Positions 1 to 39,668 of a stretch of DNA of 39,668 nt are shown one piece after another (the first letter of the stretch is position 1; each line of letters begins with the position of its first letter). Where the stretch lies: positions 1 to 39,668 of the forward strand of contig JAJZAI010000033.1 of assembly GCA_021799495.1 (NCBI GenBank), read 5' to 3'. The notes under the pieces were generated by a model. That model searched no databases. It was given only the letters and a program-made list of their open reading frames with translations, and was not told the origin of the DNA. Both the position numbers and the translations under genes were made by a program. The stretch comes from Deltaproteobacteria bacterium (GTDB lineage Bacteria; Desulfobacterota; Binatia; Binatales; Binataceae).

Positions 1-37
1 TCAGCATCGGCCGCTGCCGCCGCTCCTCACCGCGCAT
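1..37 (-). CDS. N-terminal fragment of a leftward gene
   Basis: A leftward reading frame begins with ATG at 37 and runs off the window edge after about 12 codons (MRGEERRQRPML). The start is supported by a strong Shine-Dalgarno stretch (GGAGGAAG, plus-strand 44-51) six bases upstream, and by a TATAAT box further upstream (78-83). The visible residues are basic and carry no recognisable motif, so no function can be given. The alternative is that this is untranslated leader sequence. Confidence 0.4.
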   Translation of the reverse strand, partial: MRGEERRQRPML

Positions 38-77
38 CCGCCACTTCCTCCTCAACCACGATTACCCACTCAGACGA

Positions 78-110
78 ATTATAGGCGAGTGAAATTCAGG
101 CGTTTATCAA
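78..110 (-). promoter_or_regulatory. Possible leftward promoter
   Basis: Read leftward, 83-78 is a perfect TATAAT. The best -35-like element is TTGATA at 110-105, but the 21-base spacer is too long for a standard sigma-70 promoter, so only the -10 is convincing. It lies about 40 bases upstream of the start codon at 37, consistent with driving the truncated leftward gene. Confidence 0.3.
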
Positions 111-143
111 CGCCCTGCTAGGGAAGCCCTTCGCAAGCCTGCT

Positions 144-219
144 TGTCATTCTGAACGGAGTCTGCGCAGCGAAGAATCCCAGGATTCTTCGCTGCGCTCA
201 GGACCAGCTCAGAATGACA
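144..219. repeat. Palindromic intergenic repeat (TGTCATTCTGA type)
   Basis: This is a large imperfect palindrome. The outer arms TGTCATTCTGA (144-154) and TCAGAATGACA (209-219) are perfect complements. The inner arms 164-179 and 182-197 form a perfect 16-bp stem with a two-base loop. Hairpins with this sequence flavour (cattctga...cgaagaatcc) occur as dispersed intergenic repeats in many unrelated soil and environmental bacterial genomes. No second copy is visible in this window. Confidence 0.75.
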
Positions 220-265
220 GGATGGACCTTTCGCAGAGCTTCCCTGATGGTCATGCCTGGGCTTC

Positions 266-383
266 CATCGATTTTGCGAGTTCCTCTTGTTAGTCATGCC
301 CGGGCTTGACCCGGGCATCCATCGATTTGGATTCGCGGGTCAAGCCCGGGCATGACGATGCGGGAGTCGCGAGCGCGATCGCG
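266..383 (+). repeat. 108-bp dispersed repeat, copy 1
   Basis: Positions 276-383 match the reverse complement of 7275-7382 without gaps; by hand I count about 12 differences in 108 bases. The similarity fades over the preceding ten bases. The core is a near-perfect hairpin: arms 293-312 and 337-356 are perfect 20-bp complements. A shortened, degenerate copy of the same core (250-274) lies immediately to the left. It has no coding capacity and sits past the 3' end of the gene at 408-1673. It resembles a REP/MITE-like element. Confidence 0.8.
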
Positions 384-407
384 CAACTTAACCAGCCACG
401 CGCCGGT

Positions 408-1673
408 TCAGTCGGTGATGGTCAGATAGAGCGGCGCGCTGGTCGCGCTTTCGGTGTTGACCACTTTGACGAAGGTCAGCGTGCCGGTGCTCTGATTGAT
501 CGAGAATTGCGAAATCGTGCCCGTGCCCTGATTCGCGACGTAGAGATTATTCTTGTTCGGTCCGATCGCGATTCCGGTCGGCTGGTTCAGGCTCGGATCG
601 GAATAGATCGCCGAAAACGTCAAAACGCCGGAATTCACAATGAACGCCGTGAGCGACGGCGGCGACGCCTTCTGATTGGCGACATAGAGGAACTCGCCCG
701 CGCTCAGTTGCACGATCGCCATCCCGCCCAGCCCGGCAATCGATGAGGAATAGGAATTCAGATACGCGGGCGCGCCGTTGGCGAGGTTGTAGCCGATCGA
801 ATAAACGAACCCGGTTGTCGGATCCGAGGCGTAGAGATATCCCTGCTGAAACGTCGCGTTCGTAAATGGATCGAGCACCAGATCGGTCGGAAAGCTGACG
901 CCCGGGCCGTTGCCGACGATCGCCGTCGTGCCGGCGGAAAGCGTGCCGCTCGCGCCGATCGGAAAACTGCTTACCGAACCGTTCGCGCTGTCCGCGACGA
1001 ACAAATATGAATTGGTCGCGACCGCGCCCTGCGGCTTCGACAGCAACACGGAGGAAAACGCGCCGCCGTTGCTGGCCAGAACGCCCGTGGTCGAGCTGAC
1101 CGTATATTGCGAGATCGTGCCGGCGCCCTGGTTCGTCGCGAACGCATAGGCGCCGGTGGGATTCACCGCGATCCACTGCGGCTGGCTGCCGGTCGCTATC
1201 GTGCCGATCGAGGCGAGCTTGCCGCTGCTCGCCGTGACTTTGTATTGCTGAATCTTGCCATCGACCGAATTCGCCACATAGACGTATTTGGCGCCGGGGC
1301 CGTTGGCGATTCCGATCGGCCCGCCGGTCGAACCCGCCGCGACCGATCCGATCAGGCTGAGCGCGCCGGTCGTGGTGTTGCGTTTGAATTCGCCGGCCTT
1401 GCCGTCGCCATTGTTCGAGCTGTAAAGATAGGGGCCCGTCGTGGGCGAAACCGTGATCGTCGCCGTCGCCGTCGCGGTCGGCGACGACGAATTGGTGACC
1501 TCAGGAAAGATCGACTTCCCGCACGACGCGCCGCCAAACATCGCGAGCGTCAGCAGCAGCGCCGCGAGCGCCGGCGTCAGTCTAAGCGCGCGGCCCCATC
1601 CGTATATTGACGTGGAAACCGGAATCTCCGCCGACGCGCCCTGGTTCGCGATCGCTCGCTGCCGCTCATCCAT
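408..1673 (-). CDS. Secreted beta-propeller protein, lactonase/YncE-like
   Basis: The protein has a hydrophobic export segment (LTPALAALLLTLAMFGG) ending at a Cys (GGASC), so it may be a lipoprotein, although the lipobox is weak. A Thr/Ala/Ser-rich linker follows, then repeated blades such as LYVANQGTGTISQF and YAFATNQGAGTISQY. This repeat style is typical of the seven-bladed lactonase-like (6-phosphogluconolactonase/YncE) propellers. Such proteins are usually periplasmic or surface-exposed and mostly lack a proven substrate, so no enzyme activity is claimed. The start is uncertain. ATG at 1673 is chosen; GTG at 1718 is in frame, and neither has a clear ribosome binding site. It is divergent from the cyclase-family gene at 1826. 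Confidence 0.75.
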   Translation of the reverse strand: MDERQRAIANQGASAEIPVSTSIYGWGRALRLTPALAALLLTLAMFGGASCGKSIFPEVTNSSSPTATATATITVSPTTGPYLYSSNNGDGKAGEFKRNTTTGALSLIGSVAAGSTGGPIGIANGPGAKYVYVANSVDGKIQQYKVTASSGKLASIGTIATGSQPQWIAVNPTGAYAFATNQGAGTISQYTVSSTTGVLASNGGAFSSVLLSKPQGAVATNSYLFVADSANGSVSSFPIGASGTLSAGTTAIVGNGPGVSFPTDLVLDPFTNATFQQGYLYASDPTTGFVYSIGYNLANGAPAYLNSYSSSIAGLGGMAIVQLSAGEFLYVANQKASPPSLTAFIVNSGVLTFSAIYSDPSLNQPTGIAIGPNKNNLYVANQGTGTISQFSINQSTGTLTFVKVVNTESATSAPLYLTITD

Positions 1674-1825
1674 CGTGGCGTAAATTGCCACAACCGCGCG
1701 CCTGACGCTATCGGCCACGCGCGCTTGACAGCCGCGCGCCCGCCGTGGCGTGCTGGGCCGAGAATCGCGGCCGCCGCGCTAACGGCCATCGCCGGCCCGG
1801 CGCGGCCGCCGGGGAGAATACGACG

Positions 1826-2797
1826 ATGCCGAAAATCGACTTCAATAAAATTCCCAGGTTCTCCGAACTGCCGATTAAAAAAGGCGCGCCAGCGGATTCC
1901 AACTGGGGCGTCTTCGGCGACGACGACGAAGCCGGATGCGTCAACTTCCTGACGCCCGAGGGCGTCGTCGAAGCGGCCCGGATGGTGCGCAACGGCAAGG
2001 TCTTCCGCCTCGATACGCCGATCAACTACGCCAATCCTCCACTGTTCGAACGCGAGCCGGTGCATCACACGAAAAAGAGCTTCGAGAGCTACGGCCTGCT
2101 CGGCTTCGACGATCTGCTCGACGCCTACAACACGCAGGAAGGCAGCCAGTGGGACGGCTTGGGCCATGTCGGCAATCTGCGCGCGCAGGCCTTTTACAAC
2201 GGCGTCAAGGAAGGCGAGATCAAGACTTCCAACAAGCTCGGCATCCACAACTGGGCCGACCGCTTCGTCGGCCGCGGCGTGCTGATCGACGCCTTCCGCT
2301 ATCGCGCGCAGGCCGGCCGCCCGGTGAATCCGCTTAACAACGAGGTTTACAGCCTCGACGATCTGAAGAACGCGCTCGCCGCCCAAAAGACCGAACTCAA
2401 GCCCGGCTCGATTTTGCTGGTGCGGACCGGATGGATGGGCGCCTATCTCGCCTCATCGCCGGAAGACAAGCGCAAGATGGCGCCGATCTTTTCGCTCAAG
2501 GCCTGCGGCATCGACCCCGGCCGCGACACGGTCGCGTGGATGTGGGACAACCGGGTCGCCGCGATCGGCACGGATTGTCCCGCCGTCGAGCCGTGGCCGT
2601 GGGATTTTAAGGACGACGGCGCGCTGCACTATCGCACGCTCTCGCTGCTCGGCCTGCCGCTTGGGGAACAGTTCGTGCTCGACCAGCTGGCGGAGGATTG
2701 CGCCGCCGACGGCCGCTGGGAGTTCATGCTGGTCTCCGTGCCGCTCCATCTGCGCGGCGGCATCGCCTCGCCGCCCAACGCGGTCGCGATCAAGTAG
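1826..2797 (+). CDS. Cyclase-family (PF04199-like) metal-dependent hydrolase
   Basis: The 323-residue protein belongs to the cyclase/kynurenine formamidase-like superfamily, whose members hydrolyse C-N or lactone bonds in aromatic or heterocyclic compounds using a divalent metal. The start is ATG at 1826, preceded by GGGGAG nine bases upstream; an earlier in-frame ATG at 1745 would add an atypical Arg-rich tail. The usual HxGTHxDxPxH metal motif appears in altered form as GSQWDGLGHV, with Gln in place of the first motif His. Later landmarks are ILLVRTGW and IGTDCPAVEPWPW. A paralogue with the same substitution is at 35112-36077. Its last 8 bases overlap the convergent pcp gene. The substrate is unknown. 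Confidence 0.8.
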   Translation: MPKIDFNKIPRFSELPIKKGAPADSNWGVFGDDDEAGCVNFLTPEGVVEAARMVRNGKVFRLDTPINYANPPLFEREPVHHTKKSFESYGLLGFDDLLDAYNTQEGSQWDGLGHVGNLRAQAFYNGVKEGEIKTSNKLGIHNWADRFVGRGVLIDAFRYRAQAGRPVNPLNNEVYSLDDLKNALAAQKTELKPGSILLVRTGWMGAYLASSPEDKRKMAPIFSLKACGIDPGRDTVAWMWDNRVAAIGTDCPAVEPWPWDFKDDGALHYRTLSLLGLPLGEQFVLDQLAEDCAADGRWEFMLVSVPLHLRGGIASPPNAVAIK

Positions 2798-3431
2798 CGG
2801 CTTCGCCGCGCGGACGCGCGAGCGTCCGCGCGATCGCGCCCAGCGCGATCGCGACGCCCGCGGTCATCATCTCGAGCGACATGCTCGGCGCCGCGCGATG
2901 GCGCGCGGCCTGCGATGCCGCGTAAGGCAGATGGATGAACCCAACCGGCATCGCGGGACGGTCGCGGGTCGCATGCAGCGCCAGATACATCGCGGCGTTG
3001 CAGATGAAGATTCCGGCGCTCAACGATCGTTCGGCCGGAATTTCATTGCGCGCGAGCGCGCGCAGGATCGCGGCGGCCGGAAGCCGCGTGAAATAGGCGT
3101 CGGGCCCGCCCGCGACAATCGGCTTGCCGCCGATCGCGCCGCCGGCTTCGCGCGTGCGCCGCTCGTCAACCAGATTTATCGCGACCTGCTCGATCGAAAG
3201 CGCCGTTCGTCCGCCGGCCTGGCCGAGTCCCAAAATCGCGTCGGGACGCGCCATCTGCAGCGCGCCCGCCAGCGCCTGTCCGGCCCGTTTCAGATTCACC
3301 GGCAACTCCCACGCTCGCACCGTGGCGCCGCCGATGGTCGCGCGATCGAATTTCGCCGCCACCTGCCACGACGGATTGATCCGTTCGCCGCCGAACGGCA
3401 TGAAGCCGGTCAGCAGGATCGTCGCGGTCAT
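2790..3431 (-). CDS. pcp: Pyroglutamyl-peptidase I (peptidase C15)
   Basis: This cytoplasmic cysteine peptidase removes N-terminal pyroglutamate from peptides. The 213-residue length matches the family. The N-terminal LLTGFMPFGG signature is present, and the catalytic triad can be placed at Glu81 (LSIEQVAIN), Cys144 (GIFICNAAMY) and His167 (VGFIHLPY). Its start codon overlaps the stop of the upstream sulfurtransferase by four bases (ATGA), implying translational coupling in a leftward unit with pyrD. The 3' end overlaps the convergent cyclase-family gene by 8 bases. Confidence 0.92.
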   Translation of the reverse strand: MTATILLTGFMPFGGERINPSWQVAAKFDRATIGGATVRAWELPVNLKRAGQALAGALQMARPDAILGLGQAGGRTALSIEQVAINLVDERRTREAGGAIGGKPIVAGGPDAYFTRLPAAAILRALARNEIPAERSLSAGIFICNAAMYLALHATRDRPAMPVGFIHLPYAASQAARHRAAPSMSLEMMTAGVAIALGAIARTLARPRGEAAT

Positions 3432-4270
3432 TCGGCGCGGCGCACGCTTTTGCGCCGCGGAAATTCGATCGGCAACTCAGGGCGGTTGCCCCATTCGCCC
3501 CACGAACCAAGGTAATTGCGCGCCTGCGCATAGCCCGCGATCCTGAGCGCGATCCATGCGTTGGCGGAACGATACCCGCCCTGGCAATAGGGCGCGATTT
3601 CCAAGTCGGGCCGCAGTCCGAGCGCTTCGAATTCCGCGCGCAATTGCGCGGCCGGCTTGAAGCGGCCGTCGGGCGCGAGGTTGTGTGTCCAATCGCGATG
3701 GATCGCATTGGGGACGGCGCCGGCGCGCGCCGCCCGCACCCGCTCGCCGAAATATTCCTCGTCGCTGCGCACGTCGAAAATCTGGATTCCGCCGCCGCCC
3801 ATTCGATTCACCATCTCCGGATAGCCGATGATCGCGTCCGCCCGCGGCGCAATCGTGAAATTCGCGTAGGCGTGCGGCTTGACGGCGGTGGCGAGCGGCG
3901 CGCCCGCCGCGCATTTCAGTCCACCGTCGAGAATCCGTGTCCGGCGATGGCCCGCATAGGCGAGCATCCACGCCACCCGCGTCGCACGCATCCCGGAGTC
4001 GTTCTCGTAGAACACGACGGTCGAGCCGGGCGTGATTCCGAGCGCCGAAAAAATCCATGCGAGCTGACCGTTGAATTCACGCAAGCCCGCCTCGCTGGTG
4101 TCGCTGTGATGGAACGGAAAAGGATCGAAATGGCGCGCGCCCTCCAGATGGGCGGCCCAGAAATCGGCCGACGGCCGCGTATCGACAAGGATCAGGTTGG
4201 GGTCGCCGCGATGCTCTCCGAGCCACTGCGCATCGACCAGAAATTCCGCCGGATTTGGTTCCGCAGCCAT
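3428..4270 (-). CDS. Tandem-rhodanese sulfurtransferase (thiosulfate/3-mercaptopyruvate type)
   Basis: The protein has 280 residues and two rhodanese domains. The N-terminal domain (about 10-125) has VVFYENDSGMRATR where an active-site loop would be and lacks its Cys. The C-terminal domain (about 145-275) carries the catalytic Cys229 in YCQGGYRS. This inactive-active arrangement is normal for SseA/TST enzymes, which move sulfane sulfur from thiosulfate or 3-mercaptopyruvate to cyanide or thiols. The loop alone does not settle the donor. The gene lies 32 bases after pyrD and couples to pcp by a four-base overlap. Confidence 0.9.
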   Translation of the reverse strand: MAAEPNPAEFLVDAQWLGEHRGDPNLILVDTRPSADFWAAHLEGARHFDPFPFHHSDTSEAGLREFNGQLAWIFSALGITPGSTVVFYENDSGMRATRVAWMLAYAGHRRTRILDGGLKCAAGAPLATAVKPHAYANFTIAPRADAIIGYPEMVNRMGGGGIQIFDVRSDEEYFGERVRAARAGAVPNAIHRDWTHNLAPDGRFKPAAQLRAEFEALGLRPDLEIAPYCQGGYRSANAWIALRIAGYAQARNYLGSWGEWGNRPELPIEFPRRKSVRRAE

Positions 4271-4302
4271 CGCGCCTCCGCCGCGCCGGCCGCTTTGTGC
4301 GG

Positions 4303-5388
4303 CTATTTCGCCGCCGCGCCGGTCGCCTCGCTAATAGAGCGAAAACCCTCGCGTGCGAGCAAGCGCGCGAGATCGCGTTTGATTCCGGCGACGATCCCCG
4401 GTCCGCCGTACACCATCCCGGTGTACAGTTCGACCAGACTCGCGCCCGCGCGGATATGGCCGAGGGCGTCTTCGGCGCTGGCGATTCCGCCCACGCCGAT
4501 AATCGCGATTTTCCCGCCGGTCGCGGCGTAAACTCGCGCGATCATTTTGCGCGACCGTTCGCGCAGCGGCGCGCCGCTAAGCCCGCCCGGATATGGCGCG
4601 GAGACGCCGACCGCCTCGCGCGCGAGCGTGGTGTTGGTCGCGACGATTCCATCGACGCGCTCGTCAAGCGCGCAGGCGCAAATCGCGTCTGCCTGCGCGT
4701 CGTCGAGGTCGGGCGCGATTTTAATCAGCAGCGGCCGCGGTTGCGCGCCAGCGGGCGTGGCGCCGCGAATCGCGGCGACGATTTCGCGGATTCGCTCCGG
4801 CGCCTGGAAATCGCGCAGGCCGGGCGTATTCGGCGACGACACGTTGACGACGATAAAATCGGCGTAACGCGTCAGCCGCCGCGCGAGCGCCGCGTAATCC
4901 TCCGCGACGCGCTCTGGCGGCGTGTCCTTGTTCGGCCCGAAATTCAGCCCGAGGCGCATCGCGCGCGACCGCCGCGCCGCGCGTTCCAGCCGCGCCGCCG
5001 CACGCTCCATCCCCGCGCCCGGAAAGCCAAGCCGGTTGATCAGCGCGCGATCGCGCGCCAGCCGCCACATCCGCGGTCGCGGATTTCCGGGCTGCGGGCG
5101 CGGCGTGATCGTGCCCAATTCGGCAAACCCGAAGCCGAGCAGATTCCATGCGGCGATCGCGCGCGCGTCCTTGTCCATCCCGGCCGCCAGTCCGAGCGGA
5201 TTCGGAAAGCGCACGCCGAAGACGGTCGTGGCCAGTTCGGGCGGATCGGCGGGGGCGGCCAGCGGCGGCGCGAGCGACAGGGCGGCGATGGTCAACCGAT
5301 GGGCGAGTTCAGGATCGAGCCGGAACAGGAACGGCCGGATAAATCGCGCGTAGAGGTTGGACGCCGCCGGACCCATCAACGACCGCAT
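4303..5388 (-). CDS. pyrD: Dihydroorotate dehydrogenase (quinone), class 2
   Basis: It oxidises dihydroorotate to orotate in pyrimidine synthesis, passing electrons through FMN to membrane quinone. The 361-residue protein has the class 2 N-terminal helical extension (about 1-45) that docks to the inner membrane. FMN and substrate motifs include NPLGLAAGMDKD (63-74), INRLGFPG, LGLNFGPNKD, the catalytic Ser region VNVSSPNTPGL (181-191), ATNTTL and GVGGI. It appears to head a leftward unit with the sulfurtransferase and pcp. The upstream ImmA-like gene ends only 16 bases before its start. Confidence 0.95.
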   Translation of the reverse strand: MRSLMGPAASNLYARFIRPFLFRLDPELAHRLTIAALSLAPPLAAPADPPELATTVFGVRFPNPLGLAAGMDKDARAIAAWNLLGFGFAELGTITPRPQPGNPRPRMWRLARDRALINRLGFPGAGMERAAARLERAARRSRAMRLGLNFGPNKDTPPERVAEDYAALARRLTRYADFIVVNVSSPNTPGLRDFQAPERIREIVAAIRGATPAGAQPRPLLIKIAPDLDDAQADAICACALDERVDGIVATNTTLAREAVGVSAPYPGGLSGAPLRERSRKMIARVYAATGGKIAIIGVGGIASAEDALGHIRAGASLVELYTGMVYGGPGIVAGIKRDLARLLAREGFRSISEATGAAAK

Positions 5389-5404
5389 CTTGCGCCTTTA
5401 TTGA

Positions 5405-6133
5405 TCACGCAGATCGTCGGATCAGGCCCAAGTCGCGGAATTGGATGCCCATAGCAGCACGTGAAACTCCAAAAATATCGGTCAGTGTGCGTTGATCACC
5501 GGAAACAAAGGAAGAGGCGTTCGCAACGATTTCAGCAATCTCTTGAAGTGGTTTCGCTCTCAATTCAGACGGCATTAAATGTCCATTCGTAAGCATCACC
5601 GCGTCGTTGTCGTCAATCTTGCACACATCGATCGGTGCGGGGAATCTTCGCACAAAAAGGTCCCGTAATATCTTTGATGGCATGAGAAGTTCCGCAGCGA
5701 AGATATTTGCCTCCAACTCTGGCCGCGTCGCGGGTCGCCAAATAGCAGGATCCGTTAACGGACTCTCCCTGAACAGGTTCCTTTCTCGGTGGAGGATGAA
5801 GTGACCGATTTCGTGGGCCGCAGTAAAACGACGAATTTCAGCAGAAAATTTCCTAGCTATCGATATCTGGCGATTGGGCCGGTCAAGTTGCCCTGCTAAT
5901 TCGACCTGCAAAGCGCCCGCATAATTCGAAAATCCGAGTTCCCAAGGTTCGTCGAAAGATAGTCCTAGAACCCCTTCGGCAATCAGCTTAGGCTCGAAGG
6001 GTAAAAGGTTAAGGTGACCGTTGGGTCCGGGATAGAATTTCTTATTTCGCCGCCAGAATTGGATCGTGAGCTTGCGAGCTTCTGTTCTGATAAACCTAGC
6101 TCGCCTCGGGTCGATCCTGTTGTGAAATGCCAC
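5405..6133 (-). CDS. ImmA/IrrE-type zinc metallopeptidase domain protein
   Basis: The 242-residue protein carries a zincin motif AAHEIGHFILH (His107, Glu108, His111) and a probable third ligand Glu141 in RPELEANIFAAELLMP, the hallmark of the ImmA/IrrE family. Family members cleave or control repressors, either of mobile elements (ImmA) or in DNA-damage response (IrrE/PprI with DdrO). The C-terminal part (about 190-240) ends in a helix-turn-helix-like stretch (SGDQRTLTDIFGVSRAAMGIQ). It starts with GTG at 6133. Base composition and codon use are clearly more AT-rich than the neighbours, and no partner repressor is visible, so it is probably a horizontally acquired orphan. Confidence 0.85.
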   Translation of the reverse strand: MAFHNRIDPRRARFIRTEARKLTIQFWRRNKKFYPGPNGHLNLLPFEPKLIAEGVLGLSFDEPWELGFSNYAGALQVELAGQLDRPNRQISIARKFSAEIRRFTAAHEIGHFILHRERNLFRESPLTDPAIWRPATRPELEANIFAAELLMPSKILRDLFVRRFPAPIDVCKIDDNDAVMLTNGHLMPSELRAKPLQEIAEIVANASSFVSGDQRTLTDIFGVSRAAMGIQFRDLGLIRRSA

Positions 6134-6358
6134 GCTAACCTAATTTATTAATCCCGGCTAGCCGTCACAAGTCGTTTTCAACACGCGAACCGACCATTGT
6201 AACCAGCGGTGTGGATATTGGTTCGTCGTTCCAGCAGAAAATATTGAATGATCGATTGACACCATCCGATTTCGTCGTACAGCTTTATCCGCGTAACCGA
6301 AGGAAGATGCTGATAGATTGAACTGTAAACAAAAAACCCATCAAGCGGCCGGCCGGCG
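6134..6358. other. Low-GC spacer between ImmA-like gene and thyX
   Basis: This AT-richer stretch continues the composition of the ImmA-like gene and ends sharply at thyX. No convincing gene was found on either strand. A TTGACA hexamer at 6256-6261 faces thyX, but the following -10 candidate (TACAGC, 6278-6283) is poor. Facing the ImmA-like gene, TTGTGA (6170-6165) and TAAATT (6147-6142) are 17 bases apart but would leave almost no leader. Confidence 0.4.
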
Positions 6359-7186
6359 ATGAATAACCAAGCGAAAATGCAGGTCAAGCTGATCGATTAC
6401 GCGAGCGCTCCGCTGGAGAAGCTCTACGCCGCTTTCCGCACCTGCTACTCCGCCGACACGCCGCTCGAAATCTGGCAGAAGATCGAAGCCGAGAAGATCT
6501 CGCACGAAAAAATCCGCGAATTTATCGGCGAGCGGCTCAAGACCGGCCACGCGTCGCCGCTCGAACAGGTGGTCTTCTGGTTCGCGATCGCCGGCGTTTC
6601 GCGCTCGCTCTCGCATCAGTTCGTCCGCCATCGCATCGGCATCAGCTTCGAGCAGCAGAGCCAGCGCTACGTCAGGTTCAAGGAAGAAAAGCTCGCCTTC
6701 GTGATGCCCGAGTCGTGGACGCGCGCCGGGCTCGACGCCGAATACGCCGAGCTGCTGGAGCATACGTCGCGGCTCTACGCGCGCGCGCTCAAGGCCGGAA
6801 TTCCGGCCGAGGACGCGCGCTTCGTGCTGCCCAACGCCGCGCCGACGAACTTCCACGTGATGGTAAATTTCGCCGAGATGCTCCATATCTGCGACCTCAG
6901 GCTGTGCGTGCGCGCGCAGTGGGAAATCCGGCGGATGGTCGCGATGATGCGCGCGGAAATCAAGCGCGTGCTGCCGGAAATCGCGGTTTTCCTGCAACCC
7001 AAGTGCGGCGAGAACCGGATGGGCTACTGCGACGAATCGCTCCACGACTGGGAAATCTGCCCGCTCGGCAAGGTGCGTCCGCACAAGTCGAAATTGTTCG
7101 AAATCTACGAGCGCCACGGCGCGCGCAAATCGCGCGACCTGAGCGACGCGGAGTTCCGCGCCGTCGAGGAAAAAGAACAGCTTTAG
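6359..7186 (+). CDS. thyX: FAD-dependent thymidylate synthase ThyX
   Basis: It makes dTMP from dUMP using methylene-tetrahydrofolate as carbon donor and FAD/NADPH as reductant. The ThyX signature RHRxxSxxxxSxR-like segment is RHRIGISFEQQSQR (90-103). HASPLEQVVFWFAIAGVSRSLSHQF precedes it in the usual order. The C-terminal third has a Cys-containing region (CGENRMGYCDE, then WEICPLGKVRPHK) that several anaerobe and deltaproteobacterial ThyX proteins also carry in some form; metal binding there is only a guess. An internal ATG at 6377 is an alternative start, and neither has a strong ribosome binding site. Confidence 0.93.
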   Translation: MNNQAKMQVKLIDYASAPLEKLYAAFRTCYSADTPLEIWQKIEAEKISHEKIREFIGERLKTGHASPLEQVVFWFAIAGVSRSLSHQFVRHRIGISFEQQSQRYVRFKEEKLAFVMPESWTRAGLDAEYAELLEHTSRLYARALKAGIPAEDARFVLPNAAPTNFHVMVNFAEMLHICDLRLCVRAQWEIRRMVAMMRAEIKRVLPEIAVFLQPKCGENRMGYCDESLHDWEICPLGKVRPHKSKLFEIYERHGARKSRDLSDAEFRAVEEKEQL

Positions 7187-7274
7187 CGGCGCGGCGATCG
7201 GAGCGGTTGCGAAAGCGTGCGCGGGCGTGACGTTCGCGCGCGCACGTCCGTGCCGGCCGGTTCCATTCCGGCGC

Positions 7275-7392
7275 CGCGATCGCGGTCGCGGCTCCCACAG
7301 CGTCATTCGTGGGCTTGACCCGCGAATCCATAGCGCTGGATGCCCGGGTCAAGCCCGGGCATGACTAACAGAAGGAACTCGCCAAATCGCTG
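7275..7392 (-). repeat. 108-bp dispersed repeat, copy 2 (inverted)
   Basis: The core 7275-7382 is the reverse-complement partner of 276-383, equal in length and gapless, at roughly 89% identity by hand count. The hairpin right arm is 7346-7365; the left arm has three mismatches. It lies in the 320-bp gene-free gap between thyX and the small membrane protein at 7507. Nothing else recognisable was found in that gap. Confidence 0.8.
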
Positions 7393-7506
7393 TGGCGCGC
7401 GACTCCGGCGCGGACGTCGCGGCGCGGCGGTTGCGCTTTATTGCAAGCGCCGTGACGCGCCGCGAACGGTGGGCGCGGCGGACGGCGCCGCGCTACGATG
7501 CGGCGC

Positions 7507-7827
7507 ATGATCGCCATCAACCCCCTCGTCGCGCTGGGCGTCCTCGGCTCGACCGCCGCCACCGACGCCATTTACGTCCTGTTCAACGCCGCCGTCTCCC
7601 AGCGCCGCCGCATCCGCGCCGCGTCGTGGAGCGGCGTATGGTACCTGCTGTCCGCCTTCGCCGTGATCAGCTACACCCAAAACGCATGGTACGTGCCGTT
7701 CGCGGCGGGCGGCTCATGGATCGGCGCCTTCGCCGCGATGACGTGGCTGACGCATGACGGCGGCGGCCCGGCGGAACCCTCGATGCTCGAACGGGCGCCC
7801 GGCGCGGGCAAATCGCCTCCGGCCTGA
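7507..7827 (+). CDS. Small inner-membrane protein, unknown function
   Basis: A roughly 106-residue protein with about three hydrophobic segments: NPLVALGVLGSTAATDAIYVLF, then a basic loop (SQRRRIRAASW), then VWYLLSAFAVISYTQNAWYVPFAAGGSWIGAF. The conserved-looking Asp/Ala-rich first helix and the WYLLSAFAVISYT segment resemble small uncharacterised membrane proteins in other soil bacteria. I cannot assign a role. ATG at 7507 is preferred, giving MIAINPLVAL; ATG at 7498 is in frame. Neither has a clear ribosome binding site. Confidence 0.65.
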   Translation: MIAINPLVALGVLGSTAATDAIYVLFNAAVSQRRRIRAASWSGVWYLLSAFAVISYTQNAWYVPFAAGGSWIGAFAAMTWLTHDGGGPAEPSMLERAPGAGKSPPA

Positions 7828-7916
7828 CGCTTGTGGAATGTCGTCGTAGCGCGTTCGCCGCGCCGCTTGCGGAGCGCGGCTGGCTGTGTAATTCGGTTCT
7901 TACAGGGAATTTGACG

Positions 7917-8159
7917 GTGGGAATAATCGAATCCAGCGCCTCCGGGCACGGCTATCGGATTATCGACCCGTGCGCGCGCTGCGGCGTCCAGGAAGGCGTC
8001 TGGAGCGTGACATGGCCCGATTTGCCGCCCGAAGCATTCCATCTGCTGTGCGGGCGATGCCTGTGGCGGAGTTTTCACGACCTGCCGAAGGGCCCGGTTC
8101 GGCGCGAGCTGGTGCGCAAAGTTTTCGGCCGCCGCACGGCCGCCGACCCCGGCGCTTGA
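7917..8159 (+). CDS. Small protein with two CxxC motifs, unknown function
   Basis: About 80 residues from a GTG start at 7917, chosen because AGGGA (7904-7908) sits eight bases upstream. An in-frame ATG at 7833 lacks a ribosome binding site and would add an Arg/Ala-rich tail. Cys19/Cys22 (CARC) and Cys45/Cys48 (CGRC) form a plausible four-Cys zinc site, and the C-terminus is basic. It may be a zinc-ribbon-type small protein, but no family is recognised. It is followed 18 bases later by the uracil-DNA glycosylase and could be co-transcribed with it. Confidence 0.55.
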   Translation: MGIIESSASGHGYRIIDPCARCGVQEGVWSVTWPDLPPEAFHLLCGRCLWRSFHDLPKGPVRRELVRKVFGRRTAADPGA

Positions 8160-8177
8160 TCCGCCGGTTTTGCGGCG

Positions 8178-8804
8178 ATGGTTCACGCATCGGCGCGGAA
8201 TTTTCGCATCCGTTCCCCCAAGACCAGCATCGATAAGCTAGCGGCGTCTATACGCGCATGCGAACGATGCGCCGCCTTGGTCAAATGCCGGTCGCAGGCG
8301 GTGCCCGGCGCGGGCGCGATTCCGGCCGAAATCGCCTTCGTCGGGCTGGCGCCGGGCCGCTTCGGCGGCGATCGCACCGGCGTGCCGTTCGAGGGCGATC
8401 GATCCGGCGAACTGCTGCGACGGATGATTCGCTATGCCGGGTTGGAGTCGGTTTTCATCACCAATGTCGTGCGCTGTAATCCGCGCGACACAGCAGGGCG
8501 CAATCGCGATCCAAGCGCGTCCGAAATCGCCAATTGCCGCGACCATCTCGCCGCCGAGATGGAACTCGCGCAGCCGCGGCTGGTGGTGTGCCTCGGGCGG
8601 ATCGCGTGGCGGGAACTGGCCGGCCGCGAGCGGCCGTTCACGCCCGGCGCCGCCAAGCCGACGATCGCGCGCGGCCTGCGGCTCTGGCCGATGTACCATC
8701 CGGGATACGTAATCCGCGGCGCCTATCCGGAAAAATCGTATCGGCGCGATTTCGCGCGGATAGCGCGCATCGTCCGCGCGGAGCGGTTCGAGCCGCCCGA
8801 TTGA
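8178..8804 (+). CDS. Fe-S uracil-DNA glycosylase, family 4/5-like
   Basis: It removes uracil from DNA to start base-excision repair. Four cysteines positioned as in family 4/5 enzymes (Cys28, Cys31, Cys100, Cys120) would hold a [4Fe-4S] cluster. Motif A reads GLAPGRFGGDRTGVPFEGD: the GGxRTG and GDxSG parts resemble family 5 (UDGb), while GVPF resembles family 4 (UDGa). The C-terminal loop is MYHPGYVIRG (His174). The exact family therefore needs a phylogeny. ATG at 8178 is the first start; the Fe-S region begins about 27 residues in. Confidence 0.87.
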   Translation: MVHASARNFRIRSPKTSIDKLAASIRACERCAALVKCRSQAVPGAGAIPAEIAFVGLAPGRFGGDRTGVPFEGDRSGELLRRMIRYAGLESVFITNVVRCNPRDTAGRNRDPSASEIANCRDHLAAEMELAQPRLVVCLGRIAWRELAGRERPFTPGAAKPTIARGLRLWPMYHPGYVIRGAYPEKSYRRDFARIARIVRAERFEPPD

Positions 8805-8837
8805 CGCCGCGCGACGCGCCCGCGATGCTGGCTGAAG

Positions 8838-9710
8838 ATGGACATCACGCTTGAAAGCGTCGCGGCCGGGATGCGCCAGGCGCGCTATATCACCAATCAG
8901 CGCGTCGAAACGGCGGTGTTTCTCGCGCTCGCGCTGGGCAAGCCGCTGTTGATCGAGGGACCGGCCGGGGCCGGCAAGACCGAGGTCGCCAAAGTGATCG
9001 CGGCGATGCTTGGGACCGAACTTATCCGCCTGCAATGCTACGAGGGCCTTGACGAGGCGCGCGCGCTTTACGAATGGAACTACCAGAAGCAACTGCTTCG
9101 ATTGCAGGCCGACGAAGCCTCGGGCCAGCGCTGGGAGGAGATTTCCGAGCATCTCTTTTCCCGCGCTTATCTGCTCGAACGGCCGCTGTTGCACGCGATC
9201 TCGGCGCCGCGCAAGGTCGTTTTGCTGATCGACGAAATTGACAAGGCGGACGAGGAGTTCGAAGCCTTTCTGCTGGAAATCCTGTCCGACTTCCAAGTCA
9301 GCGTGCCGGAGCTGGGCACGCTCAAAGCGCACGAGCGGCCGGTGGTGGTGCTGACCTCGAACCGTGCGCGCGAACTCTCCGAGGCGCTGCGGCGGCGCTG
9401 CCTCCATCTGTTCATCGATTTCCCCGGAATCGAGCAGGAGCGCCGGATAATCGAGTGGAAAGTTCCGGATTTAGAAGCGCGGCTGGCGGCCGAAGCGGCC
9501 CGGATCGTGAATGCGATCCGCAAGCTTGAATTGAAAAAGGCGCCGTCGATCGCCGAGACGCTGGATTGGGCGCGCGCTCTTGTACGGCTGGGCGTCAAAG
9601 AACTGGACACGCCGGCGCTGCGCGCCACGCTTGGCCTGCTGCTCAAGCACGAAGAGGATCGCGAACGGGTCGAGGCCAAATCGTCCGCGCTGGCGGCGCG
9701 TCCGCGATGA
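8838..9710 (+). CDS. MoxR-family AAA+ ATPase (CoxD-like)
   Basis: This 290-residue AAA+ ATPase has Walker A GPAGAGKT (41-48), Walker B VVLLIDEIDKAD (127-138), sensor-1 VVVLTSNR and an arginine-finger region (ALRRRCLH). MoxR ATPases work with von Willebrand A proteins to insert metal cofactors or mature enzymes. The sequence resembles CoxD of aerobic CO dehydrogenase clusters. The stop codon overlaps the start of the VWA gene (ATGA), so the two are translationally coupled. No CO-dehydrogenase (coxMSL) genes are in the window, so the client enzyme is unknown. Confidence 0.9.
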   Translation: MDITLESVAAGMRQARYITNQRVETAVFLALALGKPLLIEGPAGAGKTEVAKVIAAMLGTELIRLQCYEGLDEARALYEWNYQKQLLRLQADEASGQRWEEISEHLFSRAYLLERPLLHAISAPRKVVLLIDEIDKADEEFEAFLLEILSDFQVSVPELGTLKAHERPVVVLTSNRARELSEALRRRCLHLFIDFPGIEQERRIIEWKVPDLEARLAAEAARIVNAIRKLELKKAPSIAETLDWARALVRLGVKELDTPALRATLGLLLKHEEDRERVEAKSSALAARPR

Positions 9711-10996
9711 GCGGATTGCGCGCGGCGCTGCTGGATTTCATCGCGGAATTGCGGACGGCGGGCGTTCGGATCTCGATCGCGGAGTCGCTCGACGCGATGC
9801 ATGCGGTCGCCGCCGCCGGGATCGATCGCGTTCCGATGCGCGAGGCGCTGGCGACGGCGCTAATCAAGGACGAAGCGGATCGCCCGACTTTCGATGAAAT
9901 TTTCATCCGGCGCTTCGCCCCGCCGCCACTGCCGGCAGGCGCGCGGCGCGGCCCCGCCCGCCGCTCGGGAACTTTCGGCGCCGCGGGCGGGCCGAATCCG
10001 TCTGGATCCGCATCGGGAGCGAAGCCAACTCCTCCCGAATCGGAAAATGAGCCTGCTCCCACGCCGCCGCAGCCTCAAGCGACTGATTCGCGTCCGCAAT
10101 CGTCCAATGGCCGTGATGCGAAATGCGCCGCCGCGGCGGAGCACGACTCCGGGCGCGCCGCCGAATCCGCCGATGGTTCGAGCGCGCACGACCCGGCGCG
10201 CGCCGGCCAATCCGATCTGGAACGATCGTACGATGCGCCGGCGCATGATCTCGCCGGCGGATCGGAAGCGGCGCGCGCGGCCGCGCTGCGCGCGATCGAA
10301 CAAACTCCCTTCAGCCGTTATTCCGATCTCGAACATGAAACGGCGCGCGACGCGCTGGCGATTCTGAAACGGCGTTTTCGCGCCCTCCTTGCGCGACGCC
10401 TGAAGCTTGCCGCCGCCGGCCGTATCGATTTGCGCCGGACGCTGCGGGCGGCGATTCAGCATGGCGGATCGCTCGGCAAGCTGCGTTTCCGCGCGCGCCG
10501 CCCGCGCCATCTGGAGCTGCTGATCCTCGCCGACATCTCCGGCTCGATGAAATACGCGTCCACCCTGATGCTGGAACTGGCGGCCGGCGCCGCCGGCGCG
10601 TTCCGGCGTGCGAGCAGCTTTGTCTATATCGATCGGCTGGCCGAGGCCGGTTTCGAGCACGACCGGCTGGTGATGACGCCGCCGCTGGATCTCTACGCTC
10701 GCTCCGATTTCGGCCGCGTTCTGGCCGAGCTGACGGCGCGGCGGGCAGAACTGATTTCCCGCGCCACGGTGATCGTGATCATGGGCGACGGGCGGAACAA
10801 TCGCCGGCCGGCGCGCGCCAACCTGTTGCGAGATTTGGGCCGCCACGCGCGCTCGATTCTCTGGTTAAACCCCGAGGCGCCGGAGCGATGGAACACCGGC
10901 GACAGCGCGATCGGGCAATACGCCAAAGCCGTCAAAGCTCTGCTTCCAGCCCGTAATCTGCGCGAGGTGGAAGAGGGATTGAGCAAAATCGGCTGA
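9707..10996 (+). CDS. VWA-domain protein (CoxE-like), MoxR partner
   Basis: A 429-residue protein starting at the ATG that overlaps the MoxR stop; an upstream in-frame start at 9566 would read inside the MoxR gene and is rejected. Residues about 1-70 form an N-terminal helical domain (RTAGVRISIAESLDAM...). About 70-190 are a low-complexity Pro/Ser/Ala/Glu linker. The C-terminal VWA domain has a MIDAS motif DISGSM near residue 276 and IMGDGRNN later. CoxE-type proteins act with CoxD-like ATPases in enzyme maturation. The linker is unusually long and likely disordered. Confidence 0.88.
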   Translation: MSGLRAALLDFIAELRTAGVRISIAESLDAMHAVAAAGIDRVPMREALATALIKDEADRPTFDEIFIRRFAPPPLPAGARRGPARRSGTFGAAGGPNPSGSASGAKPTPPESENEPAPTPPQPQATDSRPQSSNGRDAKCAAAAEHDSGRAAESADGSSAHDPARAGQSDLERSYDAPAHDLAGGSEAARAAALRAIEQTPFSRYSDLEHETARDALAILKRRFRALLARRLKLAAAGRIDLRRTLRAAIQHGGSLGKLRFRARRPRHLELLILADISGSMKYASTLMLELAAGAAGAFRRASSFVYIDRLAEAGFEHDRLVMTPPLDLYARSDFGRVLAELTARRAELISRATVIVIMGDGRNNRRPARANLLRDLGRHARSILWLNPEAPERWNTGDSAIGQYAKAVKALLPARNLREVEEGLSKIG

Positions 10997-11112
10997 CTCT
11001 GGGAACCGCGGCGCACGCGTGCGCGCGAATCAGTGCAAGTTGCATCGGGACGGGCCTCATGGCAACCTGCGACTGCTATCTCCAAAATTTGCTCAAATTT
11101 AATTAAATCCGT

Positions 11113-11142
11113 TTGATCGATTTCAATAAGAAACGCTATAGA
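11113..11142 (+). promoter_or_regulatory. Candidate promoter for FecR-domain gene
   Basis: TTGATC (11113-11118) and TATAGA (11137-11142) are separated by 18 bases in an AT-rich pocket. Transcription would begin near 11149, leaving a leader of about 27 bases before ATG 11176. This argues against the in-frame TTG at 11113 being the translation start. Confidence 0.4.
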
Positions 11143-11175
11143 AAGACAAAGCTCGCATCCGACAAGATTAATAAC

Positions 11176-11970
11176 ATGGGTTATCGTACGACCAAAAACA
11201 CGGCCGGGCGCAACATCATAAATGTGGTCGCGACAGCCATGTTCATCTTTGCCGGAGGCATCGCGCAGGCCCAGACCGTCGCCGGCTCGGTCACCGCGGT
11301 GAGCGGCAACGTGACGGTCGGCCGCGCGGGCGCGACCAGCCCGGCGACTTATGGCGAGAAAGTCGACGTCGGCGACAGGCTGACGACCGGCCCGAACGGC
11401 AGCGTCACAGTCACGCTGACCGACGGCAGCCAGATGGAGCTGGAACAATCAAGCACGCTCACGCTGAATGAAAATACCTTGACGCCGAGCGGCCAGCGTC
11501 AAAGCACGCGCGTAACCCTGCTTACCGGCCTGCTGCATTCGCTGGTGCAGGTCACTCCCGGCACGCCGCCGAATTACGAAGTCCATACGCCGAACGCGGT
11601 CGCATCGGCGCGCGGCACCTCGTACGACGTTGACCACGAAACCGGCGTGAACAATAACAAGTATCCAAATTGCAAGGAATTCACGCACGTTTCGGTTTAT
11701 CAGGGCACGGTTGAGGTATCGAATCCGACGAATCCGTCGTCGCCTCCGGTCGATGTAAAGCCGGGGCAAAAGGTCACGGTGCCCTGCGGCGCCGCGCCAT
11801 TGTTCGGCGCGGCCGGCGGAATCGGGGCCGCCGGCGGAATTGCGGCCGGAGTGCTTGGAGCACTTGGCGCCGGCGGAATCGCGGTCGGCGTAATCGGCGG
11901 CACGGGCGGATTTGGCGGCGGCGGTTCGAGTCCCACGCCGACGCCGCATCCGATCACCTTCGGCCAATGA
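11176..11970 (+). CDS. Exported FecR-domain protein
   Basis: A 264-residue protein with an N-terminal signal peptide (hydrophobic VVATAMFIFAGGIA, likely cut after AQA at residue 32). The FecR domain follows (about 35-200): VSGNVTVGR, VDVGDRLTTGPNGSVTVTLTDGSQMEL, then the surface-signal-like HTPNAVASARGTSYDV. The tail is a Gly/Ala-rich hydrophobic stretch (about 215-250, AAGGIAAGVLGALGAGG) that could anchor or oligomerise, ending in a Thr/Pro tail. FecR domains sense signals in the periplasm; here no sigma factor is adjacent. The next gene, 74 bases downstream on the same strand, is a CHASE2 cyclase, a pairing known from other genomes. Confidence 0.85.
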   Translation: MGYRTTKNTAGRNIINVVATAMFIFAGGIAQAQTVAGSVTAVSGNVTVGRAGATSPATYGEKVDVGDRLTTGPNGSVTVTLTDGSQMELEQSSTLTLNENTLTPSGQRQSTRVTLLTGLLHSLVQVTPGTPPNYEVHTPNAVASARGTSYDVDHETGVNNNKYPNCKEFTHVSVYQGTVEVSNPTNPSSPPVDVKPGQKVTVPCGAAPLFGAAGGIGAAGGIAAGVLGALGAGGIAVGVIGGTGGFGGGGSSPTPTPHPITFGQ

Positions 11971-12044
11971 TTCCCGCAGGCCGGCGGCGCCCGTCGCCGG
12001 CCTGATCGCAACGTCCGCGATGCGCTAGACTGGCGGGCGCAATC

Positions 12045-14273
12045 ATGGCCGAGTCCGCGCGCAAACCTTTCTGGAAAAGCCCGTTCACCACCGTTTTGAT
12101 CGGGCTGGCCGTGGTCGCGGCATTGACGACGTTGAACCGCAATGGCGGTCTCGAATCGCTCGAACTCGCCGCATCCGACCGAATCGTTTACCACAATATG
12201 CCCGCGCCGCCGCCGTCCGGCGTGGTGGTGATCGCCGGCATCGACGACAAAAGCATCGCCGAGCTGGGCCGCTGGCCGTGGGGGCGCGACGTCGAAGCCC
12301 GCGTGGTGGCGGCCTTGAAAGATTATCAGGCTGCCGTGGTCGGCTTTGACGTGTTGATGACCGAGCGCGACTCCGCCGACGTGGAGCGCGAGCAGATCGC
12401 GGCCGATCTGGCTGCGGCCGGAGTAAATTCGCCAAGCGTTCGCGCGATGCTCGCGCGGAGCAACGACGCTGAATTCGCGCGCGCGATCGCCGCGCAGGGC
12501 GCGACCTTCCTCGGCTACACTTTCAGTTCGGTCACGGATCCGTTCGAACCCGCGGCGTTTCGCGCGAAAGAATCGAATGTTTCCGGATTCCGCACCACAT
12601 TCGCCGATCCGCCTCCGCTCTTTTACAACCTTGTGCGCAAGACGCCGGGCGCGCTCGACGCGACCATGACGGCCGCAGGCTATCTGCCGCCGATCGACGT
12701 GCTCAATCGCGCGGCGCGGGGCAGCGGCTACGTCTATATCGATCATGACGCCGACGGCGCGGTCCGATCGATTCCGGCGGTCTTCCGCTTCCGCGGACGC
12801 TATTGCGCGCCGCTGTTTCTTGCGCTGGCCGACGCGTTCGCCGGTTTTCCGCCGCTGGGAGTCCAACTCGGGCCGAGCGGCGTAGCCGGCGTGAGCATCG
12901 CCCGGTTGCAAATTCCGGTTGACGAGGTCGGCCGGATGATAATCCATTTTCGCGGATCGGCGGGTTCGATGCCGTCCTACTCGATTGCGGACATCGTCGA
13001 TCATCGTCTGCCGCCAGACGCGCTCAGGGGCAAAATCGTGCTGGTCGGGTTGACGGGACGCGCGCTCGGCGACCGCGTGGTCACGCCCGTCAGCGGCGAT
13101 TATCCCGGCGTCGAAGTGCAGGCGAGCGCGGTCGACAACGTGCTGAGCGGGGGTTTTTTGGTCAGCAACGGCAAGCTTTGGTTCGCCGAAGAATGGGCGG
13201 GCATCGCGATCGGCGCGGCGATCAGCATCGCTGCGGCCTACCTCACCGCTGTCGCCAGCGCCGGCGTCGGGTTATTGCTCGGAACGGGTTATCTGGCCTG
13301 GTCGATGCATCTCCTGCGCACATCCGGCGAGGAACTGGGCGTCGTCTTTCCACTGCTCACGCTGGCTATCACCTATATTTTCGTCATCAGTTGGCGATAC
13401 GCGGTCGAAGGCCGCGAAAAATGGTTCATCCGGCATGCCTTCGAGCACTATCTGAACCCCGAAGTCATCGCTTCGCTGGTGGACAATCCCGAGGGTCTCA
13501 AGCTTGGCGGCGAGCGGCGCCATCTCGCGATCCTGTTCTCGGACATCGTTAATTTCACGTCGCGCACCGAACGTTCCGATCCGGAACCGCTGGTCGCCCT
13601 GCTCAACACCTACATGACAGTGATGACCAACCTGATCCTCGAATGCGGCGGCACGGTGGACAAGCTGATGGGCGATGGCATCATGGCGTTCTGGGGCGCG
13701 CCGGCACCGATGAAAAATCCAGCGCGCGCCGCGATCGCCTGCGCAATCCGGATGATGGAGGAGCTGCGGCGGCTGGCCGCGACCGACGAGCGCTTCTCCG
13801 ACATGCGCATCGGCATCGGCATCTGCGCCGGCGAAGCGATCGTCGGTAATTTCGGCGGCGAGCGCAGTTTCGACTACTCCGCCATCGGCGACACGGTGAA
13901 TCTGGCGTCGCGCCTCGAGGGTCTTACGCGCCAATTCAAGGTCGGGATACTCGTCAACAAGCAAGCCTATAGCGAGGCCGGCGACGGCTTCGTCGGGCGC
14001 GAGATCGGGCTGGTGAAAGTCAAAGGCAAGGACCAGCTTGTCCCGGTCGTCGAGGTCGCGGGACGCGCGGGCGACGGCGCCGATCCGGCGTATTACGATC
14101 GCTTCGCGCGCGCGCTGGCCGCGATGCGCGACGGCGTTTCGCCTGAACCTGAACTGCGCGCGATGCTCGGCGACCGGCCGGACGACCGCGTGATCGCGAT
14201 GTGCCTGGAGCGGCTGGGCGCGGCGGGCGCGAACCATCCGCACGAGCTGGTCTTCGAATTCGACACCAAGTGA
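12045..14273 (+). CDS. CHASE2-domain class III adenylate cyclase
   Basis: A 742-residue membrane protein. Helix 14-30 is followed by a periplasmic CHASE2 sensor (about 35-370, including VVIAGIDDKSIAELGRWPW and GKIVLVGLTGRALGD). Three transmembrane helices (about 383-403, 405-423, 432-450) lead to a cytoplasmic class III cyclase (about 492-670). Catalytic residues are intact: metal Asp500 (FSDIVNFT) and Asp544 (MGDGIMAFWG), adenine-specifying Lys540 and Asp610, and transition-state Asn619/Arg623 (DTVNLASRL). The Lys/Asp pair predicts cAMP, not cGMP. It is likely co-transcribed with the FecR gene and ends at a strong hairpin. Confidence 0.93.
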   Translation: MAESARKPFWKSPFTTVLIGLAVVAALTTLNRNGGLESLELAASDRIVYHNMPAPPPSGVVVIAGIDDKSIAELGRWPWGRDVEARVVAALKDYQAAVVGFDVLMTERDSADVEREQIAADLAAAGVNSPSVRAMLARSNDAEFARAIAAQGATFLGYTFSSVTDPFEPAAFRAKESNVSGFRTTFADPPPLFYNLVRKTPGALDATMTAAGYLPPIDVLNRAARGSGYVYIDHDADGAVRSIPAVFRFRGRYCAPLFLALADAFAGFPPLGVQLGPSGVAGVSIARLQIPVDEVGRMIIHFRGSAGSMPSYSIADIVDHRLPPDALRGKIVLVGLTGRALGDRVVTPVSGDYPGVEVQASAVDNVLSGGFLVSNGKLWFAEEWAGIAIGAAISIAAAYLTAVASAGVGLLLGTGYLAWSMHLLRTSGEELGVVFPLLTLAITYIFVISWRYAVEGREKWFIRHAFEHYLNPEVIASLVDNPEGLKLGGERRHLAILFSDIVNFTSRTERSDPEPLVALLNTYMTVMTNLILECGGTVDKLMGDGIMAFWGAPAPMKNPARAAIACAIRMMEELRRLAATDERFSDMRIGIGICAGEAIVGNFGGERSFDYSAIGDTVNLASRLEGLTRQFKVGILVNKQAYSEAGDGFVGREIGLVKVKGKDQLVPVVEVAGRAGDGADPAYYDRFARALAAMRDGVSPEPELRAMLGDRPDDRVIAMCLERLGAAGANHPHELVFEFDTK

Positions 14274-14276
14274 ACG

Positions 14277-14303
14277 GGCTAGGCCGCGCGCAGCGGCCTA
14301 GCC
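14277..14303. terminator. Shared hairpin between convergent genes
   Basis: A perfect 11-bp stem (14277-14287 with 14293-14303) and a five-base loop lie just after the cyclase stop and overlap the stop codon of the leftward EthD gene. There is no U-run, so it may act as a bidirectional 3'-end hairpin and not a classical intrinsic terminator. Confidence 0.6.
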
Positions 14304-14969
14304 GATAGTCACGCGTTCGGCGGTGATGATGAACGCGAGGCGCGAACCGTCGATAAAATTTGGTTCGTCCGCGCGCGTCGCCGCGTACTCCGCCGTGCGC
14401 GCCGACGCGCGCATCGCGGCGGTGTCGTCGAACCACGTTTCCGCCACGCCGTCATAGATGGGCGCGCGGCCGTCGCGATAGGCCGAGGGCCTGACGTGGC
14501 ATTGCACGTATCGGCGCAGCTGCGGAATTTTCGCGGCCAGCGGGCCGTGCACGTCGCTCCAGTAACGATGGAACGCGGCGGGATCCATGCCGGGCTTGCG
14601 CGTCACCACTTCGACGATTTTCTTCATCGCGGGCGTGGCGGCGCCGTTTTTCTGCACGACCTCGTCGGTGACGATCGCGGCGAAGCGGCGCATGTCGAGA
14701 AAATTCTCGTCGTCGGCGAACGCTGCGGCGGCTTCGGGCGAATGCGCCGCGCGATGCATCGCGGCGGTGTCGTCGTACCAGATTTCGGCGACTCCGTCGA
14801 AAAGCGGCTCGCCCTTGGCGTAGCCAGAGGCGATGGTCTGGGATTGCACGTAGCGGCGGATCTCCGGCACGCGGCGCACCGCGTCCGCATGGATGGTCCG
14901 CCAATATTCCGTAAAGGCGTCGAGCGCCATCCCGGGTTTGCGGCGCAGGAATGAAATCACGTTGATCAT
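14298..14969 (-). CDS. Tandem EthD-domain protein
   Basis: A 223-residue protein built from two repeated ferredoxin-like (dimeric alpha/beta-barrel) EthD units. Compare FLRRKPGMALDAFTEYWRTIHA near the N-terminus with TRKPGMDPAAFHRYWSDVHGP near residue 125, and DGVAEIWYDDTAAM with DGVAETWFDDTAAM. EthD is named from the ethyl tert-butyl ether degradation cluster; related folds act as monooxygenase partners or cyclases in aromatic compound metabolism. The internal duplication mimics a dimer. The start is well supported by GGGGAG eight bases upstream of ATG. No oxygenase gene is adjacent, so its role is open. Confidence 0.85.
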   Translation of the reverse strand: MINVISFLRRKPGMALDAFTEYWRTIHADAVRRVPEIRRYVQSQTIASGYAKGEPLFDGVAEIWYDDTAAMHRAAHSPEAAAAFADDENFLDMRRFAAIVTDEVVQKNGAATPAMKKIVEVVTRKPGMDPAAFHRYWSDVHGPLAAKIPQLRRYVQCHVRPSAYRDGRAPIYDGVAETWFDDTAAMRASARTAEYAATRADEPNFIDGSRLAFIITAERVTIG

Positions 14970-15055
14970 TTCGCTTTCTCCCCGGCGCGGAAGCGGCGCG
15001 CCCGCGCCAGCCGGAGAATAACCTGAAACGCGCCGCCCGCGGCAACCCCGCCGCG

Positions 15056-16573
15056 CTAGCGCGGCGGGGTGAGATTGAAGACCGCGCGCATCTTGTTGAG
15101 CAGCCAGTTGGCGCGCGTGCGATCGCCGTCGGCATGCGGCGCGGCGGCGAGCAGCTCGCGCCGCTCGGACATCCTGAGCGCGATCACTTCGCCCATCTGC
15201 GACGCGGTTTCGGGATGGTTCCTGAAAAGCTCGCTGAACGCGTCGCGGCCCAATTCGATCAGTTCGGCGTCGGTGCGGGCGCGCACCGTGGCGTTGCGCC
15301 GCTCGCCCGTCATCAGCGCCATCTCGCCGAAAAATGCGGGCCGCGTCAAATCGCGGATATGCACGGGGCGGCCGTCGGACGACGCCGCGAGCACTTCGAC
15401 CACGCCGGAGCGGATGATGAACAGCGAATCGCCCTCGTCGCCCTCGCGGACGATCGACTCGCCGGCGCCGAATTTCAGCAGGGAGACGCCGGGAACGAGC
15501 AGGCGCAGCTCCTCGTCGCGCAGGCCGCGCAGAAAATCGACCAGCCGCAATTCATTCATCAACTCCCGCTCGAAGGCTTCGCCAGCGCCTCCGGCGGCCT
15601 TTGCCGCGCGCGAAAGCGTCATCTGCGGGAATGGAATTTCGATTCCCTTGCGGCGCAGCACGTACCATAGCGAGGTCGCGACGGCGTTGTGGATGCGCTC
15701 GGCCTCGGCGTAGTCGCCAAGCCAGTAGCGCACCCGGTAGCGAATCGCCGAGTCCGCGTAATCCCAAGTGAAAACCTCGGGCGGCGGACTCGCGAGCACG
15801 CCAGGCACGTTGCTCAACGCCTCGCAAATCACGGAATGGACGTAATTGGGCGGCGCGTCATAGCTCAAACCGATCGTAAGCTCGCTGCCAACGCCGCCGG
15901 CTGAATAGTTGACCAGCGCGTCCTTCGCTATCAGCGAATTGGGAATTTCGAGGAACTCATTGGCGCGCGTGATCAGCGCGGTCGAGCGCCAGCCGATGCC
16001 CTGCACCCGCCCCACGAAATTGCCGGATTTCACCCAGTCGCCCGGATCGAAGGGCTTGCTGAGCTGCAAGGTCAGGCCGCTGAAGATATTGCCAAGGCTT
16101 TCCTGCAGCGCGAAGCCGACGACCGCGGCGACGATCGCGGTCGAGGCCAGCAGCGGCGTCAGATCGAAGTGGAAATCCTGGCGCAGCACGAGCATCAGGA
16201 TCACGCCCCAAAGCGTGATCATCAGCAAGTCTTTGAAGATGGTCGAGAAGTGGGCGCGCGTGCGATGCGCAACGGAATCGACCGAGGCGAGGACCACATG
16301 GATAAAGCCCCAGCTCGCCAGCACCAGCGCGACGCCGCCCGCCCATGGCGCCCACCCCATCTCGGCCGCGGCGGCGGGCGTCGCGAGCAGGTCGAAAGCG
16401 AAACCTACCGCGCACATCAGCAGGCCGGTGATCGGAAACGATTCGCGGCGCTGGCGAATCAATACGGTCGCGAGCGTGAAGACGGCGATCAGGATCGCAT
16501 CGACCATGATCCGCTCGTCAGGGCCGAGCAGCGCGAATCCGAGAGCGATTTGCAACGGCGTCAGATGATGCAT
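15056..16573 (-). CDS. MscS-type channel with cyclic-nucleotide-binding domain
   Basis: A 505-residue inner-membrane protein. Four or so transmembrane helices (about 20-170) end in the MscS pore and beta domain (VVGFALQESLGNIFSGLTLQLSKPFDPGDWV, then VGRVQGIGWRSTALI). A cytoplasmic alpha/beta region follows (to about 310). The C-terminal part (about 345-470) is a cAMP/cGMP-binding domain with the phosphate-binding cassette FFGEMALMTGERRNATV. MscS proteins with such a domain (bCNG channels) can be gated or tuned by cyclic nucleotides and often respond weakly to tension. An adenylate cyclase lies under 1 kb away in convergent orientation. Confidence 0.9.
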   Translation of the reverse strand: MHHLTPLQIALGFALLGPDERIMVDAILIAVFTLATVLIRQRRESFPITGLLMCAVGFAFDLLATPAAAAEMGWAPWAGGVALVLASWGFIHVVLASVDSVAHRTRAHFSTIFKDLLMITLWGVILMLVLRQDFHFDLTPLLASTAIVAAVVGFALQESLGNIFSGLTLQLSKPFDPGDWVKSGNFVGRVQGIGWRSTALITRANEFLEIPNSLIAKDALVNYSAGGVGSELTIGLSYDAPPNYVHSVICEALSNVPGVLASPPPEVFTWDYADSAIRYRVRYWLGDYAEAERIHNAVATSLWYVLRRKGIEIPFPQMTLSRAAKAAGGAGEAFERELMNELRLVDFLRGLRDEELRLLVPGVSLLKFGAGESIVREGDEGDSLFIIRSGVVEVLAASSDGRPVHIRDLTRPAFFGEMALMTGERRNATVRARTDAELIELGRDAFSELFRNHPETASQMGEVIALRMSERRELLAAAPHADGDRTRANWLLNKMRAVFNLTPPR

Positions 16574-16712
16574 TTGCCGAGCGGACCGGCGATCGAAGCC
16601 CGTAAGGAAACCGCTTGCGCCGCCGTACGATGCGAAGTCCGGCGCGGTCCGCGCGATTTGGATAGTACTTTGCCCAGTGCTTGTATGGTAGCCGCAAACG
16701 CGGCGGCGCGAA

Positions 16713-17336
16713 TCATTCGGAACCGGCCGCCGCCAGCCGGCGCAAATCGGCGTCGAGTTGGCGGACCAGCGCGCGGCGCTGGCTGATGCGCGCCTCCTCT
16801 TCTTCGCCGAGTTCGCCGAGGTAGCATCCGCGATCGGGCAGGAACAAGACCGCGCGATAGGGAAAACCGGACCGCACCCGCTCGTGGCGGCGCTCCGGAA
16901 TCACGCCGTCGAGAGCGGCTTCGACCACGCGTTCGCGGACGGCGCCCGCGTCGGAAAATATGAGCGCCGCCGCCGCACGCAGGCGCGCGGTACGGCGCGG
17001 CGGCTCGACCCCGCGCATCCGGCGGATAATCTCGTCGGCGAGACGGCGATCATCGGCGTCATCGCCAAGCCATCGATGGGACCGGACTCCGGGCGCGCCG
17101 CCCAGCGCGTCCACCTCGAGGCCGCCGTCGTCGGCGAGCGTCGCGACCTGCGCGCGCGCGAAGTAAAAGCGCGCCTTGAGCCGCGCGTTTTCGGCGAAGC
17201 TCGGGGCGTCCTCCGGCGCCTCCGCGTCGATCGCGAAATCGGCCAGCGACAACACCCGCAAGCCGTAACCGCGCAACAGCAACCGGTATTCGGCGAGCTT
17301 GGCCGGATTGGTGGTCGCGATCAGCAGGCGGTTCAT
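16713..17336 (-). CDS. rdgB: Non-canonical purine NTP pyrophosphatase (RdgB/HAM1 family)
   Basis: It hydrolyses dITP, XTP and related damaged purine triphosphates to keep them out of nucleic acids. The 207-residue protein shows IATTNPAK (substrate loop), SFAENARLKA and ADDGGLEVDALGGAPGVRSHRW. The later conserved GFGYDPxF motif is replaced by GFPYRAVLF, so this is a diverged subgroup; similar GFPYR-type variants exist in other uncultured phyla as far as I recall. ATG at 17336 overlaps the ddl stop by four bases, indicating coupling. Longer upstream frames lie inside ddl and are rejected. Confidence 0.83.
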   Translation of the reverse strand: MNRLLIATTNPAKLAEYRLLLRGYGLRVLSLADFAIDAEAPEDAPSFAENARLKARFYFARAQVATLADDGGLEVDALGGAPGVRSHRWLGDDADDRRLADEIIRRMRGVEPPRRTARLRAAAALIFSDAGAVRERVVEAALDGVIPERRHERVRSGFPYRAVLFLPDRGCYLGELGEEEEARISQRRALVRQLDADLRRLAAAGSE

Positions 17337-18487
17337 CGCGCGGACCGGCCTCCGGCCAGCGGCGGCTGATAGAGGTACTTCAGCCGCGCGCGTTCGCGAA
17401 AATCCTCGCGCGCCAACTCGATCAGGCGGTCGATCAATTTCGGCAGCGGAAGTCCGCTGGCCTCCCAAAGTTTCGGGTACATGCTGATCGCGGTGAAGCC
17501 GGGAATCGTGTTGACCTCGTTGACGAAGAGTTCCGAGAGATCCGGGCGGCTCAGGAAATCGACGCGCGCCATGCCGCGCAAGCCGAGCGCGGCGAAAGCG
17601 GCGACCGAGATTTCGCGAATTCGATCGGCGATTCGCGCGGGCAAAGCGGCGGGAATTCTGGTCGTCGCGCCTTTGGGATCGACGTACTTCGATTCGTAGC
17701 TGTAAAAATCGTGGCCGGTGACGATCACCTCGCCCGGAACCGAGGCCGCGGGCCGATCGTTGCCGAGCACGGCGCACTCGAATTCGCGGCCGGCGCAGGA
17801 TTCTTCCAGCAGAATCTTGCGGTCGTAGCGCAGCGCCTCCGCGATCGCGTCGGAGAGCCCGTGCGGGTTCGCAACCCGGCTGATGCCGATCGAGGAGCCG
17901 AGCGCGTTTGGTTTGACGAAAAGGGGATAGCCGAGTTCCTTGGCGCGCCGGCGCGCGCGCTCGGGATCGTCGTGCAATTCGGCGCGCGTGATCGCGAAAT
18001 GGCGCACCACCGGCACGCCCGACGCGTGCAGCAGCCGCTTTTGCGCGTCCTTGTCCATCCCGAGCGCCGAGCCCAGCACGCCCGCGCCGACGTATGGAAC
18101 GCCGGCCAAATCCAGCAATCCCTGGATCGTTCCGTCCTCGCCATGGGCGCCGTGCAGAACCGGAAAGATGACGTCGAGCCGGCCGGCGGCGCGCGCTTTG
18201 CCGCCGGCCAGGACGACCAATTCTCCGCGGCGGGGTTCGGGAAGCAGCGCGACCGGAGCGCCGCCGCGGCCGAGCGCGCGCAACTTCGGCGTGGCGGCGC
18301 GCAACGTCGCGACGGCGTCCGCGCGCAGATACCAGCGACCGTCGCGCGCGATGCCGATCGGCACAACCTCGTACCGTTTCGGATCCATCGCGCCGATCAC
18401 GGTAAGCGCCGATCGCAACGAAATCTGATGTTCGCCGGACCGGCCGCCGAACAGCACTCCGACGCGGATTTTACCGCTGCGCCTCAT
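17333..18487 (-). CDS. ddl: D-alanine--D-alanine ligase
   Basis: This cytoplasmic ATP-grasp enzyme joins two D-alanines for peptidoglycan precursor synthesis. The 384-residue protein has GVLFGGRSGEHQISLRSA (N-terminal dinucleotide-like fold with the D-Ala-binding Glu), LHGAHGEDG, FVKPNALGSSIGI (ATP-grasp), the omega-loop YSYESKY and the metal/substrate motif NEVNTIPGFT...YPKLWEASGL. The omega-loop Tyr indicates D-Ala-D-Ala specificity, not the D-Ala-D-Lac type. It sits between guaB (105 bases upstream) and rdgB (four-base overlap) in a leftward unit. Confidence 0.95.
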   Translation of the reverse strand: MRRSGKIRVGVLFGGRSGEHQISLRSALTVIGAMDPKRYEVVPIGIARDGRWYLRADAVATLRAATPKLRALGRGGAPVALLPEPRRGELVVLAGGKARAAGRLDVIFPVLHGAHGEDGTIQGLLDLAGVPYVGAGVLGSALGMDKDAQKRLLHASGVPVVRHFAITRAELHDDPERARRRAKELGYPLFVKPNALGSSIGISRVANPHGLSDAIAEALRYDRKILLEESCAGREFECAVLGNDRPAASVPGEVIVTGHDFYSYESKYVDPKGATTRIPAALPARIADRIREISVAAFAALGLRGMARVDFLSRPDLSELFVNEVNTIPGFTAISMYPKLWEASGLPLPKLIDRLIELAREDFRERARLKYLYQPPLAGGRSAR

Positions 18488-18592
18488 CGACTCCCGCCGC
18501 CTTCCCCGCCGCGTCCGCCCGTTCGCGCGCGTGCGATTACGAATCGCGAAGATTCTGCCACGGCCGCCGGCGAGGTTCGAGCGGCGGCGCGG

Positions 18593-20056
18593 CTATTGGC
18601 GATAGTTCGGCGCTTCTTTGGTGATAAAGACGTCGTGAACGTGGCTCTCGCGCTGGCCCGCGTCGCTGACGCGGATGAAGCGCGCGCGCCGGCGCAGCTC
18701 CGGCAGATTCGCCGCGCCGATATAGCCCATCCCGGCCTGCAATCCTCCCACCAGTTGCTCGATATTCGAGGCGAGCGCGCCGCGATGCGGCACGCGGCCC
18801 TCGATTCCTTCGGGCACCAGCTTGCCGCTGTCGGCGACCTCGTGCTGGCCATAACGATCGCGCACCCGCTCGCTCATCGCGCCGAGCGAACCCATCCCGC
18901 GATACAGTTTGTAGGTGCGGCCCTGGTAGAGAATCGTCTCGCCGGGACTTTCCTCGGTGCCCGCGAACAGCGAACCGATCATCACGGACGAGGCTCCGGC
19001 CGCAAGCGCCTTGGTGATATCGCCGGAAAAGCGGATGCCGCCATCCGCGATGATCGGCACGCCGGCCGGCTCGCCGACCGCGACGCAATCCATGATCGCG
19101 GTGATCTGCGGCACGCCGACGCCCGAAACCACGCGCGTCGTGCAGATCGAGCCGGGACCCATCCCGACCCTGAGCGCGTCCGCGCCCGCCTCGACCAAAG
19201 CCTTGGCGCCATCGGTGGTGGCGACGCTGCCGGCGATAACGTCAAGCTCCGGACATTCGCGCCTGGTCTCGCGCACCGCGTCGATAACGTTCTGCGAATG
19301 GCCGTGCGCGGTGTCGATCACCAGCGCGTCGGCGCCGGCGCGCTTGAGCGCCGCCGCGCGCTCGGCGCGATCCGGACCGACGCCGATCGCCGCGCCGACC
19401 CGCAGGCGGCCCATCGCATCCTTGCTCGAATACGGATGGCGCGTCGCCTTGTCCATGTCCTTGACGGTAATCAGGCCGCACAAGCGGTCGTGCTCGTCAA
19501 CCAGCGGCAGCTTTTCAATCCGATGGGCCTGCAGGATTTCCTTGGCGGCATCGACGCTGATTCCGAGGCGGGCGGTGATCACCTTGCGCGTCATCACTTC
19601 GGATACGAGCCGGTCGGGACGGCGCTCGAAGCGCAGGTCGCGATTCGTCAGGATGCCGACCAGGCGGCCGTCGGCCACCACCGGCAATCCGGAGATGCCG
19701 TGGCGCTCCATGATCGCGAGCGCGTCGCCGATCGGCTGATCCGGATGGACCGTCACTGGATCCGCGATCATGCCGCTTTCGTACTTTTTGACCGCGGCGA
19801 CTTCGGCCGCCTGCCGCTCGATCGAAAGATTGCGATGGATGAAGCCGAGGCCGCCAAGCTGGGCGATCGCGATCGCCGTGCGCGATTCGGTGACCGTGTC
19901 CATCGGGCTGGAAACCAACGGAATTCTCAGACGAATCCGCTTGCTCAGCACGGTCGAGACGTCGCAGTTCGAGGGCAGCAGATCGGAGAACCGCGGCAGC
20001 AAAAGCACGTCTTCAAACGTGAGTCCTTCGCGAAGCTCTTGAAGCGCCATGTTCAA
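18593..20056 (-). CDS. guaB: IMP dehydrogenase
   Basis: It converts IMP to XMP with NAD, the committed step of guanine nucleotide synthesis. The 487-residue protein has the full (beta/alpha)8 barrel with two CBS domains inserted at about 97-205 ([13 protein letters not shown]..., [16 protein letters not shown]...). The catalytic Cys305 lies in GPGSICTTR; the flap motif [10 protein letters not shown] follows the [10 protein letters not shown] loop. ATG at 20056 is used; a second ATG two codons on is equally possible. A hairpin (20073-20095) lies in its leader. It heads the guaB-ddl-rdgB run. Confidence 0.96.
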
Positions 20057-20072
20057 TCACCCGATACGACAA

Positions 20073-20095
20073 AGCCCGCAGTTTCCCCGCGGGCT
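20073..20095 (-). promoter_or_regulatory. Leader hairpin upstream of guaB
   Basis: Read leftward, AGCCCGC (20095-20089) pairs with GCGGGCT (20079-20073) around a nine-base loop, followed by two more T residues. It lies 16 bases before the guaB start, so it could be a weak attenuator or a start-site-proximal structure. The U-run is short and no alternative antiterminator was identified. Confidence 0.3.
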
Positions 20096-20259
20096 CGTTG
20101 AAGAGTCTGAAATGTGAACCGGAAATGGATCCGGCGCTGCCATAACTGAAAATAACAAATGGCCCCGGCGGGCGCAATTATTCGCGGCTTCGACGATCCG
20201 CAAGAAGCGCGCGCACGCGCTCCGGCCGCGCCGTGGCGCATTGTCGCGGCGTATCCGCT

Positions 20260-21033
20260 ATGCTAGCGAAGTTTCGCCAGATGAACGCCGGTTTCCTCTT
20301 CTACCTCGCCGTCATTATCGTCACCTCGTTGGCCGGCGGCTTGACCCCTTTGATTGGCGACTGGTCGCGACGGAGCCTGCTGATCCCGGTGAGCTTTTCG
20401 GGCGGCGTGCTGCTCGGCGCGACTTTTTTCGACATGATTCCCGAAAGCGCGCCGATTCTGGGCGCCACGCTCGGATGGCCGCTGATCGCCGGGTTCCTGA
20501 CGATCTTTCTGCTCGAGCGGTTCGTGCTGGTCCATCCGTATCCGGAACATGCCGGAGAGCATGGCCACGCCCATCATATCCATCTTGGATTGACCGCCTA
20601 TCTTGGCCTGTCCTTCCACAGCCTGCTCGACGGCCTGGCGCTCAGCTCCAGCTATCAGCGGCCGGAACTTGGCGGCGTGGTGCTGCTGGCGATCATTTTC
20701 CACAAAATTCCCGATTCGTTCGCCTTGACCAGCCTGTTGCTGCTCGATCGATGGGAGCGCCGGTCGATTGCGATCGCGATGCTGGTCTTCGCCTGCTCGA
20801 CGCCGGTTGGCGCGCTAATCACCTGGATATTTTTGCATCACGCCAACGACCGCGTGATTGGCGGGTCGATCGCGCTGTCGGCCGGAACTTTTCTCGCCGT
20901 CGCGACCTCGGATGTGTTGCCGCAGATTCGGCGCTTCAATGACGCCGACTCGCTGCCGCATCCGCTATGGCCGCTGGTGGCGCTGTTCGCCGGAATCGCG
21001 ATCACCTGGTGGGGCCGCCTGATCGCCGGCTGA
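20260..21033 (+). CDS. ZIP-family divalent metal transporter
   Basis: An approximately 258-residue inner-membrane protein with about eight hydrophobic helices, expected to import zinc or iron-like divalent metals. A His-rich cytoplasmic-type loop (HAGEHGHAHHIH) precedes the metal-site helices. These hold FHSLLDGLAL (ZIP TM4 His-x-x-x-Asp-Gly) and IIFHKIPDSFAL (TM5 HKIP, with Asp where many ZIPs have Glu). The start is unclear: GTG 20233, ATG 20260 and ATG 20281 are in frame without a good ribosome binding site. The last would begin directly at helix 1. It is divergent from guaB and convergent with the MBL gene. Confidence 0.88.
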   Translation: MLAKFRQMNAGFLFYLAVIIVTSLAGGLTPLIGDWSRRSLLIPVSFSGGVLLGATFFDMIPESAPILGATLGWPLIAGFLTIFLLERFVLVHPYPEHAGEHGHAHHIHLGLTAYLGLSFHSLLDGLALSSSYQRPELGGVVLLAIIFHKIPDSFALTSLLLLDRWERRSIAIAMLVFACSTPVGALITWIFLHHANDRVIGGSIALSAGTFLAVATSDVLPQIRRFNDADSLPHPLWPLVALFAGIAITWWGRLIAG

Positions 21034-21073
21034 ACCACGCCTGACGAAAAAGTCTCGCGCCGGATAATCGCGG

Positions 21074-21805
21074 CTAAGCGGCGCCGCGCATACGCGCGTC
21101 GTAATCCGCGGCGAGCGCCTCCAGCAAAGCCGGGCAGTCTCCCGCGAACGACGAGCCATGCATAATCGCGAGCGTCTTCGGCTTGAGCGCGGCCAGCCGC
21201 CGGACGTTGGGCGCGGCCGACGGCGTAAGGCTGGTGAACGGCAGCATCCGCTCGACCTTGAGCGCGTCGGCGACGATCTCGCCGCCGCCCATCGCGGGCC
21301 GTTCGCCGACCTGCGTGAACAAATCGCTGGTGAACAGTGTTCCGGTGGTCTCCTCGAAAATCAACCCGGCGTCCCAGCAATGCGGCAGATGCGCGGTGTC
21401 GAGCCGGCGCACGCGCCTGCCGCCGAGATCGACGACTTCGTTGTCGGCGAGCGCGCGCGGCGGCCGCGCCGCCATGTCGTTGAGCCAGATGTTGCATCCG
21501 ATGCGGCCGTGCGCCGCGACCGCGTTCGGCGCGGCGGTCATCCATTCGTCAAGCGCGCCGCACTCGTCGGACTCGACGTGGCTGAACATGATCCATCGCA
21601 GCTTTTTGATATCCATGACGCGCGCCGCGGCGGCGGAGACCGTTCCAAACAGGCCTCGCGGTCCGCAATGAAACAGCAGCGGTTCGTCAGCGTCGATCAT
21701 GAACTGATTGAAGCCCAGGCCCACGCCGGCGACGCCGGGAACAAAAGTCGCCAGGCGGTAAATGCGATCCGCGATTTCGGTAACTTCCGTTTCCATCGAC
21801 GCCAT
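21074..21805 (-). CDS. MBL-fold protein with diiron-type (flavodiiron-like) site
   Basis: A 243-residue metallo-beta-lactamase-fold protein. Its metal motif is HVESDE (His76, Glu78, Asp80), the HxExD pattern of flavodiiron/ODP proteins in place of the HxHxDH of zinc hydrolases. Further ligands are plausible in TAHLPHCWDAG, LFTSDLF and IMHGSSFAGD. There is no fused flavodoxin or rubredoxin domain. By analogy, stand-alone ODP-like proteins bind O2 or NO or sense redox state; the substrate here is not known. The hotdog thioesterase lies 81 bases upstream on the same strand. Confidence 0.85.
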   Translation of the reverse strand: MASMETEVTEIADRIYRLATFVPGVAGVGLGFNQFMIDADEPLLFHCGPRGLFGTVSAAAARVMDIKKLRWIMFSHVESDECGALDEWMTAAPNAVAAHGRIGCNIWLNDMAARPPRALADNEVVDLGGRRVRRLDTAHLPHCWDAGLIFEETTGTLFTSDLFTQVGERPAMGGGEIVADALKVERMLPFTSLTPSAAPNVRRLAALKPKTLAIMHGSSFAGDCPALLEALAADYDARMRGAA

Positions 21806-21886
21806 CGGTTTGCCCTCCGCAAGCTTCGGCTTTTTGAATCTTTACGGCGTTACGCGCGTTCCCGCTCCCCAATTGCAAACACCCTA

Positions 21887-22327
21887 TCACGCTTTGCCGG
21901 ATTCCGAGCCGGCCGGCTGCAGTGCGCGCCCCTCCAGCACCATCTGGGTCTGCGTCACGAGCGCGAGCAGCCGGCCCTCCGGCGACGTAAGCCGCGTCTG
22001 CCAAACCATGGTGCGGCGGCCGCGATGCAGCGGCGTGCATTCGCCGATAATCCTGGTTCCGACGGGGGCCGCCGCGAAAAAATTCGTCTTCGATTCGAGC
22101 GTGGTCGTCGCCGCTCCGCCGGGCAGATTCAGCGCCGCGGCGTAACCGCCGAGCGAATCCGCAAAGGCCATCATCGCGCCGCCATGCATCACCGCCGGGC
22201 GGGTGCACAATTCGTCGCGCACTTCGAGTTCGGCCTCGATCCGATCGGGTGTGGCCGAGCGCAGGCGCAGCCCCAGAAAATCGGCGAAAGGCAACGCGCT
22301 TTCGCGCAGAACGCTCATCGAATCCAT
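21887..22327 (-). CDS. PaaI-family hotdog thioesterase
   Basis: A 146-residue single hotdog-fold domain with the signature VMHGGAMMAFADSLGG (HGG at 48-50), typical of PaaI/YbgC-like acyl-CoA thioesterases that release CoA from aromatic or short acyl-CoA esters. It most likely works as a dimer or tetramer in the cytoplasm. ATG at 22327 is preceded by AAAGGAG, supporting the start. No phenylacetate genes are nearby, so the substrate is open. Confidence 0.87.
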   Translation of the reverse strand: MDSMSVLRESALPFADFLGLRLRSATPDRIEAELEVRDELCTRPAVMHGGAMMAFADSLGGYAAALNLPGGAATTTLESKTNFFAAAPVGTRIIGECTPLHRGRRTMVWQTRLTSPEGRLLALVTQTQMVLEGRALQPAGSESGKA

Positions 22328-22691
22328 GTGCTTCTCCTTTTACAGTTGGGCGCCAGGCGCCATCACGCTGTTTCGCGAATCAGGTACGGCAGGTTTGGGT
22401 TGGCGAACTAGTATGCCACCCAATGACGGTTGTCGATTACGTCCGACGTAATGGCGCTTCACCAAATACAGCGCGGCCAGCCGCATGGGTTTGGGGCCGC
22501 TTTCGATGACTGATTTCGCCGCCGTATCCGAGCTTCACCGAAACCGGACCGTCCGTTGACAGTGAAAAACACTCCAGTGGATGACCGACCGATAGCGTCA
22601 GCTAATCAAAGATGAAAGTGTCGAAACGGCAGGTATCCAAATCTGGAAAAGCGGCAGGATTGGTTCGCCTTGTACGAACGCTTTCAAGGAA
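22328..22691. other. Gene-poor intergenic region
   Basis: No convincing coding frame or recognised structured RNA (tmRNA, SRP, RNase P, 6S) was seen here. The left part must hold the leftward thioesterase promoter, but no clear -35/-10 pair was identified. A rightward frame at 22612-22794 reads through a perfect hairpin and is rejected. Confidence 0.4.
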
Positions 22692-22717
22692 AGAGCCCCC
22701 TTTTGCAAGGGGGCTCT
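22692..22717. terminator. Strong intergenic hairpin
   Basis: Arms 22692-22702 and 22707-22717 form a perfect 11-bp stem closed by a TTGC loop. There is no long T-tract on either side; read leftward it is followed by TTTCC. Possible roles are a 3' end for the leftward small gene at 22822-22932 or for an unrecognised transcript entering from the left. Confidence 0.55.
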
Positions 22718-22777
22718 CCCTTCTGACGAGGCTTGAAGCCCCGGCTCGTCCAGCAGCTAGCCCGGCATGGTTGAAGG

Positions 22778-22804
22778 CCTCCGCGAGCCGTTAAGGCGCG
22801 GAGG
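22778..22804 (-). terminator. Hairpin 3' of the lysine-rich small gene
   Basis: CCTCCGCG (22778-22785) pairs with CGCGGAGG (22797-22804) across an 11-base loop, starting 18 bases after the stop codon at 22822. It lacks a U-run; it may be a 3'-stabilising or termination hairpin. Confidence 0.4.
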
Positions 22805-22821
22805 GCGATAAATATGGTTGG

Positions 22822-22932
22822 TTACTTCTTCTTGGTCGGCTTCTTGGTAGCCTTTTTCTTCGCCATGGTGCTCTTCAGCTTCGGTTTGGATTTGGCGGTC
22901 TTCTTCGTACCGGGCTTTTTGGTTGCTGGCAT
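22822..22932 (-). CDS. 36-residue lysine-rich basic protein (histone H1-tail-like)
   Basis: A short leftward gene with every expression signal in place: ATG at 22932, a perfect AGGAGG (22938-22943) five bases upstream, and a near-consensus promoter at 23034-23006. The product has 36 residues of which 16 are Lys, the rest mainly Thr, Pro, Ala and Ser, starting MPATKKPGTKKTAKSKPKLK and ending in KKPTKKK. The composition resembles bacterial H1-like or AT-hook-free DNA-binding tails and ribosome-associated basic peptides. Nucleic-acid binding is inferred from charge alone. It is too short for most gene callers. Confidence 0.75.
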   Translation of the reverse strand: MPATKKPGTKKTAKSKPKLKSTMAKKKATKKPTKKK

Positions 22933-23005
22933 ACGTTCCTCCTATGCGGTCGCTGCTGCCGGACGGGCTTGATAACAACGATTCGCTCAACCGGACGACG
23001 AGCCG

Positions 23006-23034
23006 ATTATAGAAACACGTTATGCAAGAATCAA
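23006..23034 (-). promoter_or_regulatory. Near-consensus sigma-70 promoter
   Basis: Read leftward, TTGATT (23034-23029) and a perfect TATAAT (23011-23006) are separated by exactly 17 bases. Transcription would begin near 23000, giving a leader of about 65 bases before the lysine-rich gene's ATG at 22932. The surroundings are unusually AT-rich for this genome. Further right, 23067-23100 carries a small inverted repeat (AAAATCC...GGATTTT) and CCATGA-T-TCATGG (23083-23095), a possible operator. Confidence 0.7.
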
Positions 23035-23172
23035 GAGCCGTTCATGAAAATTTATAAACAAATTCTAAAATCCGGATTCAGACCATGATTCATGGATTTT
23101 CCTGAAATTAAAATATCGTTCAGACATTAGGAATCTTGATTTGCGAAAGAACTTGGCTTTACGATCGAAGTG

Positions 23173-23490
23173 ATGGCGAAATTAAGCTATTTGCTCCGGC
23201 GCCAATGGTTGAATCTAATCCTCGGGGGAATCCTCGCGGTGCTGCTGTTCAGCCTGCTTGGCGGCGCGATGGGTCCGCGCGATCTGGCCAACCTGCGCCG
23301 CCATCGCCGCGACCTGGAGGCGCGCCGCGACCGTTTGCAAGCCGAAGAAAACCAGATGAACAGTCAGATCGATCGGCTCAAGAACGACAACGCCTACGTG
23401 GAACGGCTGATTCGCAACGAACTGGGTTACACTCGCCAAAACGAGCTGATTTACCGCTTTCCGAATCATCCTACCGCGAAGAATCCTTGA
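23173..23490 (+). CDS. FtsB/DivIC-family septum formation initiator
   Basis: A 105-residue bitopic protein: a short cytoplasmic N-terminus (MAKLSYLLRRQW), one transmembrane helix (LNLILGGILAVLLFSLLGG), then a periplasmic coiled coil (about 35-75, LRRHRRDLEARRDRLQAEENQ). The family ending is IRNELGYTRQNELIYRF. FtsB with FtsL and FtsQ links early and late divisome proteins and activates septal peptidoglycan synthesis. GTG 23170 immediately precedes ATG 23173 and either could start. It stands alone here, without the enolase or ispD neighbours common in other bacteria. Confidence 0.87.
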   Translation: MAKLSYLLRRQWLNLILGGILAVLLFSLLGGAMGPRDLANLRRHRRDLEARRDRLQAEENQMNSQIDRLKNDNAYVERLIRNELGYTRQNELIYRFPNHPTAKNP

Positions 23491-23535
23491 ACCGCGCGAG
23501 CGCTTGATCTCGCGCGGCAAATCGGCGTTCCGAAT

Positions 23536-24870
23536 TTACATGTATCGCCGCGGCAGCAGGCGATATTCGCGCGCTTCGCGCTCCAGCGTTTCCCTGAAAT
23601 CGGGATGCGCAAGATTGATTAGCGCGCGCGCCCGGTCCGGAACCGCTTTGCCCTTGAGATTGGCGATTCCGTACTCCGTCACGACGTACATCACGTCGGT
23701 ACGCGGCGTCGTTACGATATTGCACTCGGCGATGCGCGCGACGATGCGGCTTTCGCGCCGTCCGTTGCGTTCGTAGGTTGACGACAGGCAGAGAAACGCC
23801 TTGCCGCCGAGCGACGCATACGCGCCGCGCATAAACTGCAACTGTCCGCCAGTGCCGCTGATTTGCCGGATTCCCGCCGACTCGGCGCACGCCTGGCCGG
23901 TCAAATCGATTTGCGCCGCGTTGCAGATCGCCACCACGCGATCGTTCCCCATTATCCGATGCGGCAGGTTGGTGTAATCGACGGGGCCGACGAAGCACGC
24001 GGGATTGCGATCGAGAAACTCGTACAGCCGCGCCGAGCCGGCGGCGAAGCAGTAGGTCATCTGAAATCGATCGTGGGTCTTGTGCGCGCCGGTGATCTTG
24101 CCCGCCTCGTACAGCTTCATCAGCGAATCAACAAACATTTCAGTGTGCACGCCCAGGTCGCGCACCGGCGAATCGACCAGCAGCTCGCACACCGCGTTAG
24201 GCATCGCGCCGATGCCGATTTGCAGGCACGCTCCATCCTCGATTTCCGCGGCGATAAGCCCGGCGATTTTCCGTTCGATCGCGCCCGCCGGAGCATTCTT
24301 GAGTTCCGGCATCGACCCGCGGCCGCCGTCGATTACGCAATCGACCTCGCTGAGATGCACGCCGTTTTCGACGCCGAACACGTACGGCATCGCCTCGTCG
24401 GTCTCCACGATCACGGTGCGCGCTTTTTCGGTCAGCGCCTTGTGGTACGTGACCGCGCCGCCGAAATTGAAAAAGCCATGCGCATCCATCGGCGCGGTCT
24501 TCAGAATCGCGACGTCAACATCGCAGAACCGCCGGTAGTAGTCGGGCGATTCACCGAAGTTCATCGGGATGTGCTGGCACAGGCCGCGATCGTGCAGCGC
24601 CCGCTCGAGTCCTGAAAAATACCACGAGTACATTTCGAGATGGCGCGCTGCCGGATCGGCCTCGACCGCCGCCCGCGGCCGCATCGAAAGCGTCGCGCGC
24701 AGCCGCACGCGCTCGATATGCTGAATCCGTTCGGCCAGCGCGCGATCGAATAGATCGGGCTGGCCCACGCCGAAACCGTAATCGATCCAGTCTCCGGACT
24801 TGACCTGCGCGGCGGCCGCTTCCGGCGCCGCCGTCTTGCGTTTCAATTCGCCAGCGAATGAACTTCCCAT
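23536..24870 (-). CDS. Acetyl-CoA hydrolase/CoA-transferase family protein
   Basis: A 444-residue cytoplasmic enzyme of the family that includes 4-hydroxybutyrate CoA-transferase and acetyl-CoA hydrolase, moving CoA between acetyl-CoA and carboxylic acids. It shows the two-domain order with GIGAMPNAV and the catalytic Glu in GVHTEMFVDS (Glu244), then GTGGQLQFMRGA and VVTEYGIANLKGK near the end. ATG at 24870 is preceded by GGGAG; the longer frame from 24927 adds an atypical tail. The acceptor acid cannot be read from sequence. It is divergent from the MFS gene and convergent with ftsB-like. Confidence 0.88.
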   Translation of the reverse strand: MGSSFAGELKRKTAAPEAAAAQVKSGDWIDYGFGVGQPDLFDRALAERIQHIERVRLRATLSMRPRAAVEADPAARHLEMYSWYFSGLERALHDRGLCQHIPMNFGESPDYYRRFCDVDVAILKTAPMDAHGFFNFGGAVTYHKALTEKARTVIVETDEAMPYVFGVENGVHLSEVDCVIDGGRGSMPELKNAPAGAIERKIAGLIAAEIEDGACLQIGIGAMPNAVCELLVDSPVRDLGVHTEMFVDSLMKLYEAGKITGAHKTHDRFQMTYCFAAGSARLYEFLDRNPACFVGPVDYTNLPHRIMGNDRVVAICNAAQIDLTGQACAESAGIRQISGTGGQLQFMRGAYASLGGKAFLCLSSTYERNGRRESRIVARIAECNIVTTPRTDVMYVVTEYGIANLKGKAVPDRARALINLAHPDFRETLEREAREYRLLPRRYM

Positions 24871-24957
24871 CGTCGCGCTCTCCCGGTCAGGATGCGGCGG
24901 CGCAATCCTTGACTGCGGCTGCCGCATAAGATTTGTTTCATCGCGCGATTCAAATCA

Positions 24958-26175
24958 ATGTCAACCGCTGAAGCTTTTTCGCAGTCCGCGGACCCTCGGC
25001 GGCGCCGCGCGGCGCTGACGGTCCTGTTCCTGACCGTTTTCATCGATCTGCTCGGGTTCGGAATCGTCATTCCGTTTTTGCCGCTGTACGCGGCCCGCAT
25101 GCATGTCGGCGCGGCCGGCATCGGCCTCGTTCTGTCGGCCTATTCGCTCGCGCAATTCCTGGCGGCGCCGATTCTCGGCCGGCTCTCCGACCATTTTGGC
25201 CGCCGTCCGATCATCATGCTCGGCTTGTTCGGTTCGTCGCTCAGCTACGTGATCTACGGCTTCGCCGGCTCGTTCGCGTGGCTGCTGATTTCCCGCGCGG
25301 CGCACGGAGCCTGCGCCGGCACGATCTCGACCGCGCAGGCGTACGTCGCCGACACCACCGACGAGCGCGGACGCGCGCACGGCATGGGGATGATCGGCGC
25401 GGCGTTCGGCCTCGGCTTCGTGCTGGGACCGGGAATCGGCGGACTGCTCGGCCACAGCGATTTGCGCATCCCGGTATTTTTCGCCGCCGCGCTCACGTTC
25501 GCCAATCTGCTTTTCGCGGCGGTGAGGTTGCCCGAATCCCATCAGCCAAATCCGGCCGCGCGCCTCGAGTTCGCGCATCTGTTCGAACCGTTCGCGCGGA
25601 TGCCGGCGCGGCTGCGCGACGGACGCCTCACGTCGTTGTTCGGCGTCGCTTTTCTCGGCACGTTCGCGATGGCCGCGTTCGAGGCGACCTTCGCGATAAT
25701 GGCTCCCGCCGTCTATGGCTACGGCCCCGCCGGAGTCGGCGGCTTGCTCGCATACGCGGGCCTGATGCAGGCGGTGGTGCAGGGATATCTGCTCGGCAAA
25801 ATCGCGCCGCGCGCGGGCGAAGCGCGCCTGATCAAATTCGGATTGATCGCGTTCGCGATCGGATTGGCGCCGCTCGCCTGCGCCGGCGATCGCGCTGGAT
25901 TATTCGTGCTGCTCGCGCTGCTCGCGATCGGCTACGGGTTTGCGAGTCCGTCCGTCGCAAGCCTGATTTCCAAACGCGCCGCGCGTCATCTGCAGGGTGA
26001 AGTGCTCGGCGTGAATCAATCGGCGATGTCGTTGGCGCGGATTTTCGGACCGATCGCGGGCGGCGTGATATACGGTTCGATCGGACCGAACGCGGCGTAT
26101 ATCGGCGCGGCGCTCGCCGTGATTGCGGCGCTCGCGGTTTCGTTCGCGGCGCCGGCCACGGCCGCGGCGCCGTAA
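24958..26175 (+). CDS. MFS transporter, TetA-like drug/proton antiporter family
   Basis: A 405-residue inner-membrane protein with about 12 helices. The signature FIDLLGFGIVIPFLPLYA in helix 1, motif A GRLSDHFGRRP between helices 2 and 3, and motif C-like GLGFVLGPGIGGLLG in helix 5 place it among 12-TM exporters (DHA1/TetA type). A central loop of about 35 residues separates the two halves. Proton-driven efflux is known for the family; the substrate is unknown and tetracycline resistance should not be assumed. It is followed by a CopD-like gene on the same strand. Confidence 0.88.
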   Translation: MSTAEAFSQSADPRRRRAALTVLFLTVFIDLLGFGIVIPFLPLYAARMHVGAAGIGLVLSAYSLAQFLAAPILGRLSDHFGRRPIIMLGLFGSSLSYVIYGFAGSFAWLLISRAAHGACAGTISTAQAYVADTTDERGRAHGMGMIGAAFGLGFVLGPGIGGLLGHSDLRIPVFFAAALTFANLLFAAVRLPESHQPNPAARLEFAHLFEPFARMPARLRDGRLTSLFGVAFLGTFAMAAFEATFAIMAPAVYGYGPAGVGGLLAYAGLMQAVVQGYLLGKIAPRAGEARLIKFGLIAFAIGLAPLACAGDRAGLFVLLALLAIGYGFASPSVASLISKRAARHLQGEVLGVNQSAMSLARIFGPIAGGVIYGSIGPNAAYIGAALAVIAALAVSFAAPATAAAP

Positions 26176-26202
26176 CCCGCCGCCAAATCAGGAGAGACCG
26201 CC

Positions 26203-26628
26203 ACGGAATTCGAAAGTTGGATCATCGTCTTTCACGTTTTCGGCGTAATCATGTGGATCGGCAGCCTGCTCGTGATCAGCAGCCTGATGGCGCTCGCGCC
26301 CGACCAGGTCGGCGCGGCGCGCGAAGCCACGGCGCTGGCCGCCCGGCGGCTCTTCAACGCCAGCGCCAACGCGGGCGCGATCGTCGCGATTCTCTTTGGA
26401 ATTTTCGCGCTGATCGAAAATCCGTCCGTGATGCGTCACGGCTGGATGCATGCGAAGCTCGCGCTGGTCGTCGTGATGCTGTTTTTCCACGCGCTGCTAT
26501 ATCGGCGAATCGCGGCGTTCGCCGACGATCCCGGCCGCGCCACGCGTGGCCAGTTCAGCATGATTCACGGCGTCGTGAGCCTGCTCCTGCTCGCGATCCT
26601 GGTGCTGGTGATCGTTCGGCCGTTCTGA
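26203..26628 (+). CDS. CopD/HemJ-like four-helix membrane protein with apparent ACG start
   Basis: About 141 residues in four hydrophobic helices, resembling CopD/HemJ-type proteins (helix 1 FHVFGVIMWIGS with a conserved-type His; helix 3 HAKLALVVVMLFFHALLYRR). No ATG, GTG or TTG occurs between the upstream in-frame stop (26173-26175) and ATG 26251, yet that ATG would delete most of helix 1 and its His. AGGAGAG (26190-26196) lies six bases before an in-frame ACG at 26203. So either ACG initiates or the gene has lost its start by a T-to-C change. The function (copper or heme-linked) is family inference. Confidence 0.7.
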   Translation, partial: TEFESWIIVFHVFGVIMWIGSLLVISSLMALAPDQVGAAREATALAARRLFNASANAGAIVAILFGIFALIENPSVMRHGWMHAKLALVVVMLFFHALLYRRIAAFADDPGRATRGQFSMIHGVVSLLLLAILVLVIVRPF

Positions 26629-26643
26629 ACCATCCGGAGCGCG

Positions 26644-27837
26644 TTACGCGGCCGAAGCTTCGCGCCACGCCCGTTCCGCCGCCGCCAGCGCGGCCCCGCG
26701 CGCCATTTCAAGGCCCATTCCGGCCAGAATCGTTTCCAGCGCGCCCAGCGCCAGCGTCACATGCTCGCGGCGCGAGGATTCGCCGAGCGTGCCGATGCGC
26801 CAGACTTTGCCCTTGAAGGGACCGAGACCGCCGGCGATTTCGATATTGTATTTGCGCGCCAGCTCCGCCCTTACCGCCGCTTCGTCGATTCCCGGCGGAA
26901 CTTTCACCACCGCGAGCTGCGGCAGCAGATGGCCCGCCTGCGCCGCCGGCTCCAGCCCAAGCGCCGCAAGCCCCGCCTGCATCGCCGCGGCGTTTTCGCG
27001 ATGGCGCCGGAAGCGCGTTTCCAGCCCCTCCTCGACGATTATCCGCAGCGCTTCGTAGAGCGCGTAATTCATCGTGATCGGGGCGGTGTGATGATAAAGC
27101 CGCTCCGCGCCCCAGTAACGCTCGATCATGGCGAGGTCGAAATACCACGAGCGGCTCGGCGTCTTGCGCGCTCGCACCGCCGCCATCGCACGCTCGCTGA
27201 ACGTCACCGGCGCGAGACCTGGCGGCGCGCTGACGCCCTTCTGCGTGCAACTGTAGCAGGCGTCCACTTCCCACTTGTCGATCTCGACCGGCACGCATCC
27301 GAGCGAAGTCACCGCGTCGAGCAGGAACAACGCGCCGTAACGATGCGCCATGGCGCCGAGCGCTTCCACCGGCTGCCACGCGCCGGTCGAAGTTTCCGCG
27401 TGGACGATCGCGAGCAGCTTGGGTTTGGCCGCGGTTTTGAGCGCCGCTTCGATCCGCTCGGCCTCGATAATCCGGCCCCACGGCGCCTCCACCCGATGGA
27501 CCCGCGCGCCGAGCCGCCCGGCGGCGTCGGCCATACGCTCCCCGAAGACGCCGGCGATCGCGATCACGACCTCGTCGCCCTCTTCCACCAGGTTCATCAG
27601 CGCGGTCTCCATCCCGGACGATCCGGTGCCCGAGACCGGAAAGGTGATTTCGTTGGCGGTCTGAAAAACGATCCGCAGCAGGCGCTTGATATCCTCCATC
27701 ACGCGCACGAAATCGGCGTCGAGATGGCCGACCACCGGCGACGCCATCGCCTTCATCACACGCGGATGGACATTGGACGGTCCGGGGCCGAGCAGCAGGC
27801 GCGGTCCGGGATTGAGTTCGGGAAATGACGTGGCCAA
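26644..27837 (-). CDS. Class V aminotransferase, serine/alanine--glyoxylate type
   Basis: A 397-residue PLP enzyme of the AGXT/serine-glyoxylate aminotransferase family: GPGPSNVHPRV at the N-terminus, substrate segment HAETSTG, Asp174 (LLDAVTS) and PLP-binding Lys200 in SCTQKGVSAPPG. It turns glyoxylate into glycine using alanine or serine. The start is TTG at 27837, preceded by GGGAG seven bases upstream; an in-frame ATG at 27909 lacks this and adds an unrelated tail. It faces glcDEF across 146 bases, so its product chemistry continues the glycolate pathway directly. Confidence 0.9.
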   Translation of the reverse strand: MATSFPELNPGPRLLLGPGPSNVHPRVMKAMASPVVGHLDADFVRVMEDIKRLLRIVFQTANEITFPVSGTGSSGMETALMNLVEEGDEVVIAIAGVFGERMADAAGRLGARVHRVEAPWGRIIEAERIEAALKTAAKPKLLAIVHAETSTGAWQPVEALGAMAHRYGALFLLDAVTSLGCVPVEIDKWEVDACYSCTQKGVSAPPGLAPVTFSERAMAAVRARKTPSRSWYFDLAMIERYWGAERLYHHTAPITMNYALYEALRIIVEEGLETRFRRHRENAAAMQAGLAALGLEPAAQAGHLLPQLAVVKVPPGIDEAAVRAELARKYNIEIAGGLGPFKGKVWRIGTLGESSRREHVTLALGALETILAGMGLEMARGAALAAAERAWREASAA

Positions 27838-27983
27838 ATGAAAGCTCCCTTTTGCGATGCGGCGCGGCCGATGCGCGGACGGAGAATCCGGCCAAACGCG
27901 CGTTGCCATATCTTAGGGCGGCGGAAACGCAAATTGAAATCGCCTGCGCGAATACCGATGATTCCGTGCTAGGCTTGCCCGCG

Positions 27984-29432
27984 ATGGCGTCAGTCGGAAA
28001 AAGCGCGCTCGATTCCGCGGCCGTGGCCGAACTGCGCGCGATTCTGGGCGACGACGCGATCGTTTCGCGGCCGACCGAACTCAAAGTTTACGAATGCGAC
28101 GGTTGGACGATCGAAAAAAGCGCGCCGGAACTGTTGCTTCGGCCGCGCTCGTCTTCGGAAATAAGCGCCGTGCTCAAAGCGCTCCATCGCCGCGAAATTC
28201 CCTTCGTGCCGCGCGGCGCCGGCACCGGCCTGTCCGGCGGATGCCTTCCTGTCGGCGCGCCCGTGATGATCTGCACGTCGCGGATGAACCGCATCCTCGC
28301 GATCGATTACGCCAACCGCCGCGTCGAAGTCGAAAGCGGCGTGGTCAATCTTCACGTCAGCAACGCGGTGCGCGAGCGCGGCTTTTTCTATGCGCCCGAT
28401 CCGTCGTCGCAGATGGCCTGCACGATCGGCGGCAATATCGCCGAGAATTCCGGCGGGCCGCATACGCTCAAATACGGCGTCACCACGAATCATGTGCTCG
28501 GCCTTGAAATCGTGCTGCCCGACGGCGAAATCGCGGAGCTTGGCGGACCCGCCGAGGAGCGCCTGGGCTACGATTTGGTCGGCGCGGTCGTCGGCGCCGA
28601 GGGCACGGCCGGAATCGTCACCCGCGCAATCCTCAAGCTCACCCGCGAACCCGAGGATCGCCGCACCCTGCTGGCGATTTTCGCCGACGTCGGCGCGGCC
28701 ACGCGCGCCGTCTCCGCGATTATCTCGGCCGGCGTGATTCCCGGCGCGATCGAGATGATGGATCGATTGATTATCGAGGCGGTCGAGGATGCGTTTCACG
28801 CCGGGCTGCCGCGCGACGCCGGCGCGGTGCTGATTATCGAACTCGACGGAATCGCCGCCGCGCTTGACGCGCAAGCGCGGGAAGTCGCGGAACTGGCGCG
28901 CGCGTCCGGCGCCCGCGAAGTGCGGCTTGCGCGCGACGAAAGCGAACGCGCGACGCTGTGGAAGGCGCGCAAGCGCGCTTTCGGCGCGGTCGGCCGACTG
29001 GCGCCGAATTACGCGACGCAGGACGGCGTCGTGCCGCGCACCCGCCTGCCCGATATCCTGCGCGAGATCGCGGCGATCGCCGAACGCCATTCGCTCAAAA
29101 TCGGCAACGTCTTTCACGCCGGCGACGGCAATATCCATCCGATCGTGCTCTACGACGAGCGCGACGCGGACGAAACGCGCCGGGCGATCGAGGCCGGGCG
29201 CGAAATCCTGCGCGCATGCGTCGCGATGGGCGGCAGCCTGACCGGCGAACACGGAATCGGCGTGGAAAAAATGGCTGAGATGCCGCTGATCTTTTCGCCC
29301 GACGATTTGATCGTGATGAGCGAGCTGAGGCGCGTGTTCGATCCCGAGCTGCGCGCCAATCCCAACAAGGTGATTCCGGCGCCGGGATCGTGCGTGGAAA
29401 CGGCCGCGCCGCGCCGCCAGACCGCGCTTTAA
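27984..29432 (+). CDS. glcD: Glycolate dehydrogenase FAD subunit
   Basis: The 482-residue catalytic subunit oxidises glycolate (or D-lactate-like hydroxy acids) to glyoxylate. FAD-binding PCMH domain: FVPRGAGTGLSGGC (74-87) and GGNIAENSGGPHTLKYG (149-165). The C-terminal oxidase domain has the metal/substrate motif HAGDGNIHP (378-386) and GEHGIGVEKM (421-430). ATG at 27984 is chosen because upstream in-frame codons overlap the divergent gene's leader. It is the first gene of glcD-glcE-glcF, with a 7-base gap to glcE. Confidence 0.94.
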   Translation: MASVGKSALDSAAVAELRAILGDDAIVSRPTELKVYECDGWTIEKSAPELLLRPRSSSEISAVLKALHRREIPFVPRGAGTGLSGGCLPVGAPVMICTSRMNRILAIDYANRRVEVESGVVNLHVSNAVRERGFFYAPDPSSQMACTIGGNIAENSGGPHTLKYGVTTNHVLGLEIVLPDGEIAELGGPAEERLGYDLVGAVVGAEGTAGIVTRAILKLTREPEDRRTLLAIFADVGAATRAVSAIISAGVIPGAIEMMDRLIIEAVEDAFHAGLPRDAGAVLIIELDGIAAALDAQAREVAELARASGAREVRLARDESERATLWKARKRAFGAVGRLAPNYATQDGVVPRTRLPDILREIAAIAERHSLKIGNVFHAGDGNIHPIVLYDERDADETRRAIEAGREILRACVAMGGSLTGEHGIGVEKMAEMPLIFSPDDLIVMSELRRVFDPELRANPNKVIPAPGSCVETAAPRRQTAL

Positions 29433-29439
29433 GAAATCC

Positions 29440-30708
29440 GTGCCGCCGGTCCTCCACGATCCCGCAAAGCTCGCGCGCGCTTTCGCCGCAATCGTTGGCG
29501 AGGCGAATCTGCGCCCGCCGGCCGGCGCTGAAGCGCGATGCGCGAATTTGATCGTGGCGCCGTCCGGCGCGGACGAAATCGCGGAAATCGTGCGCAAATG
29601 CGAAGCCGATCGCGTCACGCTGGCGCCGTTCGGCGCCGCGCGCACGCTTGCGGAAATCCGGCGCGCGCCCGCCGATATCGGCGTCGCGCTCGCGCGGATG
29701 AAGCGGATTGTCGCCTACGAACCCGACGACATGACGATCGTCGCCGAAGCCGGCGCGACGCTCGCCGAACTCAACGCCGCGATGGCCGCGCGCGGACAGT
29801 GGCTGCCCGCCGATCCGCCGCGCCCGGAATTGACGGCGCTCGGCGCGATGGTCGCGGCGGCGCGCTTCGGTCCGTCGCGCCTTTCCGAAGGAACCGTGCG
29901 CGACCTGCTGATCGGCGTGCGCTTCGCCGGCCACGGCGGCCGCCTCGTCCACGGCGGCGGGCGCGTGGTCAAAAACGTCGCGGGCTATGATTTGATGAAG
30001 GTGATGACGGGTTCGTTCGGCACGCTGGGAATTATCACGGAGACGACGTTCCGCGTCCGTCCGCTGCCGGCGCGCCGCCTGATCGCGACGACACGCTTCG
30101 GCGACGCCGCGTCGTCCTTCAAAGCGGCGCGGACGCTGCACGACGCCGTTCCGCTGGCGCATCTCGAGGTCGCGAGTCCGTCCGTCGCCGCCGCTCTCGG
30201 ACTTGACGCGGAATTTACGCTCATCGCCGGATTCGGCGGATCGTCCGTCGAGGCCGATTATCTTCGATCGCGAATTCCAGAGCTTCTAGGCGCGGACTGC
30301 GCCGTCGCCGGCGGCGCCGAAGCCGGCGCCATCTACCAGCGCCTTCGCGATTTCGATTTATCCGCAAGCTCCGCCGAGCTGCTGGCCGCGACGCCGCCCG
30401 CGGAATTGGCGGCGTTGCTCGCGGACGCCCCCGGCGGATTTCTCGCCTTTGCCGGTTCCGGAATCGCGCGAATCTTTCTCGACGCGCGCGCGGCCGGCGA
30501 TCTCACTCGAATGGTGGAAGCGCTGCGGACACGGGCGCGTGACGCCCGCGGCCATGTGCGCGTCGTCCGCGTCCTTCCCGAATTACGCGGCGGCCTCGAA
30601 ATCTTCGACCAGCCGGCCGCGCCCGCGATGAACCTGATGCGCCGGATGAAAGCCGCCTTCGATCCGCGCGGCGTTTTCAATTCCGGATGTTTCGTCGGAG
30701 GACTCTGA
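29440..30708 (+). CDS. glcE: Glycolate dehydrogenase second FAD subunit
   Basis: A 422-residue FAD-binding PCMH protein matching GlcE: an N-terminal FAD fold (LIVAPSGADEIAEIV, LAPFGAARTL) and the later pocket GGGRVVKNVAGYDLMKVMTGSFGTLG. It is needed with GlcD and GlcF for activity and lacks GlcD's HAGDGNIHP metal motif. The start is GTG at 29440, seven bases after glcD. The sequence ends in FDPRGVFNSGCF, a typical GlcE tail. It is translated in tandem with glcD and glcF. Confidence 0.92.
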   Translation: MPPVLHDPAKLARAFAAIVGEANLRPPAGAEARCANLIVAPSGADEIAEIVRKCEADRVTLAPFGAARTLAEIRRAPADIGVALARMKRIVAYEPDDMTIVAEAGATLAELNAAMAARGQWLPADPPRPELTALGAMVAAARFGPSRLSEGTVRDLLIGVRFAGHGGRLVHGGGRVVKNVAGYDLMKVMTGSFGTLGIITETTFRVRPLPARRLIATTRFGDAASSFKAARTLHDAVPLAHLEVASPSVAAALGLDAEFTLIAGFGGSSVEADYLRSRIPELLGADCAVAGGAEAGAIYQRLRDFDLSASSAELLAATPPAELAALLADAPGGFLAFAGSGIARIFLDARAAGDLTRMVEALRTRARDARGHVRVVRVLPELRGGLEIFDQPAAPAMNLMRRMKAAFDPRGVFNSGCFVGGL

Positions 30709-30716
30709 CTTCCGCG

Positions 30717-32024
30717 ATGGCTACCGCGCCCAAATCGACGCCCGCGGCGAACGCCGCGCCGCACCGGCGGCCGGCGCGCGACGTCGTCGATTACGAACTG
30801 CTCTTCGACTGCGTCCACTGCGGCCTTTGTCTCGAATCCTGCCCGACCTACGTCGTGACGCGCGCCGAGATGGACTCGCCGCGCGGCCGCATCTACCTGA
30901 TGAAGGCGCTTGCGGAAGGAGCGCTGGAACTCGACGCCGACGCGCTGCGCCATCTCGATTTGTGCCTGGAGTGCCGCGGATGCGAAACCGCGTGCCCTTC
31001 GGGCGTGCGCTACGGCAAGCTGATCGAGCGCGCGCGCGAGTACGTCAACCGCAATGTGCGCCGCCCGCCGCTGGAACGGCTGCGCAACCGGCTGATCGCG
31101 GGGATTTTTCCCTATCCCGAACGCCTCAAAATTCTGCTTGCGCCGCTGCGCGCAATCGACCGGCTTGGGATGCGGCCTTTGATGCGCAAGCTGGCGCCCG
31201 CCGGGATGCGGGATTGGCTCGATCTGATTCCGCCGCGCGCGGCGCCGCAACCAATCCTTGCGCCCACTTCTGCCGCTGATGAATCCGCGCCGGGCGCGGT
31301 GGTGCATCACGGTTGCGTCGCCCGGACGCTGCTCGACGCTGAAAATCGCAACACCGAAGGCGCGCTAGCCGCGGCCGGATATCGAGTGGTCCCGATGGAA
31401 CGCACGGTATGCTGCGGCGCGCTCGACCTGCATCACGGCAATTTCGATCGCGCACGCGAATTCGCGCGCGCCAACGTTCGCGAGCTCGGACGCCACGGGG
31501 ACGCGGCGATTCTCTCCGCCGCCTCCGGATGCTCCGCCGTGTTCGCGGCCTATGGCGATCTGCTGGCCGGCGAACCCGAGTACGCCGACGCGGCGCGTGC
31601 GGTTTCGGCGCGGGTCGCCGATCTCAGCACGCTGCTGCTTGGCCGCAATTTCCGTTTGTCGCGAAGATTCCCGGCGACTGTCACGTATCACGATTCCTGC
31701 CATCTGGCGCATGGACTCGGCGTGCGCGAAGCGCCGCGCCGCCTGCTGCGCTCGATTCCCGGGGTCGAACTGGTGGAAATGAACGAATCGGATTTATGCT
31801 GCGGATCGGCCGGCAGCTACAATCTGACGGAACGCGCGATGGCGCGCGAATTGGTCGGCCGCAAAGCCGACAATATCGTCGCGACCGGCGCGGATTATGT
31901 CGTGCTCGGAAATCCCGGATGCGAGTTGCAAATCGCGGCCGAGCTGCGCCGGCGCGGCGAGAAAATCCGCGTCATGCATCTGGCGGATTTTCTCGCGCTC
32001 GCCCTGAGCGGCGCCGGCGCCTGA
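30717..32024 (+). CDS. glcF: Glycolate dehydrogenase Fe-S subunit
   Basis: A 435-residue electron-transfer subunit that passes electrons from the flavin subunits to the quinone pool. Two ferredoxin-type [4Fe-4S] motifs: Cys32/35/38/42 (CVHCGLCLESCP) and Cys83/86/89/93 (CLECRGCETACP). Two CCG domains follow, marked by VCCGALDLHHG and DLCCGSAGSYN, as in GlcF/LldE-type proteins. ATG at 30717 sits 9 bases after the glcE stop. The gene is convergent with asd. Confidence 0.94.
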   Translation: MATAPKSTPAANAAPHRRPARDVVDYELLFDCVHCGLCLESCPTYVVTRAEMDSPRGRIYLMKALAEGALELDADALRHLDLCLECRGCETACPSGVRYGKLIERAREYVNRNVRRPPLERLRNRLIAGIFPYPERLKILLAPLRAIDRLGMRPLMRKLAPAGMRDWLDLIPPRAAPQPILAPTSAADESAPGAVVHHGCVARTLLDAENRNTEGALAAAGYRVVPMERTVCCGALDLHHGNFDRAREFARANVRELGRHGDAAILSAASGCSAVFAAYGDLLAGEPEYADAARAVSARVADLSTLLLGRNFRLSRRFPATVTYHDSCHLAHGLGVREAPRRLLRSIPGVELVEMNESDLCCGSAGSYNLTERAMARELVGRKADNIVATGADYVVLGNPGCELQIAAELRRRGEKIRVMHLADFLALALSGAGA

Positions 32025-32070
32025 ACGCCGGCGCGAATCAATCCGCGCGTCTGGCCGGCCGCCGCTTCAT

Positions 32071-33150
32071 TCAGCGCAGATAGCCCGCGTGCTTGAGATA
32101 CTCGGCGAGCAGCACCGCGCCGCGTCCCGCGCCCATCGCGGCGTTGTGGCTCACCAGCAGATATTTGACCCCGTTCGGCATCACCTCGTCCGCGCGCATC
32201 CGGCCCACCGACGTGGTCATGCCGCGCTCGGCCTCGCGATCGAGCCGCGGCTGCGGCCGCATCGGGTTGCGATGCACCGTGATCATGCGGCGCGGCGCGT
32301 TCGGCAGTCCGAGCGCGCTGAACTCGCGCCCGAAATTTTCCATCGCCGCGATCGCCTGCTCCACGGTAGCCGGCTTTTTCAGCGCGGCCGTGACGGATTC
32401 GGTATGGCCCGCCAGCACCGACGCGCGCGTGCAGGTCGCGCTGACGCGCAGCGGATGTTCGTCGATCGCGGCGCCGGACGCGCGGCCCAGAATCTTGCGC
32501 GTTTCGATCGTGACCCGTTCTTCTTCGCGCGGAATGTACGGAATGATGTTCTCGACGATGTCGAGCGCGGGCAAATCGCGGCCCGCGCCTGAAATTCCCT
32601 GCATCGTCGTGACGATCGCCGCCTCCACGCCGAACGCTTCGTCGAGCGCCTTGAGCGTGACCGCCAGCCCCGTCGCGGTGCAGTTCGGCAGCGTCGCGAT
32701 AAATCCTTTCCATCCGCGCCGCCGGCGCTGCTCTTCGACGATCGCCAGATGATCGAGGTTGACGCCCGGAATCACCAGCGGCACGTCCGGCTCCATCCGA
32801 TGCGGCCGCGCGGTGCTGATCGTCGGCGCGTGGCGCGCGTAAATCGGCTCCAGTTCGCGCGCGGCGTCGGACTCGATCGCGGCGAACACCACGCCGATTC
32901 CGTCGAGCCGGAGCGATTTCGCCTCCTGCACCTCGAGGCCGAGCGCCGCCTGCGGCGGTTCGCCCCCGTCCACGTACCATCGGCGCATTCCGCTCTGCGC
33001 GTCGGTAATCGCTTCGTCGAAAGTTTTGCGGGCCGATCGTTCCGAGGCCGCAAGCGCCGCGATTTCGAAATCCGGATGGCCGTCGAGCGCGGCCAGCACC
33101 TGCTGTCCGGCGATTCCCGTGGCCCCAACCACTGCGACTGGAATTTTCAT
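32071..33150 (-). CDS. asd: Aspartate-semialdehyde dehydrogenase, archaeal/fungal type
   Basis: It reduces aspartyl phosphate to aspartate semialdehyde for lysine, threonine and methionine (and diaminopimelate) synthesis. The 359-residue protein has a Rossmann start VVGATGIAGQQVL, active-site Cys157 (LPNCTATGL) and catalytic His249 (VLAGHTESV). The sequence type is the archaeal/fungal Asd branch, which also gave rise to malonyl-CoA reductases in some archaea. That alternative is less likely here but cannot be excluded from motifs alone. It is last in a leftward run after two alpha/beta hydrolases. Confidence 0.88.
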   Translation of the reverse strand: MKIPVAVVGATGIAGQQVLAALDGHPDFEIAALAASERSARKTFDEAITDAQSGMRRWYVDGGEPPQAALGLEVQEAKSLRLDGIGVVFAAIESDAARELEPIYARHAPTISTARPHRMEPDVPLVIPGVNLDHLAIVEEQRRRRGWKGFIATLPNCTATGLAVTLKALDEAFGVEAAIVTTMQGISGAGRDLPALDIVENIIPYIPREEERVTIETRKILGRASGAAIDEHPLRVSATCTRASVLAGHTESVTAALKKPATVEQAIAAMENFGREFSALGLPNAPRRMITVHRNPMRPQPRLDREAERGMTTSVGRMRADEVMPNGVKYLLVSHNAAMGAGRGAVLLAEYLKHAGYLR

Positions 33151-33264
33151 CTCTGCGTGATAAGCGTCGTGCGATAAAGTAACGGCGCGCGCGGAATTGC
33201 CGCCGCGGCTCGCCGCGCCATCAGGTTATAGGCGCGTTTCCCGCGCGTAAATACTGGCGCGCCG

Positions 33265-33921
33265 TCACAGGCGCGCGGCGAGCCAATCCCCGACTAGTTC
33301 CAGCAGCCGGTCGCCGAAGCCGCTCAGGCGATGGTCGCCGCCTTCGATCAATTCAAGCTGGCGCGGTTCGCCGGCGCGCTCGAAAATCAGCTCGGAACTG
33401 CGCCGCGCGATAATCTCGTCGGCCGTGCCGTGAATCAGCAGCAACGGCTTGGGCGCAAGTTCGTTGACCACCTGGGCGCCCGCAAGCTGGCTCGAGATCG
33501 CGACGACGGCGACGACGATCGGATTGAGCATCCCGGCGTTAATCGCGACCGCGCCGCCGAACGAATGGCCGATCAGGGCGACGCGGCGGTAGCCCGTGCC
33601 TTTCAGAAACGCCACGGCCGCGAGCGCGTCGAGCAGGCATTCGCCAAAATCGTTGGGCGTGCGGTAATCGGCCCGCGCGACGGCGATTCCCTGCCGCGGC
33701 ATCTCCGCGCCCAGCCTTGCGTAGAGCAGCGCCGGACCGTCCAGTCCGCCGAGCGCGCCGCTCAAACAAACCGCCGCGCGCGTCGCGTTTTCCGGCGCAT
33801 GCAGCACGATCGGAATCGCGCCGCGCGTGGTTTTCAGCGATATCCGCCGCGCGCCGGCGATTTCGTCGCCCGCGTCGACGCCAAGGATGCGCAGGTCAAG
33901 ATTGTCGCCCCCGTCCGCCAT
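33265..33921 (-). CDS. Alpha/beta hydrolase, dienelactone-hydrolase-like
   Basis: A 218-residue cytoplasmic serine hydrolase with nucleophile elbow GHSFGG (Ser120), Asp168 (HGTADEI) and His197 (GGDHRLSG). The short length without a large cap domain fits dienelactone-hydrolase-like or acyl-esterase members. The substrate is unknown. It lies 48 bases after the HSL-type esterase on the same strand. Confidence 0.82.
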   Translation of the reverse strand: MADGGDNLDLRILGVDAGDEIAGARRISLKTTRGAIPIVLHAPENATRAAVCLSGALGGLDGPALLYARLGAEMPRQGIAVARADYRTPNDFGECLLDALAAVAFLKGTGYRRVALIGHSFGGAVAINAGMLNPIVVAVVAISSQLAGAQVVNELAPKPLLLIHGTADEIIARRSSELIFERAGEPRQLELIEGGDHRLSGFGDRLLELVGDWLAARL

Positions 33922-33969
33922 CGCGACCGTACGGGCGGCCCGCCGCCGTTGCGCTGGGCCGCCGTCATC

Positions 33970-34908
33970 CTACCTGCCAAACGCCTTTTTCAGCTCGGCG
34001 CAGCAGTCCGCGATCGCTTGTCTGCCCGCATCCAGCTTCGCGCCCATCATCACGAAGCCGTGGCATACGCCGGGATAGCGCTTGATTGCCGCCGGCACGC
34101 CGGCCTTGCGCAGGGCCTCGCCGTAGGCCTCGCCCTCGTCGCGCAGCGGATCGATCGCCGCCGTCAGCACGTATGCGGGCGGCAGGCCGGCCAGGCTCTT
34201 CGCGCAGGCCGGACTGAAATAGGGATTGGTCTTTTCCGCCGGACTGTTCATGTAATGGTCGTAAAACCAGACCATGTCGCCACGCGACAGGATAAAGCCG
34301 TCCTGTGTGAACTCGCGCTGCGAAGCCGATTCCTTCGACCAATCGGTCGCGGGATAGATCAGAAGCTGAAACGCGATCTTCGGGCCGCTGCGATCGCGCG
34401 CCATCTGCGAAACCACCGCGGCCAGATTGCCGCCCGCGCTGTCGCCGCCGACCGCGATCCGGTTCGCGTCGATCCCGAGCGCCGCCGCGTTCCGCGCCAC
34501 CCACCCGGTCGCCGCTAAACAGTCTTCCGGCGCCGCCGGAAATTTGTATTCGGGCGCAAGCCGATAATCGACCGACACGACGACGCATCCGGCGCCTTTG
34601 GCCAGCGCGCGGCAGACTTCGTCATGCGATTCGATATCGCCGATCACCCATCCGCCGCCGTGAAAATAGACCAGACCGCCCATCGGCGCGACGCCCGCCG
34701 GCGTATAGACGCGCACCGGAATTTCGCCTGCCGGACCCGGCACGCGCCGGTCCTCGACCTTCGCCATCTGCTCCGGCTTCCCGCCGAACACCTGCACCAA
34801 GAGTTTGATGCCTTCTCGGGCCTCCGCCGGCGTCATCGCGTTGAACGGCTTGCCGCCAGCCGCGGCGATCGTGTCCAGTATCGCTTTCATCTGCGGATCG
34901 AGTTCCAT
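33970..34908 (-). CDS. HSL-family (family IV) alpha/beta hydrolase/esterase
   Basis: A 312-residue carboxylesterase of the hormone-sensitive-lipase family: oxyanion motif HGGG (83-86), nucleophile GDSAGG (Ser157), Asp253 (AIDPLRDEG) and His283 (CHGF). An N-terminal cap region (about 1-55) is typical. ATG at 34908 is supported by GGAG eight bases upstream; a longer frame from 35007 lacks support. It likely cleaves short-chain acyl esters. It is divergent from the cyclase-family gene at 35112 across about 200 bases. Confidence 0.9.
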   Translation of the reverse strand: MELDPQMKAILDTIAAAGGKPFNAMTPAEAREGIKLLVQVFGGKPEQMAKVEDRRVPGPAGEIPVRVYTPAGVAPMGGLVYFHGGGWVIGDIESHDEVCRALAKGAGCVVVSVDYRLAPEYKFPAAPEDCLAATGWVARNAAALGIDANRIAVGGDSAGGNLAAVVSQMARDRSGPKIAFQLLIYPATDWSKESASQREFTQDGFILSRGDMVWFYDHYMNSPAEKTNPYFSPACAKSLAGLPPAYVLTAAIDPLRDEGEAYGEALRKAGVPAAIKRYPGVCHGFVMMGAKLDAGRQAIADCCAELKKAFGR

Positions 34909-35111
34909 CTGATGCGCTCCCCATGGTCGAGATTGGCCGTTCCCCGGACCGGCAATCGCGATCCTTAGGTAATCGGCCGCTTCAGCGCAAGCGCCTCCGG
35001 ATTTCACCGCGCGGCCCGGATCGTAGTAGGCTTTCGGCGCCGCCGCAGCAAAAATCCGCCGGCGCCTGACGCTCGATCGATCGGACGCCGCACGGCGGGA
35101 GGATAATGATT

Positions 35112-36077
35112 ATGGCCAACAAACCCGTCAGCTTCGCCGAATTGCTCAAGGACGCTCCCAAAAACTGGGGAAAATGGGGGCCCGACGACGAAATCGGCGC
35201 GCTCAATTATCTCACCAGCGCCGAGGTTCTGCGCGGCGCCCGCGCGATCAAAAGCGGCAAGGTTTTCATGCTCGGCGTTCCCCTCGCGCGGCCCGAAGGC
35301 GACCCGCTCTATCCGTCGCGCTCGCAGCCGATCCGCACGATGGCGATGGACAAGGGATTTTACGAAAACGGCCTGGCGCATCCGTTTCCGGGCGGGATGG
35401 AATACGCCGACGACGTGATCGTGATGTATCTGCAGGGCACCACGCAGTACGACGCCCTCGGCCACGTCTGGTACGGCGACAAGCTCTACAACGGCTATGA
35501 CGCCAAGACCACGACCGGCGGCCTGCGCAAATGCTCGATCGAGCCGATTGCTAACCACGGCGTGGTCGGCCGCGGCATCCTGCTCGATATCGCGCGGCTG
35601 AAAGGCAAACCCTCGCTCGACGCCAACGAACCAATCACCGTCGCCGACCTCGAGGCCGCCGCCAAACGCCAGAACTGCACGATCGAGAAACACGACATCC
35701 TGCTGATCCGCACCGGATGGCTGAAACGGTTCTACGATCACGGCTTCCAAGGCATCTTCCCCAACGGCGAGTTCAGGGAACCGGGCCTTGCCTACAGCCC
35801 GGAGATGGTCAACTGGGTCCATCGGATGGAGATTCCGTCGATCGGCTCCGACACTATCGCGACCGAACAGACGCTGAACGAAGAGGCGGGCGTGATGATT
35901 CCGCTGCACGCCGCGTTGCTCCATGACCAAGGCGTGATTTTCAACGAAATCGATTGGCTCGAAGACCTGGCCAACGATTGCGACAAGGACGGCCAGTGGA
36001 CCTTCATGTTTGTCGGCGCGCCGCTCAAGGTGGTGCGTGGCGCGGGTTCGCCGGTCAATCCGGTCGCCATCAAATAG
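35112..36077 (+). CDS. Cyclase-family metal-dependent hydrolase (paralogue)
   Basis: A 321-residue paralogue of the protein at 1826-2797: same opening (DDEIGALNYLTSAEVLRGAR), same altered metal motif (TQYDALGHV, Gln replacing the usual His of GTH), same late IGSDTIATEQ and FVGAPLKVVRGAGSP. ATG at 35112 is nine bases after GGGAGG and is preferred over ATG 35106. The family hydrolyses cyclic amides or lactones of aromatic origin. The muconolactone-isomerase-like gene 39 bases downstream on the same strand suggests a small ring-cleavage unit; the substrate is inferred, not shown. Confidence 0.85.
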   Translation: MANKPVSFAELLKDAPKNWGKWGPDDEIGALNYLTSAEVLRGARAIKSGKVFMLGVPLARPEGDPLYPSRSQPIRTMAMDKGFYENGLAHPFPGGMEYADDVIVMYLQGTTQYDALGHVWYGDKLYNGYDAKTTTGGLRKCSIEPIANHGVVGRGILLDIARLKGKPSLDANEPITVADLEAAAKRQNCTIEKHDILLIRTGWLKRFYDHGFQGIFPNGEFREPGLAYSPEMVNWVHRMEIPSIGSDTIATEQTLNEEAGVMIPLHAALLHDQGVIFNEIDWLEDLANDCDKDGQWTFMFVGAPLKVVRGAGSPVNPVAIK

Positions 36078-36116
36078 GTCGGAGTTTTTACCTCATCTGA
36101 AGGAGATGAAACAAAG

Positions 36117-36437
36117 GTGTTGTTCCTGCTGAAAGTCTATATCGACAAGCCCGCCCAGACCTCGAACAAGGAATTTTATTCGGTCTGGCTGAAGGAATCG
36201 CAGGCCGCGCTCGAAGCGGTCAAAGGCGGCGCCATCAAGGGCATCTGGAAGGCGGCGGGCCAGCCGATCGTCATCGCGATCCTGGACTTGCCGAATCACG
36301 ACGTGCTCGACCAGGCGATACATCAGTTGCCGATCTGGAAGCTTGGCTACTCGCACGTCGCCAAAGATATCGAGATAATTCCGATCCGGCCTTACGAAAA
36401 CTGGGCCGAGGACCTGAAATCCCTCGCCGAAGGGTAA
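36117..36437 (+). CDS. Muconolactone delta-isomerase-like protein
   Basis: A 106-residue ferredoxin-like protein starting MLFLLKVYIDKPAQ (GTG at 36117, with AGGAG at 36101-36105 about 11 bases upstream), resembling the muconolactone isomerase family. Those enzymes isomerise muconolactone in the beta-ketoadipate pathway. The C-terminal part (WKLGYSHVAKDIEIIPI) is longer than in classical CatC. No other catechol-pathway gene is nearby, so the name gives the fold and not a proven activity. It is likely co-transcribed with the cyclase-family gene. Confidence 0.78.
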   Translation: MLFLLKVYIDKPAQTSNKEFYSVWLKESQAALEAVKGGAIKGIWKAAGQPIVIAILDLPNHDVLDQAIHQLPIWKLGYSHVAKDIEIIPIRPYENWAEDLKSLAEG

Positions 36438-36443
36438 AAGCAA

Positions 36444-36484
36444 CGGCCGGCGGCGCGCGTCACCTGGCATCGCGCCGCCGGCCG
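36444..36484. terminator. Bidirectional hairpin between convergent genes
   Basis: A perfect 14-bp GC-only stem (36444-36457 with 36471-36484) and a 13-base loop lie between the isomerase-like gene (rightward) and aroA (leftward). There is no U-run. It is placed to end both transcripts. Confidence 0.7.
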
Positions 36485-36509
36485 AATCAATCTGTCGCCA
36501 AGCGGCGGA

Positions 36510-37793
36510 CTATCGTCTGAGCCGCTCCAAATCGTCAAAAAAATCGGGCCACGTCTTCGCGACGCATCCGGGGTTCCTGATTCGGAGACCGGCCGCTTTC
36601 AGCCCCGCCACGGCGAACGCCATCGCAATCCGATGGTCGTCGTAAGTTTCGATCGCCGCGGGACGCAGCGGCGACGGCTGGATCTCGAGCCCGTCGTCGA
36701 ATTCGGCGACGGCCGCCCCCGCGCGGCGCAGTTCGGTCGCCAGCGCCGCAATCCGGTCGCTCTCGTGATGGCGAATAAAGGCGACCTTGCGAATCCGCGT
36801 CGCCGTGCTGGCGAACGGCGCGATCGCGGCGAGCGTCGGCACAACATCGGGAATGGCGTTAAGCTCCGCATCGACGCCGTTGAGCCGGCCCGTTCCGGTA
36901 ATCGCGACGGCGTCGTCGCGCCACTCGACCTTCGCGCCCATCCGCGCCAGCAGATCGATAAAGCGCGCGTCGCCCTGCACGCTCTGGCGGCCAAGTCCGC
37001 GAATTACGACCGTGCCGCCCACCAGCGCCGCAGCGGCGGCGAAATAGCTGGCCGCCGTAGCGTCCGGTTCCACGGTGAAATCCTGCGGATGATAGCGCTG
37101 GCCGCCCGGAACCACTATTTCGGCGCCGTCGGACACGCTCCGGGCGCCCCATTGCCGCATCAGCGCGAGCGTCATTTCGATAAACGGACGGGCCGCGTCG
37201 CCGCGCGTGGTCAAGCGCAGGCCGCGCGGCCAGAGCGCCGCCGGCATCAGCAGGGCCGAAACGAATTGCGACGACTGGCTGGCGTCGATTTCGGCGCCGC
37301 CGCCCGCGCAACGCTCGCCATGCATGTCGATCGCGATCGGCGGGCGGCCGTCGCCGCGCTCGCTCGCCGCGTCCACGTCCAGCGCGCGGAGCGCGTCGAG
37401 AAGCGGGCCGATCGGCCGCTCGCGCATCCGCGCGTTGCCGTCGATTCGGTAGCGGCCGCGGCCCAGCGTGACGAAGCCGGCCAGAAAGCGCATCGCCGTG
37501 CCGGCGCCGCCGGCATAAAGGTCGGCGTTTTTAGCGGAGATTTCGCCACCCTTGCCCAAAACGGCGATGCGGCGCGCGCCCTCGTCCACGTCGATCGCAA
37601 ACCCGAGCGCGCCCAGCGCTTCGGCCATCCGGCGCGTGTCGTCGCTGATCAGCGCGCCGCCGATCGTCGAACCGCCTTCAGCCATCGCCGCCAGCAGCAG
37701 GGCGCGGTTCGTGATGCTTTTTGAACCGGGCGGCCGCACCTCGGCGTCGATCGGACGATCAAGCGGGGCGATCGCGATTGCGTCGGGATTCAC
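36510..37793 (-). CDS. aroA: 3-phosphoshikimate 1-carboxyvinyltransferase (EPSP synthase)
   Basis: The sixth shikimate-pathway step, joining PEP to shikimate-3-phosphate. The 427-residue protein has Lys25 (RPPGSKSITNRALL), the PEP loop GGAGTAMRFL (95-104), SQSSQFVSALLM, IPDVVPTLA and HHESDRI. The residue equivalent to E. coli Pro101 in the PEP loop is Phe103, which is not the class I sequence. The start is GTG at 37793 with GGAG four bases before. The only visible neighbour relation is the convergent isomerase-like gene. Confidence 0.94.
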   Translation of the reverse strand: MNPDAIAIAPLDRPIDAEVRPPGSKSITNRALLLAAMAEGGSTIGGALISDDTRRMAEALGALGFAIDVDEGARRIAVLGKGGEISAKNADLYAGGAGTAMRFLAGFVTLGRGRYRIDGNARMRERPIGPLLDALRALDVDAASERGDGRPPIAIDMHGERCAGGGAEIDASQSSQFVSALLMPAALWPRGLRLTTRGDAARPFIEMTLALMRQWGARSVSDGAEIVVPGGQRYHPQDFTVEPDATAASYFAAAAALVGGTVVIRGLGRQSVQGDARFIDLLARMGAKVEWRDDAVAITGTGRLNGVDAELNAIPDVVPTLAAIAPFASTATRIRKVAFIRHHESDRIAALATELRRAGAAVAEFDDGLEIQPSPLRPAAIETYDDHRIAMAFAVAGLKAAGLRIRNPGCVAKTWPDFFDDLERLRR

Positions 37794-38123
37794 GTCGCTC
37801 CGAGATTATCTACGCGACGATTAGGCACTCAAGCTCCGCATCGAGCCAAACGCTTCATACAACGCGCCATTCGCTCGATGATTGGCGAAATCTCGTAAGT
37901 GCTGGCGAAAGATAGAATCTTTCATGGACTCATCGCACGCGGCCATATCCGGATTTGAGGCGTCAGAAAGCTGACGGCTTACCAAGATACGTACAGACTT
38001 CGTGATGCTTCAGAAAATCGTTTGCTAGTCCGCAAAATGCCGCGGCTACCGTGATCGAGGGCGCGGCCGGATTGCGCCGCGATCGTTCACCGCGCGATCG
38101 CGGCCAAGGGATACTAGCCGGGG
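37794..38123. other. Intergenic region upstream of aroA
   Basis: This 330-base region lies between aroA and the basic small gene, both leftward. It includes a perfect hairpin CGTCAG-AAAG-CTGACG (37961-37976) and AT-richer sequence. A 41-codon leftward frame (37946-37821) has no ribosome binding site and atypical codon use, so it is not called. The aroA promoter must be here, but no clear -35/-10 pair was found. Confidence 0.4.
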
Positions 38124-38291
38124 TCAGACGATCTGGCCGGGTTGTGGTCCGGGAACGATCCCCGCGAGATCGTCGTCCTTGCCGCCGCCTTGTTCGCGCT
38201 GCGTATTGCGTTCGAGGGCGCGCTGGACCCGGCGTTGTTCCTTGTCCTTTTGTTTCTGCCTGCGAACCTGTTCCCTGCGACGTTTTTCCAT
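38124..38291 (-). CDS. 55-residue highly basic small protein with acidic/Pro tail
   Basis: A leftward gene of 55 residues starting at ATG 38291, with AAGGA six bases upstream. The first half is a charged helix-forming stretch rich in Arg, Lys, Gln and Glu (MEKRRREQVRRQKQKDKEQR); the end is KDDDLAGIVPGPQPGQIV. The layout of a charged helix followed by an LAGIVPGPQP-type ending resembles short conserved proteins near RNA-binding genes in related environmental bacteria, as far as I recall. It directly follows the RRM gene (107 bases) on the same strand. A nucleic-acid role is inference. Confidence 0.7.
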   Translation of the reverse strand: MEKRRREQVRRQKQKDKEQRRVQRALERNTQREQGGGKDDDLAGIVPGPQPGQIV

Positions 38292-38398
38292 CCGATTTCC
38301 TTTCGTTCGCGCGATTCGAGCGTTTTGATCGGTTCGGACGCGCCGGGGCGCGTCCGAATGGAAAAGGCCGGCGTGCGCCGGCCCAATTCCTGCCGCTT

Positions 38399-38719
38399 CT
38401 ACCAGCGATTTCGACCGCGCCCCGCGCCGCCGCCGCCACCGCCGCTGTGATCACGGTTGCCGAAGCTCGATTCGCGCGGTCGCGCTTCGTTGACCTTGAT
38501 ATTGCGGCCCTTGAGGTCGGTATCGTTCAATTGGCGGATCGCCTGCGCGACCTCTTCCGCCGTGGTCATCTCGACGAAGCCGAAGCCTTTCGACTGCCCC
38601 GAGAATTTGTCCGTGATCACCGTGGCGCTTTGCACCTGGCCGGCCTGTGAAAACAGCTCATGGAGATCGTCATTGGAGACCGTGTAGGCCAGATTGCCTA
38701 CGTACAATTTGCTGGGCAT
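38399..38719 (-). CDS. RRM RNA-binding protein with Gly-rich tail
   Basis: A 106-residue protein with one RNA recognition motif: RNP2 LYVGNL (5-10) and RNP1 KGFGFVEM (44-51), followed by a Gly/Arg tail (GGGGGGAGRGRNRW). This is the architecture of cyanobacterial and proteobacterial Rbp-type proteins, often induced by cold. ATG at 38719 is preceded by GGAGGG. Its leader contains a hairpin with a T-run (38782-38763). It is divergent from a second RRM gene at 39052. Confidence 0.92.
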   Translation of the reverse strand: MPSKLYVGNLAYTVSNDDLHELFSQAGQVQSATVITDKFSGQSKGFGFVEMTTAEEVAQAIRQLNDTDLKGRNIKVNEARPRESSFGNRDHSGGGGGGAGRGRNRW

Positions 38720-39051
38720 CGATTGCCCTCCGAAGGTTTTGCCAGAAAGCTCCGAGCAGAAAACCCGGGCTCATTCCCGGGTCGATGACAGGAACGTCCA
38801 AGCGTTGCCCGATCATCATACGCCTTTAGCCCGACCTAATGATATCCACCCGCCGCAATCGTCGGGATGGACGATTTTGCGGATTGCGATCGTGCCGCGC
38901 CGGACGCGGTCGTAAGCGGAGCGCATGTACTTATGTTCGTGGAGGGCATAGAATAAGAAAACTCGCCCTTCGGATGTGCTCTTTCCCCGAACTGCCGATC
39001 TTCGCTGATGGGGACAATCCGAACCGCCCGTAACGAACAGGAGGCGCATTT
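38720..39051. other. Shared region between divergent RRM genes
   Basis: The 332 bases hold no convincing gene. Both flanking genes have strong ribosome binding sites, but no clear promoter pair was identified for either direction. The leader of the leftward gene appears long and carries the hairpin at 38763-38782. Confidence 0.4.
38763..38782 (-). promoter_or_regulatory. Terminator-like leader hairpin of the leftward RRM gene
   Basis: Read leftward, ACCCGGG (38782-38776) and CCCGGGT (38769-38763) form a perfect 7-bp stem with a six-base loop followed by TTTCT. It lies about 44 bases before the ATG at 38719. This is the form of an intrinsic terminator, so it could attenuate the gene or end an antisense-free upstream transcript. 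No alternative fold was worked out. Confidence 0.45.
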
Positions 39052-39333
39052 ATGCCCAAGGTGTATGTTGGCAATCTTGCCAGTTCCGTAACCAGCAGCG
39101 ATCTGCTGCGGCATTTCGCGACAGCCGGCGGAGCGATCGGCGCGCTGGCGGTGACGGACCGGGCATCGGGCCAATGCCGCGGCTTCGGCTTCGTCGAGAT
39201 GGCGAAAGTGTCCGACGTCGTGGTCGCATACAGCCTGCTGAACAACAGCGTGCTCAACGGCCAATCGATCAAAATCGAACTCGACCCGGCGCTGAAAAAC
39301 GGCAAAGCCCGCAATCGCGCGATGGCGCGCTAG
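39052..39333 (+). CDS. RRM RNA-binding protein, no Gly tail
   Basis: A 93-residue single-RRM protein: RNP2 VYVGNL (4-9) and RNP1 RGFGFVEM (43-50). Unlike its divergent neighbour, it lacks a Gly-rich tail and ends in a basic stretch (KNGKARNRAMAR). ATG at 39052 is seven bases after AGGAGG. The divergent pair probably arose by duplication. It is followed by a Cys-rich small gene on the same strand. Confidence 0.9.
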   Translation: MPKVYVGNLASSVTSSDLLRHFATAGGAIGALAVTDRASGQCRGFGFVEMAKVSDVVVAYSLLNNSVLNGQSIKIELDPALKNGKARNRAMAR

Positions 39334-39385
39334 GCGCGGCTTCGCGGCCTGAACGTCCCGACGGCCGAAGGAGAATCCACTGGCG

Positions 39386-39667
39386 ATGGCATTCGCGAAC
39401 AGCAGTTGGGAAACTCATGATTTCCAGGTCAAGATGCTCGATTGGTCGGCGGCGCGCGGCTCCCGGCTGGCGTTTACGTGCCGCAATTGCAAACGCAAAT
39501 TCTGCAATTTCACCGTGCTCAGCCAGGGCGCATGGGCCGCAGACGCTGACGGGCGCGCGCTTGACGACGCCGTGAGCATCCGCTGGCTGGCTGAGATATG
39601 TCCGCGTTTGCCGAGCGTCGGCGACGACAAAGATCGCGAACGTTTGCGCGGCTCGATCCCGCAATAA
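39386..39667 (+). CDS. Small Cys-containing protein, unknown function
   Basis: About 93 residues. Cys32, Cys35 and Cys40 (CRNCKRKFC) plus Cys72 could form a zinc site, set in a basic patch. No family is recognised. ATG at 39386 is 12 bases after AAGGAG (39368-39373), which is long; an in-frame CTG at 39380 would have ideal spacing. The gene ends at the right edge of the window, complete with TAA. It may be co-transcribed with the RRM gene 52 bases upstream. Confidence 0.6.
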   Translation: MAFANSSWETHDFQVKMLDWSAARGSRLAFTCRNCKRKFCNFTVLSQGAWAADADGRALDDAVSIRWLAEICPRLPSVGDDKDRERLRGSIPQ

Positions 39668-39668
39668 A

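Follow-up and report, generated by a model that had tools for sequence, protein, structure and literature searches.

A lysine-rich small gene divergent from ftsB, with a predicted helix joining the two ends of its mRNA

The window analysed here, a stretch of 39,668 nucleotides, contains on its minus strand a complete and small transcription unit (22686-23034) made of a promoter, an AGGAGG sequence, a 36-codon open reading frame (ORF) and a terminator. Our preferred reading, held with moderate confidence, is that this unit yields a minimal polyanion-binding protein resembling a histone H1 tail, from a closed-loop mRNA whose closing helix would control stability or translation. Gene finders readily overlook lysine-rich microproteins, and homology searches filter them as low complexity. 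The one described here is widespread in its bacterial class beside ftsB and matched no family model, and the signal that can be traced is in its RNA, where compensatory changes mark an end-to-end helix that has support in 11 of the 12 families other than that of the window (hereafter f1).

Expression signals and gene neighbourhood

All signals of the unit are found on the minus strand. The promoter, of sigma-70 type (23006-23034), combines a -35 box TTGATT at 23034-23029, a 17-base spacer and a -10 box TATAAT at 23011-23006, which amounts to 10 of 12 matches. It is the best among three sites in 2.1 kb, for an expectation of 0.9 +/- 1.0 in shuffles. In an alignment of 25 family sequences, the TTG of the -35 box, bases 1, 2 and 6 of the -10 box, the ATG and the final AAG-TA of the ORF are invariant columns, and it is by this conservation across the family that the promoter and ORF signals exceed chance. 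The original prediction had proposed these elements from the one sequence, together with the AGGAGG, and had called the cassette strong; conservation now backs each element, and the strength of the cassette, like the high expression suggested for it, is a prediction from its match to the consensus. Upstream of the -35 box, the alignment reveals an AT-rich element (TTTTAGAATTTGTTTATAAATTTT, 23047-23070, minus strand), present in most of the 25-26 aligned family sequences (L030 deviates and L045 is cut there). It is UP-element-like, a putative role that the neighbouring ftsB gene could also draw upon.

The Shine-Dalgarno sequence (SD) AGGAGG at 22943-22938, kept in the family alignment, is followed five bases further on by the ATG of the ORF (22822-22932, minus strand, stop included). 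Beyond the ORF, the 3' untranslated region (UTR) contains a hairpin, P2 (CCTCCGCG...CGCGGAGG, 22778-22804), identified in the sequence and in the minimum free energy (MFE) fold. A hairpin at this position is visible by eye in most relatives; it aligns poorly and is missing from the consensus structure. A second hairpin, P4 (CGGGGCTTCAAGCCTCG, 22727-22743), is found in the RNAalifold consensus and in relatives, and an intrinsic terminator hairpin with a T-rich tail (about 22686-22720) is recognized in the sequence and in both the consensus and MFE folds. Downstream hairpins had been predicted, to the number of two; there are three. The GC content of the locus is 48-56%, versus 60-69% in its surroundings (500-base windows), a contrast that had also been pointed out.

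The genome of the window carries a single copy of the lysine-rich gene. On its 5' side, and divergent from it, lies an ftsB-like gene (DivIC/FtsB, septum formation initiator, 23170-23490, plus strand), assigned by Pfam PF04977 (3e-16) and synteny. By eye, a candidate ftsB promoter TTGATT...TACGAT is seen near the ftsB start (23129-23158, plus strand), the AT-rich block at 23047-23070 being conserved in its own right. On the other side, a 4HBT thioesterase gene (21887-22327, minus strand) starts past the terminator.

Conservation of the peptide in its family and of its position in the class

The encoded peptide, MPATKKPGTKKTAKSKPKLKSTMAKKKATKKPTKKK, contains 16 lysines out of 36 residues (44%), as originally predicted, and the family consensus is MPxKKKxxxKAxKSKPKLKSxMKKKKAxKKxKKK. 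By combining a covariance model of the 3' UTR (R1), direct reading and the ftsB neighbourhood, we found the gene in 39 of the 41 f1 genomes, with a broken frame in one of them. R1 matches 36 of the 41, one of which, G061 (E 0.0097), we do not count, and the figure of 39 adds G034, recognized by its peptide at a contig end, and G019, G021 and G032, which have short versions beside ftsB. The gene was missing from G011 (53% complete) and G061, and ftsB was found in neither. The short versions (L106, L107 and L104, respectively) have 21-25 codons only, as in MPAAKKATKAAMKKKTTKKKK, with a quite different closing-helix sequence; they escape both the peptide profile and R1.

A peptide search over 57 genomes, comprising that of the window and its relatives, gave strong matches in 7/7 members of the genus and two further ones at E < 0.01, for a total of 18 at E <= 1, the weakest being partly chance. 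With the DNA block as query, 37 of the 57 genomes were matched at E <= 0.01, some at other loci, and direct reading of DNA matches showed an ORF with its SD in 26 of 27 family loci. The peptide profile (24 members) matches 33 of 38 f1 genomes and none of the 107 other genomes in a class set of 145. Over 297 genomes of the phylum, R1 matched 26, among them 6 of f1; the remaining 20 matches are weak (best 6.4e-6), and many of them are short and fall on the terminator section of R1.

The ORF also evolves as a coding sequence. Within genera, 145 of 191 codon changes are synonymous and 46 are not, for an expected synonymous share of 23%, and changes at codon positions 1, 2 and 3 number 75, 61 and 191, all being pairwise counts over non-independent pairs. 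Gaps inside the ORF are multiples of three in the family alignment. That the gene is conserved and translated is, in our judgement, practically certain. In G027 (L048), the RNA is kept (R1 E 1.2e-21) and the reading frame is interrupted after codon 18, apparently through the loss of one base; this could be decay or an assembly error. Loss of the frame in relatives with retention of the hairpins had been put forward as the mark of a non-coding RNA; in the family, frame and RNA structure are both conserved.

No Pfam, NCBIfam or PHROGs match was found for 24 f1 members, and no PDB match for the f1 profile. Four class relatives were scanned as well: none matched Pfam above cut-off, and one 43-aa protein matched NF050153 (Rv3852) at 22 bits for a cut-off of 100, which we take as compositional. 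A search of the open-licence PMC literature returned no description of this gene.

Outside f1, 76 of the 107 class genomes in the sample were examined, and 48 of them contain a Lys/Ala/Pro/Thr-rich ORF of 21-120 codons with an SD. All but one came from looking near ftsB (47/48), G365 coming from a helix-arm pattern match. A first set at ftsB yielded 14 of 16 genomes, and a second one 34 of 60, of which 59 stretches were taken at the DivIC match; the Lys threshold differed among scans (22%, 28%, 30%). The ORF was found throughout f4 (6/6), f6 (10/10), f8 (1/1), f10 (3/3), f11 (5/5), f102 (2/2) and f105 (1/1), and in part of f5 (6/9), f7 (5/6), f9 (5/6), f103 (1/2) and f104 (3/6). None was found near ftsB in f2 (0/13) and f12 (0/5), where the gene may have been lost or relocated, nor in f106 (0/1), absences that are soft because some stretches end with the contig and a few DivIC matches are weak (e.g. 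G382, G373). Elsewhere in the phylum, 106 genomes of the sample have DivIC; in 40 of them, a single stretch near ftsB per genome showed no ORF of this kind, four of the stretches having short chance ORFs of 18-23 codons.

Having been filtered for Lys (22-30% or more), the class relatives reach 58% Lys, and they carry KKAPA/KKAT repeats. The gene is divergent from ftsB in all 41 scored loci (42 were given for orientation and G046 was dropped by the SD filter), at a distance of 0.3-4 kb; the same arrangement was seen, within 1.5 kb, in five f6 and f9 genomes. Repeat-expanded versions are seen at the same position in G045 (L119, 112 codons) and G378 (L299, 120 codons), which suggests that the protein gains and loses length through repeats. 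Sequence search does not join the f1 peptides to the longer class proteins, and an f6 peptide typed in as query matched 3 of 145 class genomes. The proposed link between the two sets draws on composition and RNA architecture as well as on gene order and orientation, and on these grounds the genes are very probably homologous.

A helix between the 5' and 3' untranslated regions

Given the 25 family sequences, RNAalifold paired, unprompted, the 5' UTR with the 3' UTR around the entire ORF. The 5' arm of this helix, P1 (GCCCGTCCGGCAGC, 22955-22968, minus strand), and its 3' arm (GCTGCTGGACGAGC, 22744-22757, minus strand) are also supported by pair counts and by the MFE fold of the window. P1 encloses the SD and the ORF, and is directly followed by P4 and then by the terminator. 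The original prediction had missed this helix; its interpretation is supported in part, as regards a conserved small gene of translated type, absent from the libraries searched, with binding to DNA or RNA as a putative further feature.

Over the 11 pairs of P1, 95.3% of the cells are paired in the 25 sequences. Both sides have changed in 4 of the 11 pairs, for a shuffled mean of 2.0 (22 of 500 shuffles reach 4), and the covariation score is 0.324 versus 0.219 in shuffles (0/500), with slid controls at 0.036-0.147. Further pair types show no excess (12 vs 11.6 in shuffles, 260/500). The window transcript folds at -121.4 kcal/mol (z = -4.1), a relative having z = -3.0, and ensemble folding of 24 family transcripts gives a median of 23 UTR-UTR pairs, beyond what P1 itself contributes. 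We hold the reality of the closing helix in f1 to be hardly in doubt. The modelled probability that the SD is unpaired has a median of 0.58 over 24 family sequences, so that partial SD pairing is possible. The start codon is unpaired at only 0.01 in the window RNA (ViennaRNA model), which would also fit repression, and the models pair it in 5 of the 7 members of the genus; translation control is therefore possible.

No Rfam family reached its gathering score in the window. The best match, RF03015 (22.8 of 42.7 bits), covers only P4 and the terminator, and a scan of six relatives gave two sub-threshold matches, RF00489 and RF00778. With every match below the gathering score, in the window as in these relatives, a known Rfam family was rejected as the identity of this RNA.

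Among the 48 non-f1 transcripts, the 45 that could be scored have a helix in equivalent position with a different sequence. When the 3' arm was required to sit immediately ahead of P4 or the terminator, the mean score of a transcript's own helix was 26.9 versus 19.2 for between-family swaps (45 transcripts, 12 families; 0/20,000 permutations). The own mean is above the swaps in 11 of the 12 families, f103 being below. Only 13 of the 45 own scores top all swaps; where several families have the arm CTCGCCTGAG in common, their arms also pair across families. In a smaller anchored set (12 of 14 transcripts scorable), the mean was 29.0 versus 19.2 when the 5' UTR came from another family (0/50,000), and every transcript beats 291-300 of 300 shuffles; an earlier anchored version had lost 5 of 14 non-f1 transcripts and misplaced one. 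Anchors were mis-set for several f6 transcripts and the terminator call is absent in 3 of the 48. For transcripts whose anchor was wrongly placed or absent (G349, G355, G369, G385, G395, G405 and G408), a helix is seen by eye, outside the statistical test; it is bulged in G349 and G385, and none was seen in G354. In an unanchored test the control median reaches 24, and only 7 of 47 transcripts are below 0.05. The case for the class helix thus rests on position and covariation, since unanchored UTR-UTR helices are common in GC-rich DNA.

The arms themselves vary widely: CTCGCCTGAG/CTCAGGCGAG in f6, f7 and f9, CTCACCTGAG/CTCAGGTGAG in G045, GTGTCTGTG/CACAGACAC and GTGCCTGTG/CACAGGCAC in f11, TTCGCCTGCGAGGGTG/CACCCTCACAGGCGAA with one mismatch in f4, GAGTTCGAGACGG/CCGTCTCGAACTC in f104 and GTTTCGTCG/CGACGAAAC in f10. 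P4 and the terminator are retained in most class relatives. Taken together, we find it highly likely that the closing helix is real across the class. In f5 relatives (L156, L164), the terminator comes directly after the closing helix, and P4 was not found. The pattern CTCGCCTGAG..GGAG was also tried as a probe: it matched 95 of 145 class genomes, by eye mostly by chance, since a reversed control also matched in most genomes.

Upstream of the closing helix, the 5' leader is often a C-poor G-tract in f6, f7, f9, f11, f102 and f104 (e.g. L101, L158, L159), with 4-6 GG runs in 34 nt in eight examples. G outnumbers C by at least 14 within 30 nt in 24 of 30 transcripts of these six families versus 0 of 44 of the others, a grouping made after looking, and own-locus p is below 0.01 in 17 of the 30. 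Such a leader, possibly a two-layer RNA quadruplex, was not seen in f1.

Interpretation and comparison with known systems

From its composition, the peptide is likely to be a polyanion-binding protein. The longer K/A/P/T-repeat proteins at the same position, with the composition of a histone H1 tail, fit a nucleic-acid-associated protein, and the freedom of length across the class makes a charge-based role fit better than a folded one. We propose that this monocistronic gene would produce a minimal lysine-rich protein whose cationic chain, in the manner of H1 tails and Hc2/AlgP-type repeats, grips polyanions non-specifically, be they chromosomal DNA, RNA or ribosomes. The closing helix, which leaves the SD uncovered, would join the mRNA ends and set stability and translation, through protected ends and re-use of ribosomes on so short an ORF; the peptide would probably feed back on its own RNA. 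That the helix is a control element acting in cis is reasonably likely.

A function of the structured RNA itself, as a scaffold or regulator bound by the lysine-rich peptide that it encodes, seems unlikely, although it has several points in its favour: the helix keeps its position while changing its sequence across families, P4 and the terminator persist in most relatives, the fold is markedly stable, and six families have the G-tract leader. Against it, no loop sequence was seen in common across families, Rfam gave nothing at gathering score in the window, the RNA is without a known trans target, and cis control of one mRNA explains the same observations. In a bolder and equally tentative form, that of a self-coding ribonucleoprotein of a new class, the closed-loop RNA would encode an H1-like polycation and also serve as its binding partner or nucleation site; as tentatively, this RNA may be old in one bacterial class, plastic in sequence and conserved in shape. 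If true, the stock of a chromatin- or RNA-condensing peptide would be set or localised on its own RNA, and the G-tract leader of several families would be an extra docking structure.

Still less probable is a small ribosomal or ribosome-associated protein, acting on rRNA rather than on the nucleoid. A conserved dedicated promoter would suit such a protein, and bL34, bL36 and bTHX are of similar size and charge; however, across the class the length varies by repeats between 21 and 120 codons, which is unlike a fixed ribosomal subunit, and PDB gave no match to the f1 profile. We find it quite improbable that the mRNA resembles those of type I toxins, its 5'-3' interaction silencing a harmful cationic peptide until processing. 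The end-to-end helix around a very short ORF, the strong fold and the paired start codon speak for it; yet the peptide is hydrophilic and without a membrane segment, the gene is single-copy with a conserved order relative to ftsB, and no conserved antisense frame was found in family relatives beyond an effect of composition. Finally, it is very improbable that the ORF is incidental to a non-coding RNA, or a low-complexity frame arisen by chance, despite the conserved structure and the RNA kept by G027 with a broken frame, a pure non-coding RNA being rejected because of the synonymous bias, next to which stand the specificity of the profile, the invariant ATG and ORF end, and the gaps in threes.

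The preferred reading, an H1-tail-like protein made from a closed-loop mRNA, would give this lineage, represented in our data by draft genomes, a candidate H1-like protein that binds chromatin or RNA. To our knowledge, mRNA looping around short ORFs is known only from single cases, such as icaR and toxin mRNAs. Comparison across the class is a natural way to test whether bacteria loop mRNAs to stabilise or recycle the translation of very short ORFs.

Compared with known systems, the locus shares with tmRNA a short ORF inside paired ends. The tmRNA identity was rejected: the window has no Rfam (RF00023) or ARAGORN match, and a separate tmRNA is present in the genome at C9:6101-6458 (187 bits).

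With the hok and aapA toxin mRNAs, which use 5'-3' interactions, it shares a short ORF, a stable RNA and paired ends, as described in PMC6733600. According to the same source, their end-to-end interaction masks the SD, as in aapA, and an antisense RNA exists, whereas P1 leaves the SD unmasked and the peptide is cationic rather than of the hydrophobic membrane type. On the plus strand, a promoter-like site at 23044-23071 is weak (9/12). An antisense ORF (22814-22972, plus strand) reads as a hydrophobic, membrane-like peptide, in a frame that is stop-free in 25/25 relatives, which we attribute to the absence of Tyr, His and Gln codons from the sense strand. It was rejected as a candidate gene: by eye its start is not conserved in sequence, and it is most likely a by-product of AAG/AAA codons on the other strand.

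The icaR mRNA of Staphylococcus aureus likewise has its two UTRs paired (PMC3868564). There, as that source describes, the SD region pairs with UCCCCUG, so that initiation is blocked and an RNase III substrate is formed. Unlike in icaR, the 5' arm of P1 (22968-22955) stops 11 bases ahead of the SD, which the 3' UTR thus leaves free of P1, and the helix covaries across the class.

The nearest kind are the H1-like proteins, Hc2/HctB of Chlamydia, BpH1 of Bordetella and the AlgP and PhaF tails of Pseudomonas. Hc2 varies via lysine-rich repeats and binds DNA and RNA, as reported in PMC2848022, and the KPAA repeats of AlgP are described to bind DNA (PMC9239181). Our gene shares with them a low-complexity chain rich in Lys, Ala, Pro and Thr, repetitive in many class relatives. 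In contrast to them, it has 21-36 codons in f1 and 21-120 in the rest of the class, is without a second domain or a match to a curated family model, holds a fixed place divergent from ftsB, and has its mRNA closed by a UTR-UTR helix. We rate the protein as one of a known sort, set in an mRNA architecture that is unusual and covarying.
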